Origin: Chloroflexota bacterium | Lineage (GTDB): Bacteria > Chloroflexota > Dehalococcoidia > JACVQG01 | Assembly (NCBI GenBank): GCA_016210545.1 | Contig: JACQTY010000027.1 | Coordinates: forward strand, 1 to 40,640 | Length of the DNA stretch: 40,640 nucleotides | Direction of reading: 5' to 3' | Shown here: piece after piece, positions 1 through 40,640 of the stretch | How the letters are laid out: each line of letters opens with the position of its first letter | Numbering within the stretch: position 1 is the stretch's first letter | Notes under the pieces: model-generated | The model's database searches: none | What the model saw: only the letters and a program-made list of their open reading frames with translations | What the model was told of the DNA's origin: nothing | Position numbers and translations under genes: made by a program

Positions 1-995
1 CCCTTGGTGTATCCCTTCGCCCTCTGGGCTACCTCCACCCCTGCCGGGATGGAAAAAGCGTGGATCATGCTGCCGATGACAGCCAGGTAAAAGAAATAGC
101 TGGTGTTCAGGATGCGGTCGGCGGTGTGCAAGCCCGGGTCCACCAGGAGATGGTGGATCGACCCGAGGTTGATGAACAGCATGTAAAGCAAGAAAGCCAT
201 TCGGGAAAGCTTCTCATTGACAGGCTTGGCCCCCACTGTGAGAGTGCTCAAGGCGTACCAGATCGAGACCATGGCAGCCAGGTTCACCTGTTGAGCCGAA
301 TGGCCAAAGGACCAAAAGAACACCCGGTAGGCCCCGGGATCGTAGGTCGGAAAGATTCCCAGGGACCAAAACAAAGCAGGTACGAAAGTGATAACTCCGC
401 CCACCAGGGTAAACACGGCGATCACAGCGGCAGCCATCAGGCCATACGTAAACAAGGGTAACGAACCTTCATATCGCCGCTCGACCTTGGCCACCACCAG
501 GCTGGCAAAGAATATGCCCACCGCTACGAAGGCCCCTGCGGCAAAGAACACGACCCCCAAATAGTACAGGGGGTGAGCCTTCAACGGGACGTAAGCCGTG
601 AACATCACTGTGGCGCGCCCGGTGAGCACCATAACGTCGGCCATGATGGCGCCGATTAGCATGAGGGCGAACGCCAGCCAGCCCAGCGCTGGCTTGGGCA
701 AACGGGAATTGAGGACTACGGCTCCCCCGAAATAAAGCCCGGCTACCTCGAAGAACACGATCCAGAAGACCAACATGGTCATGCCGTGCGCGCTAGTCAG
801 CCGGTAATACCAGTCTGCAGGCAGGAGGTGGACAGCCTCCCAGCGGGTGAGCGCTATGAGTAGAGCCATGATACCGCCCAGAGTCAGCATGACCACGGCG
901 GTCACGGCGTTGGCGATGATAAGCTTCTCCGCTCGCAGGTGGACCTTAAGTCCAGTTACCGGACACGTTCGGAAAGCCAGTTGCTGCGTTGCCAT
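1..995 (-). CDS. Heme-copper oxidase superfamily subunit I, NO-reductase-like active site (partial)
   Basis: This gene is not in the ORF track. It is open at the left edge, so only the first 331 residues are visible. It starts at ATG 995, seven bases after the subunit II stop, with AAGGAG inside the end of the upstream gene. The protein has many membrane helices. His70 in a SAHGMTM motif fits a low-spin heme ligand. His232 (FGHSAQQV) and the pair His281-His282 (GSIHHLL) fit the three CuB ligands. In O2-reducing A/B-family enzymes the CuB histidine is followed at +4 by a cross-linked tyrosine (HPEVY); here +4 is Gln236. Members without that tyrosine include nitric oxide reductases, and CuA-linked ones are known (eNOR-like). 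With a NirK-like gene next door I infer a quinol- or cytochrome-fed NO reductase, but a divergent O2 reductase is not excluded. Confidence 0.85.
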   Translation of the reverse strand, partial: MATQQLAFRTCPVTGLKVHLRAEKLIIANAVTAVVMLTLGGIMALLIALTRWEAVHLLPADWYYRLTSAHGMTMLVFWIVFFEVAGLYFGGAVVLNSRLPKPALGWLAFALMLIGAIMADVMVLTGRATVMFTAYVPLKAHPLYYLGVVFFAAGAFVAVGIFFASLVVAKVERRYEGSLPLFTYGLMAAAVIAVFTLVGGVITFVPALFWSLGIFPTYDPGAYRVFFWSFGHSAQQVNLAAMVSIWYALSTLTVGAKPVNEKLSRMAFLLYMLFINLGSIHHLLVDPGLHTADRILNTSYFFYLAVIGSMIHAFSIPAGVEVAQRAKGYTK

Positions 996-1001
996 CCTGG
1001 A

Positions 1002-1544
1002 CTACTCCTTCACGATTATTTTGCCGGTCATCGTGTGATGACCAAGGCCACAGAATTCATTACACACAATATAGAAGTCTCCGGACTCAGCAGGCGTAAG
1101 CGTTATTACGTAATCGTATTCGGGGAGAGCTTGGAAGTTCATGTTCAGCGGCGCTTTCGCTGACTGTAGAGAGAAGCCATGCTGAACGTCAACCGAGGAC
1201 AGGTGGACTCGATATGTCTGGCCTTTCTTGAGTTCCAGAATAGGGTACCACTGGAACGTGCGGCCCATAAGGTAGACGTCACTGCCGCCCGGAGGGCTGA
1301 CGACAGGCAGACCGCCTTCTGTCCTCACCTGATATTTCTGGACAAAGGCGTTGGTAAGCTGAGTGTACTGGGTCGTAGATATCCTGTAGGTCTCGGTCGG
1401 CGTGTCCTGCCTGGCGGCCGCGCCCCAAACGATCATCATGAAGAACATGACCACCGCCCAGAATATGGCTATGCCTAGCCATATCTTTTCCTCTTTGCCC
1501 AGTGGTTTCCACCATATCCGCTCGGGAGAAGCTAGTGTGCTCAT
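1002..1544 (-). CDS. Cytochrome oxidase subunit II-like protein with CuA site
   Basis: This 180-aa protein has one N-terminal helix (about residues 21-41) and then a periplasmic cupredoxin domain. The complete CuA ligand set is visible: His122, Cys161, Glu163, Cys165, His169 and Met172 in CNEFCGLGHHTM. It would accept electrons from a soluble donor and pass them to the hemes of the downstream subunit I. The single helix and short length match ba3/eNOR-type subunit II rather than the long aa3 type. The ATG at 1544 has an AGAGGA Shine-Dalgarno sequence. The stop codon overlaps the ribosome-binding site of subunit I, so the two are translationally coupled. Confidence 0.93.
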   Translation of the reverse strand: MSTLASPERIWWKPLGKEEKIWLGIAIFWAVVMFFMMIVWGAAARQDTPTETYRISTTQYTQLTNAFVQKYQVRTEGGLPVVSPPGGSDVYLMGRTFQWYPILELKKGQTYRVHLSSVDVQHGFSLQSAKAPLNMNFQALPEYDYVITLTPAESGDFYIVCNEFCGLGHHTMTGKIIVKE

Positions 1545-1556
1545 CTCTATCCTCTC

Positions 1557-1727
1557 TTACTTCCACACCGGGACATTGGCCAGGTCAAGCATTGTCCAGA
1601 GGAGATACAGCAACGATGGTACAGCCACTCCCAGGGTCAGCATCAAAAAGACATCGTCCAAGAATATCTGCCCGTAAGGTACTCGCTCCTCGGTTGGGGT
1701 CTTGTCAGACCGTCCTGATTCAGGCAT
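1557..1727 (-). CDS. Small single-helix oxidase-associated subunit (56 aa)
   Basis: This ORF is too short for the supplied track. The ATG at 1727 is preceded by GGGGGA at good spacing and the frame runs 56 codons to TAA. The N-terminal third is hydrophilic and acidic (MPESGRSDKTPTEER), followed by one hydrophobic helix at about residues 26-46 and a short VPVWK tail. It ends 13 bases before the CuA subunit start and is first in the three-gene oxidase operon. Size and topology resemble the one-helix subunit IIa of ba3-type oxidases. The identification rests on position and topology, not on a specific motif. Confidence 0.7.
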   Translation of the reverse strand: MPESGRSDKTPTEERVPYGQIFLDDVFLMLTLGVAVPSLLYLLWTMLDLANVPVWK

Positions 1728-1794
1728 ATTTGGCTCCCCCTTTTAGATTTTTTGTTGCCAACGGCATTATCAGGCTTGGGCGGCATCGAGCACA

Positions 1795-1808
1795 GTGACT
1801 TTTGTCAC
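1795..1808. promoter_or_regulatory. CRP/FNR-type operator candidate GTGAC-N4-GTCAC
   Basis: There is a perfect five-base dyad with a four-base spacer, equivalent to the CRP core GTGA-N6-TCAC. It lies 68 bases upstream of the first oxidase-operon start codon. A Crp/Fnr-family regulator is encoded 2.3 kb away and diverges from this module, so it is the natural candidate ligand. Binding is inferred. Confidence 0.4.
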
Positions 1809-1952
1809 ATGACCGCAACATGGCCCGAGCAAACACGCTACCTGCCGGGACAGCAAGACGGGAGAATGGAGGAAATGGCGTAGACAAGAAGAGGAGATAA
1901 ACTACTATACTACTTAAACCATTTCCTGGCTTTTGTCAATAGGCAAAGGCAA

Positions 1953-2010
1953 CCAAAATCCGCCGCCCGTTCAAGCTCACGAAACGAACAGTTATTTCAC
2001 CTACGTGGTG
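1953..2010 (+). repeat. Half copy of a 103-bp palindromic repeat (other copy 40373-40475)
   Basis: It begins CCAAAATCCGCCGCC and ends in a small hairpin, CACCtacgtGGTG. Aligned without gaps to the reverse complement of the right-hand arm of the copy at 40373-40475, I count 43 identities in 58 positions. The second arm expected after the central hairpin is not recognisable here, so this copy is truncated or decayed. Confidence 0.6.
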
Positions 2011-2101
2011 CTCGACTACGACCGTCTTCCGCTCCCGAAGAGCACCTAAGAGCCGCTCATCAACCCCCTAAATCCCCCAATCATGAGGGACTTTGGAATC
2101 T

Positions 2102-2145
2102 GTCCCGACAAGTCGGGAAGACCCCTGTCCCCGATTTATCGGGGA
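2102..2145. repeat. Pair of short palindromes (TCCCGA / TCCCCGAT type)
   Basis: GTCCCGA-caag-TCGGGA (2102-2118) is followed by TCCCCGAT-tt-ATCGGGGA (2128-2145). The first resembles GTCCCGA-cgaa-TCGGGAC at 24633-24650 and the looser ATCCCGA/GCGGGAT near 19860, so this is a small dispersed palindrome family. No T-run follows, so neither is a clear intrinsic terminator. Confidence 0.55.
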
Positions 2146-2377
2146 ACCTCTTTCCCCTCACCTCGTCCAGGGCCAAAGGGCATCTTGATGGTGGATTACG
2201 GGCGACAATAGAGACCCGCCAATAGTGAAAATGGTCTGTCGTCGTTGCGAGCCAAAGCCTATTTCCCTGGATAGCTCCAGCGCCCTTTCTCACGCCTTTA
2301 GATGGCGGATACGGGACAAATGCTATCGGGCAGCCTCTGCAAGGCCGACTATGAAAGGCCGTCATTTGAGGTTGTAG

Positions 2378-3895
2378 CTATTCATATACCTTGACCCTGG
2401 CCTTCATATAGGGGTGGATGGAACAGAAATATTCGTATTCCCCGGCCTTCGTGAACTTGAAAGTGAATTGACCGGCGTGGTTTAGCAGGGGCGATGCGAA
2501 GGTATGGGCAGCATCGACAGCCACAGCGTTGTGCTTGCCAGTGCGCTCACCGTCCAGGAAATCAAACACCTCCTCATTGACCCATGTCACGTCGGTACCG
2601 ACAGGCACTTCCGCTATTTTGGGCCAGAAGCTGTTGCCCACCATCTGAATCTGCACCTTGTCTCCGCTGCGGTACCGCATCGGCCTGTCCAGGTCAGCGC
2701 TTCCGATTTCAAAGGGAGCTACCACGCGGGCAGGGGAGGCGAGGACCAGCTTAGTAGGCCCATCGCTGCGCACCTCCTTTGCCTGAGGAGCGTTCTTGCT
2801 GGAACTGATGACGCCTATGGCGCCCTTTGCCGCCTGGGTGCCAAAAGCGTGACTCACCAGCAGGAATGGCCCCTCGGCGGGTACCCGCCAGTCGACTACC
2901 CAGGAATCAGTGGGACCGGCGATGGCCGATTGGGTACCGACCATGATGTTACCTGGGTTCCCACCATAGTAGGCGTACTCCCAGATCGCACCCACCGCGT
3001 GGAAGGTAGCAACGAGGTTGGGGCCAACATTCAGGTAGTAGAAGCGGATGTAATCGCCTGGCCGTGTGGTGATGGGTTCGGTTACATAGCGAAAGTTATA
3101 GCCATTGAACATCACATAGAGGGGGCGTCCGTCGAAGAAGTCTCGGCCGTTGGAGTAAACCTCCTGCTGGAGGATGTAAACCCTGGTATCGGGGGTTTTC
3201 CCTAGCTGCTGTTCGAGTTGGTATTTCTTTGTTTTAGGCTCAACTACGAACATGCCAAACATCCCACCCATCGTATGGGTCATGATGCCATGGCCACCGG
3301 GAGCACAGTGGTACATGAAAACACCCGGGAAGTCGGCCCTGAAGGTCAGTGTCGCCGTTTTCCCAGGCGCTATGTTGCCCGTGAAGAGCGACGTCTGTGT
3401 GTTGGCAGCGTGCATCGAAAGGCCGTGGGCCACGGTATCCTCGTTCCGCACGGTTATCGCTACGGTGTCGCCCTCATCCACTGCCAGAAGAGGTCCAGGG
3501 CTTTTGCCGTCGAAGGTAAATGCTTTGAAAGTTACCCCTTCGTCAATCGTCAAGTCCGCTTTCTTGGTTACGAGTTCAAATTTCTTCACCGGTGCTGATG
3601 GCGAGGGTAGCGCCGTCGGGTCGGCAAGGGGTTTAGGCACAGCCCCCGCTATCGCTCTTTCCACTAGAGCCGATATCTCCTGCGCGCTTGGCGCTTTACC
3701 AGGAGATCCGGCGGGCCCTTCAGACCCTCGTTGGCCCGCCGGCCCGGCTGCGCCTGCCGGTCCTGGCGCTCCGCCTGGCCCCGGGGCGCCGGCCTGGCCT
3801 GGCGGCCCCACCGGCCCCTGGGGACCCTGCGGCCCAGCACAGGCAACAAGCAACGGGACAAGCACGACTAGCGACAGCCATTTGAGATGACGCAT
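2378..3895 (-). CDS. NirK-like multicopper lipoprotein with collagen-like linker and C-terminal cupredoxin
   Basis: A 505-aa lipoprotein: the signal ends in LLVAC (Cys19), then about 45 residues of Gly-X-Y collagen-like repeat, two NirK-type cupredoxin domains (about 105-370) and a plastocyanin-like domain (about 405-505). Type 1 Cu ligands are His157, Cys197, His207 and Met212. Type 2 ligands are His162, His196 and His349. The third domain keeps His455, Cys491, His494 and Met497, so it looks like a tethered electron donor. Compared with Achromobacter NirK, catalytic Asp98 corresponds to Ser160 (HGLSMH for HNVDFH) and His255 to Ile304 (HAVGAI for HLIGGH). Both proton-relay residues are therefore missing. 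Nitrite reduction to NO is the family role; another activity is possible. ATG 3895 has AAGGAGG. Confidence 0.85.
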
Positions 3896-3957
3896 CTACT
3901 CCTCCTTATGCATGTTCTGCATACATTTCTATCTTTTCACATCCCGCAGAATCTGTC

Positions 3958-3973
3958 TGTCATTTGCGTGACA
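3958..3973. promoter_or_regulatory. Perfect dyad TGTCA-N6-TGACA between nirK-like gene and Crp/Fnr gene
   Basis: TGTCAtttgcgTGACA lies in the divergent intergenic region, 62 bases from the NirK-like start and 92 from the regulator start. An overlapping GTGAcaaaaaGCAC (3968-3981) matches the CRP core in seven of eight positions. On the minus strand the dyad centre lies about 40 bases upstream of a plausible start site following TAGAAA. That is the usual position for Crp/Fnr activation. The arrangement fits control of both divergent units by the adjacent regulator. Confidence 0.45.
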
Positions 3974-4065
3974 AAAAGCACAAACTATGATAGACTTAGT
4001 TCCGGTCTTCAGAGGATTCGCAACAGTCGAGACAGGTCACTTCCCGCTCAGTCGAAGGAGTGATC

Positions 4066-4776
4066 ATGCAACCCGAACCGAAGCAAGCAGACCATAACGC
4101 CACCGGCCAGCCCACAGCCCTGAGCGCGGTGAAGCTTGTCCCCTGCTTCTGCTGCCTCGCACCTCAACTGCTCGATAGGGCTGTCAGCGCCACGACCGTG
4201 AGGCGCTATCAGAAGGGAGAGGCCCTCTTCCACCGGAACGAACCATGCACCGGGTTGTTTGTTCTGCGAAGGGGAGTGGTCAAACTGTTCCGCCTTTCCC
4301 CTGACGGCCGCGAGACCACCGTCCGCGTAGCCCACCGCGGCGAATGCCTCGACTGCGTCCCCCTCCTGGACGAAGGCCCCAATCCCATAACAGCCCAGGC
4401 CCTGACGGACGCGGAGGCCGATCTGCTACCCAGGGATGGTTTTCGGTGGCTGTTGGACCAGGATCCCCGGTTGGCGCAACACATATCCCGCATGCTCGCT
4501 GTCAGACTGCGCTATTTCCTCACCCGCATAGATGACTTCGGGAGCGACATAGAAAAACGGATGGACAGACTGTTACTCGATCTGGCCAGGCCCGACGAAA
4601 GCAAGACGCCCGTAGTCCCGTTTAGCCAGGAGGAGCTCGCTTGCCTGGTAGGGGTCTCCCGGCAGAGGCTGAACATGCATTTGGGCCAGCTCCAGAAGCG
4701 CGGCATCATCACGAAGAGCCGCTGTGAGATTCGTGTTGCCGATTCTAGCCTTCTGGAGGAGTCTGTGGCAGAATAG
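4066..4776 (+). CDS. Crp/Fnr-family transcriptional regulator
   Basis: A cNMP-binding beta-roll (about residues 35-125), a dimerisation helix, and a C-terminal Crp-type winged helix-turn-helix with recognition region VGVSRQRLNMHLGQL. The track begins at GTG 4060, but GAAGGAG at 4054-4060 would overlap that codon. The ATG at 4066 has correct spacing, giving 236 aa. A short N-terminal cysteine group (CFCCL, residues 27-30 from this start) and a second pair (ECLDC, 94-97) are visible. The spacing does not match the classical FNR cluster, so Fe-S sensing is only a possibility. It diverges from the NirK-like gene and probably regulates the N-oxide module. Three isolates of this general layout are NnrR/DNR, FNR and CRP subfamilies; the sequence alone does not decide among them. 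Confidence 0.9.
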   Translation: MQPEPKQADHNATGQPTALSAVKLVPCFCCLAPQLLDRAVSATTVRRYQKGEALFHRNEPCTGLFVLRRGVVKLFRLSPDGRETTVRVAHRGECLDCVPLLDEGPNPITAQALTDAEADLLPRDGFRWLLDQDPRLAQHISRMLAVRLRYFLTRIDDFGSDIEKRMDRLLLDLARPDESKTPVVPFSQEELACLVGVSRQRLNMHLGQLQKRGIITKSRCEIRVADSSLLEESVAE

Positions 4777-4961
4777 GTCAGCCTACGCAGACCGATAGCC
4801 CGATCCTCGTTCAGGATTTGCCTTCCGTAGCTACCTCGAAAGTACACCCCACCCCCGTCAACGCGCGGGTCCCTTTGCGTCACTCACCGGGGGAGTCGCT
4901 ACATGATCGCCGTGTGACCGACAACCGGCGCCTGCCCGGCGTAATCAGCTTCACCTCCAAC

Positions 4962-4990
4962 TTGATAAACCACATGACCCGTAGTAGAAT
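4962..4990 (+). promoter_or_regulatory. Sigma70-type promoter for pdxS
   Basis: TTGATA (4962-4967), a 17-base spacer and TAGAAT (4985-4990). Each hexamer matches consensus at five and four or five positions respectively, and the start site would fall about 40 bases before pdxS. The rest of the 4777-5035 gap shows nothing else. Confidence 0.6.
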
Positions 4991-5035
4991 ACTTGCGAAG
5001 ATAGCCATAGTCTAGCAAGGCGAAGGGGTGTCAAC

Positions 5036-5917
5036 ATGGAAAAGGGCACTTGGACCGTCAAGACAGGCCTCGCCCAGATGTTGAAGGGTGGCGTGATTAT
5101 GGACGTGGTCACTGCAGATCAGGCGAAGATTGCGGAAGAGGCGGGCGCCTGCGCAGTCATGGCCCTGGAGCGAGTGCCGGCCGACATTCGCGCCGCCGGT
5201 GGCGTTGCCAGAATGGCCGACCCTACCGTGATCAAGGCTATCATGGAAGCGGTCACAATCCCGGTCATGGCCAAGTGTCGGATCGGTCACTTCGTTGAGG
5301 CCCAGGTGCTTCAGGCAATGGGGGTCGACTTCATAGACGAGTCCGAGGTCCTCACCCCCGCCGATGAGAGCCATCATGTGTGGAAACACGATTTTCGTGT
5401 GCCGTTTGTCTGTGGCTGCCGCGACCTGGGGGAGGCGCTGAGGCGCATATCCGAAGGCGCTGCCATGATCCGCACAAAGGGTGAGGCAGGTACAGGGAAC
5501 ATAGTGGAGGCCGTCAGGCACATGCGGGCAGTGCAGGACGCCATGCGCCGCCTCACAAATATGCTGGATGACGAGCTTGCCGCTGAGTCCAAGACCCTTG
5601 GCGCGTCGCTCGACCTGGTGCAGCAGGTGCATCGCACGGGCAAGCTGCCCGTAGTGAACTTCGCCGCCGGCGGCGTGGCCTCTCCGGCCGATGCGGCCCT
5701 CATGATGCAGTTAGGCGCCGAGGGCGTGTTCGTCGGCTCCGGGATATTCAAGTCCAGCAACCCTACCGCCCGGGCCAGGGCAATAGTCAAGGCCACGACG
5801 CACTATCAGAATCCGGATATCCTCGCCGAGGTCTCCCAGGGCCTGGGCGAAGCTATGCCCGGACTGGATATTAAGGCTATCCCCAGCGAGGAATTGCTGG
5901 CCAGGAGGGGATGGTAG
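5036..5917 (+). CDS. pdxS: Pyridoxal 5'-phosphate synthase, synthase subunit PdxS
   Basis: This subunit condenses ribose 5-phosphate, glyceraldehyde 3-phosphate and PdxT-derived ammonia to PLP in the DXP-independent vitamin B6 pathway. It is a 293-aa (beta/alpha)8 barrel of normal family length. The active-site lysines are visible as Lys80 (VMAKCRIGH) and Lys148 ([10 protein letters not shown]), with Asp23 in the IMDVV strand. ATG 5036 has GAAGGGG upstream. PdxT is encoded 500 bases downstream, separated by an unrelated small ORF, which is uncommon because pdxS and pdxT are usually adjacent. Confidence 0.97.
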
Positions 5918-5981
5918 AACATCGGCTATCACACCGTTATCGGCCAAACAGCAAGCCGGTTAATATTACTCAGGCGGTGGA

Positions 5982-6341
5982 ATGTTGTCAACCTTCAACT
6001 ACCCCATCAGGGTCTACAGCGCGGACAGGAGTCGGGGTGTAAAAGTGGACGTGCTGGTGGACGCAGCGTCGACGTACACGTGGATCCCCCGGTCAATCCT
6101 GGAGAAATTGGGCTACCGGCCAGCTTTCAGAGCGGGGTTCGAAATAGCAAATGGGACAACAGTGGAAAGTGATGTTGCTGAGGTAGTGGTGGGGCTTAAC
6201 GGCGAAGTTGGCGCCACTAGAGTGGGCTTTGCCGAACCGGGGGAACCTTCGTGCCTGGGCGCAGTGACTTTAGAGGAATTCTTGCTTGCTCCGGACCCCG
6301 TACATCAGAAGTTGATACCGGTCACGGGCCTACGAATCTGA
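5982..6341 (+). CDS. Retropepsin-like aspartyl protease family protein
   Basis: A 119-aa soluble protein with one retropepsin-like fold. The sequence VLVDAASTYTWIPRSILEKLGY aligns with the catalytic loop of clan AA proteases (VDTGATxxxLPxxxxxxLG). The aspartate is kept, but the canonical D-T/S-G is D-A-A here. Later strands (ESDVAEVVVGL and LGAVTLEEFLL) also match the family. Such small proteins act as dimers when active; the altered triad makes activity doubtful. It lies between pdxS and pdxT, 64 bases after pdxS and 82 before pdxT, all on the same strand. Confidence 0.75.
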   Translation: MLSTFNYPIRVYSADRSRGVKVDVLVDAASTYTWIPRSILEKLGYRPAFRAGFEIANGTTVESDVAEVVVGLNGEVGATRVGFAEPGEPSCLGAVTLEEFLLAPDPVHQKLIPVTGLRI

Positions 6342-6423
6342 TGAGGGGCAGAGGCGCCTGCTGGTCGGGGCGACGGGGCCAGAAGAGTCATTTCAGGAAC
6401 AGAGTGGTGGGAGTCGGTAAGAC

Positions 6424-7002
6424 GTGAAAATCGGCGTACTCGCCGTACAGGGCGATTTCATAGAACATATTGAAGCGTTACGAAGGCTAAAGGCAGAGGC
6501 AATCCCGGTCCGTTTGCCCGCTGACCTGCAAGGACTGGACGGCCTCATCATTCCGGGTGGGGAGAGCACTACCATAAGGCGACTCGGCCAGGAATACGGG
6601 GTTTTGCCGGCGATCAGGGACCTGCGACAGAAGGGCGCGGCTATGCTGGGCACATGCGCTGGCATGATCATTCTGGCAAGGAAGGCCACCCAACTGGAGA
6701 ACGGTTCGCTGGGCATCATAGACGTTGAGGTGAGACGCAACGCCTTCGGCAGGCAGTTGGAGAGCTTTGAAGTGGACCTGCCCATCGCCGTCCTGGGCGG
6801 CACGCCGTTCCACGCGGTCTTTATTCGGGCGCCGCGCATAGACAAAGTGGGGCCGGGAGTGGAGGTACTGGCAACATTGCCTGGAGGGGAGCCTGTAGCC
6901 GCCAGGCAGGGGAAGGTCATGGTGGCCTCCTTTCACCCGGAGTTGACGCCTGATTTGCGGCTCCACGAGTACTTTCTCCGGCTGGCGGCAACCAGCCAAT
7001 GA
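6424..7002 (+). CDS. pdxT: Pyridoxal 5'-phosphate synthase, glutaminase subunit PdxT
   Basis: A class I glutamine amidotransferase that supplies ammonia to PdxS. It has 192 aa, normal length. Visible motifs are PGGESTT (44-50), nucleophile Cys78 in LGTCAG, and His171/Glu173 in FHPEL, forming the Cys-His-Glu triad. The start is GTG 6424, with GGGAG about ten bases upstream; family alignment (MKIGVLAVQGDFxEH) supports it. Confidence 0.97.
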   Translation: MKIGVLAVQGDFIEHIEALRRLKAEAIPVRLPADLQGLDGLIIPGGESTTIRRLGQEYGVLPAIRDLRQKGAAMLGTCAGMIILARKATQLENGSLGIIDVEVRRNAFGRQLESFEVDLPIAVLGGTPFHAVFIRAPRIDKVGPGVEVLATLPGGEPVAARQGKVMVASFHPELTPDLRLHEYFLRLAATSQ

Positions 7003-7156
7003 AAGCTTTGCGTCGCGGGATGCACATGCACGACTTTATTAACGGGACACGTTTTGAGATAATAATCGTGAGAGGTGTCAGATACGTTCTGACCGAAATG
7101 CATCCGACTTCTGACCGTTGCCAGAGCAAGAGGCGCAGGGTTCAGGGCATAATCGT

Positions 7157-8071
7157 ATGATGGTTCGTTCCCTGGGTGTAAGTGAATGGGTAACCCTGGC
7201 TCGCCGCGGGGCCGCTGGTCTCCAGGAACATGTCGTCGGGCCTGGAGCCTGGAGGTTTCGGATGGCTCTCCGTCAGTCGGTGGTGGGCCAGTTGCTTCCT
7301 CGTGGCGAGCACTGGCACATCTGGGTGGCGATGGATGACCAGCGTTTGCTGGGTCTGATCTGCACCAGTCCGCGCCGCAGCCACCAGGTCTGGCAGGTAG
7401 CCCATCTTCTGTTGGCCGAAGAAAACAGAGAGATAACCCAATCCCTTCTTCAGCAGATCACTACTGCGTCGTGCCATCATGGCATCGAGAAACTATTCCT
7501 CCGATTGCCTCAGGACAGCCCCCTCACCCAGGCTGCCTATGACTCGGGATTTGAGAGATACCTTGTGCAGCACCTTTACCGCCGGTCGGAGGCCCGTCAC
7601 TATTATGGGGACGTTTACCAGGGGGCTCACGGGATCTGGCGGCCGAGAACAAGACCCGACAACTGGCAGATCTTTCAACTGTACAGCGCTACGACGCCGG
7701 CCGTTATCCGACAGGCGGAGGGCCTGGCCTATTCCGAGTGGCTGCAATCGCGAGAGAGGATCGATGGCGGGCAAGAGCAGGTATGGGAGCGGGAGGGCCA
7801 AATCCACGGATGGGCCTCGGCCAGGCCATGGTGGGATGGCGTTCTTTTGGAGTCTATGATGCCGCCTGGCGAGGAGCAGGCCTTTGCCAGCCTGGTAGAC
7901 AGCGTGGCGGCCCGGGGCCTGCCGGTCTATAGCTTCGTTTCTTCCTACCAGACGCATATACTGCAGGTTGCTCAGGAGGAGGGATTCGTCCCGATTGCGG
8001 AATGCTCCCTTTTCCTCAAAAGGCTGTTGGTGAGGGTAACTCAGAGCTATTTGATGCCCATGAGGGCTTGA
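7157..8071 (+). CDS. GNAT-like protein of unknown function
   Basis: The track starts at TTG 7118, but paired ATG codons at 7157 and 7160 are more likely; no strong ribosome-binding site is visible. The protein is about 304 aa and soluble. Residues near 50-130 ([18 protein letters not shown], then WQVAHLLL) look like acetyltransferase strands, and the second half may repeat the fold ([11 protein letters not shown]). No clear acetyl-CoA loop is present, so acetyltransferase activity is uncertain. It ends 13 bases before the Ycf45-like gene and probably shares its transcript. Confidence 0.6.
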
Positions 8072-8084
8072 GAATCGACAAGAG

Positions 8085-9644
8085 ATGCAGAACAGAATCA
8101 CGGACAACCTGGACCTGTTACTGGATAGCCTGCCCGTATCTGTAGCCAGGCCTTTACGGGACCAACCTGACAGCCACAATCTTCTTGAGGTAGTCCTGGA
8201 CCTGGGACGCCCACCGGAGGCCCGTTTCCCCGACCACGAAGTAGTGCTCAGGGAGCAGGAAGTCACCGATGAGGATATCCAATATGCGGTCTCACGGATC
8301 GGTACCTTCGGCGACGATAACCGGGCGGGGATCGCTCGCACGTTGCACCGAATATCAGCCATTCGGAACCGGCAAGGCCGAATCGTTGGCCTGACTTGCA
8401 GAGTGGGCCGTGCTGTCTACGGTACCATTCAGATTATTCAAGACCTCATCGGGCTGGGACAGAGCATCCTTCTTCTGGGCCGGCCCGGCATCGGCAAGAC
8501 CACCATGTTGAGGGAAGTCGCCAGGGTGCTCGCCGACGACCTGAAAAAGCGGGTGGTGATCGTCGACACGTCCAACGAGATCGCCGGTGACGGCGACATA
8601 CCGCATCCGGCTATCGGCCACGCCCGGCGTATGCAGGTGGCGACGCCGGCCAGGCAGCACGCGGTCATGATCGAAGCCGTGGAAAACCACATGCCCGAGG
8701 TCATTGTCATTGATGAAATCGGCACCGAACTGGAGGCGGCAGCGGCCCGCACCATCGCCGAACGCGGCGTACAGCTTGTAGCGACGGCTCACGGCAACAC
8801 GCTAGAAAACCTCATAATGAACCCGACTCTCGCCGACCTGGTGGGCGGCGTGCAGACCGTGACCCTGGGTGACGAGGAGGCCCGCCGTCGCGGCACCCAG
8901 AAGTCCATATTGGAGCGCAAGGCCCCACCGACCTTCGACATAGTCATAGAGATACAGGACCGGAACAAGGTAGCCGTCCACCCCAACGTGGGGGTCGTCG
9001 TCGACTCCATACTTCGAGGTCGTCCCGTGGCCCCTGAGGTGCGCTGGCAGGACGAGACAGGCCAGATCAAGCAGAGTCGGGGGACTCTGGGTATCCCGGG
9101 CAAGGCTCCGGCGCGTCCGGCCGCGGCGCCGGCCTATGGGAGAGAATATGAACGGATCGAGGCGCCAGCAGCACCTGCTGCGCCGGCGGCGACGCGGGTG
9201 TACCCTTTCGGCGTGAACCGCCACTGGCTGGATGAGGCCATACAGGAGGCCTCCGCGCCGGTGTCCGTAGTGGAAAACGTGGGCAATGCCACGGTCCTTG
9301 TCACCACAAAGAATTTTTACAGGCGCAAACCCCAAATAGTACGGGACGCCGAGGACATGGGACTGCCCATATACGTTCTCCGCAGCAACACGCTATCACA
9401 GATGCGGCAGTTCTTGCGCAGCATGACCGCAATCGGCGACAATGGTGAATCCATGGAAGAGGCGCTGCGGGATGTGGAAGATGGAATCGGCCAGATCATG
9501 AGCGGCGAGAAGGGCGTGGTGGAGCTCCGGCCCCAACCGCCGCAGTTGCGCCGCATGCAACACCAGCGCGCCGACAGTTATGGACTGGCGTCACAAAGTC
9601 TGGGTAGAGAGCCGCAGAGGCGTGTCAGGCTGTTCAAGGGGTAA
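8085..9644 (+). CDS. Ycf45/SpoIIIAA-like AAA ATPase
   Basis: A 519-aa protein. After an N-terminal domain comes an ATPase core with Walker [10 protein letters not shown] (about 132-140), the family block [17 protein letters not shown] and Walker [10 protein letters not shown]. This is the pattern of chloroplast/cyanobacterial Ycf45 and sporulation SpoIIIAA proteins. An Ala/Pro-rich linker (about 340-380) leads to a second conserved C-terminal domain (about 385-470). No R3H signature (RxxxH) is obvious, unlike many homologues. The role is not established; nucleic-acid-linked ATPase activity is the usual suggestion. Start ATG 8085 is 14 bases after the upstream GNAT-like gene. Confidence 0.85.
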
Positions 9645-9708
9645 CGGGGGAGCGAAGGCAATCCGAGGGTTCGGCCGCGGCCCTCATTCTTTTTTAAGGG
9701 AGGTAGAC

Positions 9709-10494
9709 TTGAGCCTGGAGTTGTTTCAACTTACGAACAAGGTGGCCATTGTAACCGGCGCCGGCAAAGGCATCGGCAGCGCCATCGCCCTGGGTTTCGC
9801 CGAGGCGGGGGCAGACGTGGTCGTGGCGGCGCGCACGCAGGCCGACATCGACCTGGTGGCTTCGCAGGTCCGCGCCCGTGGGAGGAAATCCCTGGCCGTC
9901 GCCACCGACGTACGGGACAAGGCCGCGGTAGACAACCTGGTGAGCAAGACACTCCAGGAGTTCGGACGGATTGACATACTTATCAACAATGCCGGGACGT
10001 ACATCTACCAACCGGTAGTGCAGATGAGCACCGAAGAGTGGGACTCGATGTTCGACGCCAACATGAGGAGCGTTTTCTTCTGCTGTCAGGCCGCAGCCAG
10101 GGTCATGATAGGGCAGAAATCCGGCGTGATGGTCAACGTCTCATCCATGGCCGGCGTGGTGCCCGACCCCGGTCGCTCGGCCTACAGCGCTTCCAAGGCC
10201 GCGGTCAACAACTTCACCCGCAACCTCTCACTGGAGCTGGCGCCTTACAATATCAGGGTCAACGCCATCGCTCCCGGGCTGTTCATCACTCCCGGCATCG
10301 CCCGGGAGGTCAAGCAGACGCGGCAGCGCGTGCCCAATTTCCGCACCAGCGTGGTCGATAGAGTCCCTTTGAAGCGCGTCGGAAAGCCGCAGGAGCTGGT
10401 CGGGGCCGCCATATTCCTCGCCTCCGACGCCTCCAGCTACATCACGGGGATAACCCTCGAAGTCTGCGGCGGGCTGCTGGCGTTGATGGACTAG
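9709..10494 (+). CDS. Short-chain dehydrogenase/reductase (FabG-like)
   Basis: The track ORF begins at 9580, but AAGGGAGGT at 9697-9704 followed by TTG 9709 marks the real start, giving 261 aa (LSLELFQLTNKVAIVTG). It is a Rossmann-fold NAD(P)H enzyme with TGAGKGIG cofactor loop, NNAG, the catalytic serine in VSSMAG and the YSASK tyrosine/lysine pair. The C-terminal ITGITLEVCGG is typical for classical SDRs. The substrate is unknown. It sits five bases before tmk and is likely co-transcribed with it. Confidence 0.92.
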   Translation: MSLELFQLTNKVAIVTGAGKGIGSAIALGFAEAGADVVVAARTQADIDLVASQVRARGRKSLAVATDVRDKAAVDNLVSKTLQEFGRIDILINNAGTYIYQPVVQMSTEEWDSMFDANMRSVFFCCQAAARVMIGQKSGVMVNVSSMAGVVPDPGRSAYSASKAAVNNFTRNLSLELAPYNIRVNAIAPGLFITPGIAREVKQTRQRVPNFRTSVVDRVPLKRVGKPQELVGAAIFLASDASSYITGITLEVCGGLLALMD

Positions 10495-10499
10495 GAAGA

Positions 10500-11141
10500 A
10501 TGGCCTTTTTCATCGTGTTCGAGGGGGGCGATGGCTCCGGCAAGACTACCCAGGTACGGAATTTGTATTCCAGGATTCGGAGGCGACAGACCCCGGTAAG
10601 GGTAGTCCACGAGCCGGGGAGCACCGTCCTGGGCGAGTCCATCCGCCGGCTGCTGAGCGCCCGCAGAAAGACAGGCAGCAGCCTTCCACCCATAGTCCCC
10701 GAAGCAGAGCTCTTCCTGTTCGAGGCATCTCGCGCCCAACTGGTGGGAGAGGTCATCAGACCGAGCCTGCGACAGGGTACTTCCGTCATCTGCGACCGCT
10801 ACGTGTACTCCACCGTGGCTTACCAGGGCTACGGACGGAACCTGGAGGCGAGGCTTATCAAGCAACTGAACGAGGCGGCCACCGGCGGACTCCACCCCGA
10901 CCTTGTTGTCTATCTGGATGTGCCTCCTGAGGCGGCCCTCCAGCGAAAAACGGAGACAACAGATATGGGCCGCTTTGAGAAGGAGGAACTGGCTTTCCAC
11001 CAGCGGGTCCGCCGGGGATACATGGAACAGGCGGCTGCCGAGCCCCACCGATGGTTTGTGGTGGACGCCCTTCTCCCCACGGCGCAGGTATCCCGACTTA
11101 TCTGGGAGAGGGTCGAAGGGCTTATCAAAGACAGGATGTAG
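10500..11141 (+). CDS. tmk: Thymidylate kinase
   Basis: Phosphorylates dTMP to dTDP with ATP. The 213-aa protein begins FIVFEGGDGSGKTTQ (P-loop) and contains the nucleoside-binding CDRYVYSTVAYQGYGR block. Start ATG 10500 has GGAAG. Its stop lies 13 bases from the stop of the convergent tilS. No hairpin separates them. Confidence 0.95.
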   Translation: MAFFIVFEGGDGSGKTTQVRNLYSRIRRRQTPVRVVHEPGSTVLGESIRRLLSARRKTGSSLPPIVPEAELFLFEASRAQLVGEVIRPSLRQGTSVICDRYVYSTVAYQGYGRNLEARLIKQLNEAATGGLHPDLVVYLDVPPEAALQRKTETTDMGRFEKEELAFHQRVRRGYMEQAAAEPHRWFVVDALLPTAQVSRLIWERVEGLIKDRM

Positions 11142-11154
11142 CCCCTGGGCAAGC

Positions 11155-12645
11155 CTACCCGTTGGCCGGCGCCTTCTGAGGTCTGAACTCCAGCAGCAGG
11201 ACGTGCTGAGTGCGCTCCGTTAGCTTTACGATATCGGCCAGGCGGTAACCCACTACCCACAGCACGCCCAGAGGTGAACATACCACAGGCACCCGGTCTC
11301 TCCAGCCCCGCGGGACTTTCAAGTCCACCATCAAGTCCTGGAGTTTCTTTTCGCCGCCCAATCCCAGGGGATAGAACCGGTCTCCGGGCCGGCGGCTTCT
11401 CACTGACAGCCCTCGGCCAGCGGCCTCTAAGTCCATGCATGCGGATAACGCCTCAGACGGACACCGCGCCATTCCCGCACCCCGGTCCGCCGCCTCACTC
11501 GGATCAACCACAGTAGCCAATACAGTCCAGCCGGGCAATTGGGTTTCACCAGGGACCATCAGCGGGTATTCCCCGGGAATCGCCGGGTAGGGACAGGGGA
11601 CGTGGTCCCGGCCGCGCTGCCCGAGACCGACAGTCTCATAGCTTGTCCAGAACACCAGCCCGCCCGGCAAGTCCAGACTCGATCCCACGGGACGGCTCAG
11701 AGAGGACAACATGTCTTCGATATGCACCGACTCGATATCCTGGGGATTGCCCCGGACGCGTTCCCAGGCTTTCAACAGGAGGTGTTTCTGCAACGGGGGG
11801 GCCATGCATTCCAGCCGTTTCCTGTCCATGACCAGGCCTTCAGCCCGCTCCTCGCGGACTATCTGGGGCCACTCCTGAGCAACTAGCTGGTCAAAGAACT
11901 CGACAACTTCGGCAGCAGCCTTTCCCATCCGCAACAGGGCCGTGTCCACGGAGGGGTTGAGAGTCTCAAGTTTAGGCATGACCTGTCGCAGACGGTTCCG
12001 CAGGAAAGCCGGCGAATAGTTGGAGACGTCCACCCGCGGCAACAGGCCGTGATCAGCGCAGTACCTGGAAGTATCCTGGCGACTTACCTCCAGCAGGGGC
12101 CTAACGACCAGCAGAGAGGCTCCCCCATTGCCGCCCCAGCGGGACAGCGGTTGCATGCCCCGCAGCCCGCGAAGCCCGGCGCCCCTCAGGATGTGCAGCA
12201 GGATGCTTTCCACCTGGTCGTCCAGGGTGTGCCCCACAGCTACCCGCGAAGCGCCCACGACCGCTGCCACCTGAGCAAAGAACCCATATCTGACTTCTCG
12301 GGCTGCTTCCTCCAGCGACTCACCATGTTGGGTCCGGTGTGCCAGCACATCGCTGCGTTCCACGGTACAGGCAAGACCCATGTCTCGCGCAAGCCTTGAC
12401 ACGTAGGCGGCATCCGCTTCTGCCTCGGCCCCCCGCAGACCATGATTCAGGTGGGCGACGTGCAGCCTTATCCCCAGGCTCTCCCGCATCCCGGCAAGCA
12501 GGTGCAGGAGGCACACCGAGTCCGGTCCGCCGGATACCCCGACCAACACTATCTCTTCGGGAGCCATGAGGCCAAACTTCCCAATATAGCCAAGCACACG
12601 CCTGGAAAGACAGGGGTCGTACTTCATATGTCCCATCAGAGCCAT
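11155..12645 (-). CDS. tilS: tRNA(Ile)-lysidine synthase
   Basis: This enzyme attaches lysine to C34 of the AUA-reading tRNA-Ile. The 496-aa protein has the PP-loop SGGPDS (38-43), the HLNHGLRG block that follows it in TilS, a middle TilS domain and a C-terminal TilS_C domain (SVRSRRPGDRFYPLGLGGEKKLQDLMVD). The start codon is uncertain: ATG 12645 has no clear ribosome-binding site, while the in-frame ATG seven codons in has GATGGGAC nearby. Confidence 0.94.
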   Translation of the reverse strand: MALMGHMKYDPCLSRRVLGYIGKFGLMAPEEIVLVGVSGGPDSVCLLHLLAGMRESLGIRLHVAHLNHGLRGAEAEADAAYVSRLARDMGLACTVERSDVLAHRTQHGESLEEAAREVRYGFFAQVAAVVGASRVAVGHTLDDQVESILLHILRGAGLRGLRGMQPLSRWGGNGGASLLVVRPLLEVSRQDTSRYCADHGLLPRVDVSNYSPAFLRNRLRQVMPKLETLNPSVDTALLRMGKAAAEVVEFFDQLVAQEWPQIVREERAEGLVMDRKRLECMAPPLQKHLLLKAWERVRGNPQDIESVHIEDMLSSLSRPVGSSLDLPGGLVFWTSYETVGLGQRGRDHVPCPYPAIPGEYPLMVPGETQLPGWTVLATVVDPSEAADRGAGMARCPSEALSACMDLEAAGRGLSVRSRRPGDRFYPLGLGGEKKLQDLMVDLKVPRGWRDRVPVVCSPLGVLWVVGYRLADIVKLTERTQHVLLLEFRPQKAPANG

Positions 12646-12696
12646 TATATCAGGCAGACACCGCCGGACGTAGTGGCCTGGATGTTGCAGTTGCGT

Positions 12697-12725
12697 TTGT
12701 ATCTACCGTAAGTCCATGTTACAAT
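12697..12725 (+). promoter_or_regulatory. Candidate promoter for the secreted 128-aa protein
   Basis: TTGTAT (12697-12702), 17 bases, TACAAT (12720-12725). The -10 is good and the -35 weak. The predicted transcript begins about 40 bases before the gene's GGAGG. Confidence 0.4.
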
Positions 12726-12771
12726 ATGGTAAAGATTGGCGTTAGCAATATAAATAGACGGAGGCTCACCA

Positions 12772-13158
12772 ATGAAGAACACTTTCCTCATGGTCGCTAT
12801 TCTGGCGCTGGCCATCGTCTCCGGGCCAGCAGTGCAATCCCAGGTTGTCGGCGCCCCGACTGTCCAAATCGTGTCCCCCATGCCCGGGGCAATGGTGATG
12901 GGTCCTGACGTCACCTTCACCTTTCAGGTGACCAACTTCGTTCTGGCCCCGGCCGAGATAGGCATGCCGCCGATACCCGGTCACGGACACTTCCACGTTC
13001 TCCTCGACGGTACCCTGGTGGGCATTGTGGGAGTGGGAACGCACGCCTTGATGGGGTTAATGCCGGGGATGCACACGGTGAAAGTAGAACTGCACCAGAA
13101 TAATCATCTGCCCCTGACACCCCCGGTCGAGGCGTCAGTCACCTTCACGGTAATGTAG
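12772..13158 (+). CDS. Small secreted protein, DUF4399-like
   Basis: A 128-aa protein with an N-terminal signal peptide (about 1-23, ending AVQSQ) and one beta-rich domain. The pattern GHGHFHVLLDGT followed by GMHTVKVELHQNNHLP and a final VTFTVM strand resembles DUF4399 extracytoplasmic proteins, which have a similar HFH/HHHLL strand and a PGKHTLxLxLxDxxH segment. Function is unknown. The His-rich strand could bind a metal, but that is a guess. Start ATG 12772 has GGAGG. It is probably a single-gene unit between its own promoter and the hairpin at 13176. Confidence 0.7.
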   Translation: MKNTFLMVAILALAIVSGPAVQSQVVGAPTVQIVSPMPGAMVMGPDVTFTFQVTNFVLAPAEIGMPPIPGHGHFHVLLDGTLVGIVGVGTHALMGLMPGMHTVKVELHQNNHLPLTPPVEASVTFTVM

Positions 13159-13175
13159 GCGTATCCCACGGATGA

Positions 13176-13207
13176 GTTATCCGCCCTGACGCGTTGGGGC
13201 GGATAAC
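13176..13207 (+). terminator. Perfect 11-bp stem hairpin downstream of the secreted protein gene
   Basis: GTTATCCGCCC and GGGCGGATAAC form a perfect 11-bp stem with a 10-base loop, 17 bases after the stop codon. The following bases are only ttcccc, so this is a transcript-end or stabilising hairpin rather than a textbook intrinsic terminator. Confidence 0.55.
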
Positions 13208-13298
13208 TTCCCCGTAGATCCATCAGACTGCTTTGGCGCTAATGTCACTTGAAGTGCGGCCCTATGAGCGTGCGTCTTGCCCATTCCTCCCCCTTCCT

Positions 13299-13327
13299 TT
13301 GACACTCATACAGCACAATGTTAATAT
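13299..13327 (+). promoter_or_regulatory. Sigma70-type promoter for the CNNM/CorC gene
   Basis: TTGACA (13299-13304), a 17-base spacer and TAATAT (13322-13327). The expected start site is about 45 bases before GTG 13381. Confidence 0.65.
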
Positions 13328-13380
13328 GATTCCAGAATGCGGCCCGTCTTGCGCGACCGCAATCGCTCCCAGGAGTAGGT

Positions 13381-14652
13381 GTGGAAATCAGCAACCAAAC
13401 ATATGTCTTCTTGTTCTTCATCTTCCTTGCTTTTTCGGCGTTCGTCGGCATCGTGGAGGTAGCGTATCTCTCTGTTCAGAAGAGCCGTCTCAAACACCTG
13501 ACGAGCACAGGCGTCCGCGGCGCGAGCGAGGCAGAACGCATAACTCAGTCTCCCGACCGGCTTCTGGCCACCACTTTGTTCATCAACAACGTGGTCCAGA
13601 CGGCAGCGGCCGCGGTTGGGACGGTAGTGGCCGTCCGCTGGTTGGGAGAACAGTGGGGCGTAATCGCTTCAACGGTAGGCATCGCCTTCGCCACGCTCAT
13701 ACTGGCGGAGGCCATCCCCAAGACATTCTCGGCCCGACACTCCGAACGTCTGGCGCTACTGTTCGCCCGCCCCTTCCGCCTGATGGAAAGCTCCCTATCC
13801 CCCGTGGTATCGGCCATTAGCTGGCTCACCACCCGGGTTACCGGCGGTGGGCTCCCCGCCCCAACCTACAAGGTCAGCGAAGAGGAGATCCGCTCTATCA
13901 TCTCCGAAGGCGAACAGGTAGGCGCTGTCGAGGAAGACCAGGCGGAGATGCTCCACAATGTGTTCGAGTTTGGCGACCGCCGCGTGTCGGAGGTCATGAC
14001 CCCCCGCACCGAGGTCGTATGGCTGGAAAAGGGCACCAAATTCAAGGACTTCCTCAAGCTCTACATGGAGCATCCGCACTCGCGTTTCCCTGTGTATCAC
14101 GACTCCACAGACAACGTGGTGGGCATACTGGCCATCCGCGATGTGCTCATCGCCCAGGCCAGGAACCAGATCACCCCGGAAGGCGTCATTGACCCTCTCG
14201 TACGCCCGGCTGCGTTTGTTCCGGAGACAAAGCAGCTCAGCGAGCTTCTTAACGAGATGCAGGCCAGCGGCAGCCGGATGGCGGTCGTCGTCGACGAGTA
14301 CGGCGGCATTGCCGGCGTTGCTACTTTGCAGGCCATGATAGAGGAGATCGTTGGTGAGATTCGAGATGAATTGGTCCACACCGAGGAGTTCCAGGCCATT
14401 GACGAGCACACCTTTGAGGTTGAGGGCGGGATGACCGTAGACGTGGCCAACGAGGAGTTGGGCCTGAAGCTCCCCCAGGGAGAATACGAAACCGTGGCCG
14501 GTTTCGTGCTTAGCCATCTGGGACATATCCCGCGGGTGGGCGAGCAGTTCAAGTATGACAGTTTCAAGTTATTCGTAACGAATATGCGAGGTCTGAAGGT
14601 TGAGAAGGTCCGCATCACCCGGTTGGAACCCGATAGTCCGGTGGCGAATTAG
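13381..14652 (+). CDS. CNNM/CorC (HlyC) family membrane protein with CBS domains
   Basis: A 423-aa protein: an N-terminal DUF21/CNNM membrane domain with three or four helices (about 1-150), a CBS pair (about 200-320, beginning VMTPRTEVVWL) and a C-terminal CorC_HlyC domain (about 335-415). The family is linked to Mg2+/Co2+ export, with CBS domains sensing Mg-ATP; 'hemolysin' in old annotations is misleading. Start GTG 13381 has AGGAG. Its last 53 bases overlap the next gene in another frame. Confidence 0.9.
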   Translation: MEISNQTYVFLFFIFLAFSAFVGIVEVAYLSVQKSRLKHLTSTGVRGASEAERITQSPDRLLATTLFINNVVQTAAAAVGTVVAVRWLGEQWGVIASTVGIAFATLILAEAIPKTFSARHSERLALLFARPFRLMESSLSPVVSAISWLTTRVTGGGLPAPTYKVSEEEIRSIISEGEQVGAVEEDQAEMLHNVFEFGDRRVSEVMTPRTEVVWLEKGTKFKDFLKLYMEHPHSRFPVYHDSTDNVVGILAIRDVLIAQARNQITPEGVIDPLVRPAAFVPETKQLSELLNEMQASGSRMAVVVDEYGGIAGVATLQAMIEEIVGEIRDELVHTEEFQAIDEHTFEVEGGMTVDVANEELGLKLPQGEYETVAGFVLSHLGHIPRVGEQFKYDSFKLFVTNMRGLKVEKVRITRLEPDSPVAN

Positions 14653-15286
14653 GTTCTCCCGACAAGACGAACTGAAGTATATTCCCCACCTCAGCATAAT
14701 GCGCTTTTGGGAACGGGCATTGCGCCGGGCGGCCCTTCCCCTGGCCTATACCCAGGGGTTCAGCCCGCATCCCAGGCTATCGCTGGCCGCCCCCCTCGCA
14801 GTCGGCGTCACCAGCGACGACGAGATGTTGGACCTTTACTTGACACGGCCAGTGGCGCCGAACCTGCTCCAGAGTGCGCTCGCAGCCCAGATACCCAGGG
14901 GAATATTGGTCCTGCAGGTGCAGGCCATTCACCCATCTGCCCCGGCGTTGCCCTCCCAGGTCCGCTGGGCCGAGTACAAGGTGGAATTGGATACGGGAAG
15001 GGCCGACGCGGACATCGAGACGGCAATTCGCGCCTTGCTGTCGAGGGATACTTTGCCCTGGAAGCACAGCCGCGACACGGGGGAGCACTATTACGATCTC
15101 AGAGCCCTCATCTCTACGCTGGAAGTGATGGAGCGGCAGACAGGCCAGGTCGTACTGCACATGCGCCTTCGCTGCGATGGCTCGGGCAGTGGGCGGCCCG
15201 AACAGGTCACTGCTGCTCTTGGCTTCCCGGATCCCCCAACTTCTATACACCGCTCGCGGCTCGTCCTCGAGGGTGAACCACCTTAG
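14600..15286 (+). CDS. DUF2344 / TIGR03936 radical-SAM-linked protein
   Basis: A 228-aa protein. From residue 16 it matches the family opening: IRFSRQDELKYIPHLSIMRFWERALRRAALPLAYTQGFSPHPR (quoted in part). Family members usually sit beside, or are fused to, a TIGR03960 radical SAM protein; none is visible here. The reported start is TTG 14600, inside the end of the CNNM gene, with no ATG before the conserved region. The final codons (GEPP and stop) lie inside the 33-bp direct repeat that flanks the downstream islet, so its original C-terminus may have been changed. Confidence 0.8.
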   Translation: MRRSASPGWNPIVRWRIRFSRQDELKYIPHLSIMRFWERALRRAALPLAYTQGFSPHPRLSLAAPLAVGVTSDDEMLDLYLTRPVAPNLLQSALAAQIPRGILVLQVQAIHPSAPALPSQVRWAEYKVELDTGRADADIETAIRALLSRDTLPWKHSRDTGEHYYDLRALISTLEVMERQTGQVVLHMRLRCDGSGSGRPEQVTAALGFPDPPTSIHRSRLVLEGEPP

Positions 15287-15301
15287 AAATGCCCTTCAGA
15301 C
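15269..15301 (+). repeat. 33-bp direct repeat, left copy
   Basis: A 33-base sequence starting GAGGGTGAACCACC and ending CCCTTCAGAC is repeated exactly at 16241-16273. Similarity continues imperfectly for about 20 more bases (gtcttgacaaaggggtcc against gttttgacaagggggtcc). The copy contains the stop codon of the DUF2344 gene. The pair encloses a 939-base islet. Confidence 0.9.
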
Positions 15302-15306
15302 GGGTC

Positions 15307-15335
15307 TTGACAAAGGGGTCCACTATAGCTATAGT
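15307..15335 (+). promoter_or_regulatory. Strong promoter at the left edge of the islet
   Basis: TTGACA (15307-15312), 17 bases, TATAGT (15330-15335). The -35 lies in the imperfect extension of the direct repeat. The matching position after the right-hand repeat keeps TTGACA but has TGACGG in place of a -10, so only the left copy is a full promoter. Confidence 0.65.
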
Positions 15336-15376
15336 CATGAAAACCTTGACAACCACGCACGACAGAGGAGACGCAC

Positions 15377-15583
15377 ATGACCGGCCCGCCCCCCTACCCC
15401 GACACCGGCGACGACACAGGCGTGGGGCCTGACCGCGAATCGACCGCCAGCACGCCACGCTGGGTCAAAGTGTTTGGGATCATCGCGATCGTCCTTGTGC
15501 TGCTGTTTGGCATCCTGCACCTTACCGGGCGTGGACTCGGTGGCCACACACCGCCCATTGAACACGGGGTGCAACAGCCATGA
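15377..15583 (+). CDS. Small one-helix membrane protein of the islet
   Basis: A 68-aa protein: a hydrophilic Pro/Asp-rich N-terminus (MTGPPPYPDTGDDTG), one helix (about 31-50, VKVFGIIAIVLVLLFGILHL) and a short Gly/His tail. ATG 15377 has GAGGAG at 15366. It overlaps the next gene by four bases (ATGA). Composition and style look actinobacterial. No function can be assigned. Confidence 0.65.
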   Translation: MTGPPPYPDTGDDTGVGPDRESTASTPRWVKVFGIIAIVLVLLFGILHLTGRGLGGHTPPIEHGVQQP

Positions 15584-16107
15584 CCATGACACCCGGCCTC
15601 CGCAAGTTCGTGCTCACCGCGCATGTCACTTCCTCGGTCGGCTGGCTCGGCGCGGTCGCTGTCTTCCTGGCTCTCGCCGTCGCCGGTCTGACCAGCCAGG
15701 ATGCTCAGATGGTGCGTGCCGCCTATCTCGCGACGGACGCGATCACCTGGTCCGTCATCGTCCCGTTGGCCCTCGCCTCGCTGTTAATCGGGCTTGTCAA
15801 CGCACTGGGCACCCCGTGGGGCTTGTTCCGGCACTATTGGGTCCTGGCGAAACTCGTGCTAACCATCCTTGCCACCTTCCTCTTGCTGGTGCACACTCAG
15901 CCAATTGGCGTCGTTGCCGACGCAGCAGCAGAGACGACCTGGTCCAGCGCCGCTCTCCGCCATCTGAGGATCCAACTCGTGGCCGACGCCAGTGCCGCCC
16001 TGGTGGTGTTGCTTGTGGCCACGACACTGTCGGTGTACAAGCCGAGGGGAGTAACCCCGTACGGGTGGCGTAAGCAGCACGAGCCGCGTACGGTGCTCGT
16101 GCCGTAG
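15580..16107 (+). CDS. Four-helix membrane protein of the islet (DUF2269-like)
   Basis: A 175-aa protein with four predicted helices (about 10-33, 47-70, 82-105 and 135-157). The opening KFVLTAHVTSSVGWLGAVAVFLALA resembles DUF2269-type integral membrane proteins, whose first helix carries a conserved H-x6-W-x-G pattern. Codon usage is rich in G/C third positions. It follows the 68-aa gene with a four-base overlap, so the two form a translationally coupled pair. A 29-codon ORF follows immediately (16108-16197) and may be a remnant. Confidence 0.65.
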   Translation: MTMTPGLRKFVLTAHVTSSVGWLGAVAVFLALAVAGLTSQDAQMVRAAYLATDAITWSVIVPLALASLLIGLVNALGTPWGLFRHYWVLAKLVLTILATFLLLVHTQPIGVVADAAAETTWSSAALRHLRIQLVADASAALVVLLVATTLSVYKPRGVTPYGWRKQHEPRTVLVP

Positions 16108-16240
16108 ATGCCGCGACTTCTGCTCGGCCTCGACCCGAGCGAACCGGTCAAGCCGGGCGACGCCATCGTCGCGGCCATGGCCGCAGGGACAGCGTGACCG
16201 CGGTACTCGCGTCCGCCGACGATGCGACCAGGACGGAAGG

Positions 16241-16273
16241 GAGGGTGAACCACCTTAGAAATGCCCTTCAGAC
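16241..16273 (+). repeat. 33-bp direct repeat, right copy
   Basis: Identical to 15269-15301 over 33 bases. Upstream of this copy there is no trace of the DUF2344 coding region, so only the terminal segment was duplicated. No gene lies between here and 16428. Confidence 0.9.
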
Positions 16274-16427
16274 TGTTTTGACAAGGGGGTCCGCCGTACC
16301 TGACGGGGACTTGTTCAGCCGTCTCCCTGCTGTTTCGTTTCTTTTCTCTTATCTCAAACCATAGCATCAGCTAGTTGTTGTTTCCTCAGTCGACCCCATT
16401 CATCGGGGCGCCTGCTGGAGGATGACA

Positions 16428-17573
16428 GTGGACCCGGCCCGCGAGTCCCTGGCCAAACGATACGCCAGATTACAGCGAGCCTTCTCCGTTTCAGAGATGG
16501 CTCTTGCCGCTTCGTATCTGGTCGCGGCCGTTCAGAGTGGACTCTGGTTCCGCCTGAACAACTCTCTCGCCTTGCCGCACCCGGCATCGGTCGCCCTCAT
16601 GTTCACTGTACTGCTGGCGGGGTATGCTGTGCTCGACCTCCCTTTGAGCTACTACCGCGGTCTGACGCTGCCCAGGCGTTACGGGTTATCCAAACAGGAC
16701 TTTCTGGGCTGGCTGGGGGTAAAAGCCAGAGAGTCATTGCTGGAATGGCTCCTGGGGACCGCCGCGGCGTCAGGCATCTACACGTTGCTGTCCATCATGC
16801 CGGACTGGTGGTGGCTTGCCGCCGGCATCTTCACCGCGTTGGTCAGCGGGGTCCTTAGTTTCCTGGCGCCATGGGTGTTGCTGCCGCTATTCTTCAAGAC
16901 CAAACCCTTGCCGAAGGGTGACCTGCGGCAGCGCCTGGAATCATTGGCTGCAAGGGCAGGCTTCCAGCCCGCAGGCATATTCTCAATCGACATGAGCCGG
17001 AGGGGAACGACGGCTAACGCCATGTTCCTGGGCATGGGACGCTCACGCCGCATCGTCCTGACTGACACGCTGGTCGACAAATACAGCCCGGAAGAGATCG
17101 AGACCATCCTGGCCCACGAGCTGGGGCACTATCGCATGCGGCACGTCGCTAAGCTCCTGGCCTTCCAGTCCGGGTTGGTCCTGGTGATGTTCCTGCTGAC
17201 CCACCTCACGCTGCGGGCGCTTGCCACGCCCGGAGGCCGATTTGGTCTTCAAGGCCCCGCAGACCTGGCCGGGCTACCCCTGCTCATGCTCATCATGCTG
17301 GCCTCTGGGCTTGCGCTCTCCCCTGCTCTAATGGCCTTCAGCCGCCTTCTGGAGAGCCACGCCGACACGTTCGCTCTGCGCCTCACTGACAACCCCGCTG
17401 CTTTCGTTCAGGCATTACGCCGCCTCCACGAACAGAACCTCATAGAAGCCAACCCCAGCCGTGTGGTCGAGTGGCTGTTCTACGATCACCCACCCCTGGC
17501 AAGGCGTCTGGAGCGGGTACAGCGTGAGCAGGGGCGTTCGCCAGGCGCCTTTACTAGCCCACCAACTCCTTGA
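16428..17573 (+). CDS. M48 family (Ste24/CAAX-type) membrane metallopeptidase
   Basis: An integral membrane zinc protease of about 381 aa. The zinc motif HELGH follows EEIETILA (about residues 230-234), and the third ligand is likely the Glu in LLESHAD. Several helices precede and follow it, as in Ste24/CAAX prenyl proteases. The track uses ATG 16422, but GGAGG at 16417-16421 would be adjacent to it; GTG 16428 has a six-base spacing and is preferred. Its last 20 bases overlap the 3' end of convergent etfA. Its bacterial substrates are not known. Confidence 0.9.
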   Translation: MDPARESLAKRYARLQRAFSVSEMALAASYLVAAVQSGLWFRLNNSLALPHPASVALMFTVLLAGYAVLDLPLSYYRGLTLPRRYGLSKQDFLGWLGVKARESLLEWLLGTAAASGIYTLLSIMPDWWWLAAGIFTALVSGVLSFLAPWVLLPLFFKTKPLPKGDLRQRLESLAARAGFQPAGIFSIDMSRRGTTANAMFLGMGRSRRIVLTDTLVDKYSPEEIETILAHELGHYRMRHVAKLLAFQSGLVLVMFLLTHLTLRALATPGGRFGLQGPADLAGLPLLMLIMLASGLALSPALMAFSRLLESHADTFALRLTDNPAAFVQALRRLHEQNLIEANPSRVVEWLFYDHPPLARRLERVQREQGRSPGAFTSPPTP

Positions 17574-18549
17574 TCTTCTTCGCCAGGGCGGGGATCACCT
17601 GCTTATAGTCCCCTACCACGCCGAACTGAGCCTCTTTGAAGATGTTGGCTTCGGGGTCTTTGTTAATGGCTACTATGGTCTTGGCCCCGGAGCAACCAGC
17701 CATATGTTGGCTGGCGCCGGAGAGGGCTACGGCGATGTAAAGGTTTGGGGTCACCACTTTTCCTGTAAGGCCTACCTGGATAGTGCATGGCACCCAGCCA
17801 TTGTCGCATGCAGACCGGGTGGCGCCTATTGCCCCCCGCATGAGTTTTGCCAGCTCCTCCAGTTGCTTGAATCCTTCCGGACCGCCGAGGCCTCTGCCAC
17901 CGGCAACTACTACTTCGGCGTCCTCCAGCTTAACGCCGGTTACCGCCTCTTTGACCCGCTGAATGAACTTGACGCGCGCCGCCGCTGGGTTAAGGCCAGG
18001 GTCGACGGCAGCTACCTCTCCCTTTCGATCTGGATCGCGGGCTTCGGCCGACATTGCTTTCTGCCTTACTGTCGCCATCTGTGGCCTCGTATCGGTGGCG
18101 AACACCGCCCGGGCATTGCCGCCGTAGACGGGCCGTGTCTGCAGGAGGTTCTTCGTCTGCCGGTCAATTGACAGATCTATGCAGTCGGTAGACAACCCCA
18201 CTCCCAAGCGGAAGGCCAGCCGCGGCGCCAGGTCACGGCCAATGCCAGTCTGTCCCATAAGCAATACGGAAGGGGACGCCTGTTTGACCAGCCGTTCCAG
18301 GACGTCGACATAAGTATCAGAGACATAGTTGGCAAGGCCGGCATCGTCGGCTACGTACACCTTATCTGCCCCGTGGGCGATCGCCTCACTGGCCAGCGCC
18401 CTCACGCCGCTGCCGACCAGCACGCCCGAAACCGCTTGGCCAAGGTCTTTGGCCAGCTTGCGGCCAGCCCCGAGCAATTCCAGCGAAATACCGGATAATT
18501 TACCTTCCTCCGCCTCCAGGAAGACCATTGCTCCCTGATAGTCCGCCAT
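17554..18549 (-). CDS. etfA: Electron transfer flavoprotein subunit alpha
   Basis: A 331-aa subunit carrying the FAD-binding domain. The C-terminal region [20 protein letters not shown], then SGASQHMAG and the [11 protein letters not shown] block, are hallmark ETF-alpha motifs. With EtfB it forms a soluble FAD/AMP heterodimer that takes electrons from acyl-CoA or similar dehydrogenases. ATG 18549 has AGGAGG. It lies 51 bases after etfB. No ETF:quinone oxidoreductase or acyl-CoA dehydrogenase is in the window. Confidence 0.97.
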
Positions 18550-18600
18550 TCTACGTTCCTCCTAAGCGATCAAGATGAGGTCCTGCGCAAGAAACCTCAA

Positions 18601-19404
18601 CTAGATTATCTTGGCCTGGCGCAGTCGCAACGCCAGTTTCTCCGCCGCCTCGGCGGGCGTTTCTCCCTCCACAATCTCACACTTGGCTTCCTTTACCGGC
18701 TGGAACAGCTTCAAAAGCTGAGTGCGCCTGCCGGAGGCCCCTATCTTCGAAGCATCGGCGCCGATGTCCTGGGGTTTCCACACGGTGGGCTGTTTCTTGG
18801 CCGCTGCCATGATCCCCTTCAGAGTTGCATACCGTGGCTCGCCCAGCTCGTTGGACACGGTGACAACGGCTGGCAGGGACACCTCCAGCACCTCGTAGCC
18901 ATCGGCCAGGACGCGTTCCATGCGGGCCTTACCACCGTCCTGCATCTCAATCTTCTGGGCCACCGTTACGCAGGGTACGCCAAGCAACTCGGCCAGACCG
19001 GAGCCGACTTGGCCGGCGTCCCAGTCGGCGGCCTGACGGCCGCAAAACACCAGGTCGAACTGGCCCATCTTCTTGATCGCCAGAGACAGCACGTAGGCAG
19101 TGGTCCAGCTATCTCCGCCTTCAAAGGCCGGGTCCTCGAGAAGAAAAAGCTCATCGCACCCCATGGAGAGAGGCTTCTTCACCACATCCCGCTGCAGATT
19201 ATTGCCGAGGCTTATGACACTGATCTTGCCCCCTTTGGCCTCTTTCACGCGCAGGGCAGCCTCAACAGCGTACAAATCGAAAGGACTGATAACGGGGGGC
19301 ACATTGGCAGGGGGCACCATCCGGTTCGTCGCCGTATCAACTTTGAAGCTGGCCGGGGGCGCCTCGGGGTCAGGTACCTGCTTGACGCAGACAACTATGT
19401 TCAA
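18601..19404 (-). CDS. etfB: Electron transfer flavoprotein subunit beta
   Basis: ETF-beta opens with IVVCVKQVPDPEAPP, so the extra 32 residues of the track ORF (from 19500) are spurious. TTG 19404, eight bases after GAGGAGGG, gives a 267-aa protein of normal length. The Asp/Thr region LFLLEDPAFEGGDSWTTAYVL and the nucleotide-binding block FCGRQAADWDAGQVG fit the family. It is first in the etfBA operon. Confidence 0.96.
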   Translation of the reverse strand: MNIVVCVKQVPDPEAPPASFKVDTATNRMVPPANVPPVISPFDLYAVEAALRVKEAKGGKISVISLGNNLQRDVVKKPLSMGCDELFLLEDPAFEGGDSWTTAYVLSLAIKKMGQFDLVFCGRQAADWDAGQVGSGLAELLGVPCVTVAQKIEMQDGGKARMERVLADGYEVLEVSLPAVVTVSNELGEPRYATLKGIMAAAKKQPTVWKPQDIGADASKIGASGRRTQLLKLFQPVKEAKCEIVEGETPAEAAEKLALRLRQAKII

Positions 19405-19453
19405 TCTTCCGCCCTCCTCAAGATTTGGCGCCACATGTGCAAACGCCAAGTGA

Positions 19454-19482
19454 AATTTATCACCGAGCCGAAGCGTTGTCAA
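19454..19482 (-). promoter_or_regulatory. Promoter for etfBA
   Basis: On the minus strand TTGACA (19482-19477), a 17-base spacer and TAAATT (19459-19454). The start site would lie about 45 bases before TTG 19404, supporting the shortened etfB start. Confidence 0.6.
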
Positions 19483-19608
19483 CGGGGTGGGCAAATTCAC
19501 GATCCGTGGATTCTAATCCAAAATGGTCACCTCCTGGGTGAGCAAGCTTCCAAAGCGACTCCTCTCGCCCCCTGGAGGGAGAGAGTTAGAGAGCGGGGGC
19601 AACGGAGT

Positions 19609-19659
19609 GACCTAACCCTGGGTCCCCTCCCGGTGCGGGAAGGGGTTTGGTGTTAGGTC
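19609..19659. repeat. REP-like palindromic element
   Basis: Outer arms GACCTAAC (19609-19616) and GTTAGGTC (19652-19659) are perfect complements and enclose a GC-rich inner stem, CCCCTCCCG against CGGGAAGGGG. This is the look of a dispersed intergenic hairpin. No T-run follows. Confidence 0.6.
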
Positions 19660-19792
19660 GCCAGCCGCTCTCCGTGAAGGGCGATGGGTCTCACAACTCT
19701 CCTCAAAGCTGTCACAATTCACGGATTACGGCAAATTCACAGAATATGGGGCTAGCCCGCCGGGGTGCACGAGGTCCCAACTGCGACTGGAA

Positions 19793-19835
19793 TTTGGACA
19801 TTTGGGAATGTAGGGTGGGTCCTCAAATGTCCAAA
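19793..19835. repeat. 12-bp perfect inverted repeat
   Basis: TTTGGACATTTG (19793-19804) and CAAATGTCCAAA (19824-19835) are exact complements separated by 19 bases. It lies 53 bases upstream of the rpmH -35 box. It could be an operator or a terminator for leftward transcription; there is no supporting T-run. Confidence 0.7.
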
Positions 19836-19887
19836 GTCTAGCTAGACCCCCTTTATGCAAATCCCGATGAAGCGGGAGATCAATCAA

Positions 19888-19916
19888 TTGACACCCCATG
19901 TTTCCTATCGTATAAT
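19888..19916 (+). promoter_or_regulatory. Perfect sigma70 consensus promoter for the rpmH superoperon
   Basis: TTGACA (19888-19893), exactly 17 bases, TATAAT (19911-19916): both hexamers and the spacing are ideal. It drives rpmH, 22 bases downstream of the -10, and probably the genes up to the terminator at 24398. Confidence 0.85.
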
Positions 19917-19937
19917 TTCCATTGCTAGGAAGGTAAT

Positions 19938-20075
19938 ATGCCAAAAAGAGTCTACCAACCCAAGAAGCGTAAGCGGGTGAGGCAGCACGGATTCCGCGCC
20001 CGCCGTAGCACCAGAGGCGGGCGGCTCGTATTGAAACGACGGGCTTTGAAGGGCCGCTGGCGGCTGACCATATAA
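19938..20075 (+). CDS. rpmH: 50S ribosomal protein L34
   Basis: A 45-aa, very basic protein, too short for the ORF track. [19 protein letters not shown] followed by [24 protein letters not shown] is the classic L34 sequence. ATG 19938 has AGGAAGG upstream. It heads the conserved rpmH-rnpA-yidD-yidC-jag cluster. Confidence 0.97.
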
Positions 20076-20109
20076 GCGCGCCGTTAGATTGCTTCAGGAA
20101 TACGGCCCG

Positions 20110-20448
20110 GTGAAACAATGGCAGCGCCTCAGGGAGAGAAGCCGCTTCCAGGCTGTTTTCAGTCAGGGAAGGACTTATTCCAGCAACCTGTTAGTGATGA
20201 AGATGCTGCCCAATGACCTGGAACATAGTAGGTACGGGTTCGCCGTCGGCAAGCGACTTGGCAACGCAGTCTTGCGAAACCGGATAAAGCGCCGGCTCAG
20301 GGAGTGCGTAAGCAACATTCCGATAAGAGGTGGATGGGATCTGGTGTTCATAGCACGTCAAGGCGTTGTTTCTATTGATTTCAGGGGGCTTCGAGAAGCG
20401 ACAACGGAGTTGGTCAGAAAGGCCCGTTTGCTCGGAGTAGTAAGTTGA
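20110..20448 (+). CDS. rnpA: Ribonuclease P protein component
   Basis: The protein cofactor of RNase P, which matures tRNA 5' ends. GTG 20110, with AGGAA about ten bases upstream, gives 112 aa starting [17 protein letters not shown]; the track's TTG 20089 adds seven residues outside the family. The RNA-binding RNR motif is present in [19 protein letters not shown]. It is 34 bases after rpmH and overlaps the next start (TTGA). Confidence 0.95.
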
Positions 20449-20654
20449 GATCACTGGCCCTCGCACTAATCCGGCTGTATCAGCTATGTATGTCCCCCCT
20501 TCTCCTTTCCTCTTGCCGGTTCACTCCCAGTTGTTCCCGTTACGCGTACCAGGCTATAGAGAAGCGCGGCGTGTGGCGCGGATGCTGGCTGGCGGCCAGG
20601 CGTCTGTTCCGGTGCCATCCCTGGAACGCCGGAGGCTACGATCCTGTCCCCTGA
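20445..20654 (+). CDS. yidD: Membrane protein insertion efficiency factor YidD
   Basis: A 69-aa protein with the family signature [19 protein letters not shown] and [17 protein letters not shown]. It helps YidC/Sec-dependent membrane insertion and is peripheral to the inner membrane. The TTG start (20445) overlaps the rnpA stop by four bases. Confidence 0.95.
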
Positions 20655-20857
20655 CGTCGCACTCCCCTTCTGGGCAACGACCGAGCACCAGGAGACGCCG
20701 GGGACTGCACGCCATGTGTAAACCGGAAGCCGGTGATGTTTCCTGGCACAGGGCATAGCGGGGGACCGTCACTCACCTGAAGGGGCCTTTTCCAGGATGA
20801 CTCGTAACAACACGAATACGGCCGCGTTAACAGGGAAGTTTTTTAGGGAGAGCTAAC

Positions 20858-21979
20858 ATAAAGAAGAGAATACTCTACACCATCTTCTCCGTCTTCACGG
20901 CCAGCGCTTTGCTGGCAGGCTGCGCCGCCACCCCCACCAGGGGCGGGACCGCGCCGGTTATTTCCGGGGACACCGTATACGTCGGTTCCATGGAGGGCCA
21001 GGTGTACGCCCTCAATCCCGCGGCGCGAAGAGACCGCGTGCCCTTCCCCGGACCTGGAGAGTGGGTGTTTCCCACAGAAGCCCGACTCAATTTTCTTTAT
21101 GACACACCGGTCCTGGACAGCGGGACGCTCTACATCGGCACTTTCGATGGTCTGGTCTATGCCTTGGACGCGACAACCGGGCAAAAGCGCTGGCCAGAAG
21201 CTAAGTCCCTGAACAGCAAGGCGCAGATCGTGGCCGCCCCGGTCGTGGACAAAGAGGCCGTATTTGTGGCCGCTGACAGCCGGGTGTTCGCACTGGACAG
21301 GTCATCAAGCAAACCCCGGTGGCAGAAGCCCTTTGAAGCTGAAGGCAAGATATGGTCAGGCCTGGTCCTGGCTCAGGACACGTTGTATTTCGGGGCGATG
21401 GACCACAACGTATACGCCATAGATAGAGCCACGGGGCAGCCACGCTGGTCGCCGTTCACTACCGGTGGGGCGGTGGCGGCAGCGCCATTACTTGTTAACG
21501 GCATCCTTTACGTAGGCTCTTTTGACAACAATTTCTACGCCATCGATGCCGCGACGGGACAGCCCCGTTGGGCGCAGCCATTCCCCGCGGGCGCCTGGTT
21601 CTGGGCGCGAGCCGCAGAATACCAGGGACGCGTGTACGCGGCCTCTCTCGACGGAAAGGTATTTGCCCTGGATGTGAAAACGGGCAGCCCTGCATGGCAA
21701 CAGCCATTTCAAGCTACTTCAGAAATCAGAGCGTCTCCGTTGATCGCAGATGGCACACTCGTCATCGCCTCGATCGGCGGCCAGGTCTACGGACTGGAAC
21801 CGGATACGGGCAGGAATCGATGGACAGCTCCGTTTGCGGTGGGTGGGGCGGTCATTTCCGACCCGGGTACGGCAGGCGGAGTCGTCTACGTCCGCGCCCA
21901 GGACAACACCGTTTACGCCCTGGAGGCAGCCACGGGCAGGTCTCTGTGGTCATTCCTGTTGAGGGTACCGAAGAAGTGA
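20858..21979 (+). CDS. PQQ-repeat (BamB-like) lipoprotein, apparent ATA start
   Basis: An extracytoplasmic beta-propeller lipoprotein. Seven or so repeats are visible, each containing a YVGSxDxxxYALDAxTGxxRW pattern typical of PQQ/BamB propellers. The track starts at TTG 20909, which would leave only LLAGC of the signal. Upstream, in the same frame, AAAGAAGAGAATACTC encodes a perfect lipoprotein signal (KKRILYTIFSVFTASALLAGC) preceded by AGGGAG and the codon ATA at 20858. No ATG, GTG or TTG occurs between the upstream stop (20828) and there. So either translation starts at ATA or ATG has mutated or been misread. It sits between yidD and yidC, an unusual place, and may assist envelope protein assembly (inference). 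Confidence 0.82.
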   Translation: MKKRILYTIFSVFTASALLAGCAATPTRGGTAPVISGDTVYVGSMEGQVYALNPAARRDRVPFPGPGEWVFPTEARLNFLYDTPVLDSGTLYIGTFDGLVYALDATTGQKRWPEAKSLNSKAQIVAAPVVDKEAVFVAADSRVFALDRSSSKPRWQKPFEAEGKIWSGLVLAQDTLYFGAMDHNVYAIDRATGQPRWSPFTTGGAVAAAPLLVNGILYVGSFDNNFYAIDAATGQPRWAQPFPAGAWFWARAAEYQGRVYAASLDGKVFALDVKTGSPAWQQPFQATSEIRASPLIADGTLVIASIGGQVYGLEPDTGRNRWTAPFAVGGAVISDPGTAGGVVYVRAQDNTVYALEAATGRSLWSFLLRVPKK

Positions 21980-21989
21980 GGTCGGCGTA

Positions 21990-22898
21990 GTGATAGAGTT
22001 GTGGAACCTGATATTTATCAAGCCTATGTTGAACAGCTTGATCGTTATATACGACATTCTGTTCAACAATTTCGGGCTTGCCATTGTGTTCTTTACGCTT
22101 GTTGTCAGAGCCGCCATGACGCCTCTGACGTTAAGGCAGATTCGTTCCTCCCAGGCGATGGCAGCCATACAGCCAAAGCTGCAAGAGCTTCAGAAGAAGT
22201 ATGGCAAGGACAAGCAGAAGCTTTCTCAGGAGACCATGCAGCTCTATAAGGAGCACGGCATGAATCCATTGGGATGCCTGGGACCCATGGTAATACAGAT
22301 GCCTATCTGGATCGCCCTGTACCAGGTTATACTGAAGGCCATCGCCGCCACTCCTGAGGATCTCCTGGACCTGAACAGGTATCTCTATTCCTGGCCTATC
22401 GTGCACCGCCTCGTCCCGCTCAAGGAGGACTTCCTGTGGCTGAACCTGGGCCAGCCGGACCCGCTGTACTTGCTGCCTATTCTGGTCGGCGGTAGCATGT
22501 GGGTGCAGCAGAAGATGACCCCGATGACCTCCGGCGACCCCCGGCAGCAGTCCATGAACAAGATGATGCTGTGGATGATGCCCATAATGTTCGGCCTGTT
22601 CACACTGCAGTTTGCCAGCGGGCTGGCTATCTTCTGGGTTGTATCCAACCTCGTCGGTATCGCTACGCAGTACTTTGTCACAGGCTGGGGTGGCCTGTTG
22701 CGGCAACCAGCTACTCCAGTGGTGGAGTCCCGGCCTGAGAGAGAAAAGAGGACAGAATATGGAGAGCCAAGAGAGCCCCAAAAACCAGGAAAGCCAGGAG
22801 TTCAGCGCCAAGACCGTGGAGGAAGCAACAAAGCTGGCCCTGGAAAAGCTGGGCGCCAAACGCGAAGACCTGGAGATAACCGTCCTAAAAAAGGGTAA
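21990..22898 (+). CDS. yidC: Membrane protein insertase YidC/Oxa1 family
   Basis: A 302-aa insertase of the short Gram-positive/Oxa1 type without the large periplasmic domain. Five hydrophobic segments, the cytoplasmic RQIRSSQAMAAIQPKLQELQKKYGKDKQKL hairpin and the LGCLGPMVIQMPIWIALYQV helix are typical. Start GTG 21990. The last about 55 residues are a Lys/Arg/Gly/Pro-rich tail, like ribosome-binding tails of Oxa1 homologues, encoded entirely within a 140-base overlap with jag. Confidence 0.95.
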   Translation: MIELWNLIFIKPMLNSLIVIYDILFNNFGLAIVFFTLVVRAAMTPLTLRQIRSSQAMAAIQPKLQELQKKYGKDKQKLSQETMQLYKEHGMNPLGCLGPMVIQMPIWIALYQVILKAIAATPEDLLDLNRYLYSWPIVHRLVPLKEDFLWLNLGQPDPLYLLPILVGGSMWVQQKMTPMTSGDPRQQSMNKMMLWMMPIMFGLFTLQFASGLAIFWVVSNLVGIATQYFVTGWGGLLRQPATPVVESRPEREKRTEYGEPREPQKPGKPGVQRQDRGGSNKAGPGKAGRQTRRPGDNRPKKG

Positions 22899-23517
22899 GT
22901 CCGGCATCCTCGGGCTGGGGGCGGAGGAAGCCAGAATCTCGGTGCGGTCGGTCAGCGCGGCGACTACGGCAGATGTCCCCAAAGTGGCGCGAGATATCCT
23001 CTCGGAACTGCTGGAAAAGATGGGCGTAAAGGCCTCAGTTGAGATTGTAGAGCCGCCGCTGGCAAGCATGACGCCGGACTCCAAGGTCGTGGCGCTGGAC
23101 ATTACCGGCGACGACCTCGGCATTCTCATTGGCCGGCGCGGCCAGACCCTCATGTCCCTTCAGTACCTGATAAACCTGCTTGTCAGCCACAAGACCAAGG
23201 CTCGGGTCCCCGTGATGGTGGATGTGGAGGGATACAAGAGACGGCGTTACGAGGCCCTTCAGTCGCTGGCTGAACGCCTGGCCGATCAGGTGAAGTCAAC
23301 GAAGCGAGCAGTCACCCTCGAACCCATGCCCGCCAACGAGCGCCGCATTATACATCTGGCGCTGAGCAACGACCCCGAGGTGACGACGCAAAGCGTTGGG
23401 GCCGGCGAAGGACGCAAGGTTGTCATAGCCCCAAAGGGTAGAGAGACCCACCCACAGACCCCGCGGCGGGCAACCGAGTCTGATTTCCGGCCAGAGTCCA
23501 GGGAAAGGCAGGCCTAA
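22759..23517 (+). CDS. jag: SpoIIIJ-associated RNA-binding protein Jag/KhpB
   Basis: The track starts at 22612, but ATG 22759 with AAAGAGG upstream opens at the Jag_N domain, giving 252 aa. Domains: Jag_N (about 15-65, ending KKGKSGILGLGAEEARI), KH with the GxxG loop IGRRGQT (about 120-165), and R3H with NERRIIHLAL (RxxxH). It binds RNA and acts in cell-envelope control with YidC. The start lies 140 bases inside yidC in another frame. Confidence 0.94.
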   Translation: MESQESPKNQESQEFSAKTVEEATKLALEKLGAKREDLEITVLKKGKSGILGLGAEEARISVRSVSAATTADVPKVARDILSELLEKMGVKASVEIVEPPLASMTPDSKVVALDITGDDLGILIGRRGQTLMSLQYLINLLVSHKTKARVPVMVDVEGYKRRRYEALQSLAERLADQVKSTKRAVTLEPMPANERRIIHLALSNDPEVTTQSVGAGEGRKVVIAPKGRETHPQTPRRATESDFRPESRERQA

Positions 23518-23521
23518 GACG

Positions 23522-24307
23522 ATGACGTATAGCCGCATTATTCTGGAGAAATCGGAGGGCGTAGCCCGGATCACCCTCAACAGGCCCGACGTGATGAACT
23601 CTCTGGACATGGACATGTTAAAGGAGATCGACTCCGCCCTCACCGACATAGAGGGGGATAGCTCACTGCGGGCGGTCGTGATCACCGGCAAGGGCAAGGC
23701 TTTCTGCGCCGGGGCCGATCTAAAGCAGATAGGCAGCTTCGCGACATCCCCGCAGGGGATGCTTGGTTTCCTCCGCATAATCCACGGACTCTATAATCGT
23801 ATCGAGGCATTCCCTAAGCCCGTAATCGCGGCCATCAACGGCATGGCTCTGGCAGGCGGGCTGGAGCTAACGTTGACCTGCGACATAGTCTACGCCGCCG
23901 CCGACGCCAAGATAGGCGACCAGCACGCCAATTTCGGCCTGGTAGCCGGGGCTGGCGGCAGCCAGCGGTTGCCACGCATCATCGGCATGCGCCGGGCCAA
24001 GGAGCTTCTGTACACCGGGGACTGGATCAGCGCCCAGGAGGCGGAACGCATTGGCCTGGTGAATAAGGTGGTCCCCGCTGACAAACTGGACGCCGAGGTC
24101 ATGGCGCTGGCCAAGAAATTGGTCGGGCACAGCCCGATGGCCACCAGGACCGTGAAAACCCTCGTCAACCGGGGCATGCAAATGGAGCTGCCCGATGGCC
24201 TGGAGCTGGAGATGAACATGGGCGCCCTGCTCTTTACCACCGAGGACCTGCAGGAGGGCCTCAAGGCATTCCAGGAGAGGCGAAAGCCCAACTTCCCGGG
24301 GAGGTAG
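23522..24307 (+). CDS. Enoyl-CoA hydratase/isomerase family protein
   Basis: A 261-aa crotonase-fold protein. CoA and oxyanion-hole motifs are AFCAGADLKQI and NGMALAGGLEL. Of the two catalytic glutamates of rat mitochondrial hydratase, Glu144 is kept (Glu115 in GGLEL), while Glu164 corresponds to His135 (GDQHANFGL in place of GQPEI). Such subfamilies exist, and may be isomerases, hydrolases or lyases rather than classical hydratases. It lies five bases after jag, last in the transcript before the terminator. The etf genes upstream on the other strand hint at acyl-CoA metabolism. Confidence 0.9.
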   Translation: MTYSRIILEKSEGVARITLNRPDVMNSLDMDMLKEIDSALTDIEGDSSLRAVVITGKGKAFCAGADLKQIGSFATSPQGMLGFLRIIHGLYNRIEAFPKPVIAAINGMALAGGLELTLTCDIVYAAADAKIGDQHANFGLVAGAGGSQRLPRIIGMRRAKELLYTGDWISAQEAERIGLVNKVVPADKLDAEVMALAKKLVGHSPMATRTVKTLVNRGMQMELPDGLELEMNMGALLFTTEDLQEGLKAFQERRKPNFPGR

Positions 24308-24397
24308 TCAACGTTACGCCCGTTCCCCTCGCCGTGGACGGAGGGTGGGGATTGAAGACGCAGCCTTCAAGTTTGAAGCCGATTGCAATTGTAGCAG

Positions 24398-24429
24398 AAA
24401 GGCCCGTCCAATTGTTGGACGGGCCTTTT
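24398..24429 (+). terminator. Strong intrinsic terminator
   Basis: AAAGGCCCGTCCAA (24398-24411), loop ttg, TTGGACGGGCCTTTT: a perfect 14-bp stem ending in a T-run, with matching A residues on the other side so it may also work leftwards. It closes the rpmH-to-hydratase transcript between convergent units. Confidence 0.9.
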
Positions 24430-24771
24430 CACATGTTCACACAGTAAGCCAACGTGTGAGCGCTCGGCGATGGGGCATCAGTTCCGGAAGCTGCTGTTAC
24501 ACGGGGCTGCAAGTCCCTGTCAAGCTCATGTCTCCAGTCCAACCGACAATAGTCTACTGTCTCACAATTTGCTTACAATTCGCAGGCCCAGAAGAAGAGG
24601 AATCCGAAAATCCCGCTGGCCCCCTTCAGCAAGTCCCGACGAATCGGGACGGGGGATCTGCTCCTGTCTCTCACGAACGCGCTTCCCATGTCACAAGACC
24701 AGCATTGTAAGGCTATTTACGAGTCACTACCTAGATCATTGATTCCATAGTATCGTTGCGATACAAGGGCC
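24430..24771. other. Intergenic region without a recognisable gene
   Basis: No supported coding region is seen in these 342 bases. The only structure is the small palindrome GTCCCGA-cgaa-TCGGGAC at 24633-24650, listed separately. Confidence 0.6.
24633..24650. repeat. Short perfect palindrome GTCCCGA-cgaa-TCGGGAC
   Basis: A 7-bp stem with a four-base loop, related to the palindrome at 2102-2118. Likely a dispersed intergenic hairpin. Confidence 0.55.
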
Positions 24772-25245
24772 CTATACAGACAGCAGCCGCTCGCTGATCA
24801 GCACATGGCAGGTATCGTCGAGTCTGGATGCCACCACCTTTATGAGTTGGTTCAGCACCTCGTACCCGATCCGGTGATTACCCTGAACGAGCGACCTTAG
24901 CCTGACGCCATCCGTGGCCAGGACCCTGGTGGCTTCCAGACATGTCGCCGTCAACGTATATCGATAGGGGGCCACAAGCACAGACCAGCCAAAGACTTCC
25001 GTTGGATTCACAATGTCAACGGTCACTTTCTTGCTTAGCTGGAGCCGTGTCACAAGCATCTGCTTTTGGAGGGCCACCTTCCCCTTCTCCACTACGTACA
25101 GTTCATCGGCCGCGGCCTTTTCATCGAAGATCGACGCCCCGGCTTCGTAGTCCTTGACCTGAGATATGCTGGCTATATTATCGATCTCTTCATCACTAAG
25201 CGATTCAAAGAGGTGACACTCTTTGAGTAGCTGCTTAATTGTCAA
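24772..25245 (-). CDS. Stand-alone cyclic-nucleotide-binding-fold protein
   Basis: A 157-aa protein made of one cNMP-binding beta-roll (LFESLSDEEIDNIA, then GASIFDEKAAADELYVVEKGKVAL) with a short helix and no DNA-binding domain. The usual phosphate-binding RxA segment is not clear, so nucleotide binding is uncertain. TTG 25245 is supported by GGGAGGT six bases upstream, and the gene overlaps the end of the receiver-like gene by 11 bases. It probably works with the proteins encoded upstream as a redox or ligand sensor subunit (inference). Confidence 0.75.
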   Translation of the reverse strand: MTIKQLLKECHLFESLSDEEIDNIASISQVKDYEAGASIFDEKAAADELYVVEKGKVALQKQMLVTRLQLSKKVTVDIVNPTEVFGWSVLVAPYRYTLTATCLEATRVLATDGVRLRSLVQGNHRIGYEVLNQLIKVVASRLDDTCHVLISERLLSV

Positions 25246-25957
25246 ATCGTACCTCCCTTGCCTTCACTGTCTCCGTTGTGCGAACCTCCTGGCCGATGTG
25301 GTGACGCTTAGGCCACAGCGCCGCCGCCGCTCTTCCAGCCAGGCTGAGCAACAGCGCCGCAAATCCTCCAATAGCCAGGAAAGCGCCGGCTCCGGCGAAC
25401 ACGATGGTGAACACCATTACCAGACCGCCGAGCGTCGCCAGTCCGCTGTACAGCGTTGCCGTTTCGGTTGTCTGGATTACCCTTTGTCTGAGAGAGACTC
25501 TCTCCCCCGCCTTAACATCGGCAAAGACCAGTCTGGATGCGGAGGCAGTTTCGTCGTAAAGCTCCCGGAAGCGGAACGGGACGCTCGCTTCCGCAGTCTG
25601 CATGCAGAAACATGCCTCTGTATTCCCGTACGCTCCTTTACTGTGATATGTGATAGCATTCATCGCTGGCAGCAGTACCACCATGGACCGGGGCAGTTCT
25701 TGAGATATGTCCATAGCTGTATCCAAACCGCTTATCCGAGAAAGACGAACGGTGTCGAGGCCAACACAGTACGGGAGACGGGAATCCACCACCACAACCT
25801 CCGGCCGCAGGCTCCTGGCAAGGGACTTGGCTTTGAGAGCGTTATCGGCCTGCCCCACAACCACGACGCCGGGTTCCCTCTCCACTACCTCTGTGAGCAT
25901 ATTTCGCTCCTCAGAATGTTCTGAGGCGATGATCGCTCTTAGTTTGGTACCCATCAT
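25235..25957 (-). CDS. Receiver-like domain fused to a membrane segment
   Basis: A 240-aa protein. Residues about 6-100 resemble a response-regulator receiver: VVVVDSRLP keeps the aspartate (Asp58), but the acidic pair of the normal VDDH motif is SEH here. A middle region with cysteines (ACFCMQ) follows. Residues about 168-210 form two hydrophobic helices in a hairpin. There is no output domain. It looks like a degenerate, membrane-anchored receiver. GGAGGTG precedes the tandem ATGs at 25957, and that site can be sequestered by a perfect upstream complement. Confidence 0.7.
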   Translation of the reverse strand: MMGTKLRAIIASEHSEERNMLTEVVEREPGVVVVGQADNALKAKSLARSLRPEVVVVDSRLPYCVGLDTVRLSRISGLDTAMDISQELPRSMVVLLPAMNAITYHSKGAYGNTEACFCMQTAEASVPFRFRELYDETASASRLVFADVKAGERVSLRQRVIQTTETATLYSGLATLGGLVMVFTIVFAGAGAFLAIGGFAALLLSLAGRAAAALWPKRHHIGQEVRTTETVKAREVRFDN

Positions 25958-26028
25958 GGCTTCACCTCCGGGACTATGTTAGGACGCCGAGAGTAGACCT
26001 TATTGTTCCTTAGTGTAGAGGTGAAGCC
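25958..26028 (-). promoter_or_regulatory. Ribosome-binding-site sequestering inverted repeat
   Basis: On the minus strand, GGCTTCACCTC (26028-26018) and GAGGTGAAGCC (25968-25958) are perfect 11-bp complements. The second arm contains the Shine-Dalgarno GGAGGTG and ends at the ATG. If the transcript begins upstream of 26028, the stem would hide the ribosome-binding site. The 49-base loop contains TACACT, a possible -10 for a shorter transcript lacking the first arm. Confidence 0.55.
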
Positions 26029-26116
26029 GGCGTTTTGGAATTCGCTGTTGGTGGGAGATCGCGCCAAGGAACGAATGAAATTTTGGCTACCATACAGATG
26101 ACTGGGCTACAGTAGG

Positions 26117-26139
26117 CAGTGTATGTCGGGCATACACTG
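26117..26139. promoter_or_regulatory. Perfect 9-bp dyad CAGTGTATG-N5-CATACACTG
   Basis: A 23-base dyad between the response-regulator stop (26165) and the receiver-like gene. No T-run follows in either direction. Size and symmetry fit a NarL/LuxR-type dimer site, but a transcript-end hairpin for the regulator gene is an alternative. Confidence 0.5.
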
Positions 26140-26164
26140 TTCGGGGGATGGGGAGGTTTTCGGA

Positions 26165-26827
26165 CTATTTGTCCAGAGTGATGATACCGCGTTGGATGGC
26201 GAACTTGACCAGTTCAGTGCGTGTGTGCAGCCCTAGTTTCGCCATGATGTGGGCTCGATGGGTCTGCACAGTGCTGGCGCTGACCACCAGGAGGTCGGCG
26301 ATCTCCTGGTTGGTGCGGCCTTCAGCAACGAGTTTCAAAATCTCCTGCTCCCTGTCGGTCAGTCCATCATAGCTTTCCCTATCTTTCCCGGCCCGAACGC
26401 GTTTCAAATAGTCGCCCAGCAGGCTCTTGGCCATCGATGGGTACAAGAAAACGTCCCCATGCCACACCATCCTCAGAGCAGCGACCAGTTCAGCCGATGA
26501 CCCCCCCTTGATGAAGTAGCCGGAGGCCCCGGCGTCAAGTGCCTGAAAAAAGTGGGTATCATTATCATGCATGGTCAGAGTGAGCACCTTCACCTCGGGG
26601 CAACATTGCCTGATCTGGCGCGTGGCCTCCAGGCCATTCATGCCCGGCATGGTGAGGTCCATTATCGCAATATCCGGTTTGAGCTGCTTTGTCTTGTCCA
26701 CTGCTTCCTGCCCACCCACAGCTTCCCCTACAACCTCAAAGTCGGGATTGGCCTCTAAGATGGCCCGGATGCCTTCACGGACGAGGGCGTGGTCGTCAAC
26801 GATCAGTACCCTTATTTTGCTGCCCAT
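26165..26827 (-). CDS. NarL/LuxR-family response regulator
   Basis: A 220-aa regulator: a receiver domain (VLIVDDHALVREG, phosphoacceptor Asp57 in IAIMDLTMPG, Lys107 in YFIKGG) and a C-terminal LuxR helix-turn-helix (LTDREQEILKLVAEGRTNQEIADLL, partly quoted). The track ORF begins at 26875, but ATG 26827 with GGAAAGG upstream opens exactly at the receiver domain. It overlaps the kinase end by 32 bases, so the pair is translationally coupled and is a cognate two-component system. Confidence 0.93.
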   Translation of the reverse strand: MGSKIRVLIVDDHALVREGIRAILEANPDFEVVGEAVGGQEAVDKTKQLKPDIAIMDLTMPGMNGLEATRQIRQCCPEVKVLTLTMHDNDTHFFQALDAGASGYFIKGGSSAELVAALRMVWHGDVFLYPSMAKSLLGDYLKRVRAGKDRESYDGLTDREQEILKLVAEGRTNQEIADLLVVSASTVQTHRAHIMAKLGLHTRTELVKFAIQRGIITLDK

Positions 26828-29141
26828 CTGCGGTTTCCTTTCCTTGTGAAGGTGTGTGGGTGGGTATCTCCACAACTATGAGCGTTCCGTGCCCTGGAGT
26901 CGAACTGACGCTCAATGTACCCGCCAGCAAGGCTGCTCGCTCCTGCATGCCTACAAGCCCCAGCGATTGCACCCCTTTGCCAGGAGCAAGGGGAGATGCC
27001 GCGTCAAAGCCCCGGCCATCGTCCCCAATGGCAGCCACTATCTTGTCACGCTCCATTCTCATTCGTATTGTGGCATAGTGGGCCCCCGAGTGTTTGATAA
27101 TATTGTGGACAGCCTCCTGGACAATCCGGAACAGAGCCGTCTCCGTGGGAATGGGAAGGGAACGATTGAACCCCTGGGCCTCAAAGTCCAGGCGGATGTC
27201 AACCGCTTCCAGGAGAGTCTTGGCATTTGAGCGGATAGCGGCTACCAGGCCAAGCTCATCCAGGTCTGTGGAGCGGAGACCGCGCATTATTTTGCGCATT
27301 TCATCCAGCACACGCACGGCGATTAGCCTGGCGCTGGCCAGCCTATCGGCGACTGCTGGCAATCTTGGAGACAACGTGCTCTCAGCAGATTCAATCTTCA
27401 TGATTAGTCCAGTCAGCGTCTGAGCACACCCATCGTGCAACTCCCTGGATATCCGTTTGCGTTCCTCTTCCTCGGCATTGATGATGGCGCTAAGAAGTTG
27501 GCCACGAAGCTCTTCCTTGTTTCTGGCCTCCTGGTACAGTAGTGAGTTCTCCACGGCCAGGCCTACATGGTATCCGATGGAATGCATCAGCTCGAAATCG
27601 CTATAGGTAAAGCATCGCTCCGCGGAATAGGTCACGTTCATTACGCCGAGCACTTTGTCTTTCGACTTGAGGGGCACGCTGACGAAACCGGTGGACCCTT
27701 TCTTGCTCGCCGCCTCCCGGGCCAGCACGGGACACTGGGATGTATCATTGACTAACAAAGCATGGCCGAATTGTAACACCTGGTGGCAGGCACAGTTCGC
27801 CGTATGGGAGGTGGCCTCCTGGCAACCGAACAGATTTGAATTGCCTACACAACTTGCCAGCTTGAACTCTTCCTTCTTCGCATCCTTGAGAAACACGCAA
27901 CCAACATCAGACCCCGTAATCTCCAGCACCTTTCGCGTCGCCCTGTTCAATATCTCTTCGAGGTCCAGAGACAGGCTCACGGTAGCCGCTATGGAATTGA
28001 GGGTCAACAACTCCTGGTTGCGAGACACCAGTTCAGAATGCGTTTTCTCCAGGTCGCGAGTCATGCTGGCAAAGGCGCCGCTTAACTGTCCTATTTCGTC
28101 CCGGCGCCAGATGGGCATAACAGCCCTGAAATCGCCGGTTGCCACCCTCGCGGCGGCAGATGTAAGCATCCTGAGGGGCCTCATCACTCCTTGCATGAAT
28201 ATCCACACCACCAGGAACATGCTCACCACTATGATCCCGCCGAGGAGCAAGAGCCTCTTCTTTAGCTGGTCCGCGATGGCGAAGGCCTCCTCCTCTGATT
28301 GACGGATAGCCACTCCCCACGGCGCGAAGGAAAGCGGGGCGAACGCGAGGACATCCTTGCGTCTTTCAATTTGATTTTCGGCGCCGTGGCATCTGTGACA
28401 GGTCCTGACTGTGGCCTTTCCTTCAGCCATCAACTGGGCGAAGCGGCCGGGGTGGTCACTCATCTCAAATGCCTGTGGAGGACGTCCGGGCTCTGTTCTG
28501 GCCAGTACCACACCGTTCATATCTACTATCTCGACATATCCCGTGTTGCCCAGGGTTATGGGCTTGATAAAACCTCCAATACTGGACATCTTCACATCGA
28601 CGGCCATACTCAAGGCCCCAATGTACCTGCCGCCCGGGTCTCGTATAGGGGCAACAGCAAACACCACGGGGTTGGTTGTCGCCGGAGCGTTTACCAAACT
28701 GGACCAAGCTGCCTTCCCGCTGGCGACGAGGCTCTCCACATCACCGTACCCGGGGAGCACCTGACCTTCAGCGTCAAATTGGTATAACTGCTGGAGGACC
28801 TTGCCGTGGCTATCAATAAGAAAGATACCCTGGCTGAAAATGCCTGTCTGTTTGGCCGTATTTATCAGGACCCTTGCCTCTTCCCGAAACTCCGGCTCCG
28901 TGGGCAACGAACCTCGAGAGGCAGCAGCGTCCCTCAGATGAATCAGGCTGTGATAGACTGTCTCGTCCAAATGGCTGGCCACGATACGGGACATGGTCAA
29001 TCTCTCCTCAAGGGTACGCTGGGTACTGTCGTTCAGAGATTGCACCCCCATAAGACTGAACAGGCCCAGTCCAAGCGCCAGGCTCAAGAACACAAGTAAG
29101 CCTATTCTTTTGGGGAGCGCCAGATTGGCCATGAATTCCAT
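26796..29141 (-). CDS. Membrane sensor histidine kinase with CxxCH motif and Cys-rich GAF domain
   Basis: A 781-aa kinase: helix 1 (about 11-32), a Cache-like extracytoplasmic domain (about 45-295), helix 2 (298-318), HAMP (319-372), GAF (about 385-535), HisKA_3 with His569 in RELHDG, and an ATPase domain (DDGRGFD). Cys248-His-Arg-Cys251-His252 in the extracytoplasmic part is a c-type heme attachment motif. The GAF domain has Cys440, Cys450, Cys452 and Cys470 close together, able in principle to bind a metal or Fe-S cluster. Two redox-type sensor sites would make this a redox, O2 or NO sensor (inference). ATG 29141 has GAGAGG. It drives the adjacent NarL-type regulator. Confidence 0.92.
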   Translation of the reverse strand: MEFMANLALPKRIGLLVFLSLALGLGLFSLMGVQSLNDSTQRTLEERLTMSRIVASHLDETVYHSLIHLRDAAASRGSLPTEPEFREEARVLINTAKQTGIFSQGIFLIDSHGKVLQQLYQFDAEGQVLPGYGDVESLVASGKAAWSSLVNAPATTNPVVFAVAPIRDPGGRYIGALSMAVDVKMSSIGGFIKPITLGNTGYVEIVDMNGVVLARTEPGRPPQAFEMSDHPGRFAQLMAEGKATVRTCHRCHGAENQIERRKDVLAFAPLSFAPWGVAIRQSEEEAFAIADQLKKRLLLLGGIIVVSMFLVVWIFMQGVMRPLRMLTSAAARVATGDFRAVMPIWRRDEIGQLSGAFASMTRDLEKTHSELVSRNQELLTLNSIAATVSLSLDLEEILNRATRKVLEITGSDVGCVFLKDAKKEEFKLASCVGNSNLFGCQEATSHTANCACHQVLQFGHALLVNDTSQCPVLAREAASKKGSTGFVSVPLKSKDKVLGVMNVTYSAERCFTYSDFELMHSIGYHVGLAVENSLLYQEARNKEELRGQLLSAIINAEEEERKRISRELHDGCAQTLTGLIMKIESAESTLSPRLPAVADRLASARLIAVRVLDEMRKIMRGLRSTDLDELGLVAAIRSNAKTLLEAVDIRLDFEAQGFNRSLPIPTETALFRIVQEAVHNIIKHSGAHYATIRMRMERDKIVAAIGDDGRGFDAASPLAPGKGVQSLGLVGMQERAALLAGTLSVSSTPGHGTLIVVEIPTHTPSQGKETADGQQNKGTDR

Positions 29142-29618
29142 GCAGGTGCGGCCTCTCGGTACTTGTTGCCCTCCAGATTTGGGGACTCGATAAAGCTCTG
29201 CTCCGGCGGGTGAACGCGTAATACTAATGGCTAATATGTTTGATTTGTTTGATACGATGGTATGCCTAAGTTAGAGATATTGTCAAGTTGGCCCTTCCGG
29301 GGAGGCCGGGGCCAAAGAGACTATGCAGGTTTCCACCTATCTGATACGGGACAGAGCGGTTGACCATGCCAACACCCCGTCCTCATGCCGCGAAGGTAGT
29401 CAAGAAGGGCTGGGCCATGCTACAATATCAATTGCGCCAGATACTTGTTCGCAAGTTGCTCCTGGTTTTCGGAAGCCAGCGTCGAAGAACTTTCACAATC
29501 TCCGTACGCTCTCCGACCACGCCGCGGCAGAAGGAAACCGTTGACAAAGCGTTCGCGAGGCATGCCGTGCTAACCAGCACCGTAGCGTGAGAGCGGAGTC
29601 TACGTATGACGTCCCGCT
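29142..29618. other. Intergenic region upstream of the sensor kinase and tRNA
   Basis: A 477-base gap with the candidate kinase promoter (29257-29286) and an adjoining GC-rich hairpin (TTGGCCC/GGGCCAA, 29288-29315). The short ORFs in it show no family features. Confidence 0.55.
29257..29286 (-). promoter_or_regulatory. Candidate promoter for the kinase-regulator operon
   Basis: On the minus strand TTGACA (29286-29281), 18 bases, TACCAT (29262-29257), leaving a leader of about 110 bases before ATG 29141. Confidence 0.45.
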
Positions 29619-29709
29619 GGAGGGGTGACCGAGTGGTTTATGGTGACGGTCTTGAAAACCGTTCTCCGGTTAACCTGGAGCGTGGGTTCGAATCCCACCC
29701 CCTCCGCCA
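29619..29709 (+). tRNA. tRNA-Ser (anticodon UGA)
   Basis: A 91-base class II tRNA. The acceptor GGAGGGG pairs with CCCCTCC, followed by G73 and an encoded CCA. The anticodon loop is CTTGAAA, giving UGA. A long variable arm CTCCGG...CCTGGAG and a TTCGAAT T-loop follow. It reads UCA (and other UCN) codons. The ORF at 29625 in the track is a shadow of it. Confidence 0.96.
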
Positions 29710-29751
29710 ATACGAATTGGGCGTTCCTTCGGTTGTGTCGCAATCATAGCT

Positions 29752-30207
29752 ATGAATATATGGAAACTCGTGCGCACTGTCACTGTATTAGAGGCGGTTG
29801 CCTTTCTTATGGCTGCTGTGTTACATCTTGGCGTGGGCATTCCGTTGGGATATTACGTGCTTAATGAGCCACGAATTATTCCGGCGACTATTGTTGAGGG
29901 CCTGGCCGCCCTCTTTCTCGGAGTCGGCGCGTATGCCGTATTCAGCCGCAGGACATGGGCATGGCGTTCAGTCCTCGCTGCCCACTCCTTTTCAATCGCG
30001 GGCGTTATTCTTGGCATGGTCTCGCTAGCCGTTGGACGTGGCCCTCGGACCGAACTGAATGACGTTTACCACCGTGTGATGTTGGCGGTGCTGGTAATGA
30101 TGCTACTGTTCACATTTACACAAAAGGCAAAGGTTTCTCTGCGTCATGTCCAGAAACAGAAACAAGTAACGTTTTCAAAACACCGGCCCAACGGCGCTAT
30201 GCGTTGA
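29752..30207 (+). CDS. Four-helix membrane protein of unknown function
   Basis: A 151-aa protein with four predicted helices (about 10-30, 43-64, 72-96 and 107-125) and a basic cytoplasmic tail. ATG 29752 is 42 bases after the tRNA, with no strong Shine-Dalgarno visible. No family recognised. Confidence 0.6.
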   Translation: MNIWKLVRTVTVLEAVAFLMAAVLHLGVGIPLGYYVLNEPRIIPATIVEGLAALFLGVGAYAVFSRRTWAWRSVLAAHSFSIAGVILGMVSLAVGRGPRTELNDVYHRVMLAVLVMMLLFTFTQKAKVSLRHVQKQKQVTFSKHRPNGAMR

Positions 30208-30336
30208 CCGGCTGTCCGAGCGAGACCAGTCGCTCCGGGCATCGAGTCCCCTCCGTTCCGAGAGTCCCATGTCGGGAGAGTCCGCCCGGGGGAGAAGTCG
30301 GACAGGAGGTCCCGAGGAGGTCCAAAGCTCATAGAC

Positions 30337-30696
30337 TTGGTGCGAGACAGCAGGCAAGGCTCCGACCGGTTCACTGAAGACCTCCCTTGTCCGGAATGCT
30401 TGGGCTGGGGTGAATACTACTCCACGTGCAGACACCCGCACTATGTCTGCCCGACCTGCCGTCGGGAGCAATGCCTTTACCGCTGGAAGTTTCCCATGAG
30501 GACCGAGGCGGAGGCCGTCCATTTCCTGAAGAGCGCCCAACTCGCCACGCAGAAGGCGTGCGTCATCAGGCTGGCGCCGACGCCCGGTGGCCCGAGGAGA
30601 TACAGGATATTTCCCGACGAAGAGGTATACCAGGACTACCTTCGCCGAGTCGGCGGCGAAGGTGGCAAATCCCAAATCCTGAATCCAAAATCCTAA
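30337..30696 (+). CDS. Small putative zinc-ribbon protein
   Basis: A 119-aa ORF with CPECLGWGEYYSTCRHPHYVCPTCRREQC: two CxxC pairs about 20 residues apart with extra Cys/His between, suggesting a zinc ribbon. The rest is a basic alpha/beta stretch with no known family. It may start at TTG 30337 or GTG 30340; the nearest GAGGAGG is about 16 bases away, too far to decide. Its C-terminus runs into low-complexity AAATCC-type DNA. It could be a real small gene or a remnant. Confidence 0.45.
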   Translation: MVRDSRQGSDRFTEDLPCPECLGWGEYYSTCRHPHYVCPTCRREQCLYRWKFPMRTEAEAVHFLKSAQLATQKACVIRLAPTPGGPRRYRIFPDEEVYQDYLRRVGGEGGKSQILNPKS

Positions 30697-30761
30697 ACTC
30701 TAAACAGGCCCAATGACCAAAATTCACACCTATTGGATAGAAAGGTGGACAAGGCCATAAG

Positions 30762-31925
30762 ATGAAGATCCACGAATATCAGGCCAAACAGATCCTGTCG
30801 CAGGCGGGCATACGTGTCCCCAAAGGGAACGTAGCTGCTACGGCTGCGGAGGCGGGGCGCATTGCCGCGGAACTGGGTGGGCGGTGCGTGATCAAGGCCC
30901 AGGTACACGCCGGCGGCAGAGGAAAGGCCGGTGGTATAAGGGCGGCGACCTCGGCTGCTGATGCAGAGGGACTGGCGGCCAGGATGCTGGGCAGCAGGCT
31001 GGTGACCGCCCAGACTTCGGCGGAAGGAGCGCCGGTATCCAGGGTGCTGGTCGAGGAGACCGTTGAAGTCGCCAGGGAACTTTATCTGGGCATGACCGTC
31101 GATGGCTCGGCGATGGCCCCGGTGATGATGGCCAGTACTGCCGGCGGTATGGAGATAGAGGAGGTAGCTCACACACAACCAGAAAAGATCCTCAAGATGG
31201 CTATCAACTCGGTATCGGGCTTCCAGCCGTTTCACGGGCGGCAGCTTGCTTTTGGCCTGGGGCTGGAGCCGCCGTTGATGGCTCAGGCCACGAGCCTGAT
31301 GGCCAACCTGTACAGGCTGTTCGTCACTCAAGACCTTTCTCTGGCCGAGATAAATCCTCTCGTGGTCACCAAAGACGGACGCCTTTTGCCGCTGGACTGC
31401 AAGCTCAATATCGACGATAATGCTCTCTTCCGACGTCCCGAGTTGGCAGCCTTGCGCGACCCGCAGCAGGAGGACGCCCTGGAGCTTCAGGCCCTCAGCC
31501 TGGGTGTGCGCAACTACATCAAGCTGGACGGCAGCATCGGTTGCATGGTCAACGGGGCGGGCCTGGCGATGGCCGTGCTGGACCAGATCACATCGGCTGG
31601 CGGCCGGCCGGCCAACTTCCTGGACATAGGCACAGCCAACAACACTGAACGCGTGGTCAACGCCTTCAAGGTATTTAAGGCGGACACCCGGGTAAAGGCA
31701 GTATTGGTGAATATCTTCGGCGGCATGGCCCGGGTCGACGTCATTGCCCAGGGCATCGTGGAGGCCCACCAGCAGATGGACATCACCTTCCCCATAGTTA
31801 TTCGATTGGCAGGGACGAACGTGGATGCAGGCAAGAAGATACTGGAGGCATCCGGCCTCCGCTTCATCACAGCCAGCGACATGAAGGACGCTGCGGAGAA
31901 AGCAGTGAAGGCAGCCAAGAGATGA
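30762..31925 (+). CDS. sucC: Succinyl-CoA ligase (ADP/GDP-forming) subunit beta
   Basis: TCA-cycle enzyme subunit with the ATP-grasp fold. The 387-aa protein begins [17 protein letters not shown] and has the [11 protein letters not shown] loop, NPLVVTKDG and NGAGLAMA. It overlaps sucD by four bases (ATGA). In this direction it makes succinate and ATP/GTP from succinyl-CoA, or the reverse. Confidence 0.96.
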
Positions 31926-32803
31926 GCATCTTAGTCGATAAGAACACCCGGCTTCTTGTTCAGGGCATCACCGGCGGCGAGGGCAGTTTCCATGCCCAGC
32001 GTTGCCAGGAATACGGCGCCAAGGTGGTGGCAGGCGTAACGCCAGGCAAGGCGGGGTCACAGGTTGCTGGCATCCCCGTGTTCAATACCGTGGAGAAGGC
32101 GGTCAGAGAGACCGGCGCCAACGCTAGCATTATCTTCGTGCCGGCGGCCTTCGCCGCCGACGCTATCATGGAAGCAGCCGACGCGGGCATACCGCTGGTG
32201 GTGTGCATCACCGAAGGCATACCCACCCTGGATATGGTGACCGTAACCGGCTATCTGAATCTGAGGGGCGCCCGGCTGATCGGCCCGAACTGCCCGGGGG
32301 TTATCTCGCCGGGAAAGAGCAAGGCGGGCATCATGGCTGGAGAAATACATATGCCCGGCGCCGTGGGAGTGGTCTCTCGCAGCGGCACCCTTACCTACGA
32401 AACGGTCGCTCAGCTAACGGCGCTGGGCCTGGGCCAGTCCACCTGTGTGGGCATCGGCGGCGACCCGATAGTGGGTAGTTCTTTCGCCGACATGCTTCAG
32501 CTCTTCCAGAAGGACCGGGCGACCAGGGCCGTGGTGCTGATCGGGGAGATCGGCGGCTCCAAGGAGCAGGAGGCCGCCGAGTTCATCAAGACCATGACCA
32601 AGCCGGTGATAGCGTTTGTGGCCGGGGCTACCGCGCCTCCCGGCAGGCGCATGGGCCATGCCGGGGCCATCATAAGCGGCAGTTCGGGGACAGCAAAGGA
32701 AAAGATGGCCGCACTCAAGGCAGCCGGGGCGCTTATTGCTCCCAGCCCGGCGCAAATAGGGGAGACAGTGAAACAGGTGTTGGGGAAGGATTCTCGCCGG
32801 TAG
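31922..32803 (+). CDS. sucD: Succinyl-CoA ligase subunit alpha
   Basis: A 293-aa subunit with the CoA-binding Rossmann domain ([14 protein letters not shown]) and the phosphohistidine loop GHAGAIISG. The catalytic histidine in GHAGA accepts the phosphate. [11 protein letters not shown] is another family block. It ends at the hairpin near 32835. Confidence 0.97.
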
Positions 32804-32834
32804 GAAGGGGCTGAGGACTACCGAAACTGTCAAC

Positions 32835-32869
32835 ACGGAAGGGGTGGCCACGACGGCCGCGCCTTCCGT
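32835..32869. terminator. Hairpin between convergent sucD and DUF192 genes
   Basis: ACGGAAGG (32835-32842) pairs with CCTTCCGT (32862-32869), with an inner GGCC/GGCC stem. Only a short GTTT follows. It lies between converging transcripts, so it may serve both. Confidence 0.55.
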
Positions 32870-32908
32870 TTGGACCAAATGACCTTATGCGCGGCCATAT
32901 GGCCCTCT

Positions 32909-33427
32909 TCACTGGAGTTGCGCTTTGTCTCCCACCTTTATGCCCGTTTTCTCGAACCATCCCTTGTTGACCTCAAGGGCTTTCCGGTACGGCTTTGCCG
33001 AATAATGGAGGGTCTCCGTCATTGGCTCCATGTCCTGGATATCCACTATGACACCGTCCTTGTCAATGAAGGCGATGGACAGGGGGATCAGGGTATTCTT
33101 CATATAGAACGGGATGGACACGGCCTCGCCATACTGCGTGAAATCGAAGAGCATCCCCTTGTTCTCCGGCAGGGAAGTCCGGTTCATCAGCCCTGTCTGC
33201 AACTGTTCAGGCGTAGCCGCTATCTCCACCTCCACGGTAAAGGCGCAGCCGTGCTCATTGGACATCACCATGGTTGGCACAGATGCATCGGGGCTGGTGG
33301 GCTGCGCCGGCGGGGTCCCATTTGTCGGGACGCTGGTCCGACTGGCGGCGGGGGTGGAGGAAATGGCGCAGGCCGATAATGCACCGGCCAGCGCCAGGGC
33401 GCCCAGGAAGTATACGAATTGCTTCAT
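32909..33427 (-). CDS. DUF192 family lipoprotein
   Basis: A 172-aa protein with a lipoprotein signal (LAGALSAC) and a Pro/Thr-rich linker, then the DUF192 domain: TGLMNRTSLPENKGMLFDF, IPFYMKNTLIPLSIAFID and a final GIKVGDKAQL. The track starts at 33520, but AAGGAGG before ATG 33427 gives the right lipoprotein start. Its biochemical role is unknown. It is the last gene in the prfB operon, 22 bases after the binding protein. Confidence 0.88.
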   Translation of the reverse strand: MKQFVYFLGALALAGALSACAISSTPAASRTSVPTNGTPPAQPTSPDASVPTMVMSNEHGCAFTVEVEIAATPEQLQTGLMNRTSLPENKGMLFDFTQYGEAVSIPFYMKNTLIPLSIAFIDKDGVIVDIQDMEPMTETLHYSAKPYRKALEVNKGWFEKTGIKVGDKAQLQ

Positions 33428-33449
33428 ACTTGTGCCTCCTTCAACCCGT

Positions 33450-35690
33450 TCAGTGCGGTAAGAGCGTGACGCCGGTAAAAATAGGGATCCCCAGCGGCGT
33501 CGCAACGTATCCCTTAACATACGGCTTTATCAGGTAGTAAGCCTGACCATACCACAAGGGTATGGTAGCAGCGTCGTCGATGAGCTTCTGCTCCGCCTCG
33601 TTGTAGATGGTCATTCGTAACTTGCTGTCTCTCTCGCCCGCCGCCCGGTCCAGCAAAGCGTCAATGGAGGGATTGTCGTAGTCACCTGTGTTCTCCTCAT
33701 TGCCCTTGTGGAACAGTACATCGAGGAAGTTCTGCGGGTCGGGGTAGTCAGCAATCCAACCGCTGTCGTACAGCTCATTCTTTTCTTTCTTCAGGCTGTA
33801 GAAAAAAACGCTCGGCTCCAGTAGCCGGACGCTAACCTCCACCCCCAGGTTCGTTCGCCACTGGTCAGCCACGGCGCCGATCGCCTGCGAGAGGTCGCCG
33901 CCCTCGCCGGCGGCAGTAATAGTTATGGGCGGCAACTGGCTGGCATCTTTGTACCGGGATGCCGCCAGGCTAGCCTTCGCCGCCGCCGGGTCGAAGGCCA
34001 GCGGCTTCAAATTGGGGTTGTAGCCGGGCATCCCCGGCGGAAGTATGCCGTCGGCCCTGGCCACATTGCCTCGCAGCACGCGGCCGACGACCTTGTTCTT
34101 GTCGATAGCCTGGACGAAGGCCCTCCGGACCAGCGGGTCATCGAAAGGCGGCTTGCCGTGATTGAAGCCGAGGTAGAACACACTGAGCTCCGGCACAATC
34201 TTCAGCTCCTTGTTGAGAGGGTTCGACTCGTCCTTGGCCCTATCTATGTTCCCGCCGCCTATCTCCACCACATCGATGTCCCCGCTCTCATACATCATCA
34301 TAGGTATGCCAGCGAACAGGCGAAACACGATGTAGTTCAGGCTGGATGGTTGCCTGTAATAGTCTGTGTTTCTTTCCAGGATGACCAACTCGTCCGGTAG
34401 CCACTGCTTCATCTTGAAAGGACCGGTGCCGTTGGGTTTGCGCCACCACTCCTTGCCTCCGGACTGCACACTATCTCTGTCTACAACATAGGCTACGGGG
34501 TAGAAAAGCTTGGCCACGAAGTAGGTCCTGGGGGCGTCGATAGTGACTTCCAGGGTATAGTCGTCCTTGACTTTGACCCCGCTCAACTCCCTGGCTTTGC
34601 CCTCCAGCATGTCCTTGACCCCGATGATGTCACCCAGGTAGGTAGAAGCCGTTTGCGAACCAGTCTGCGGCTGGGCAGCGCGTTCCCAGGAGTACTTTAT
34701 GTCCGCTGCTTTGACGGCCCTGCCGCTATGGAACTTCACATTCTTTCTGAGGAAGAAGGTGTAGGTACGGCCGTCGGGGCTGACCTCCCATCTTTCGGCT
34801 ATGTCAGGCGCCAGATTCATATCCTTGTCATAGCTCACCAGGCCGCTGAAAACCTGGGTTACGTACCTGTGGGAGCGCGTCTCCCTGGACAACGCCGGGT
34901 CCAGGGTAGTGGGCCCGTCATCCGCCAGGGTGAGGGCCTGACTGCGCGGCACCCCGAACGGCTGCGACTCCTTGAGTTGGAAACTGGCAATTATTGCGTC
35001 TATCGCCGGGCGCTCGCGCTCAAAGGCAACCTGGGTCCCAATCACATCGATCTCATAGATCTCGGCGCCTCGAGCGACAAGCACGATACGCGCCCTGGAA
35101 GGCGCGGCGGGGGTCGTCCAGGTAAATTCCACGAAGTAGGCCGGCGCGCCGGCGATAACGAGTTCCGCTTCCCCGACCTGCGCGAAGTTGGCGACGGACC
35201 CTTTCACGCTATCCACGATTGAGGTTGCCTGCTCCTTAAGAGTGGTGACCGCAGACATGAAATCAACGGAGACCCGCACAAATGGCGACTGTCCGGGTGC
35301 GGTGACTTGCACCGCTGGAGAACGCTGGCCTGTTTCTCTTCTTGTCCAACTAGATGGAAACCGGATGGAGAAACCATACGTTGAGTTCTCGTAGGAGCCA
35401 CCCAGGCTAACCGCTGCCGGAGGAGGGGCTGGCGCCGGGGTCGCAGGCCCCGCCGTTGGCGCCGGGGTGACAATAGGGCCAGGCGTCGGCGACGGACCAG
35501 CCGGAGCGGGAGTAGCCGGGACCGTGGTGGGCGGAGGCGCTGCGGTCGGAACAGGCGTTGGTGCAGGTGAAGGCGTAGGCTCCTTGCGAGAAACACAGCC
35601 CGTAAACAATAGCAAGGCTACCAGAACAATGACCCCCGCTGCATGAATGGCCGGCAATCGCCTCTTTGGGATCGTCTTGGTGGCGTTCAT
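33450..35690 (-). CDS. Peptide/solute-binding lipoprotein with N-terminal PsbP-like domain
   Basis: A 746-aa lipoprotein: signal with lipobox (LLLFTGC, Cys near residue 32), a 60-residue Pro/Thr/Ala linker, a small alpha/beta domain (about 97-240; YGFSIRFPSSWTRRE, ending IIASFQLKES) resembling PsbP/DUF1795-type folds, then a complete SBP_bac_5 domain (about 250-746; LDPALSRETRSHRYVTQVFSGL). The last part is the oligopeptide/nickel ABC-type receptor fold. No permease or ATPase gene is in the window, so the partner is unknown. The extra domain is uncommon. It overlaps the upstream gene by four bases. Confidence 0.88.
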   Translation of the reverse strand: MNATKTIPKRRLPAIHAAGVIVLVALLLFTGCVSRKEPTPSPAPTPVPTAAPPPTTVPATPAPAGPSPTPGPIVTPAPTAGPATPAPAPPPAAVSLGGSYENSTYGFSIRFPSSWTRRETGQRSPAVQVTAPGQSPFVRVSVDFMSAVTTLKEQATSIVDSVKGSVANFAQVGEAELVIAGAPAYFVEFTWTTPAAPSRARIVLVARGAEIYEIDVIGTQVAFERERPAIDAIIASFQLKESQPFGVPRSQALTLADDGPTTLDPALSRETRSHRYVTQVFSGLVSYDKDMNLAPDIAERWEVSPDGRTYTFFLRKNVKFHSGRAVKAADIKYSWERAAQPQTGSQTASTYLGDIIGVKDMLEGKARELSGVKVKDDYTLEVTIDAPRTYFVAKLFYPVAYVVDRDSVQSGGKEWWRKPNGTGPFKMKQWLPDELVILERNTDYYRQPSSLNYIVFRLFAGIPMMMYESGDIDVVEIGGGNIDRAKDESNPLNKELKIVPELSVFYLGFNHGKPPFDDPLVRRAFVQAIDKNKVVGRVLRGNVARADGILPPGMPGYNPNLKPLAFDPAAAKASLAASRYKDASQLPPITITAAGEGGDLSQAIGAVADQWRTNLGVEVSVRLLEPSVFFYSLKKEKNELYDSGWIADYPDPQNFLDVLFHKGNEENTGDYDNPSIDALLDRAAGERDSKLRMTIYNEAEQKLIDDAATIPLWYGQAYYLIKPYVKGYVATPLGIPIFTGVTLLPH

Positions 35691-37060
35691 CTACGTCCCC
35701 TCCTGGTCCAACCAAACACGGAAACCCCCGAGGCGACTGCGCCAAGGGCCGCGGCCACTCCGGGCCACCCGGGTATCCCTATAGCGGGACCGGCCGTCAT
35801 AGCTGGCGTCAGCGCCGGGCCCGCGGGCTGCGGGATGGGCGCGGAACGGGGCGCGACAGGCTGGGGGGCGGAGGCCCGCCCAGGCGCTGCCGCTGGCCTC
35901 GGCGGCGCGCCCACACTCGCCCGCCATTGGGCATCAAACGTGTCCGTATCCAGACCGTAGACCTTGGTCATGGCCTCATCGTCTGTCAGCCCTTCCTTGA
36001 ACCCTGCAAGGAAAGCCATGAACTTATCGTTCCCATACTTGGTGATAAGGTGTCTCACCATGCTATAGCTTTCTGCGTAGGAAAGAAGCGCCTGGTCGGG
36101 AGAGGCGGGGAAGGGGCCGGATAACGTACGAGCCGAGAAGAGCGTGTTCCTGGCGATGGCTTGCTCAAGGCGCCGCTGCTGGCTTGCCTCCAATTCACCT
36201 TCAGCATAGACCGACCGTCCCTCGTTCGCCCAGGTAGGCGGCTGGCCATAGCAGTTTCGAGTCTGTTGGAACGTGAGGACATGGGCCAACTCGTGGGCCA
36301 CTGTCTTCTGCCCCCAGTCCAGTTGCGAGGTGGGTACGCCGATGGCGATTATGCCATAATCCGGAAAGGCTACTCCGCCCTCCCATGTTGGGGCGAACAC
36401 CCGGGCGGACTGCAGGGCGTCAGTGCTGGCATAAATGTAGATTTTGGCCGGTCGCTCCAGCCTGGCGCCTGGCGCAACCCTTTTCAGGGCGTCGCTGCCC
36501 GCCGACAGCAGGCTGTTGGCAAATTTCTGATCGCCTTCATACCAGTAAAGGGTAATCTGGCCATCGGAGACGTTCTTCCACGCGAACCGGGAGTCCTCGA
36601 ATATGGCGGATGCCCAAGGCGTTTCCAGTCGCTGTCCTTTGGCGTTGACGATGAGCCAGCTATACTGCAATCTCGCTCCCGGCGGCAGCCCACCGGTCTT
36701 CTTCATCTGCCACGTCCAGGTGGTATCCACCCTTGGCGCAGGGTTGAACTCGGGCCAGGCCTCGTTGGTGATGCTGGCCACACAGGTCGTGCGCTCCAGA
36801 CGGTAGCGGATGGCCAGCTTAGTTATGTCAGCGTTGCTCTGGGCCCGGAGCCTGAAGTTGAAGGCGGCAGGATAGTCAACTCTGACAGATGTGTCGTTGA
36901 CCTCGATAGGGGTCTGGGCAACGGCCGGCCCGGAGAGCGCCGCGGGCACAAGCCACGCGGCTATCAGGGCCATGAACAGCCACATTCTCCAGCCTACGAA
37001 GCGCTCATGTTGCCTTGTTCCTGACGATAAGCCGAACAACCTGAGAAATGCTCTACTCAT
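35687..37060 (-). CDS. Gluzincin-type (peptidase MA-like) membrane-anchored protease
   Basis: A 457-aa exported protein: N-terminal helix (about 24-48), beta-rich region, HEXXH zinc site at His256-Glu-Leu-Ala-His260 (TVAHELAHVLTF), a likely third ligand in WANEGRSVYAEGELE, a Pro/Ala-rich linker (about 388-425) and a C-terminal helix followed by RRGRR, so both ends may be membrane-anchored. It overlaps prfB and the binding-protein gene by four bases each, indicating one transcript. The substrate is unknown. Confidence 0.82.
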   Translation of the reverse strand: MSRAFLRLFGLSSGTRQHERFVGWRMWLFMALIAAWLVPAALSGPAVAQTPIEVNDTSVRVDYPAAFNFRLRAQSNADITKLAIRYRLERTTCVASITNEAWPEFNPAPRVDTTWTWQMKKTGGLPPGARLQYSWLIVNAKGQRLETPWASAIFEDSRFAWKNVSDGQITLYWYEGDQKFANSLLSAGSDALKRVAPGARLERPAKIYIYASTDALQSARVFAPTWEGGVAFPDYGIIAIGVPTSQLDWGQKTVAHELAHVLTFQQTRNCYGQPPTWANEGRSVYAEGELEASQQRRLEQAIARNTLFSARTLSGPFPASPDQALLSYAESYSMVRHLITKYGNDKFMAFLAGFKEGLTDDEAMTKVYGLDTDTFDAQWRASVGAPPRPAAAPGRASAPQPVAPRSAPIPQPAGPALTPAMTAGPAIGIPGWPGVAAALGAVASGVSVFGWTRRGRR

Positions 37061-38161
37061 GATTCTCCTCCCAGTCTATGACGGAGGTAGGCGTAGATAA
37101 ACTCGTCCAATTCCCCATCCAGCACCGCCTGGGCGTTGCTGGTCTCATAGCCCGTGCGATGGTCCTTGACCATTTTGTAGGGGTGTATGACGTAGCTGCG
37201 TATCTGATTCCCCCAGCCCGCCTCCACGTGCTCACCTTTGAGTCGGGCCCGCTCCTCGGCCTTCTTTGCCAGCTCTATTTCCAACAGCTTCGACTGGAGC
37301 AGTCGCAAGGCGATTTCTTTGTTTTGAAGCTGTGAACGCTCACTCTGCTGAGTGACCACGATGCCGGTGGGTATGTGCGTTATGCGCACGGCCGTGCTTA
37401 CCTTCTGAACATTCTGGCCGCCGGCGCCGCTGGAGCGGTAGGCTTCCATCTTGAGGTCATCAGGGTTTATCTTTACGTCAACATCCTTCTCGGCTTCAGG
37501 CATCACCTCGACCATGGCAAAGGAGGTATGCCTGGCGTGGTCAGCGTCGAACGGGGACAGCCGCACCAGACGGTGCACGCCGTGTTCGGAGTGGAGGTAG
37601 CCGTAAGCATATTCACCAGCTATTGCGACTACCGCACTCTTTATGCCCGCCTCCTCACCCGGGTTGGTGTCCAGCACCTCCGACTTGTATCCCCAGCGCT
37701 CCGCCAGACGCAAGTACATCCGGAGGAGCATCTGGGCCCAGTCCTGCGCCTCAGTGCCGCCTACGCCGGCCGACAGAGTGAGTATGGCGTTACGGGCATC
37801 GTACTCGCCACGCAGCATTACCTGCATCTCTAACTGTTCAACCTGACGGGTTAGCTTCTCTGTCTCCTCGCCAATTTCCCCTGCCAGGGAGGCGTCCTCC
37901 TCCTTCATGCTGATGTCCAGCAACGCGGCAACATCGGCAACGCCCTTCTCGAGCTTCCGCCACGTCTCAACAAATCGCTTCTCTTTGCTCACCCAGCGCA
38001 GTGTTGCCTGGGCCTTCTGAGGGTCTGACCAAAAGCCGGGCTGAGCAGTCTCCTCCTCAGCCTGGCCTATCTTCGTTTCTCTTCCAGCGACGTCAAAGAC
38101 GCACCATTAGATTATTGATTCGCTCCTGTAACGATACTATCTTGCCCTTCAGTTCCTGCAT
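37057..38161 (-). CDS. prfB: Peptide chain release factor 2, programmed +1 frameshift
   Basis: The track shows only a 311-aa piece starting at GTG 37992. Upstream, GGAGG then ATG 38161 opens a 22-codon ORF (MQELKGKIVSLQ...VRL) ending CTT TGA C at 38098-38092. A +1 shift at that site joins it to DVAGRETKIGQAEEE, which runs directly into the track ORF, for 367 aa in total, the normal RF2 length. RF2-specific SPF (RLSPFDADHARHT) and the catalytic GGQ (SGAGGQNVQK) are present. RF2 reads UGA and UAA, so a UGA here gives the usual autoregulation. Confidence 0.95.
38092..38098 (-). promoter_or_regulatory. prfB: prfB programmed frameshift site CTTTGAC
   Basis: CTT TGA C is identical to the classic slippery site of E. 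coli prfB. The stimulatory Shine-Dalgarno-like element (AGGGGG in E. coli) is weak here: ATGGTGCGT precedes the site, with only GGTG at the right distance. Confidence 0.9.
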
Positions 38162-38280
38162 TCAACCTCCTGCAACCCAAAGCTCCAAATGCCAAGCACC
38201 AAATCCCAAAGAATATCCAAGCCCCAATGACCCAAACGACGCGGCGCCCGCCAGGCCCATCGTAAATCCTAAGTTGCCGC

Positions 38281-38973
38281 CTACACCTTGCCCGACATCT
38301 GCGGGCAGCTCAAACGGCCCGCAGCCGCCAGATGGGCCAGACGCGTCCCCTCAGGAAGCCGGTAGCCCCGGCAACAGGCGAGCGTCCATCGCATTGCCGA
38401 GTCCAGATCGACTTTATGGCCGATGGACACGTAGATAGGTTTCACGCCCCGCCTGGTGCGTAACGCGGCCCCGATAACCTCTCCCTTGTCCTCCAGCGGC
38501 GACCAGTCGCCCACATTGGGACCGGGAGGGTCGGTCTTTCCAACCAGAACGGACTTGGCGCAGCCAATGGTTGGCGTACCCAGAAGAAGGCCCAGGTGAC
38601 TGGCGATCCCCATACGGCGCGGGTGTGCAACTCCGTGCCCGTCCACTATCAGAAAGTCCGGGGACAGCTTCAATTGCTGCCACGCAGACACTATCAGCGG
38701 CGATTCCCTGAAAGAAAGGAGTCCGGGTATATACGGGAACCCAGGCTTGGCCGCTGCCGTTCCGACTTCGGCCACCTCCAGTTCTGGCAACCGCAACACC
38801 ACCACGGCGGCACGGGCTATCCCGTTCTCGTCGGGCGGCGATATGTCCACGCCCGCCGCTAGCTCCGGATTATCTAGGCTGTTAACTCTACTGATCTGGC
38901 CGGCCAGGCGCAACTGAATCTCTCTCGCTTCCGCGGTAGTTGCCGGCCATCTGTGCATAGCTTCCAGCTTCAC
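38281..38973 (-). CDS. nfi: Endonuclease V
   Basis: A DNA repair nuclease that nicks near deaminated bases such as inosine. The 230-aa protein has GVDIS (first catalytic Asp), FLIVDGHGVAHPRR (second Asp), GCAKSVLVGK and IYVSIGHKVDLDSA. The first codon is GTG 38973; ATG 38958 is an alternative. TATAAT lies just upstream (38985-38980), so the leader is very short. Confidence 0.94.
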   Translation of the reverse strand: MKLEAMHRWPATTAEAREIQLRLAGQISRVNSLDNPELAAGVDISPPDENGIARAAVVVLRLPELEVAEVGTAAAKPGFPYIPGLLSFRESPLIVSAWQQLKLSPDFLIVDGHGVAHPRRMGIASHLGLLLGTPTIGCAKSVLVGKTDPPGPNVGDWSPLEDKGEVIGAALRTRRGVKPIYVSIGHKVDLDSAMRWTLACCRGYRLPEGTRLAHLAAAGRLSCPQMSGKV

Positions 38974-39102
38974 TCTCCAATTATACAGTCTATGATGGAG
39001 AAAGGAAAACTGTGAACGCGCAGGGGCGGGTATTCCTCATGGTGAAGCGGAAACGAATGCTGCGTTGCACAGTTTCAGCATGCGCCAAGACGCGTCGGGA
39101 AA

Positions 39103-39122
39103 GGGCACGGCCCGCCGTGCCC
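39103..39122. terminator. Hairpin at the end of the MBL gene
   Basis: GGGCACGG-cccg-CCGTGCCC is a perfect 8-bp stem ending one base beyond the stop codon of the minus-strand MBL gene. No T-run follows, so it may be a dispersed GC-rich palindrome that also caps the transcript. Confidence 0.5.
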
Positions 39123-39809
39123 CTACGATGCTTTCAACTGTTTCAGGTACCCCTGGATGTACTCCCTCACGGCATCGGCGGGCTGAAAGATGCCGAAGTG
39201 CCCTTCAGCCAGGATATCTGCCTCCAGCGACAGGAGCCGTTCCAGCGAACCTGCTGCTATCTTAGGATCGCCTCCCCACTGGGGCAAATAGGGGCCGTGG
39301 ATGTCCTGGCCGAAGAGAAGGCGTTTCCCGCCCATGTCAAGGTACACGGCCATACTCCCCGGCGTGTGGCCGGGGATGTGAACAAAGTGGAATTCGCGCG
39401 TTCCGAGCATAAGAGCAGCCTCGCCGCCTTTGATCTTATGCTCTACCGGGCACGTCTCGTAGGGGACGCCGTAGATGCCGGCCCCGGTGTCTCTGCCCGT
39501 CTCTATAGCTTCGGCATCAGCCTCATGAGCGATGAGTTCTACACCGAAGTGTTTCTTGAACTGGGCCAGCGCCCCAATGTGGTCGATATGTCTGTGGGTC
39601 ACAATGGCGTAGCGCAGCTTCTCCGGGTCGAGGCCCAGGAAGCGCAGATGGTCTACCAGGGCGGGGTAGCTCTGGCCTGCCCCGGCGTCGATAAGCACCA
39701 GGTCGTCGGCGTCTACCACATATACCAAACAGTCCAGCGGATGCGATATCTCGGGACCGCCGATTACGTAGGCATCTTTCCACACGCAGAAGGGCCTGGA
39801 CATTAGCAT
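39123..39809 (-). CDS. Metallo-beta-lactamase-fold hydrolase
   Basis: A 228-aa enzyme with THRHIDHIGAL (HxHxDH: His72, His74, Asp76, His77), the IPGHTPGS histidine and FGQDIHGPY. This is the glyoxalase II-like branch of the fold, which hydrolyses thioesters, lactones or other esters; the substrate is unknown. ATG 39809 overlaps the ybeY stop, and a second in-frame ATG lies two codons further. Confidence 0.9.
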   Translation of the reverse strand: MLMSRPFCVWKDAYVIGGPEISHPLDCLVYVVDADDLVLIDAGAGQSYPALVDHLRFLGLDPEKLRYAIVTHRHIDHIGALAQFKKHFGVELIAHEADAEAIETGRDTGAGIYGVPYETCPVEHKIKGGEAALMLGTREFHFVHIPGHTPGSMAVYLDMGGKRLLFGQDIHGPYLPQWGGDPKIAAGSLERLLSLEADILAEGHFGIFQPADAVREYIQGYLKQLKAS

Positions 39810-40270
39810 AGTTGCTGAGCCTCCAGCCGGGCCAGAATGCTGCGTTCCCTGGCCCTCATTTTTCTAGCTTCGGCGGGCTTTTCGTGATCGTAGCCCAGAA
39901 GGTGCAGGATGCCGTGCACAATGAGTATTGCCAGCTCTCGCTGCGTGGAATGGCCCCGCTCCTCAGCTTGCGCTGCGGCGCGGGGGCAGGAAACTACCAC
40001 TTCCCCCAGGTGCCGGACATCATCAGGGGGAGCAATGAATTCATCGCCGGTCCGCTCGGTGAGGGCAAAAGCGATGACGTCCGTCGGTGCATCTTTGCGC
40101 CGGTACTCCCGATTTATCTGACGGATACGTCGGTCGCCGGTGATCACCAGGCTGAGTTCGGCGCTGGCCACGCCCTCCATAGCCATGGTCTCCTTTATCA
40201 CCTGCTTCAGCCACGGCCTCTTGACATAGGCGGCGTAGGAACGAGAGACCCTGACGGCGATGTCCAGCAC
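39803..40270 (-). CDS. ybeY: Endoribonuclease YbeY
   Basis: A zinc-dependent RNase needed for 16S rRNA 3' maturation and ribosome quality control. The zinc motif HGILHLLGYDHE is clear, and DVIAFAL is the conserved central block. The track starts at ATG 40315, but the first 15 residues are not family-like; GTG 40270 with GAAGG five bases upstream gives about 155 aa in line with homologues. It is coupled to the MBL gene. Confidence 0.95.
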   Translation of the reverse strand: MLDIAVRVSRSYAAYVKRPWLKQVIKETMAMEGVASAELSLVITGDRRIRQINREYRRKDAPTDVIAFALTERTGDEFIAPPDDVRHLGEVVVSCPRAAAQAEERGHSTQRELAILIVHGILHLLGYDHEKPAEARKMRARERSILARLEAQQLC

Positions 40271-40372
40271 TGTTGCCTTCGTCCTGAACCCTGACGGTGC
40301 AGCGGTTGTTCTCATGATTCCAGTGGCTTAATCGTAACCTGACAGAGCGTGGGCGTCAAGCAATCCAGCCAC

Positions 40373-40475
40373 CCAAAATCCGCCGCCTCGCCAATCTACT
40401 CAAATCGAAAGTTCTGTCACCAGCTTGGTGAAGAAGATGCTGGTTTGCCGAGATTCAACGGGCGGTGGATTTTGG
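40373..40475. repeat. 103-bp palindromic repeat, full copy
   Basis: The ends CCAAAATCCGCCGCC and GGCGGTGGATTTTGG are complementary apart from one base. The centre is a CACC-agctt-GGTG hairpin at 40418-40430, exactly midway (51 bases to each end). A half copy lies at 1953-2010. The right arm contains the stop codon of the partial gene at 40455. Confidence 0.7.
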
Positions 40476-40640
40476 ACTGCCATGATCCGCCATCAAGATT
40501 GACGCCAAATGCAAGAAACGTGGGGTTACCGTTTCTCCCCCTTTCGCAAACTGAGCATGTCCCACATCTCGGGCTGGACACAGAGGGTCACACTTCGAAA
40601 GGAAGCTGCAAGAGGCACAACGGAACCGTCTGTGGCCTGC
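40455..40640 (-). CDS. C-terminal fragment of a SPASM-domain (radical SAM type) protein, partial
   Basis: Not in the track. An open frame enters from the right edge and stops at 40455 (61 visible residues). RRFRCASCSFLSKCDPLC has CxxC-x5-C-x3-C, the spacing of SPASM/twitch auxiliary Fe-S cluster domains in radical SAM maturases. The end (SPKSTAR) is encoded inside the palindromic repeat, so the tail may have been rewritten by that insertion. Confidence 0.5.
   Translation of the reverse strand, partial: AGHRRFRCASCSFLSKCDPLCPARDVGHAQFAKGGETVTPRFLHLASILMADHGSPKSTAR

Follow-up and report, generated by a model that had tools for sequence, protein, structure and literature searches.

Genes of the locus and completion of subunit I

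The window, i.e. the whole stretch of 40,640 nucleotides that was analyzed (contig JACQTY010000027.1 of assembly GCA_016210545.1), begins with the genes of a heme-copper oxidase that very probably is a nitric oxide reductase (NOR) of the eNOR family, followed by a gene for a copper nitrite reductase. Features were assigned in the window and on a second contig of the same assembly, C91, as listed below. Codons of the minus-strand gene are numbered on the plus strand.

3..995, minus strand: first 331 of the 509 residues of the predicted eNOR subunit I (open frame, Pfam COX1, alignment, tree)
150..155, minus strand: codons of the two further CuB ligands, His281 and His282 (alignment)
288..290, minus strand: CAG codon for Gln236, the residue found where O2 reductases have the cross-linked Tyr
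300..302, minus strand: codon of His232, first CuB ligand (alignment)
786..788, minus strand: codon of His70, low-spin heme ligand (alignment)
1002..1544, minus strand: predicted subunit II of eNOR, membrane-anchored, with a CuA site (ligands H122, C161, C165, H169 and M172)
1557..1727, minus strand: one-helix subunit of 56 aa, upstream of the CuA gene (open reading frame)
2378..3895, minus strand: three-domain copper nitrite reductase NirK of the Ser-CAT type (HGLSMH), with N-terminal lipobox and collagen-like stalk
4060..4776, plus strand: regulator of the Crp/Fnr family, divergent from nirK (family match)
L006 13355-13495 (contig C91), minus strand: one-helix ORF of 46 aa, downstream of subunit I (profile of the fused C-terminal helix)
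L006 12456-13370 (contig C91), minus strand: heme o synthase, downstream of subunit I (gene content)

The subunit I frame (3-995, minus strand) starts with an ATG at 995 and runs off the contig start. Its remaining part was found on contig C91 (L006 13530-14198, minus strand), which ends in the same 134 bases with which the window begins. Joining of both contigs resulted in a subunit I protein of 509 aa. This join is supported by a colinear orthologue located on a single contig of Dehalococcoidia bacterium B4_bin.11 (L037; 509 aa, 87% identity), of which an identical copy was present in another genome of the same genus. Subunit I matched Pfam COX1 with an E-value of 1.7e-63. Read along the minus strand, the gene order is nirK, the 56-aa one-helix subunit, the CuA subunit and subunit I, continued on C91 by the 46-aa ORF and heme o synthase. 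The neighbors named in the initial annotation, i.e. a CuA subunit, a one-helix subunit, a NirK-like gene and a Crp/Fnr regulator, were all located at 1002-4776.

Two further genes gave unusual matches. The OppA-like solute-binding protein encoded at 33450-35690 of the window (minus strand) is matched only from about residue 260 onward, which leaves a long extra N-terminal part. A 137-aa protein on contig C229 (L005 1152-1565, minus strand) matched only the N-terminal third of COX1, below the cut-off.

Active-site residues and phylogenetic placement

All six canonical ligands were found in the joined 509-aa protein: His232, His281 and His282 for CuB, His70 and His388 for the low-spin heme, and His386 for the high-spin heme, with His386 and His388 being contributed by the C91 part. 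The CuB histidines and His70 occupied the positions given in the initial annotation, both in the sequence and in the alignment. The claim that Gln236 stands in place of the catalytic tyrosine, four residues after the first CuB histidine, was borne out as well. Gln235 and Gln236 were identical in all of approximately 100 homologues, which had been drawn from Chloroflexota genomes, GTDB genomes of many phyla, and plasmids, whereas position 236 was Tyr in the A-family and B-family sequences used for comparison; Gln236 is therefore not a chance substitution. Y271, H312, E83 and E321 were also invariant among these homologues.

A tyrosine might be supplied by another helix, as in cbb3 enzymes, in which it lies on helix VII, six positions ahead of the His-His pair. 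This site is occupied by Ile275 here and by Leu in a small number of homologues; a Tyr at position 275 occurred in the alignment only in FixN (Sinorhizobium pSymA). Tyr271, which is invariant in the clade, lies one further turn away, and judged by helix geometry it is unlikely to form a cross-link to a CuB histidine. The Tyr at the cross-link site is present in the two A-family oxidases that this genome encodes.

The complete subunit I, including the part to the left of the window, was aligned and placed in a quick tree together with A-, B- and C-family oxidases and cNOR, the distant sequences of which had very long branches. A single branch (SH-aLRT 99) grouped all Gln236 sequences together, adjacent to the B family. 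In a careful tree, from which these distant sequences were omitted, the Gln236 clade was separated from the B family (ba3) as its sister with 100/100 support, so that subunit I lies outside this O2-reductase clade. The trees did not include sequences of sNOR, gNOR, bNOR, nNOR or the characterized eNOR of Rhodothermus marinus, and these NOR families were set apart by published residue states, of which none was found for nNOR. The eNOR family has reportedly also been treated by Hemp and Gennis in 2008 and by Murali et al. in PNAS in 2024.

eNOR is defined by a Gln at the Tyr site and an adjacent CuA subunit (Schwartz et al. 2022, PMC8756737). The residues published for this site (Table A4, PMC8756737) are Tyr in O2 reductases, Glu in cNOR and qNOR, Asn in sNOR and CuANOR, Asp in gNOR, and Gln in eNOR. 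In the present locus, Gln236 occupies the site, the cupredoxin (CuA) subunit II is adjacent (1002-1544, minus strand) with a complete set of ligands, and both trees place the clade beside the B family. The active-site Glu of cNOR and qNOR, with their cytochrome c subunit or fused quinol form, was not found; Gln and a CuA subunit were present instead. The locus is thus assigned with high confidence to the known, little-studied eNOR family, a B-family-derived group of heme-copper nitric oxide reductases, because it carries the published diagnostic Gln and none of the residues published for other families at this site. No family-defining difference from eNOR was noticed. eNOR has been counted as one of four biochemically characterized NOR families, with relatives in the B family (2024 paper, PMC11388526). 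The Gln at the Tyr site, noticed in the initial annotation, is already a known diagnostic of a characterized family. Subunit I is an addition to the known eNOR family from an uncultivated Chloroflexota bacterium and does not represent a new enzyme class.

Assignment to sNOR, gNOR, bNOR/CuANOR or nNOR instead was considered extremely improbable: these families are likewise relatives of the B family with a cupredoxin subunit II, but the residues published for sNOR, gNOR and CuANOR (Asn, Asp and Asn) differ from the Gln that is invariant in the present clade.

The AlphaFold model of an orthologue (mean pLDDT 86) matched best to ba3 oxidase, and the closest solved structures were ba3 oxidases (TM 0.86, approximately 26% identity); no eNOR was recognized among solved structures. 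With the ba3 oxidase of Thermus thermophilus (1ehk, 1xme), subunit I shares the fold, the CuA subunit, the heme and CuB ligands and Ser309, a K-channel residue of ba3; Ser309, His312 and Tyr247 are conserved at ba3 K-channel positions and may form the single K-type proton channel expected of eNOR. Differences from this oxidase are Gln236 for Tyr237, His312 for Thr312, and the separate position of the B family in the tree. These structural matches, together with the CuA site and the K-channel-like residues, would also be expected of a B-family (ba3) oxygen reductase that has dispensed with its tyrosine or moved it elsewhere. Such an enzyme is nevertheless highly improbable here, given the position outside the B family, the lack of Tyr at both known sites and its retention in the genome's two A-family oxidases. 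The eNOR-like NOR preferred in the initial annotation over an O2 reductase is favored by the Gln and CuA definition (PMC8756737) and by the clade, as far as sequence comparison indicates.

Nearest relatives of subunit I were found in Dehalococcoidia, in other Chloroflexota MAGs and in one Deltaproteobacteria (Myxococcota) MAG. Within its class, this gene occurs in few genomes (8 of 294). In the eNOR-clade proteins of two Thermus thermophilus plasmids (L120 5983-7665, plus strand, and L121), the low-spin heme ligand corresponding to His388 is replaced by Lys in both plasmids; the high-spin heme His is kept.

Accessory helices and the neighboring nitrite reductase

The CuA subunit carries the complete ligand motif C161-x3-C165-x3-H169-x2-M172 plus H122 and adjoins subunit I in 99 of 100 homologous loci; the 56-aa one-helix subunit was recognizable in 64 of 100 related loci. 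Homologues of subunit I fell into two length classes, one of approximately 575 aa with an extra C-terminal helix and one of approximately 505-545 aa. Truncation of subunit I, considered because the 575-aa homologues are one helix longer, was rejected since the helix was found as a separate ORF. A separate ORF of approximately 45 aa just downstream was detected with a profile of the fused helix in 20 short-form loci including the present one (E 7e-16 here), and the last helix of the present locus, encoded by the 46-aa gene, differs in this respect from eNORs with a fused helix. Six changes between the split and the fused state are needed on the tree. As a modest extra to the family description, short eNORs appear from these sequence data to carry the last transmembrane helix as a separate gene of approximately 45 aa.

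The match of the NirK to TsNirK of Thermus scotoductus (6hbe), an active nitrite reductase for which turnover has been measured (PMC6400189), was full-length (E=1.9e-156). Both share the Ser-CAT sensing loop (HGLSMH here, HGLSIH in TsNirK), the catalytic His and the C-terminal cupredoxin domain. They differ in the core T1 copper, where the NirK of the window has Met instead of the Gln ligand, and in the lipobox and collagen-like stalk added here. The view that this NirK lacks the catalytic Asp and His was rejected: the active TsNirK likewise has Ser in place of Asp, and the NirK of the window retains its catalytic His. At the N terminus, a lipobox (LVACAG) is followed by collagen-like Gly-X-Y repeats that span about 47 residues and may form a stalk; this extension was missing from the NirK relatives compared, i.e. 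those of Thermus and of L040.

eNOR also has a NirK of this type as its neighbor in L040, a Myxococcota MAG (58% identity), and on the Thermus plasmids L120 and L121 (57% identity). Ordinary Asp-CAT NirKs were found near other eNORs, as were NO-related genes (Rrf2, DUF542, hemerythrin). Simple pattern searches of positions 1-5000 of the window revealed no clear Fnr-type box.

Proposed reaction and physiological role

By analogy with its family, the most likely reaction of the enzyme is the reduction of NO to N2O, with electrons delivered through CuA. A periplasmic cytochrome c or a cupredoxin would donate electrons to CuA, from where they would pass via the low-spin heme (His70/His388) to the site formed by the high-spin heme (His386) and CuB (His232/281/282), where two NO would be converted to N2O. 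The Tyr that serves O2 splitting in O2 reductases is absent from this site. Protons may be provided by a K-channel-like path of Ser309, His312, Tyr247 and Gln236. The neighboring Ser-CAT NirK would supply NO, resulting in a sequence from nitrite via NO to N2O that may be respiratory or protective.

The assembly searched was 93.8% complete. Searches of it revealed no further NOR-like heme-copper oxidase; for NosZ, weak cupredoxin cross-hits but no full-length match were obtained, and NarG gave only sub-threshold matches. Two A-family oxidases are encoded elsewhere in the genome. On contig C91, a gene similar to cytochrome bd subunit I (L006 1045-2706, minus strand) overlaps one whose product has two CxxCH motifs (L006 261-1166, minus strand), and no cydB was recognized on this contig.

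The lack of full-length NosZ and of NarG above the cut-off, and the presence of two A-family oxidases, speak for an eNOR that chiefly detoxifies NO, or has a mixed NO/O2 role when oxygen is low, and does not primarily serve denitrifying respiration. This role would be compatible with the eNOR assignment and is possible, if somewhat unlikely; the adjacent nirK, and the pairing of three-domain nirK with eNOR seen in other phyla, point to a nitrite-to-N2O module instead, and detoxification does not preclude respiration. The organism is best read as a partial denitrifier from nitrite to N2O or as the owner of an NO-protective system. A more specific combination, in which the short-form eNOR is a four-subunit variant with its terminal helix as a separate small protein and also works together with the membrane-anchored Ser-CAT NirK, in physical proximity, to convert nitrite to N2O at the outer face of the membrane, is improbable as a whole.

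eNOR has been reported in Chloroflexi, Archaea and Proteobacteria and is often misannotated as cytochrome oxidase (PMC8756737). Annotation pipelines apply this label also to proteins of the present clade, e.g., those of T. roseum, Defluviimonas and the Thermus plasmids. Because eNORs are routinely annotated in this way, the N2O-producing potential of Chloroflexota and other phyla is undercounted, and the present locus adds a Dehalococcoidia-like lineage with eNOR beside a Ser-CAT nirK.

Follow-up and report, generated by a model that had tools for sequence, protein, structure and literature searches.

Gene content of the locus

The window, meaning the whole stretch of DNA analysed here (40,640 nucleotides), comprises positions 1-40,640 of contig JACQTY010000027.1 in assembly GCA_016210545.1 (Chloroflexota; Dehalococcoidia; JACVQG01). 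The contig is native to the genome, as judged by a neighbouring gene whose 519-amino-acid product is 79% identical in the same genus. It carries a nirK-like gene, with the Shine-Dalgarno-like sequence AAGGAGGAG immediately 5' of its ATG, situated between eNOR-type genes and a divergent regulator gene (Table 1). From the N- to the C-terminus, the encoded protein consists of a lipobox, a collagen-like stalk, a linker, the NirK core and an amicyanin/plastocyanin-like cupredoxin. The palindrome TGTCATTTGCGTGACA, located between the divergent nirK and regulator genes, is the sole exact match within the window, while about one match is expected by chance when one mismatch is allowed, making it a possible, weak candidate for the regulator site.

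Table 1. Features of the nirK-like gene and its surroundings in the window.
Feature	Position	Strand	Basis
eNOR subunit I, first 331 residues, with GHSAQQ; truncated by the contig end	1..995	-	Domain matches; remainder on contig C91
eNOR subunit II, cupredoxin with CuA motif CNEFCGLGHHTM	1002..1544	-	Domain matches
One-helix protein of 56 aa, ahead of eNOR subunit II	1557..1727	-	Same strand as nirK
nirK-like gene, 505 aa, three-domain (TsNirK-type)	2378-3895	-	Single open frame; best solved match 6HBE
Domain III cupredoxin, about residues 414-505; T1CuC ligands H455, C491, H494, M497; bridge Glu450	2381..2656	-	Domain matches, alignments
NirK core, domains I and II, residues 102-366	2798..3592	-	Domain and structure matches
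Ile304 codon, equivalent to AfNirK His260; supposed HisCAT position in the initial annotation	2984..2986	-	Alignments
His299 codon, HisCAT, present (AfNirK His255, TsNirK His216)	2999..3001	-	Alignments
Met212 codon, T1CuN axial ligand (TsNirK Gln130)	3260..3262	-	Alignments
Ser160 codon, SerCAT (AfNirK Asp98, TsNirK Ser78)	3416..3418	-	Alignments
Collagen-like Gly-X-Y stalk, residues 21-67, right behind the lipobox (LVAC, Cys19)	3695..3835	-	Pfam Collagen; sequence
Palindrome TGTCATTTGCGTGACA, candidate regulator site	3958..3973		Weak
CRP/FNR-family regulator, divergent from nirK	4060..4776	+	Domain matches

Copper ligands and catalytic residues

As the initial annotation had claimed, all copper ligands are kept. 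The alignments place the His-Cys-His-Met set of the core type 1 site at H157, C197, H207 and M212 and the type 2 ligands at H162, H196 and H349 (His100, His135 and His306 in NirK), and the type 1 set of domain III is likewise complete. The sensing loop, of the form His-X4-His, reads HGLSMH (residues 157-162) and carries Ser160 in place of Asp98, the AspCAT residue. This replacement, also part of the initial annotation, was confirmed by alignment with Ser78 of TsNirK and with seven Asp-type NirKs. Judged by sequence, the nirK-like protein is not a classical Asp-type NirK, and Ser is the rule within the TsNirK group.

The second proton-relay residue, His255, had been considered replaced by Ile304, but this was due to a misalignment by five residues. 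HisCAT is present as His299, in the motif TFHAVG, 50 residues ahead of the type 2 ligand His349; in Alcaligenes faecalis NirK, His306 lies 51 residues beyond His255. The Alcaligenes query consisted of NirK fragments confirmed by alignment to the deposited chains, of which only chain positions were used: Asp98 is found at chain position 95 and the first His of RPHLIGGH at 252. Both are shifted by the same 3 positions, which makes the latter residue His255 and the His of GGHGD His260. Ile304 aligns with Ile221 of TsNirK and with His260 of AfNirK, five residues past His255. Position 304 is uninformative on catalysis, since six of the seven ordinary NirKs with Asp in the alignment likewise have Ile or Val there. 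Thus, only one half of the proposed loss of both proton-relay residues stands, AspCAT being replaced by Ser160 while HisCAT is kept.

The window protein matches TsNirK of Thermus scotoductus (6HBE) across all three domains (E 1.9e-156; 58.5% identity over 402 aligned residues). TsNirK was published with SerCAT, a retained HisCAT and a close T1Cu-T1Cu spacing (Opperman et al. 2019, PMC6400189), and its trimer structure, copper content, nitrite turnover and Cu-Cu distances were established by others (PMC6400189). It reduces nitrite with a kcat of 65/s and a Km of 27 uM, its T1CuC and T1CuN are about 14 Å apart, HisCAT is His216, and the structure has a SerCAT-water-HisCAT arrangement and one proton channel (PMC6400189). 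The two proteins share the three-domain order, SerCAT, HisCAT and ValCAT (Ser78, His216 and Val218 in TsNirK; Ser160, His299 and Val301 here), the type 2 ligands (His80, His114 and His267; His162, His196 and His349 here), the T1CuC ligands, the proton-channel residues (Ala116, Gly91 and Asn92; Ala198, Gly173 and Asn174 here) and the Glu of the electron bridge (Glu385; Glu450 here), and Gln322 is also conserved. The channel residues and the bridge Glu hardly vary within the clade; Asp-type NirKs mostly have other residues at these positions. The window protein differs in having Met212 where TsNirK has Gln130 as the axial ligand of T1CuN, Ser323 instead of Thr240, Lys454 instead of Arg389, and an added lipobox and collagen-like stalk. 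With Met rather than Gln at T1CuN, the potential of this site may therefore differ from that of TsNirK.

Two-domain NirKs of the Alcaligenes, Achromobacter and Geobacillus types share the type 1 and type 2 ligands and HisCAT with the window protein, but differ in three respects: AspCAT is present, domain III is missing, and the T1 loop is shorter, without the Gly-Gly insert. HdNir of Hyphomicrobium denitrificans (2DV6) also combines a NirK core with an additional cupredoxin; this domain is, however, located at the N-terminus, about 24 Å from the T1Cu, which is too far (PMC6400189), and it was demonstrated to be incapable of electron transfer (as told in PMC6400189). For the window protein, the idea put forward in the initial annotation that the tethered third cupredoxin could feed electrons internally is supported by the complete type 1 set and the conserved Glu450. 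A structure prediction from a five-sequence alignment gave a pLDDT of 40.5, too poor to measure the T1CuC-T1CuN distance.

The SerCAT clade and its distribution

The relatives aligned were from Fraserbacteria, Acidobacteria, Armatimonadota (a full active site in three, and only its first part in a fourth), a ‘Deltaproteobacterium’, two Methylococcales and Thermus thermophilus. The frame of the Thermus copy L037 is broken ahead of domain III, and only its core was included. Distant NirKs from the window's own class served as a contrast group (L016-L022; L023 and L024 were excluded from the counts). Ser occupies the AspCAT position in all clade members readable there, representing six lineages, and the HisCAT His is invariant in those aligned, while all seven ordinary NirKs have Asp at AspCAT and also possess HisCAT. 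In the tree, the Ser group forms a single clade (100/100 support) on a long stem. Among the readable members, Thermus alone has Gln as the axial ligand of T1CuN; all others, the window protein included, have Met, and the Gln ligand is therefore no mark of the whole SerCAT group. No second clade member was found among 400 sampled genomes of the phylum, which suggests lateral transfer of the SerCAT nirK. The nirK homologue of Methylocucumis oryzae (L013, 8425-9880) is split into two overlapping frames, owing to a frameshift or to an error in sequencing.

Neighbouring eNOR genes and lipoprotein stalks

In subunit I, the Gln of GHSAQQ, four residues after the CuB His, replaces the cross-linked Tyr of oxidases, which is the mark of eNOR, a CuA-containing NO reductase (Schwartz et al. 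2022, PMC8756737), and subunit I is adjoined by a CuA-type subunit II, the second feature defining this family. Unlike in the described eNOR, subunit I is here split over two contigs, and its NO reduction is predicted from sequence. Contig C91 overlaps the start of the window by exactly 134 bases and carries the remainder of subunit I (L055, 13530-14198, minus strand), after which follows a UbiA-family gene (12456-13370, minus strand), possibly encoding a CtaB-like haem O synthase. L055 also contains a gene for a cytochrome bd-like subunit I (553 aa, 1045-2706, minus strand) adjoining one for a protein with two CXXCH motifs (261-1166, minus strand), and such a haem c protein is an unusual partner for a bd-type oxidase. 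The architecture described in the work of Schwartz et al. (2022) on Chloroflexi was considered as a match and rejected, as that work mainly concerns NirS fusions and a different C1-NirK fusion (PMC8756737).

Adjoining nirK and eNOR genes occur in three lineages and in three gene orders. In L012, the order on one strand is small helix protein, subunit II, subunit I and nirK, whereas the eNOR-like genes of Thermus plasmids are divergent from nirK. The eNOR of an Armatimonadota genome is found on a separate contig from nirK, and no eNOR-like gene was detected in the Fraserbacteria and Acidobacteria assemblies searched, which may be incomplete. The proposal that these NirKs track with eNOR-like genes is accordingly supported in part, by adjacency in the three lineages, while half of the assemblies of the relatives have no eNOR next to nirK. 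A small one-helix protein precedes subunit II in the window (1557-1727, minus strand), in L036 (13746-13871, minus strand) and in L012 (about 2451-2603, plus strand); it is found in all three lineages with adjoining nirK and eNOR (window, Thermus and L012) and may represent a third subunit of eNOR that has escaped annotation. In T. scotoductus, nirK is preceded upstream by the ‘cbcBA’ oxidase genes, for which use of NO was guessed (PMC7694296), a guess that is strengthened by the Gln motif and by the recurrence of the pairing in unrelated lineages and three gene orders.

About ten proteins of the genome contain collagen-like stretches, most of them lipoproteins, and in many of these (NirK, L067, L068, L070, L074 and L076) the Gly-X-Y stalk is placed directly behind the lipobox. 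Besides NirK, the redox proteins with such stalks are two c-type cytochromes (L067 and L068) and an MtrC/MtrF-like multihaem cytochrome (L070). None of the other NirK clade members compared has a collagen-like stalk, and a combined-term literature search found no paper, which is weak evidence of novelty.

Proposed function

With the sequence, the ligands, the conserved residues and the gene pairing observed here, the protein is best explained as a lipid-anchored, three-domain copper nitrite reductase of the TsNirK type that would feed NO to the neighbouring eNOR (probability about 0.86), and by analogy the same chemistry as in TsNirK may be inferred. The lipid anchor and the collagen-like spacer would hold NirK on the outer face of a membrane, where a donor would reduce T1CuC in domain III. 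Electrons would then reach T1CuN via His494, a water molecule, Glu450 and His207 and continue across the Cys197-His196 bridge to T2Cu, at which nitrite would be reduced to NO with protons delivered via Ser160, water and His299, a single proton channel being lined by Ala198, Gly173 and Asn174. The neighbouring eNOR may then take up this NO and reduce it to N2O, and the CRP/FNR protein may regulate nirK. The recurring nirK-eNOR pairing supports this route from nitrite via NO to N2O. Models for NarG and NosZ gave nothing above their cut-offs in the 94%-complete genome; the pathway around NirK is therefore partial, with external nitrite as its probable substrate and N2O as its probable end product.

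This same lack of NarG and NosZ matches above the cut-offs, together with the two ordinary oxidases of the genome, would also suit a NirK that mainly serves detoxification of NO or nitrite, or NO signalling, with eNOR acting as a scavenger of NO. The sequence would fit either respiration or detoxification, but eNOR has been modelled with a proton channel, which would suit respiration (PMC8756737), and external nitrite would be usable; we regard a role mainly in detoxification or signalling as possible, though rather unlikely.

The initial annotation favoured another route or another substrate, a reading in which both proton-relay residues are gone and the enzyme acts on NO, hydroxylamine or O2 or uses an unrelated proton route. 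AspCAT is truly Ser, and ordinary NirK is slowed by replacement of Asp98 (cited in PMC6400189), but three alignments identify His299 as HisCAT, and TsNirK, a close relative that shares this Ser, reduces nitrite efficiently (PMC6400189). The question of another route or substrate is largely answered by this 58.5% identical enzyme with its Ser-water-His arrangement, and a loss of both residues appears very improbable. A laccase-like multicopper oxidase, suggested by Pfam matches to Cu-oxidase_3 and Cu-oxidase_2 and by Thermus plasmid records labelled ‘multicopper oxidase’, is hardly credible beside a single set of type 2 His ligands (H162, H196 and H349) at NirK spacing, NirK structures as the best matches, and the NirK model TIGR02376 (Cu_nitrite_red) as top curated family, though below its cut-off (149.9 against 296.3 bits).

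Significance

The reading as a TsNirK-type nitrite reductase removes the claim of HisCAT loss and assigns the protein to a group of enzymes that has been crystallised and is active, so that the initial interpretation is mostly answered by the published work on TsNirK. Two small differences, the stalk and the Met ligand, set this protein apart from TsNirK, and it takes part in a recurring partnership with eNOR. The TsNirK group is extended to members with a Met-ligated T1CuN, which makes it possible to separate by experiment what SerCAT and the Gln ligand each contribute. More speculatively, the three-domain SerCAT NirK and eNOR might constitute a mobile nitrite-to-N2O cassette common to distant phyla, and the occurrence of NirK among stalked redox proteins, with c-type and MtrC-like cytochromes, might reflect a surface electron-transfer layer, a combination that we consider tentative. 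The recurring nirK-eNOR pairing provides a testable function for the ‘cytochrome oxidase’ genes of Thermus, previously only suspected of NO use.
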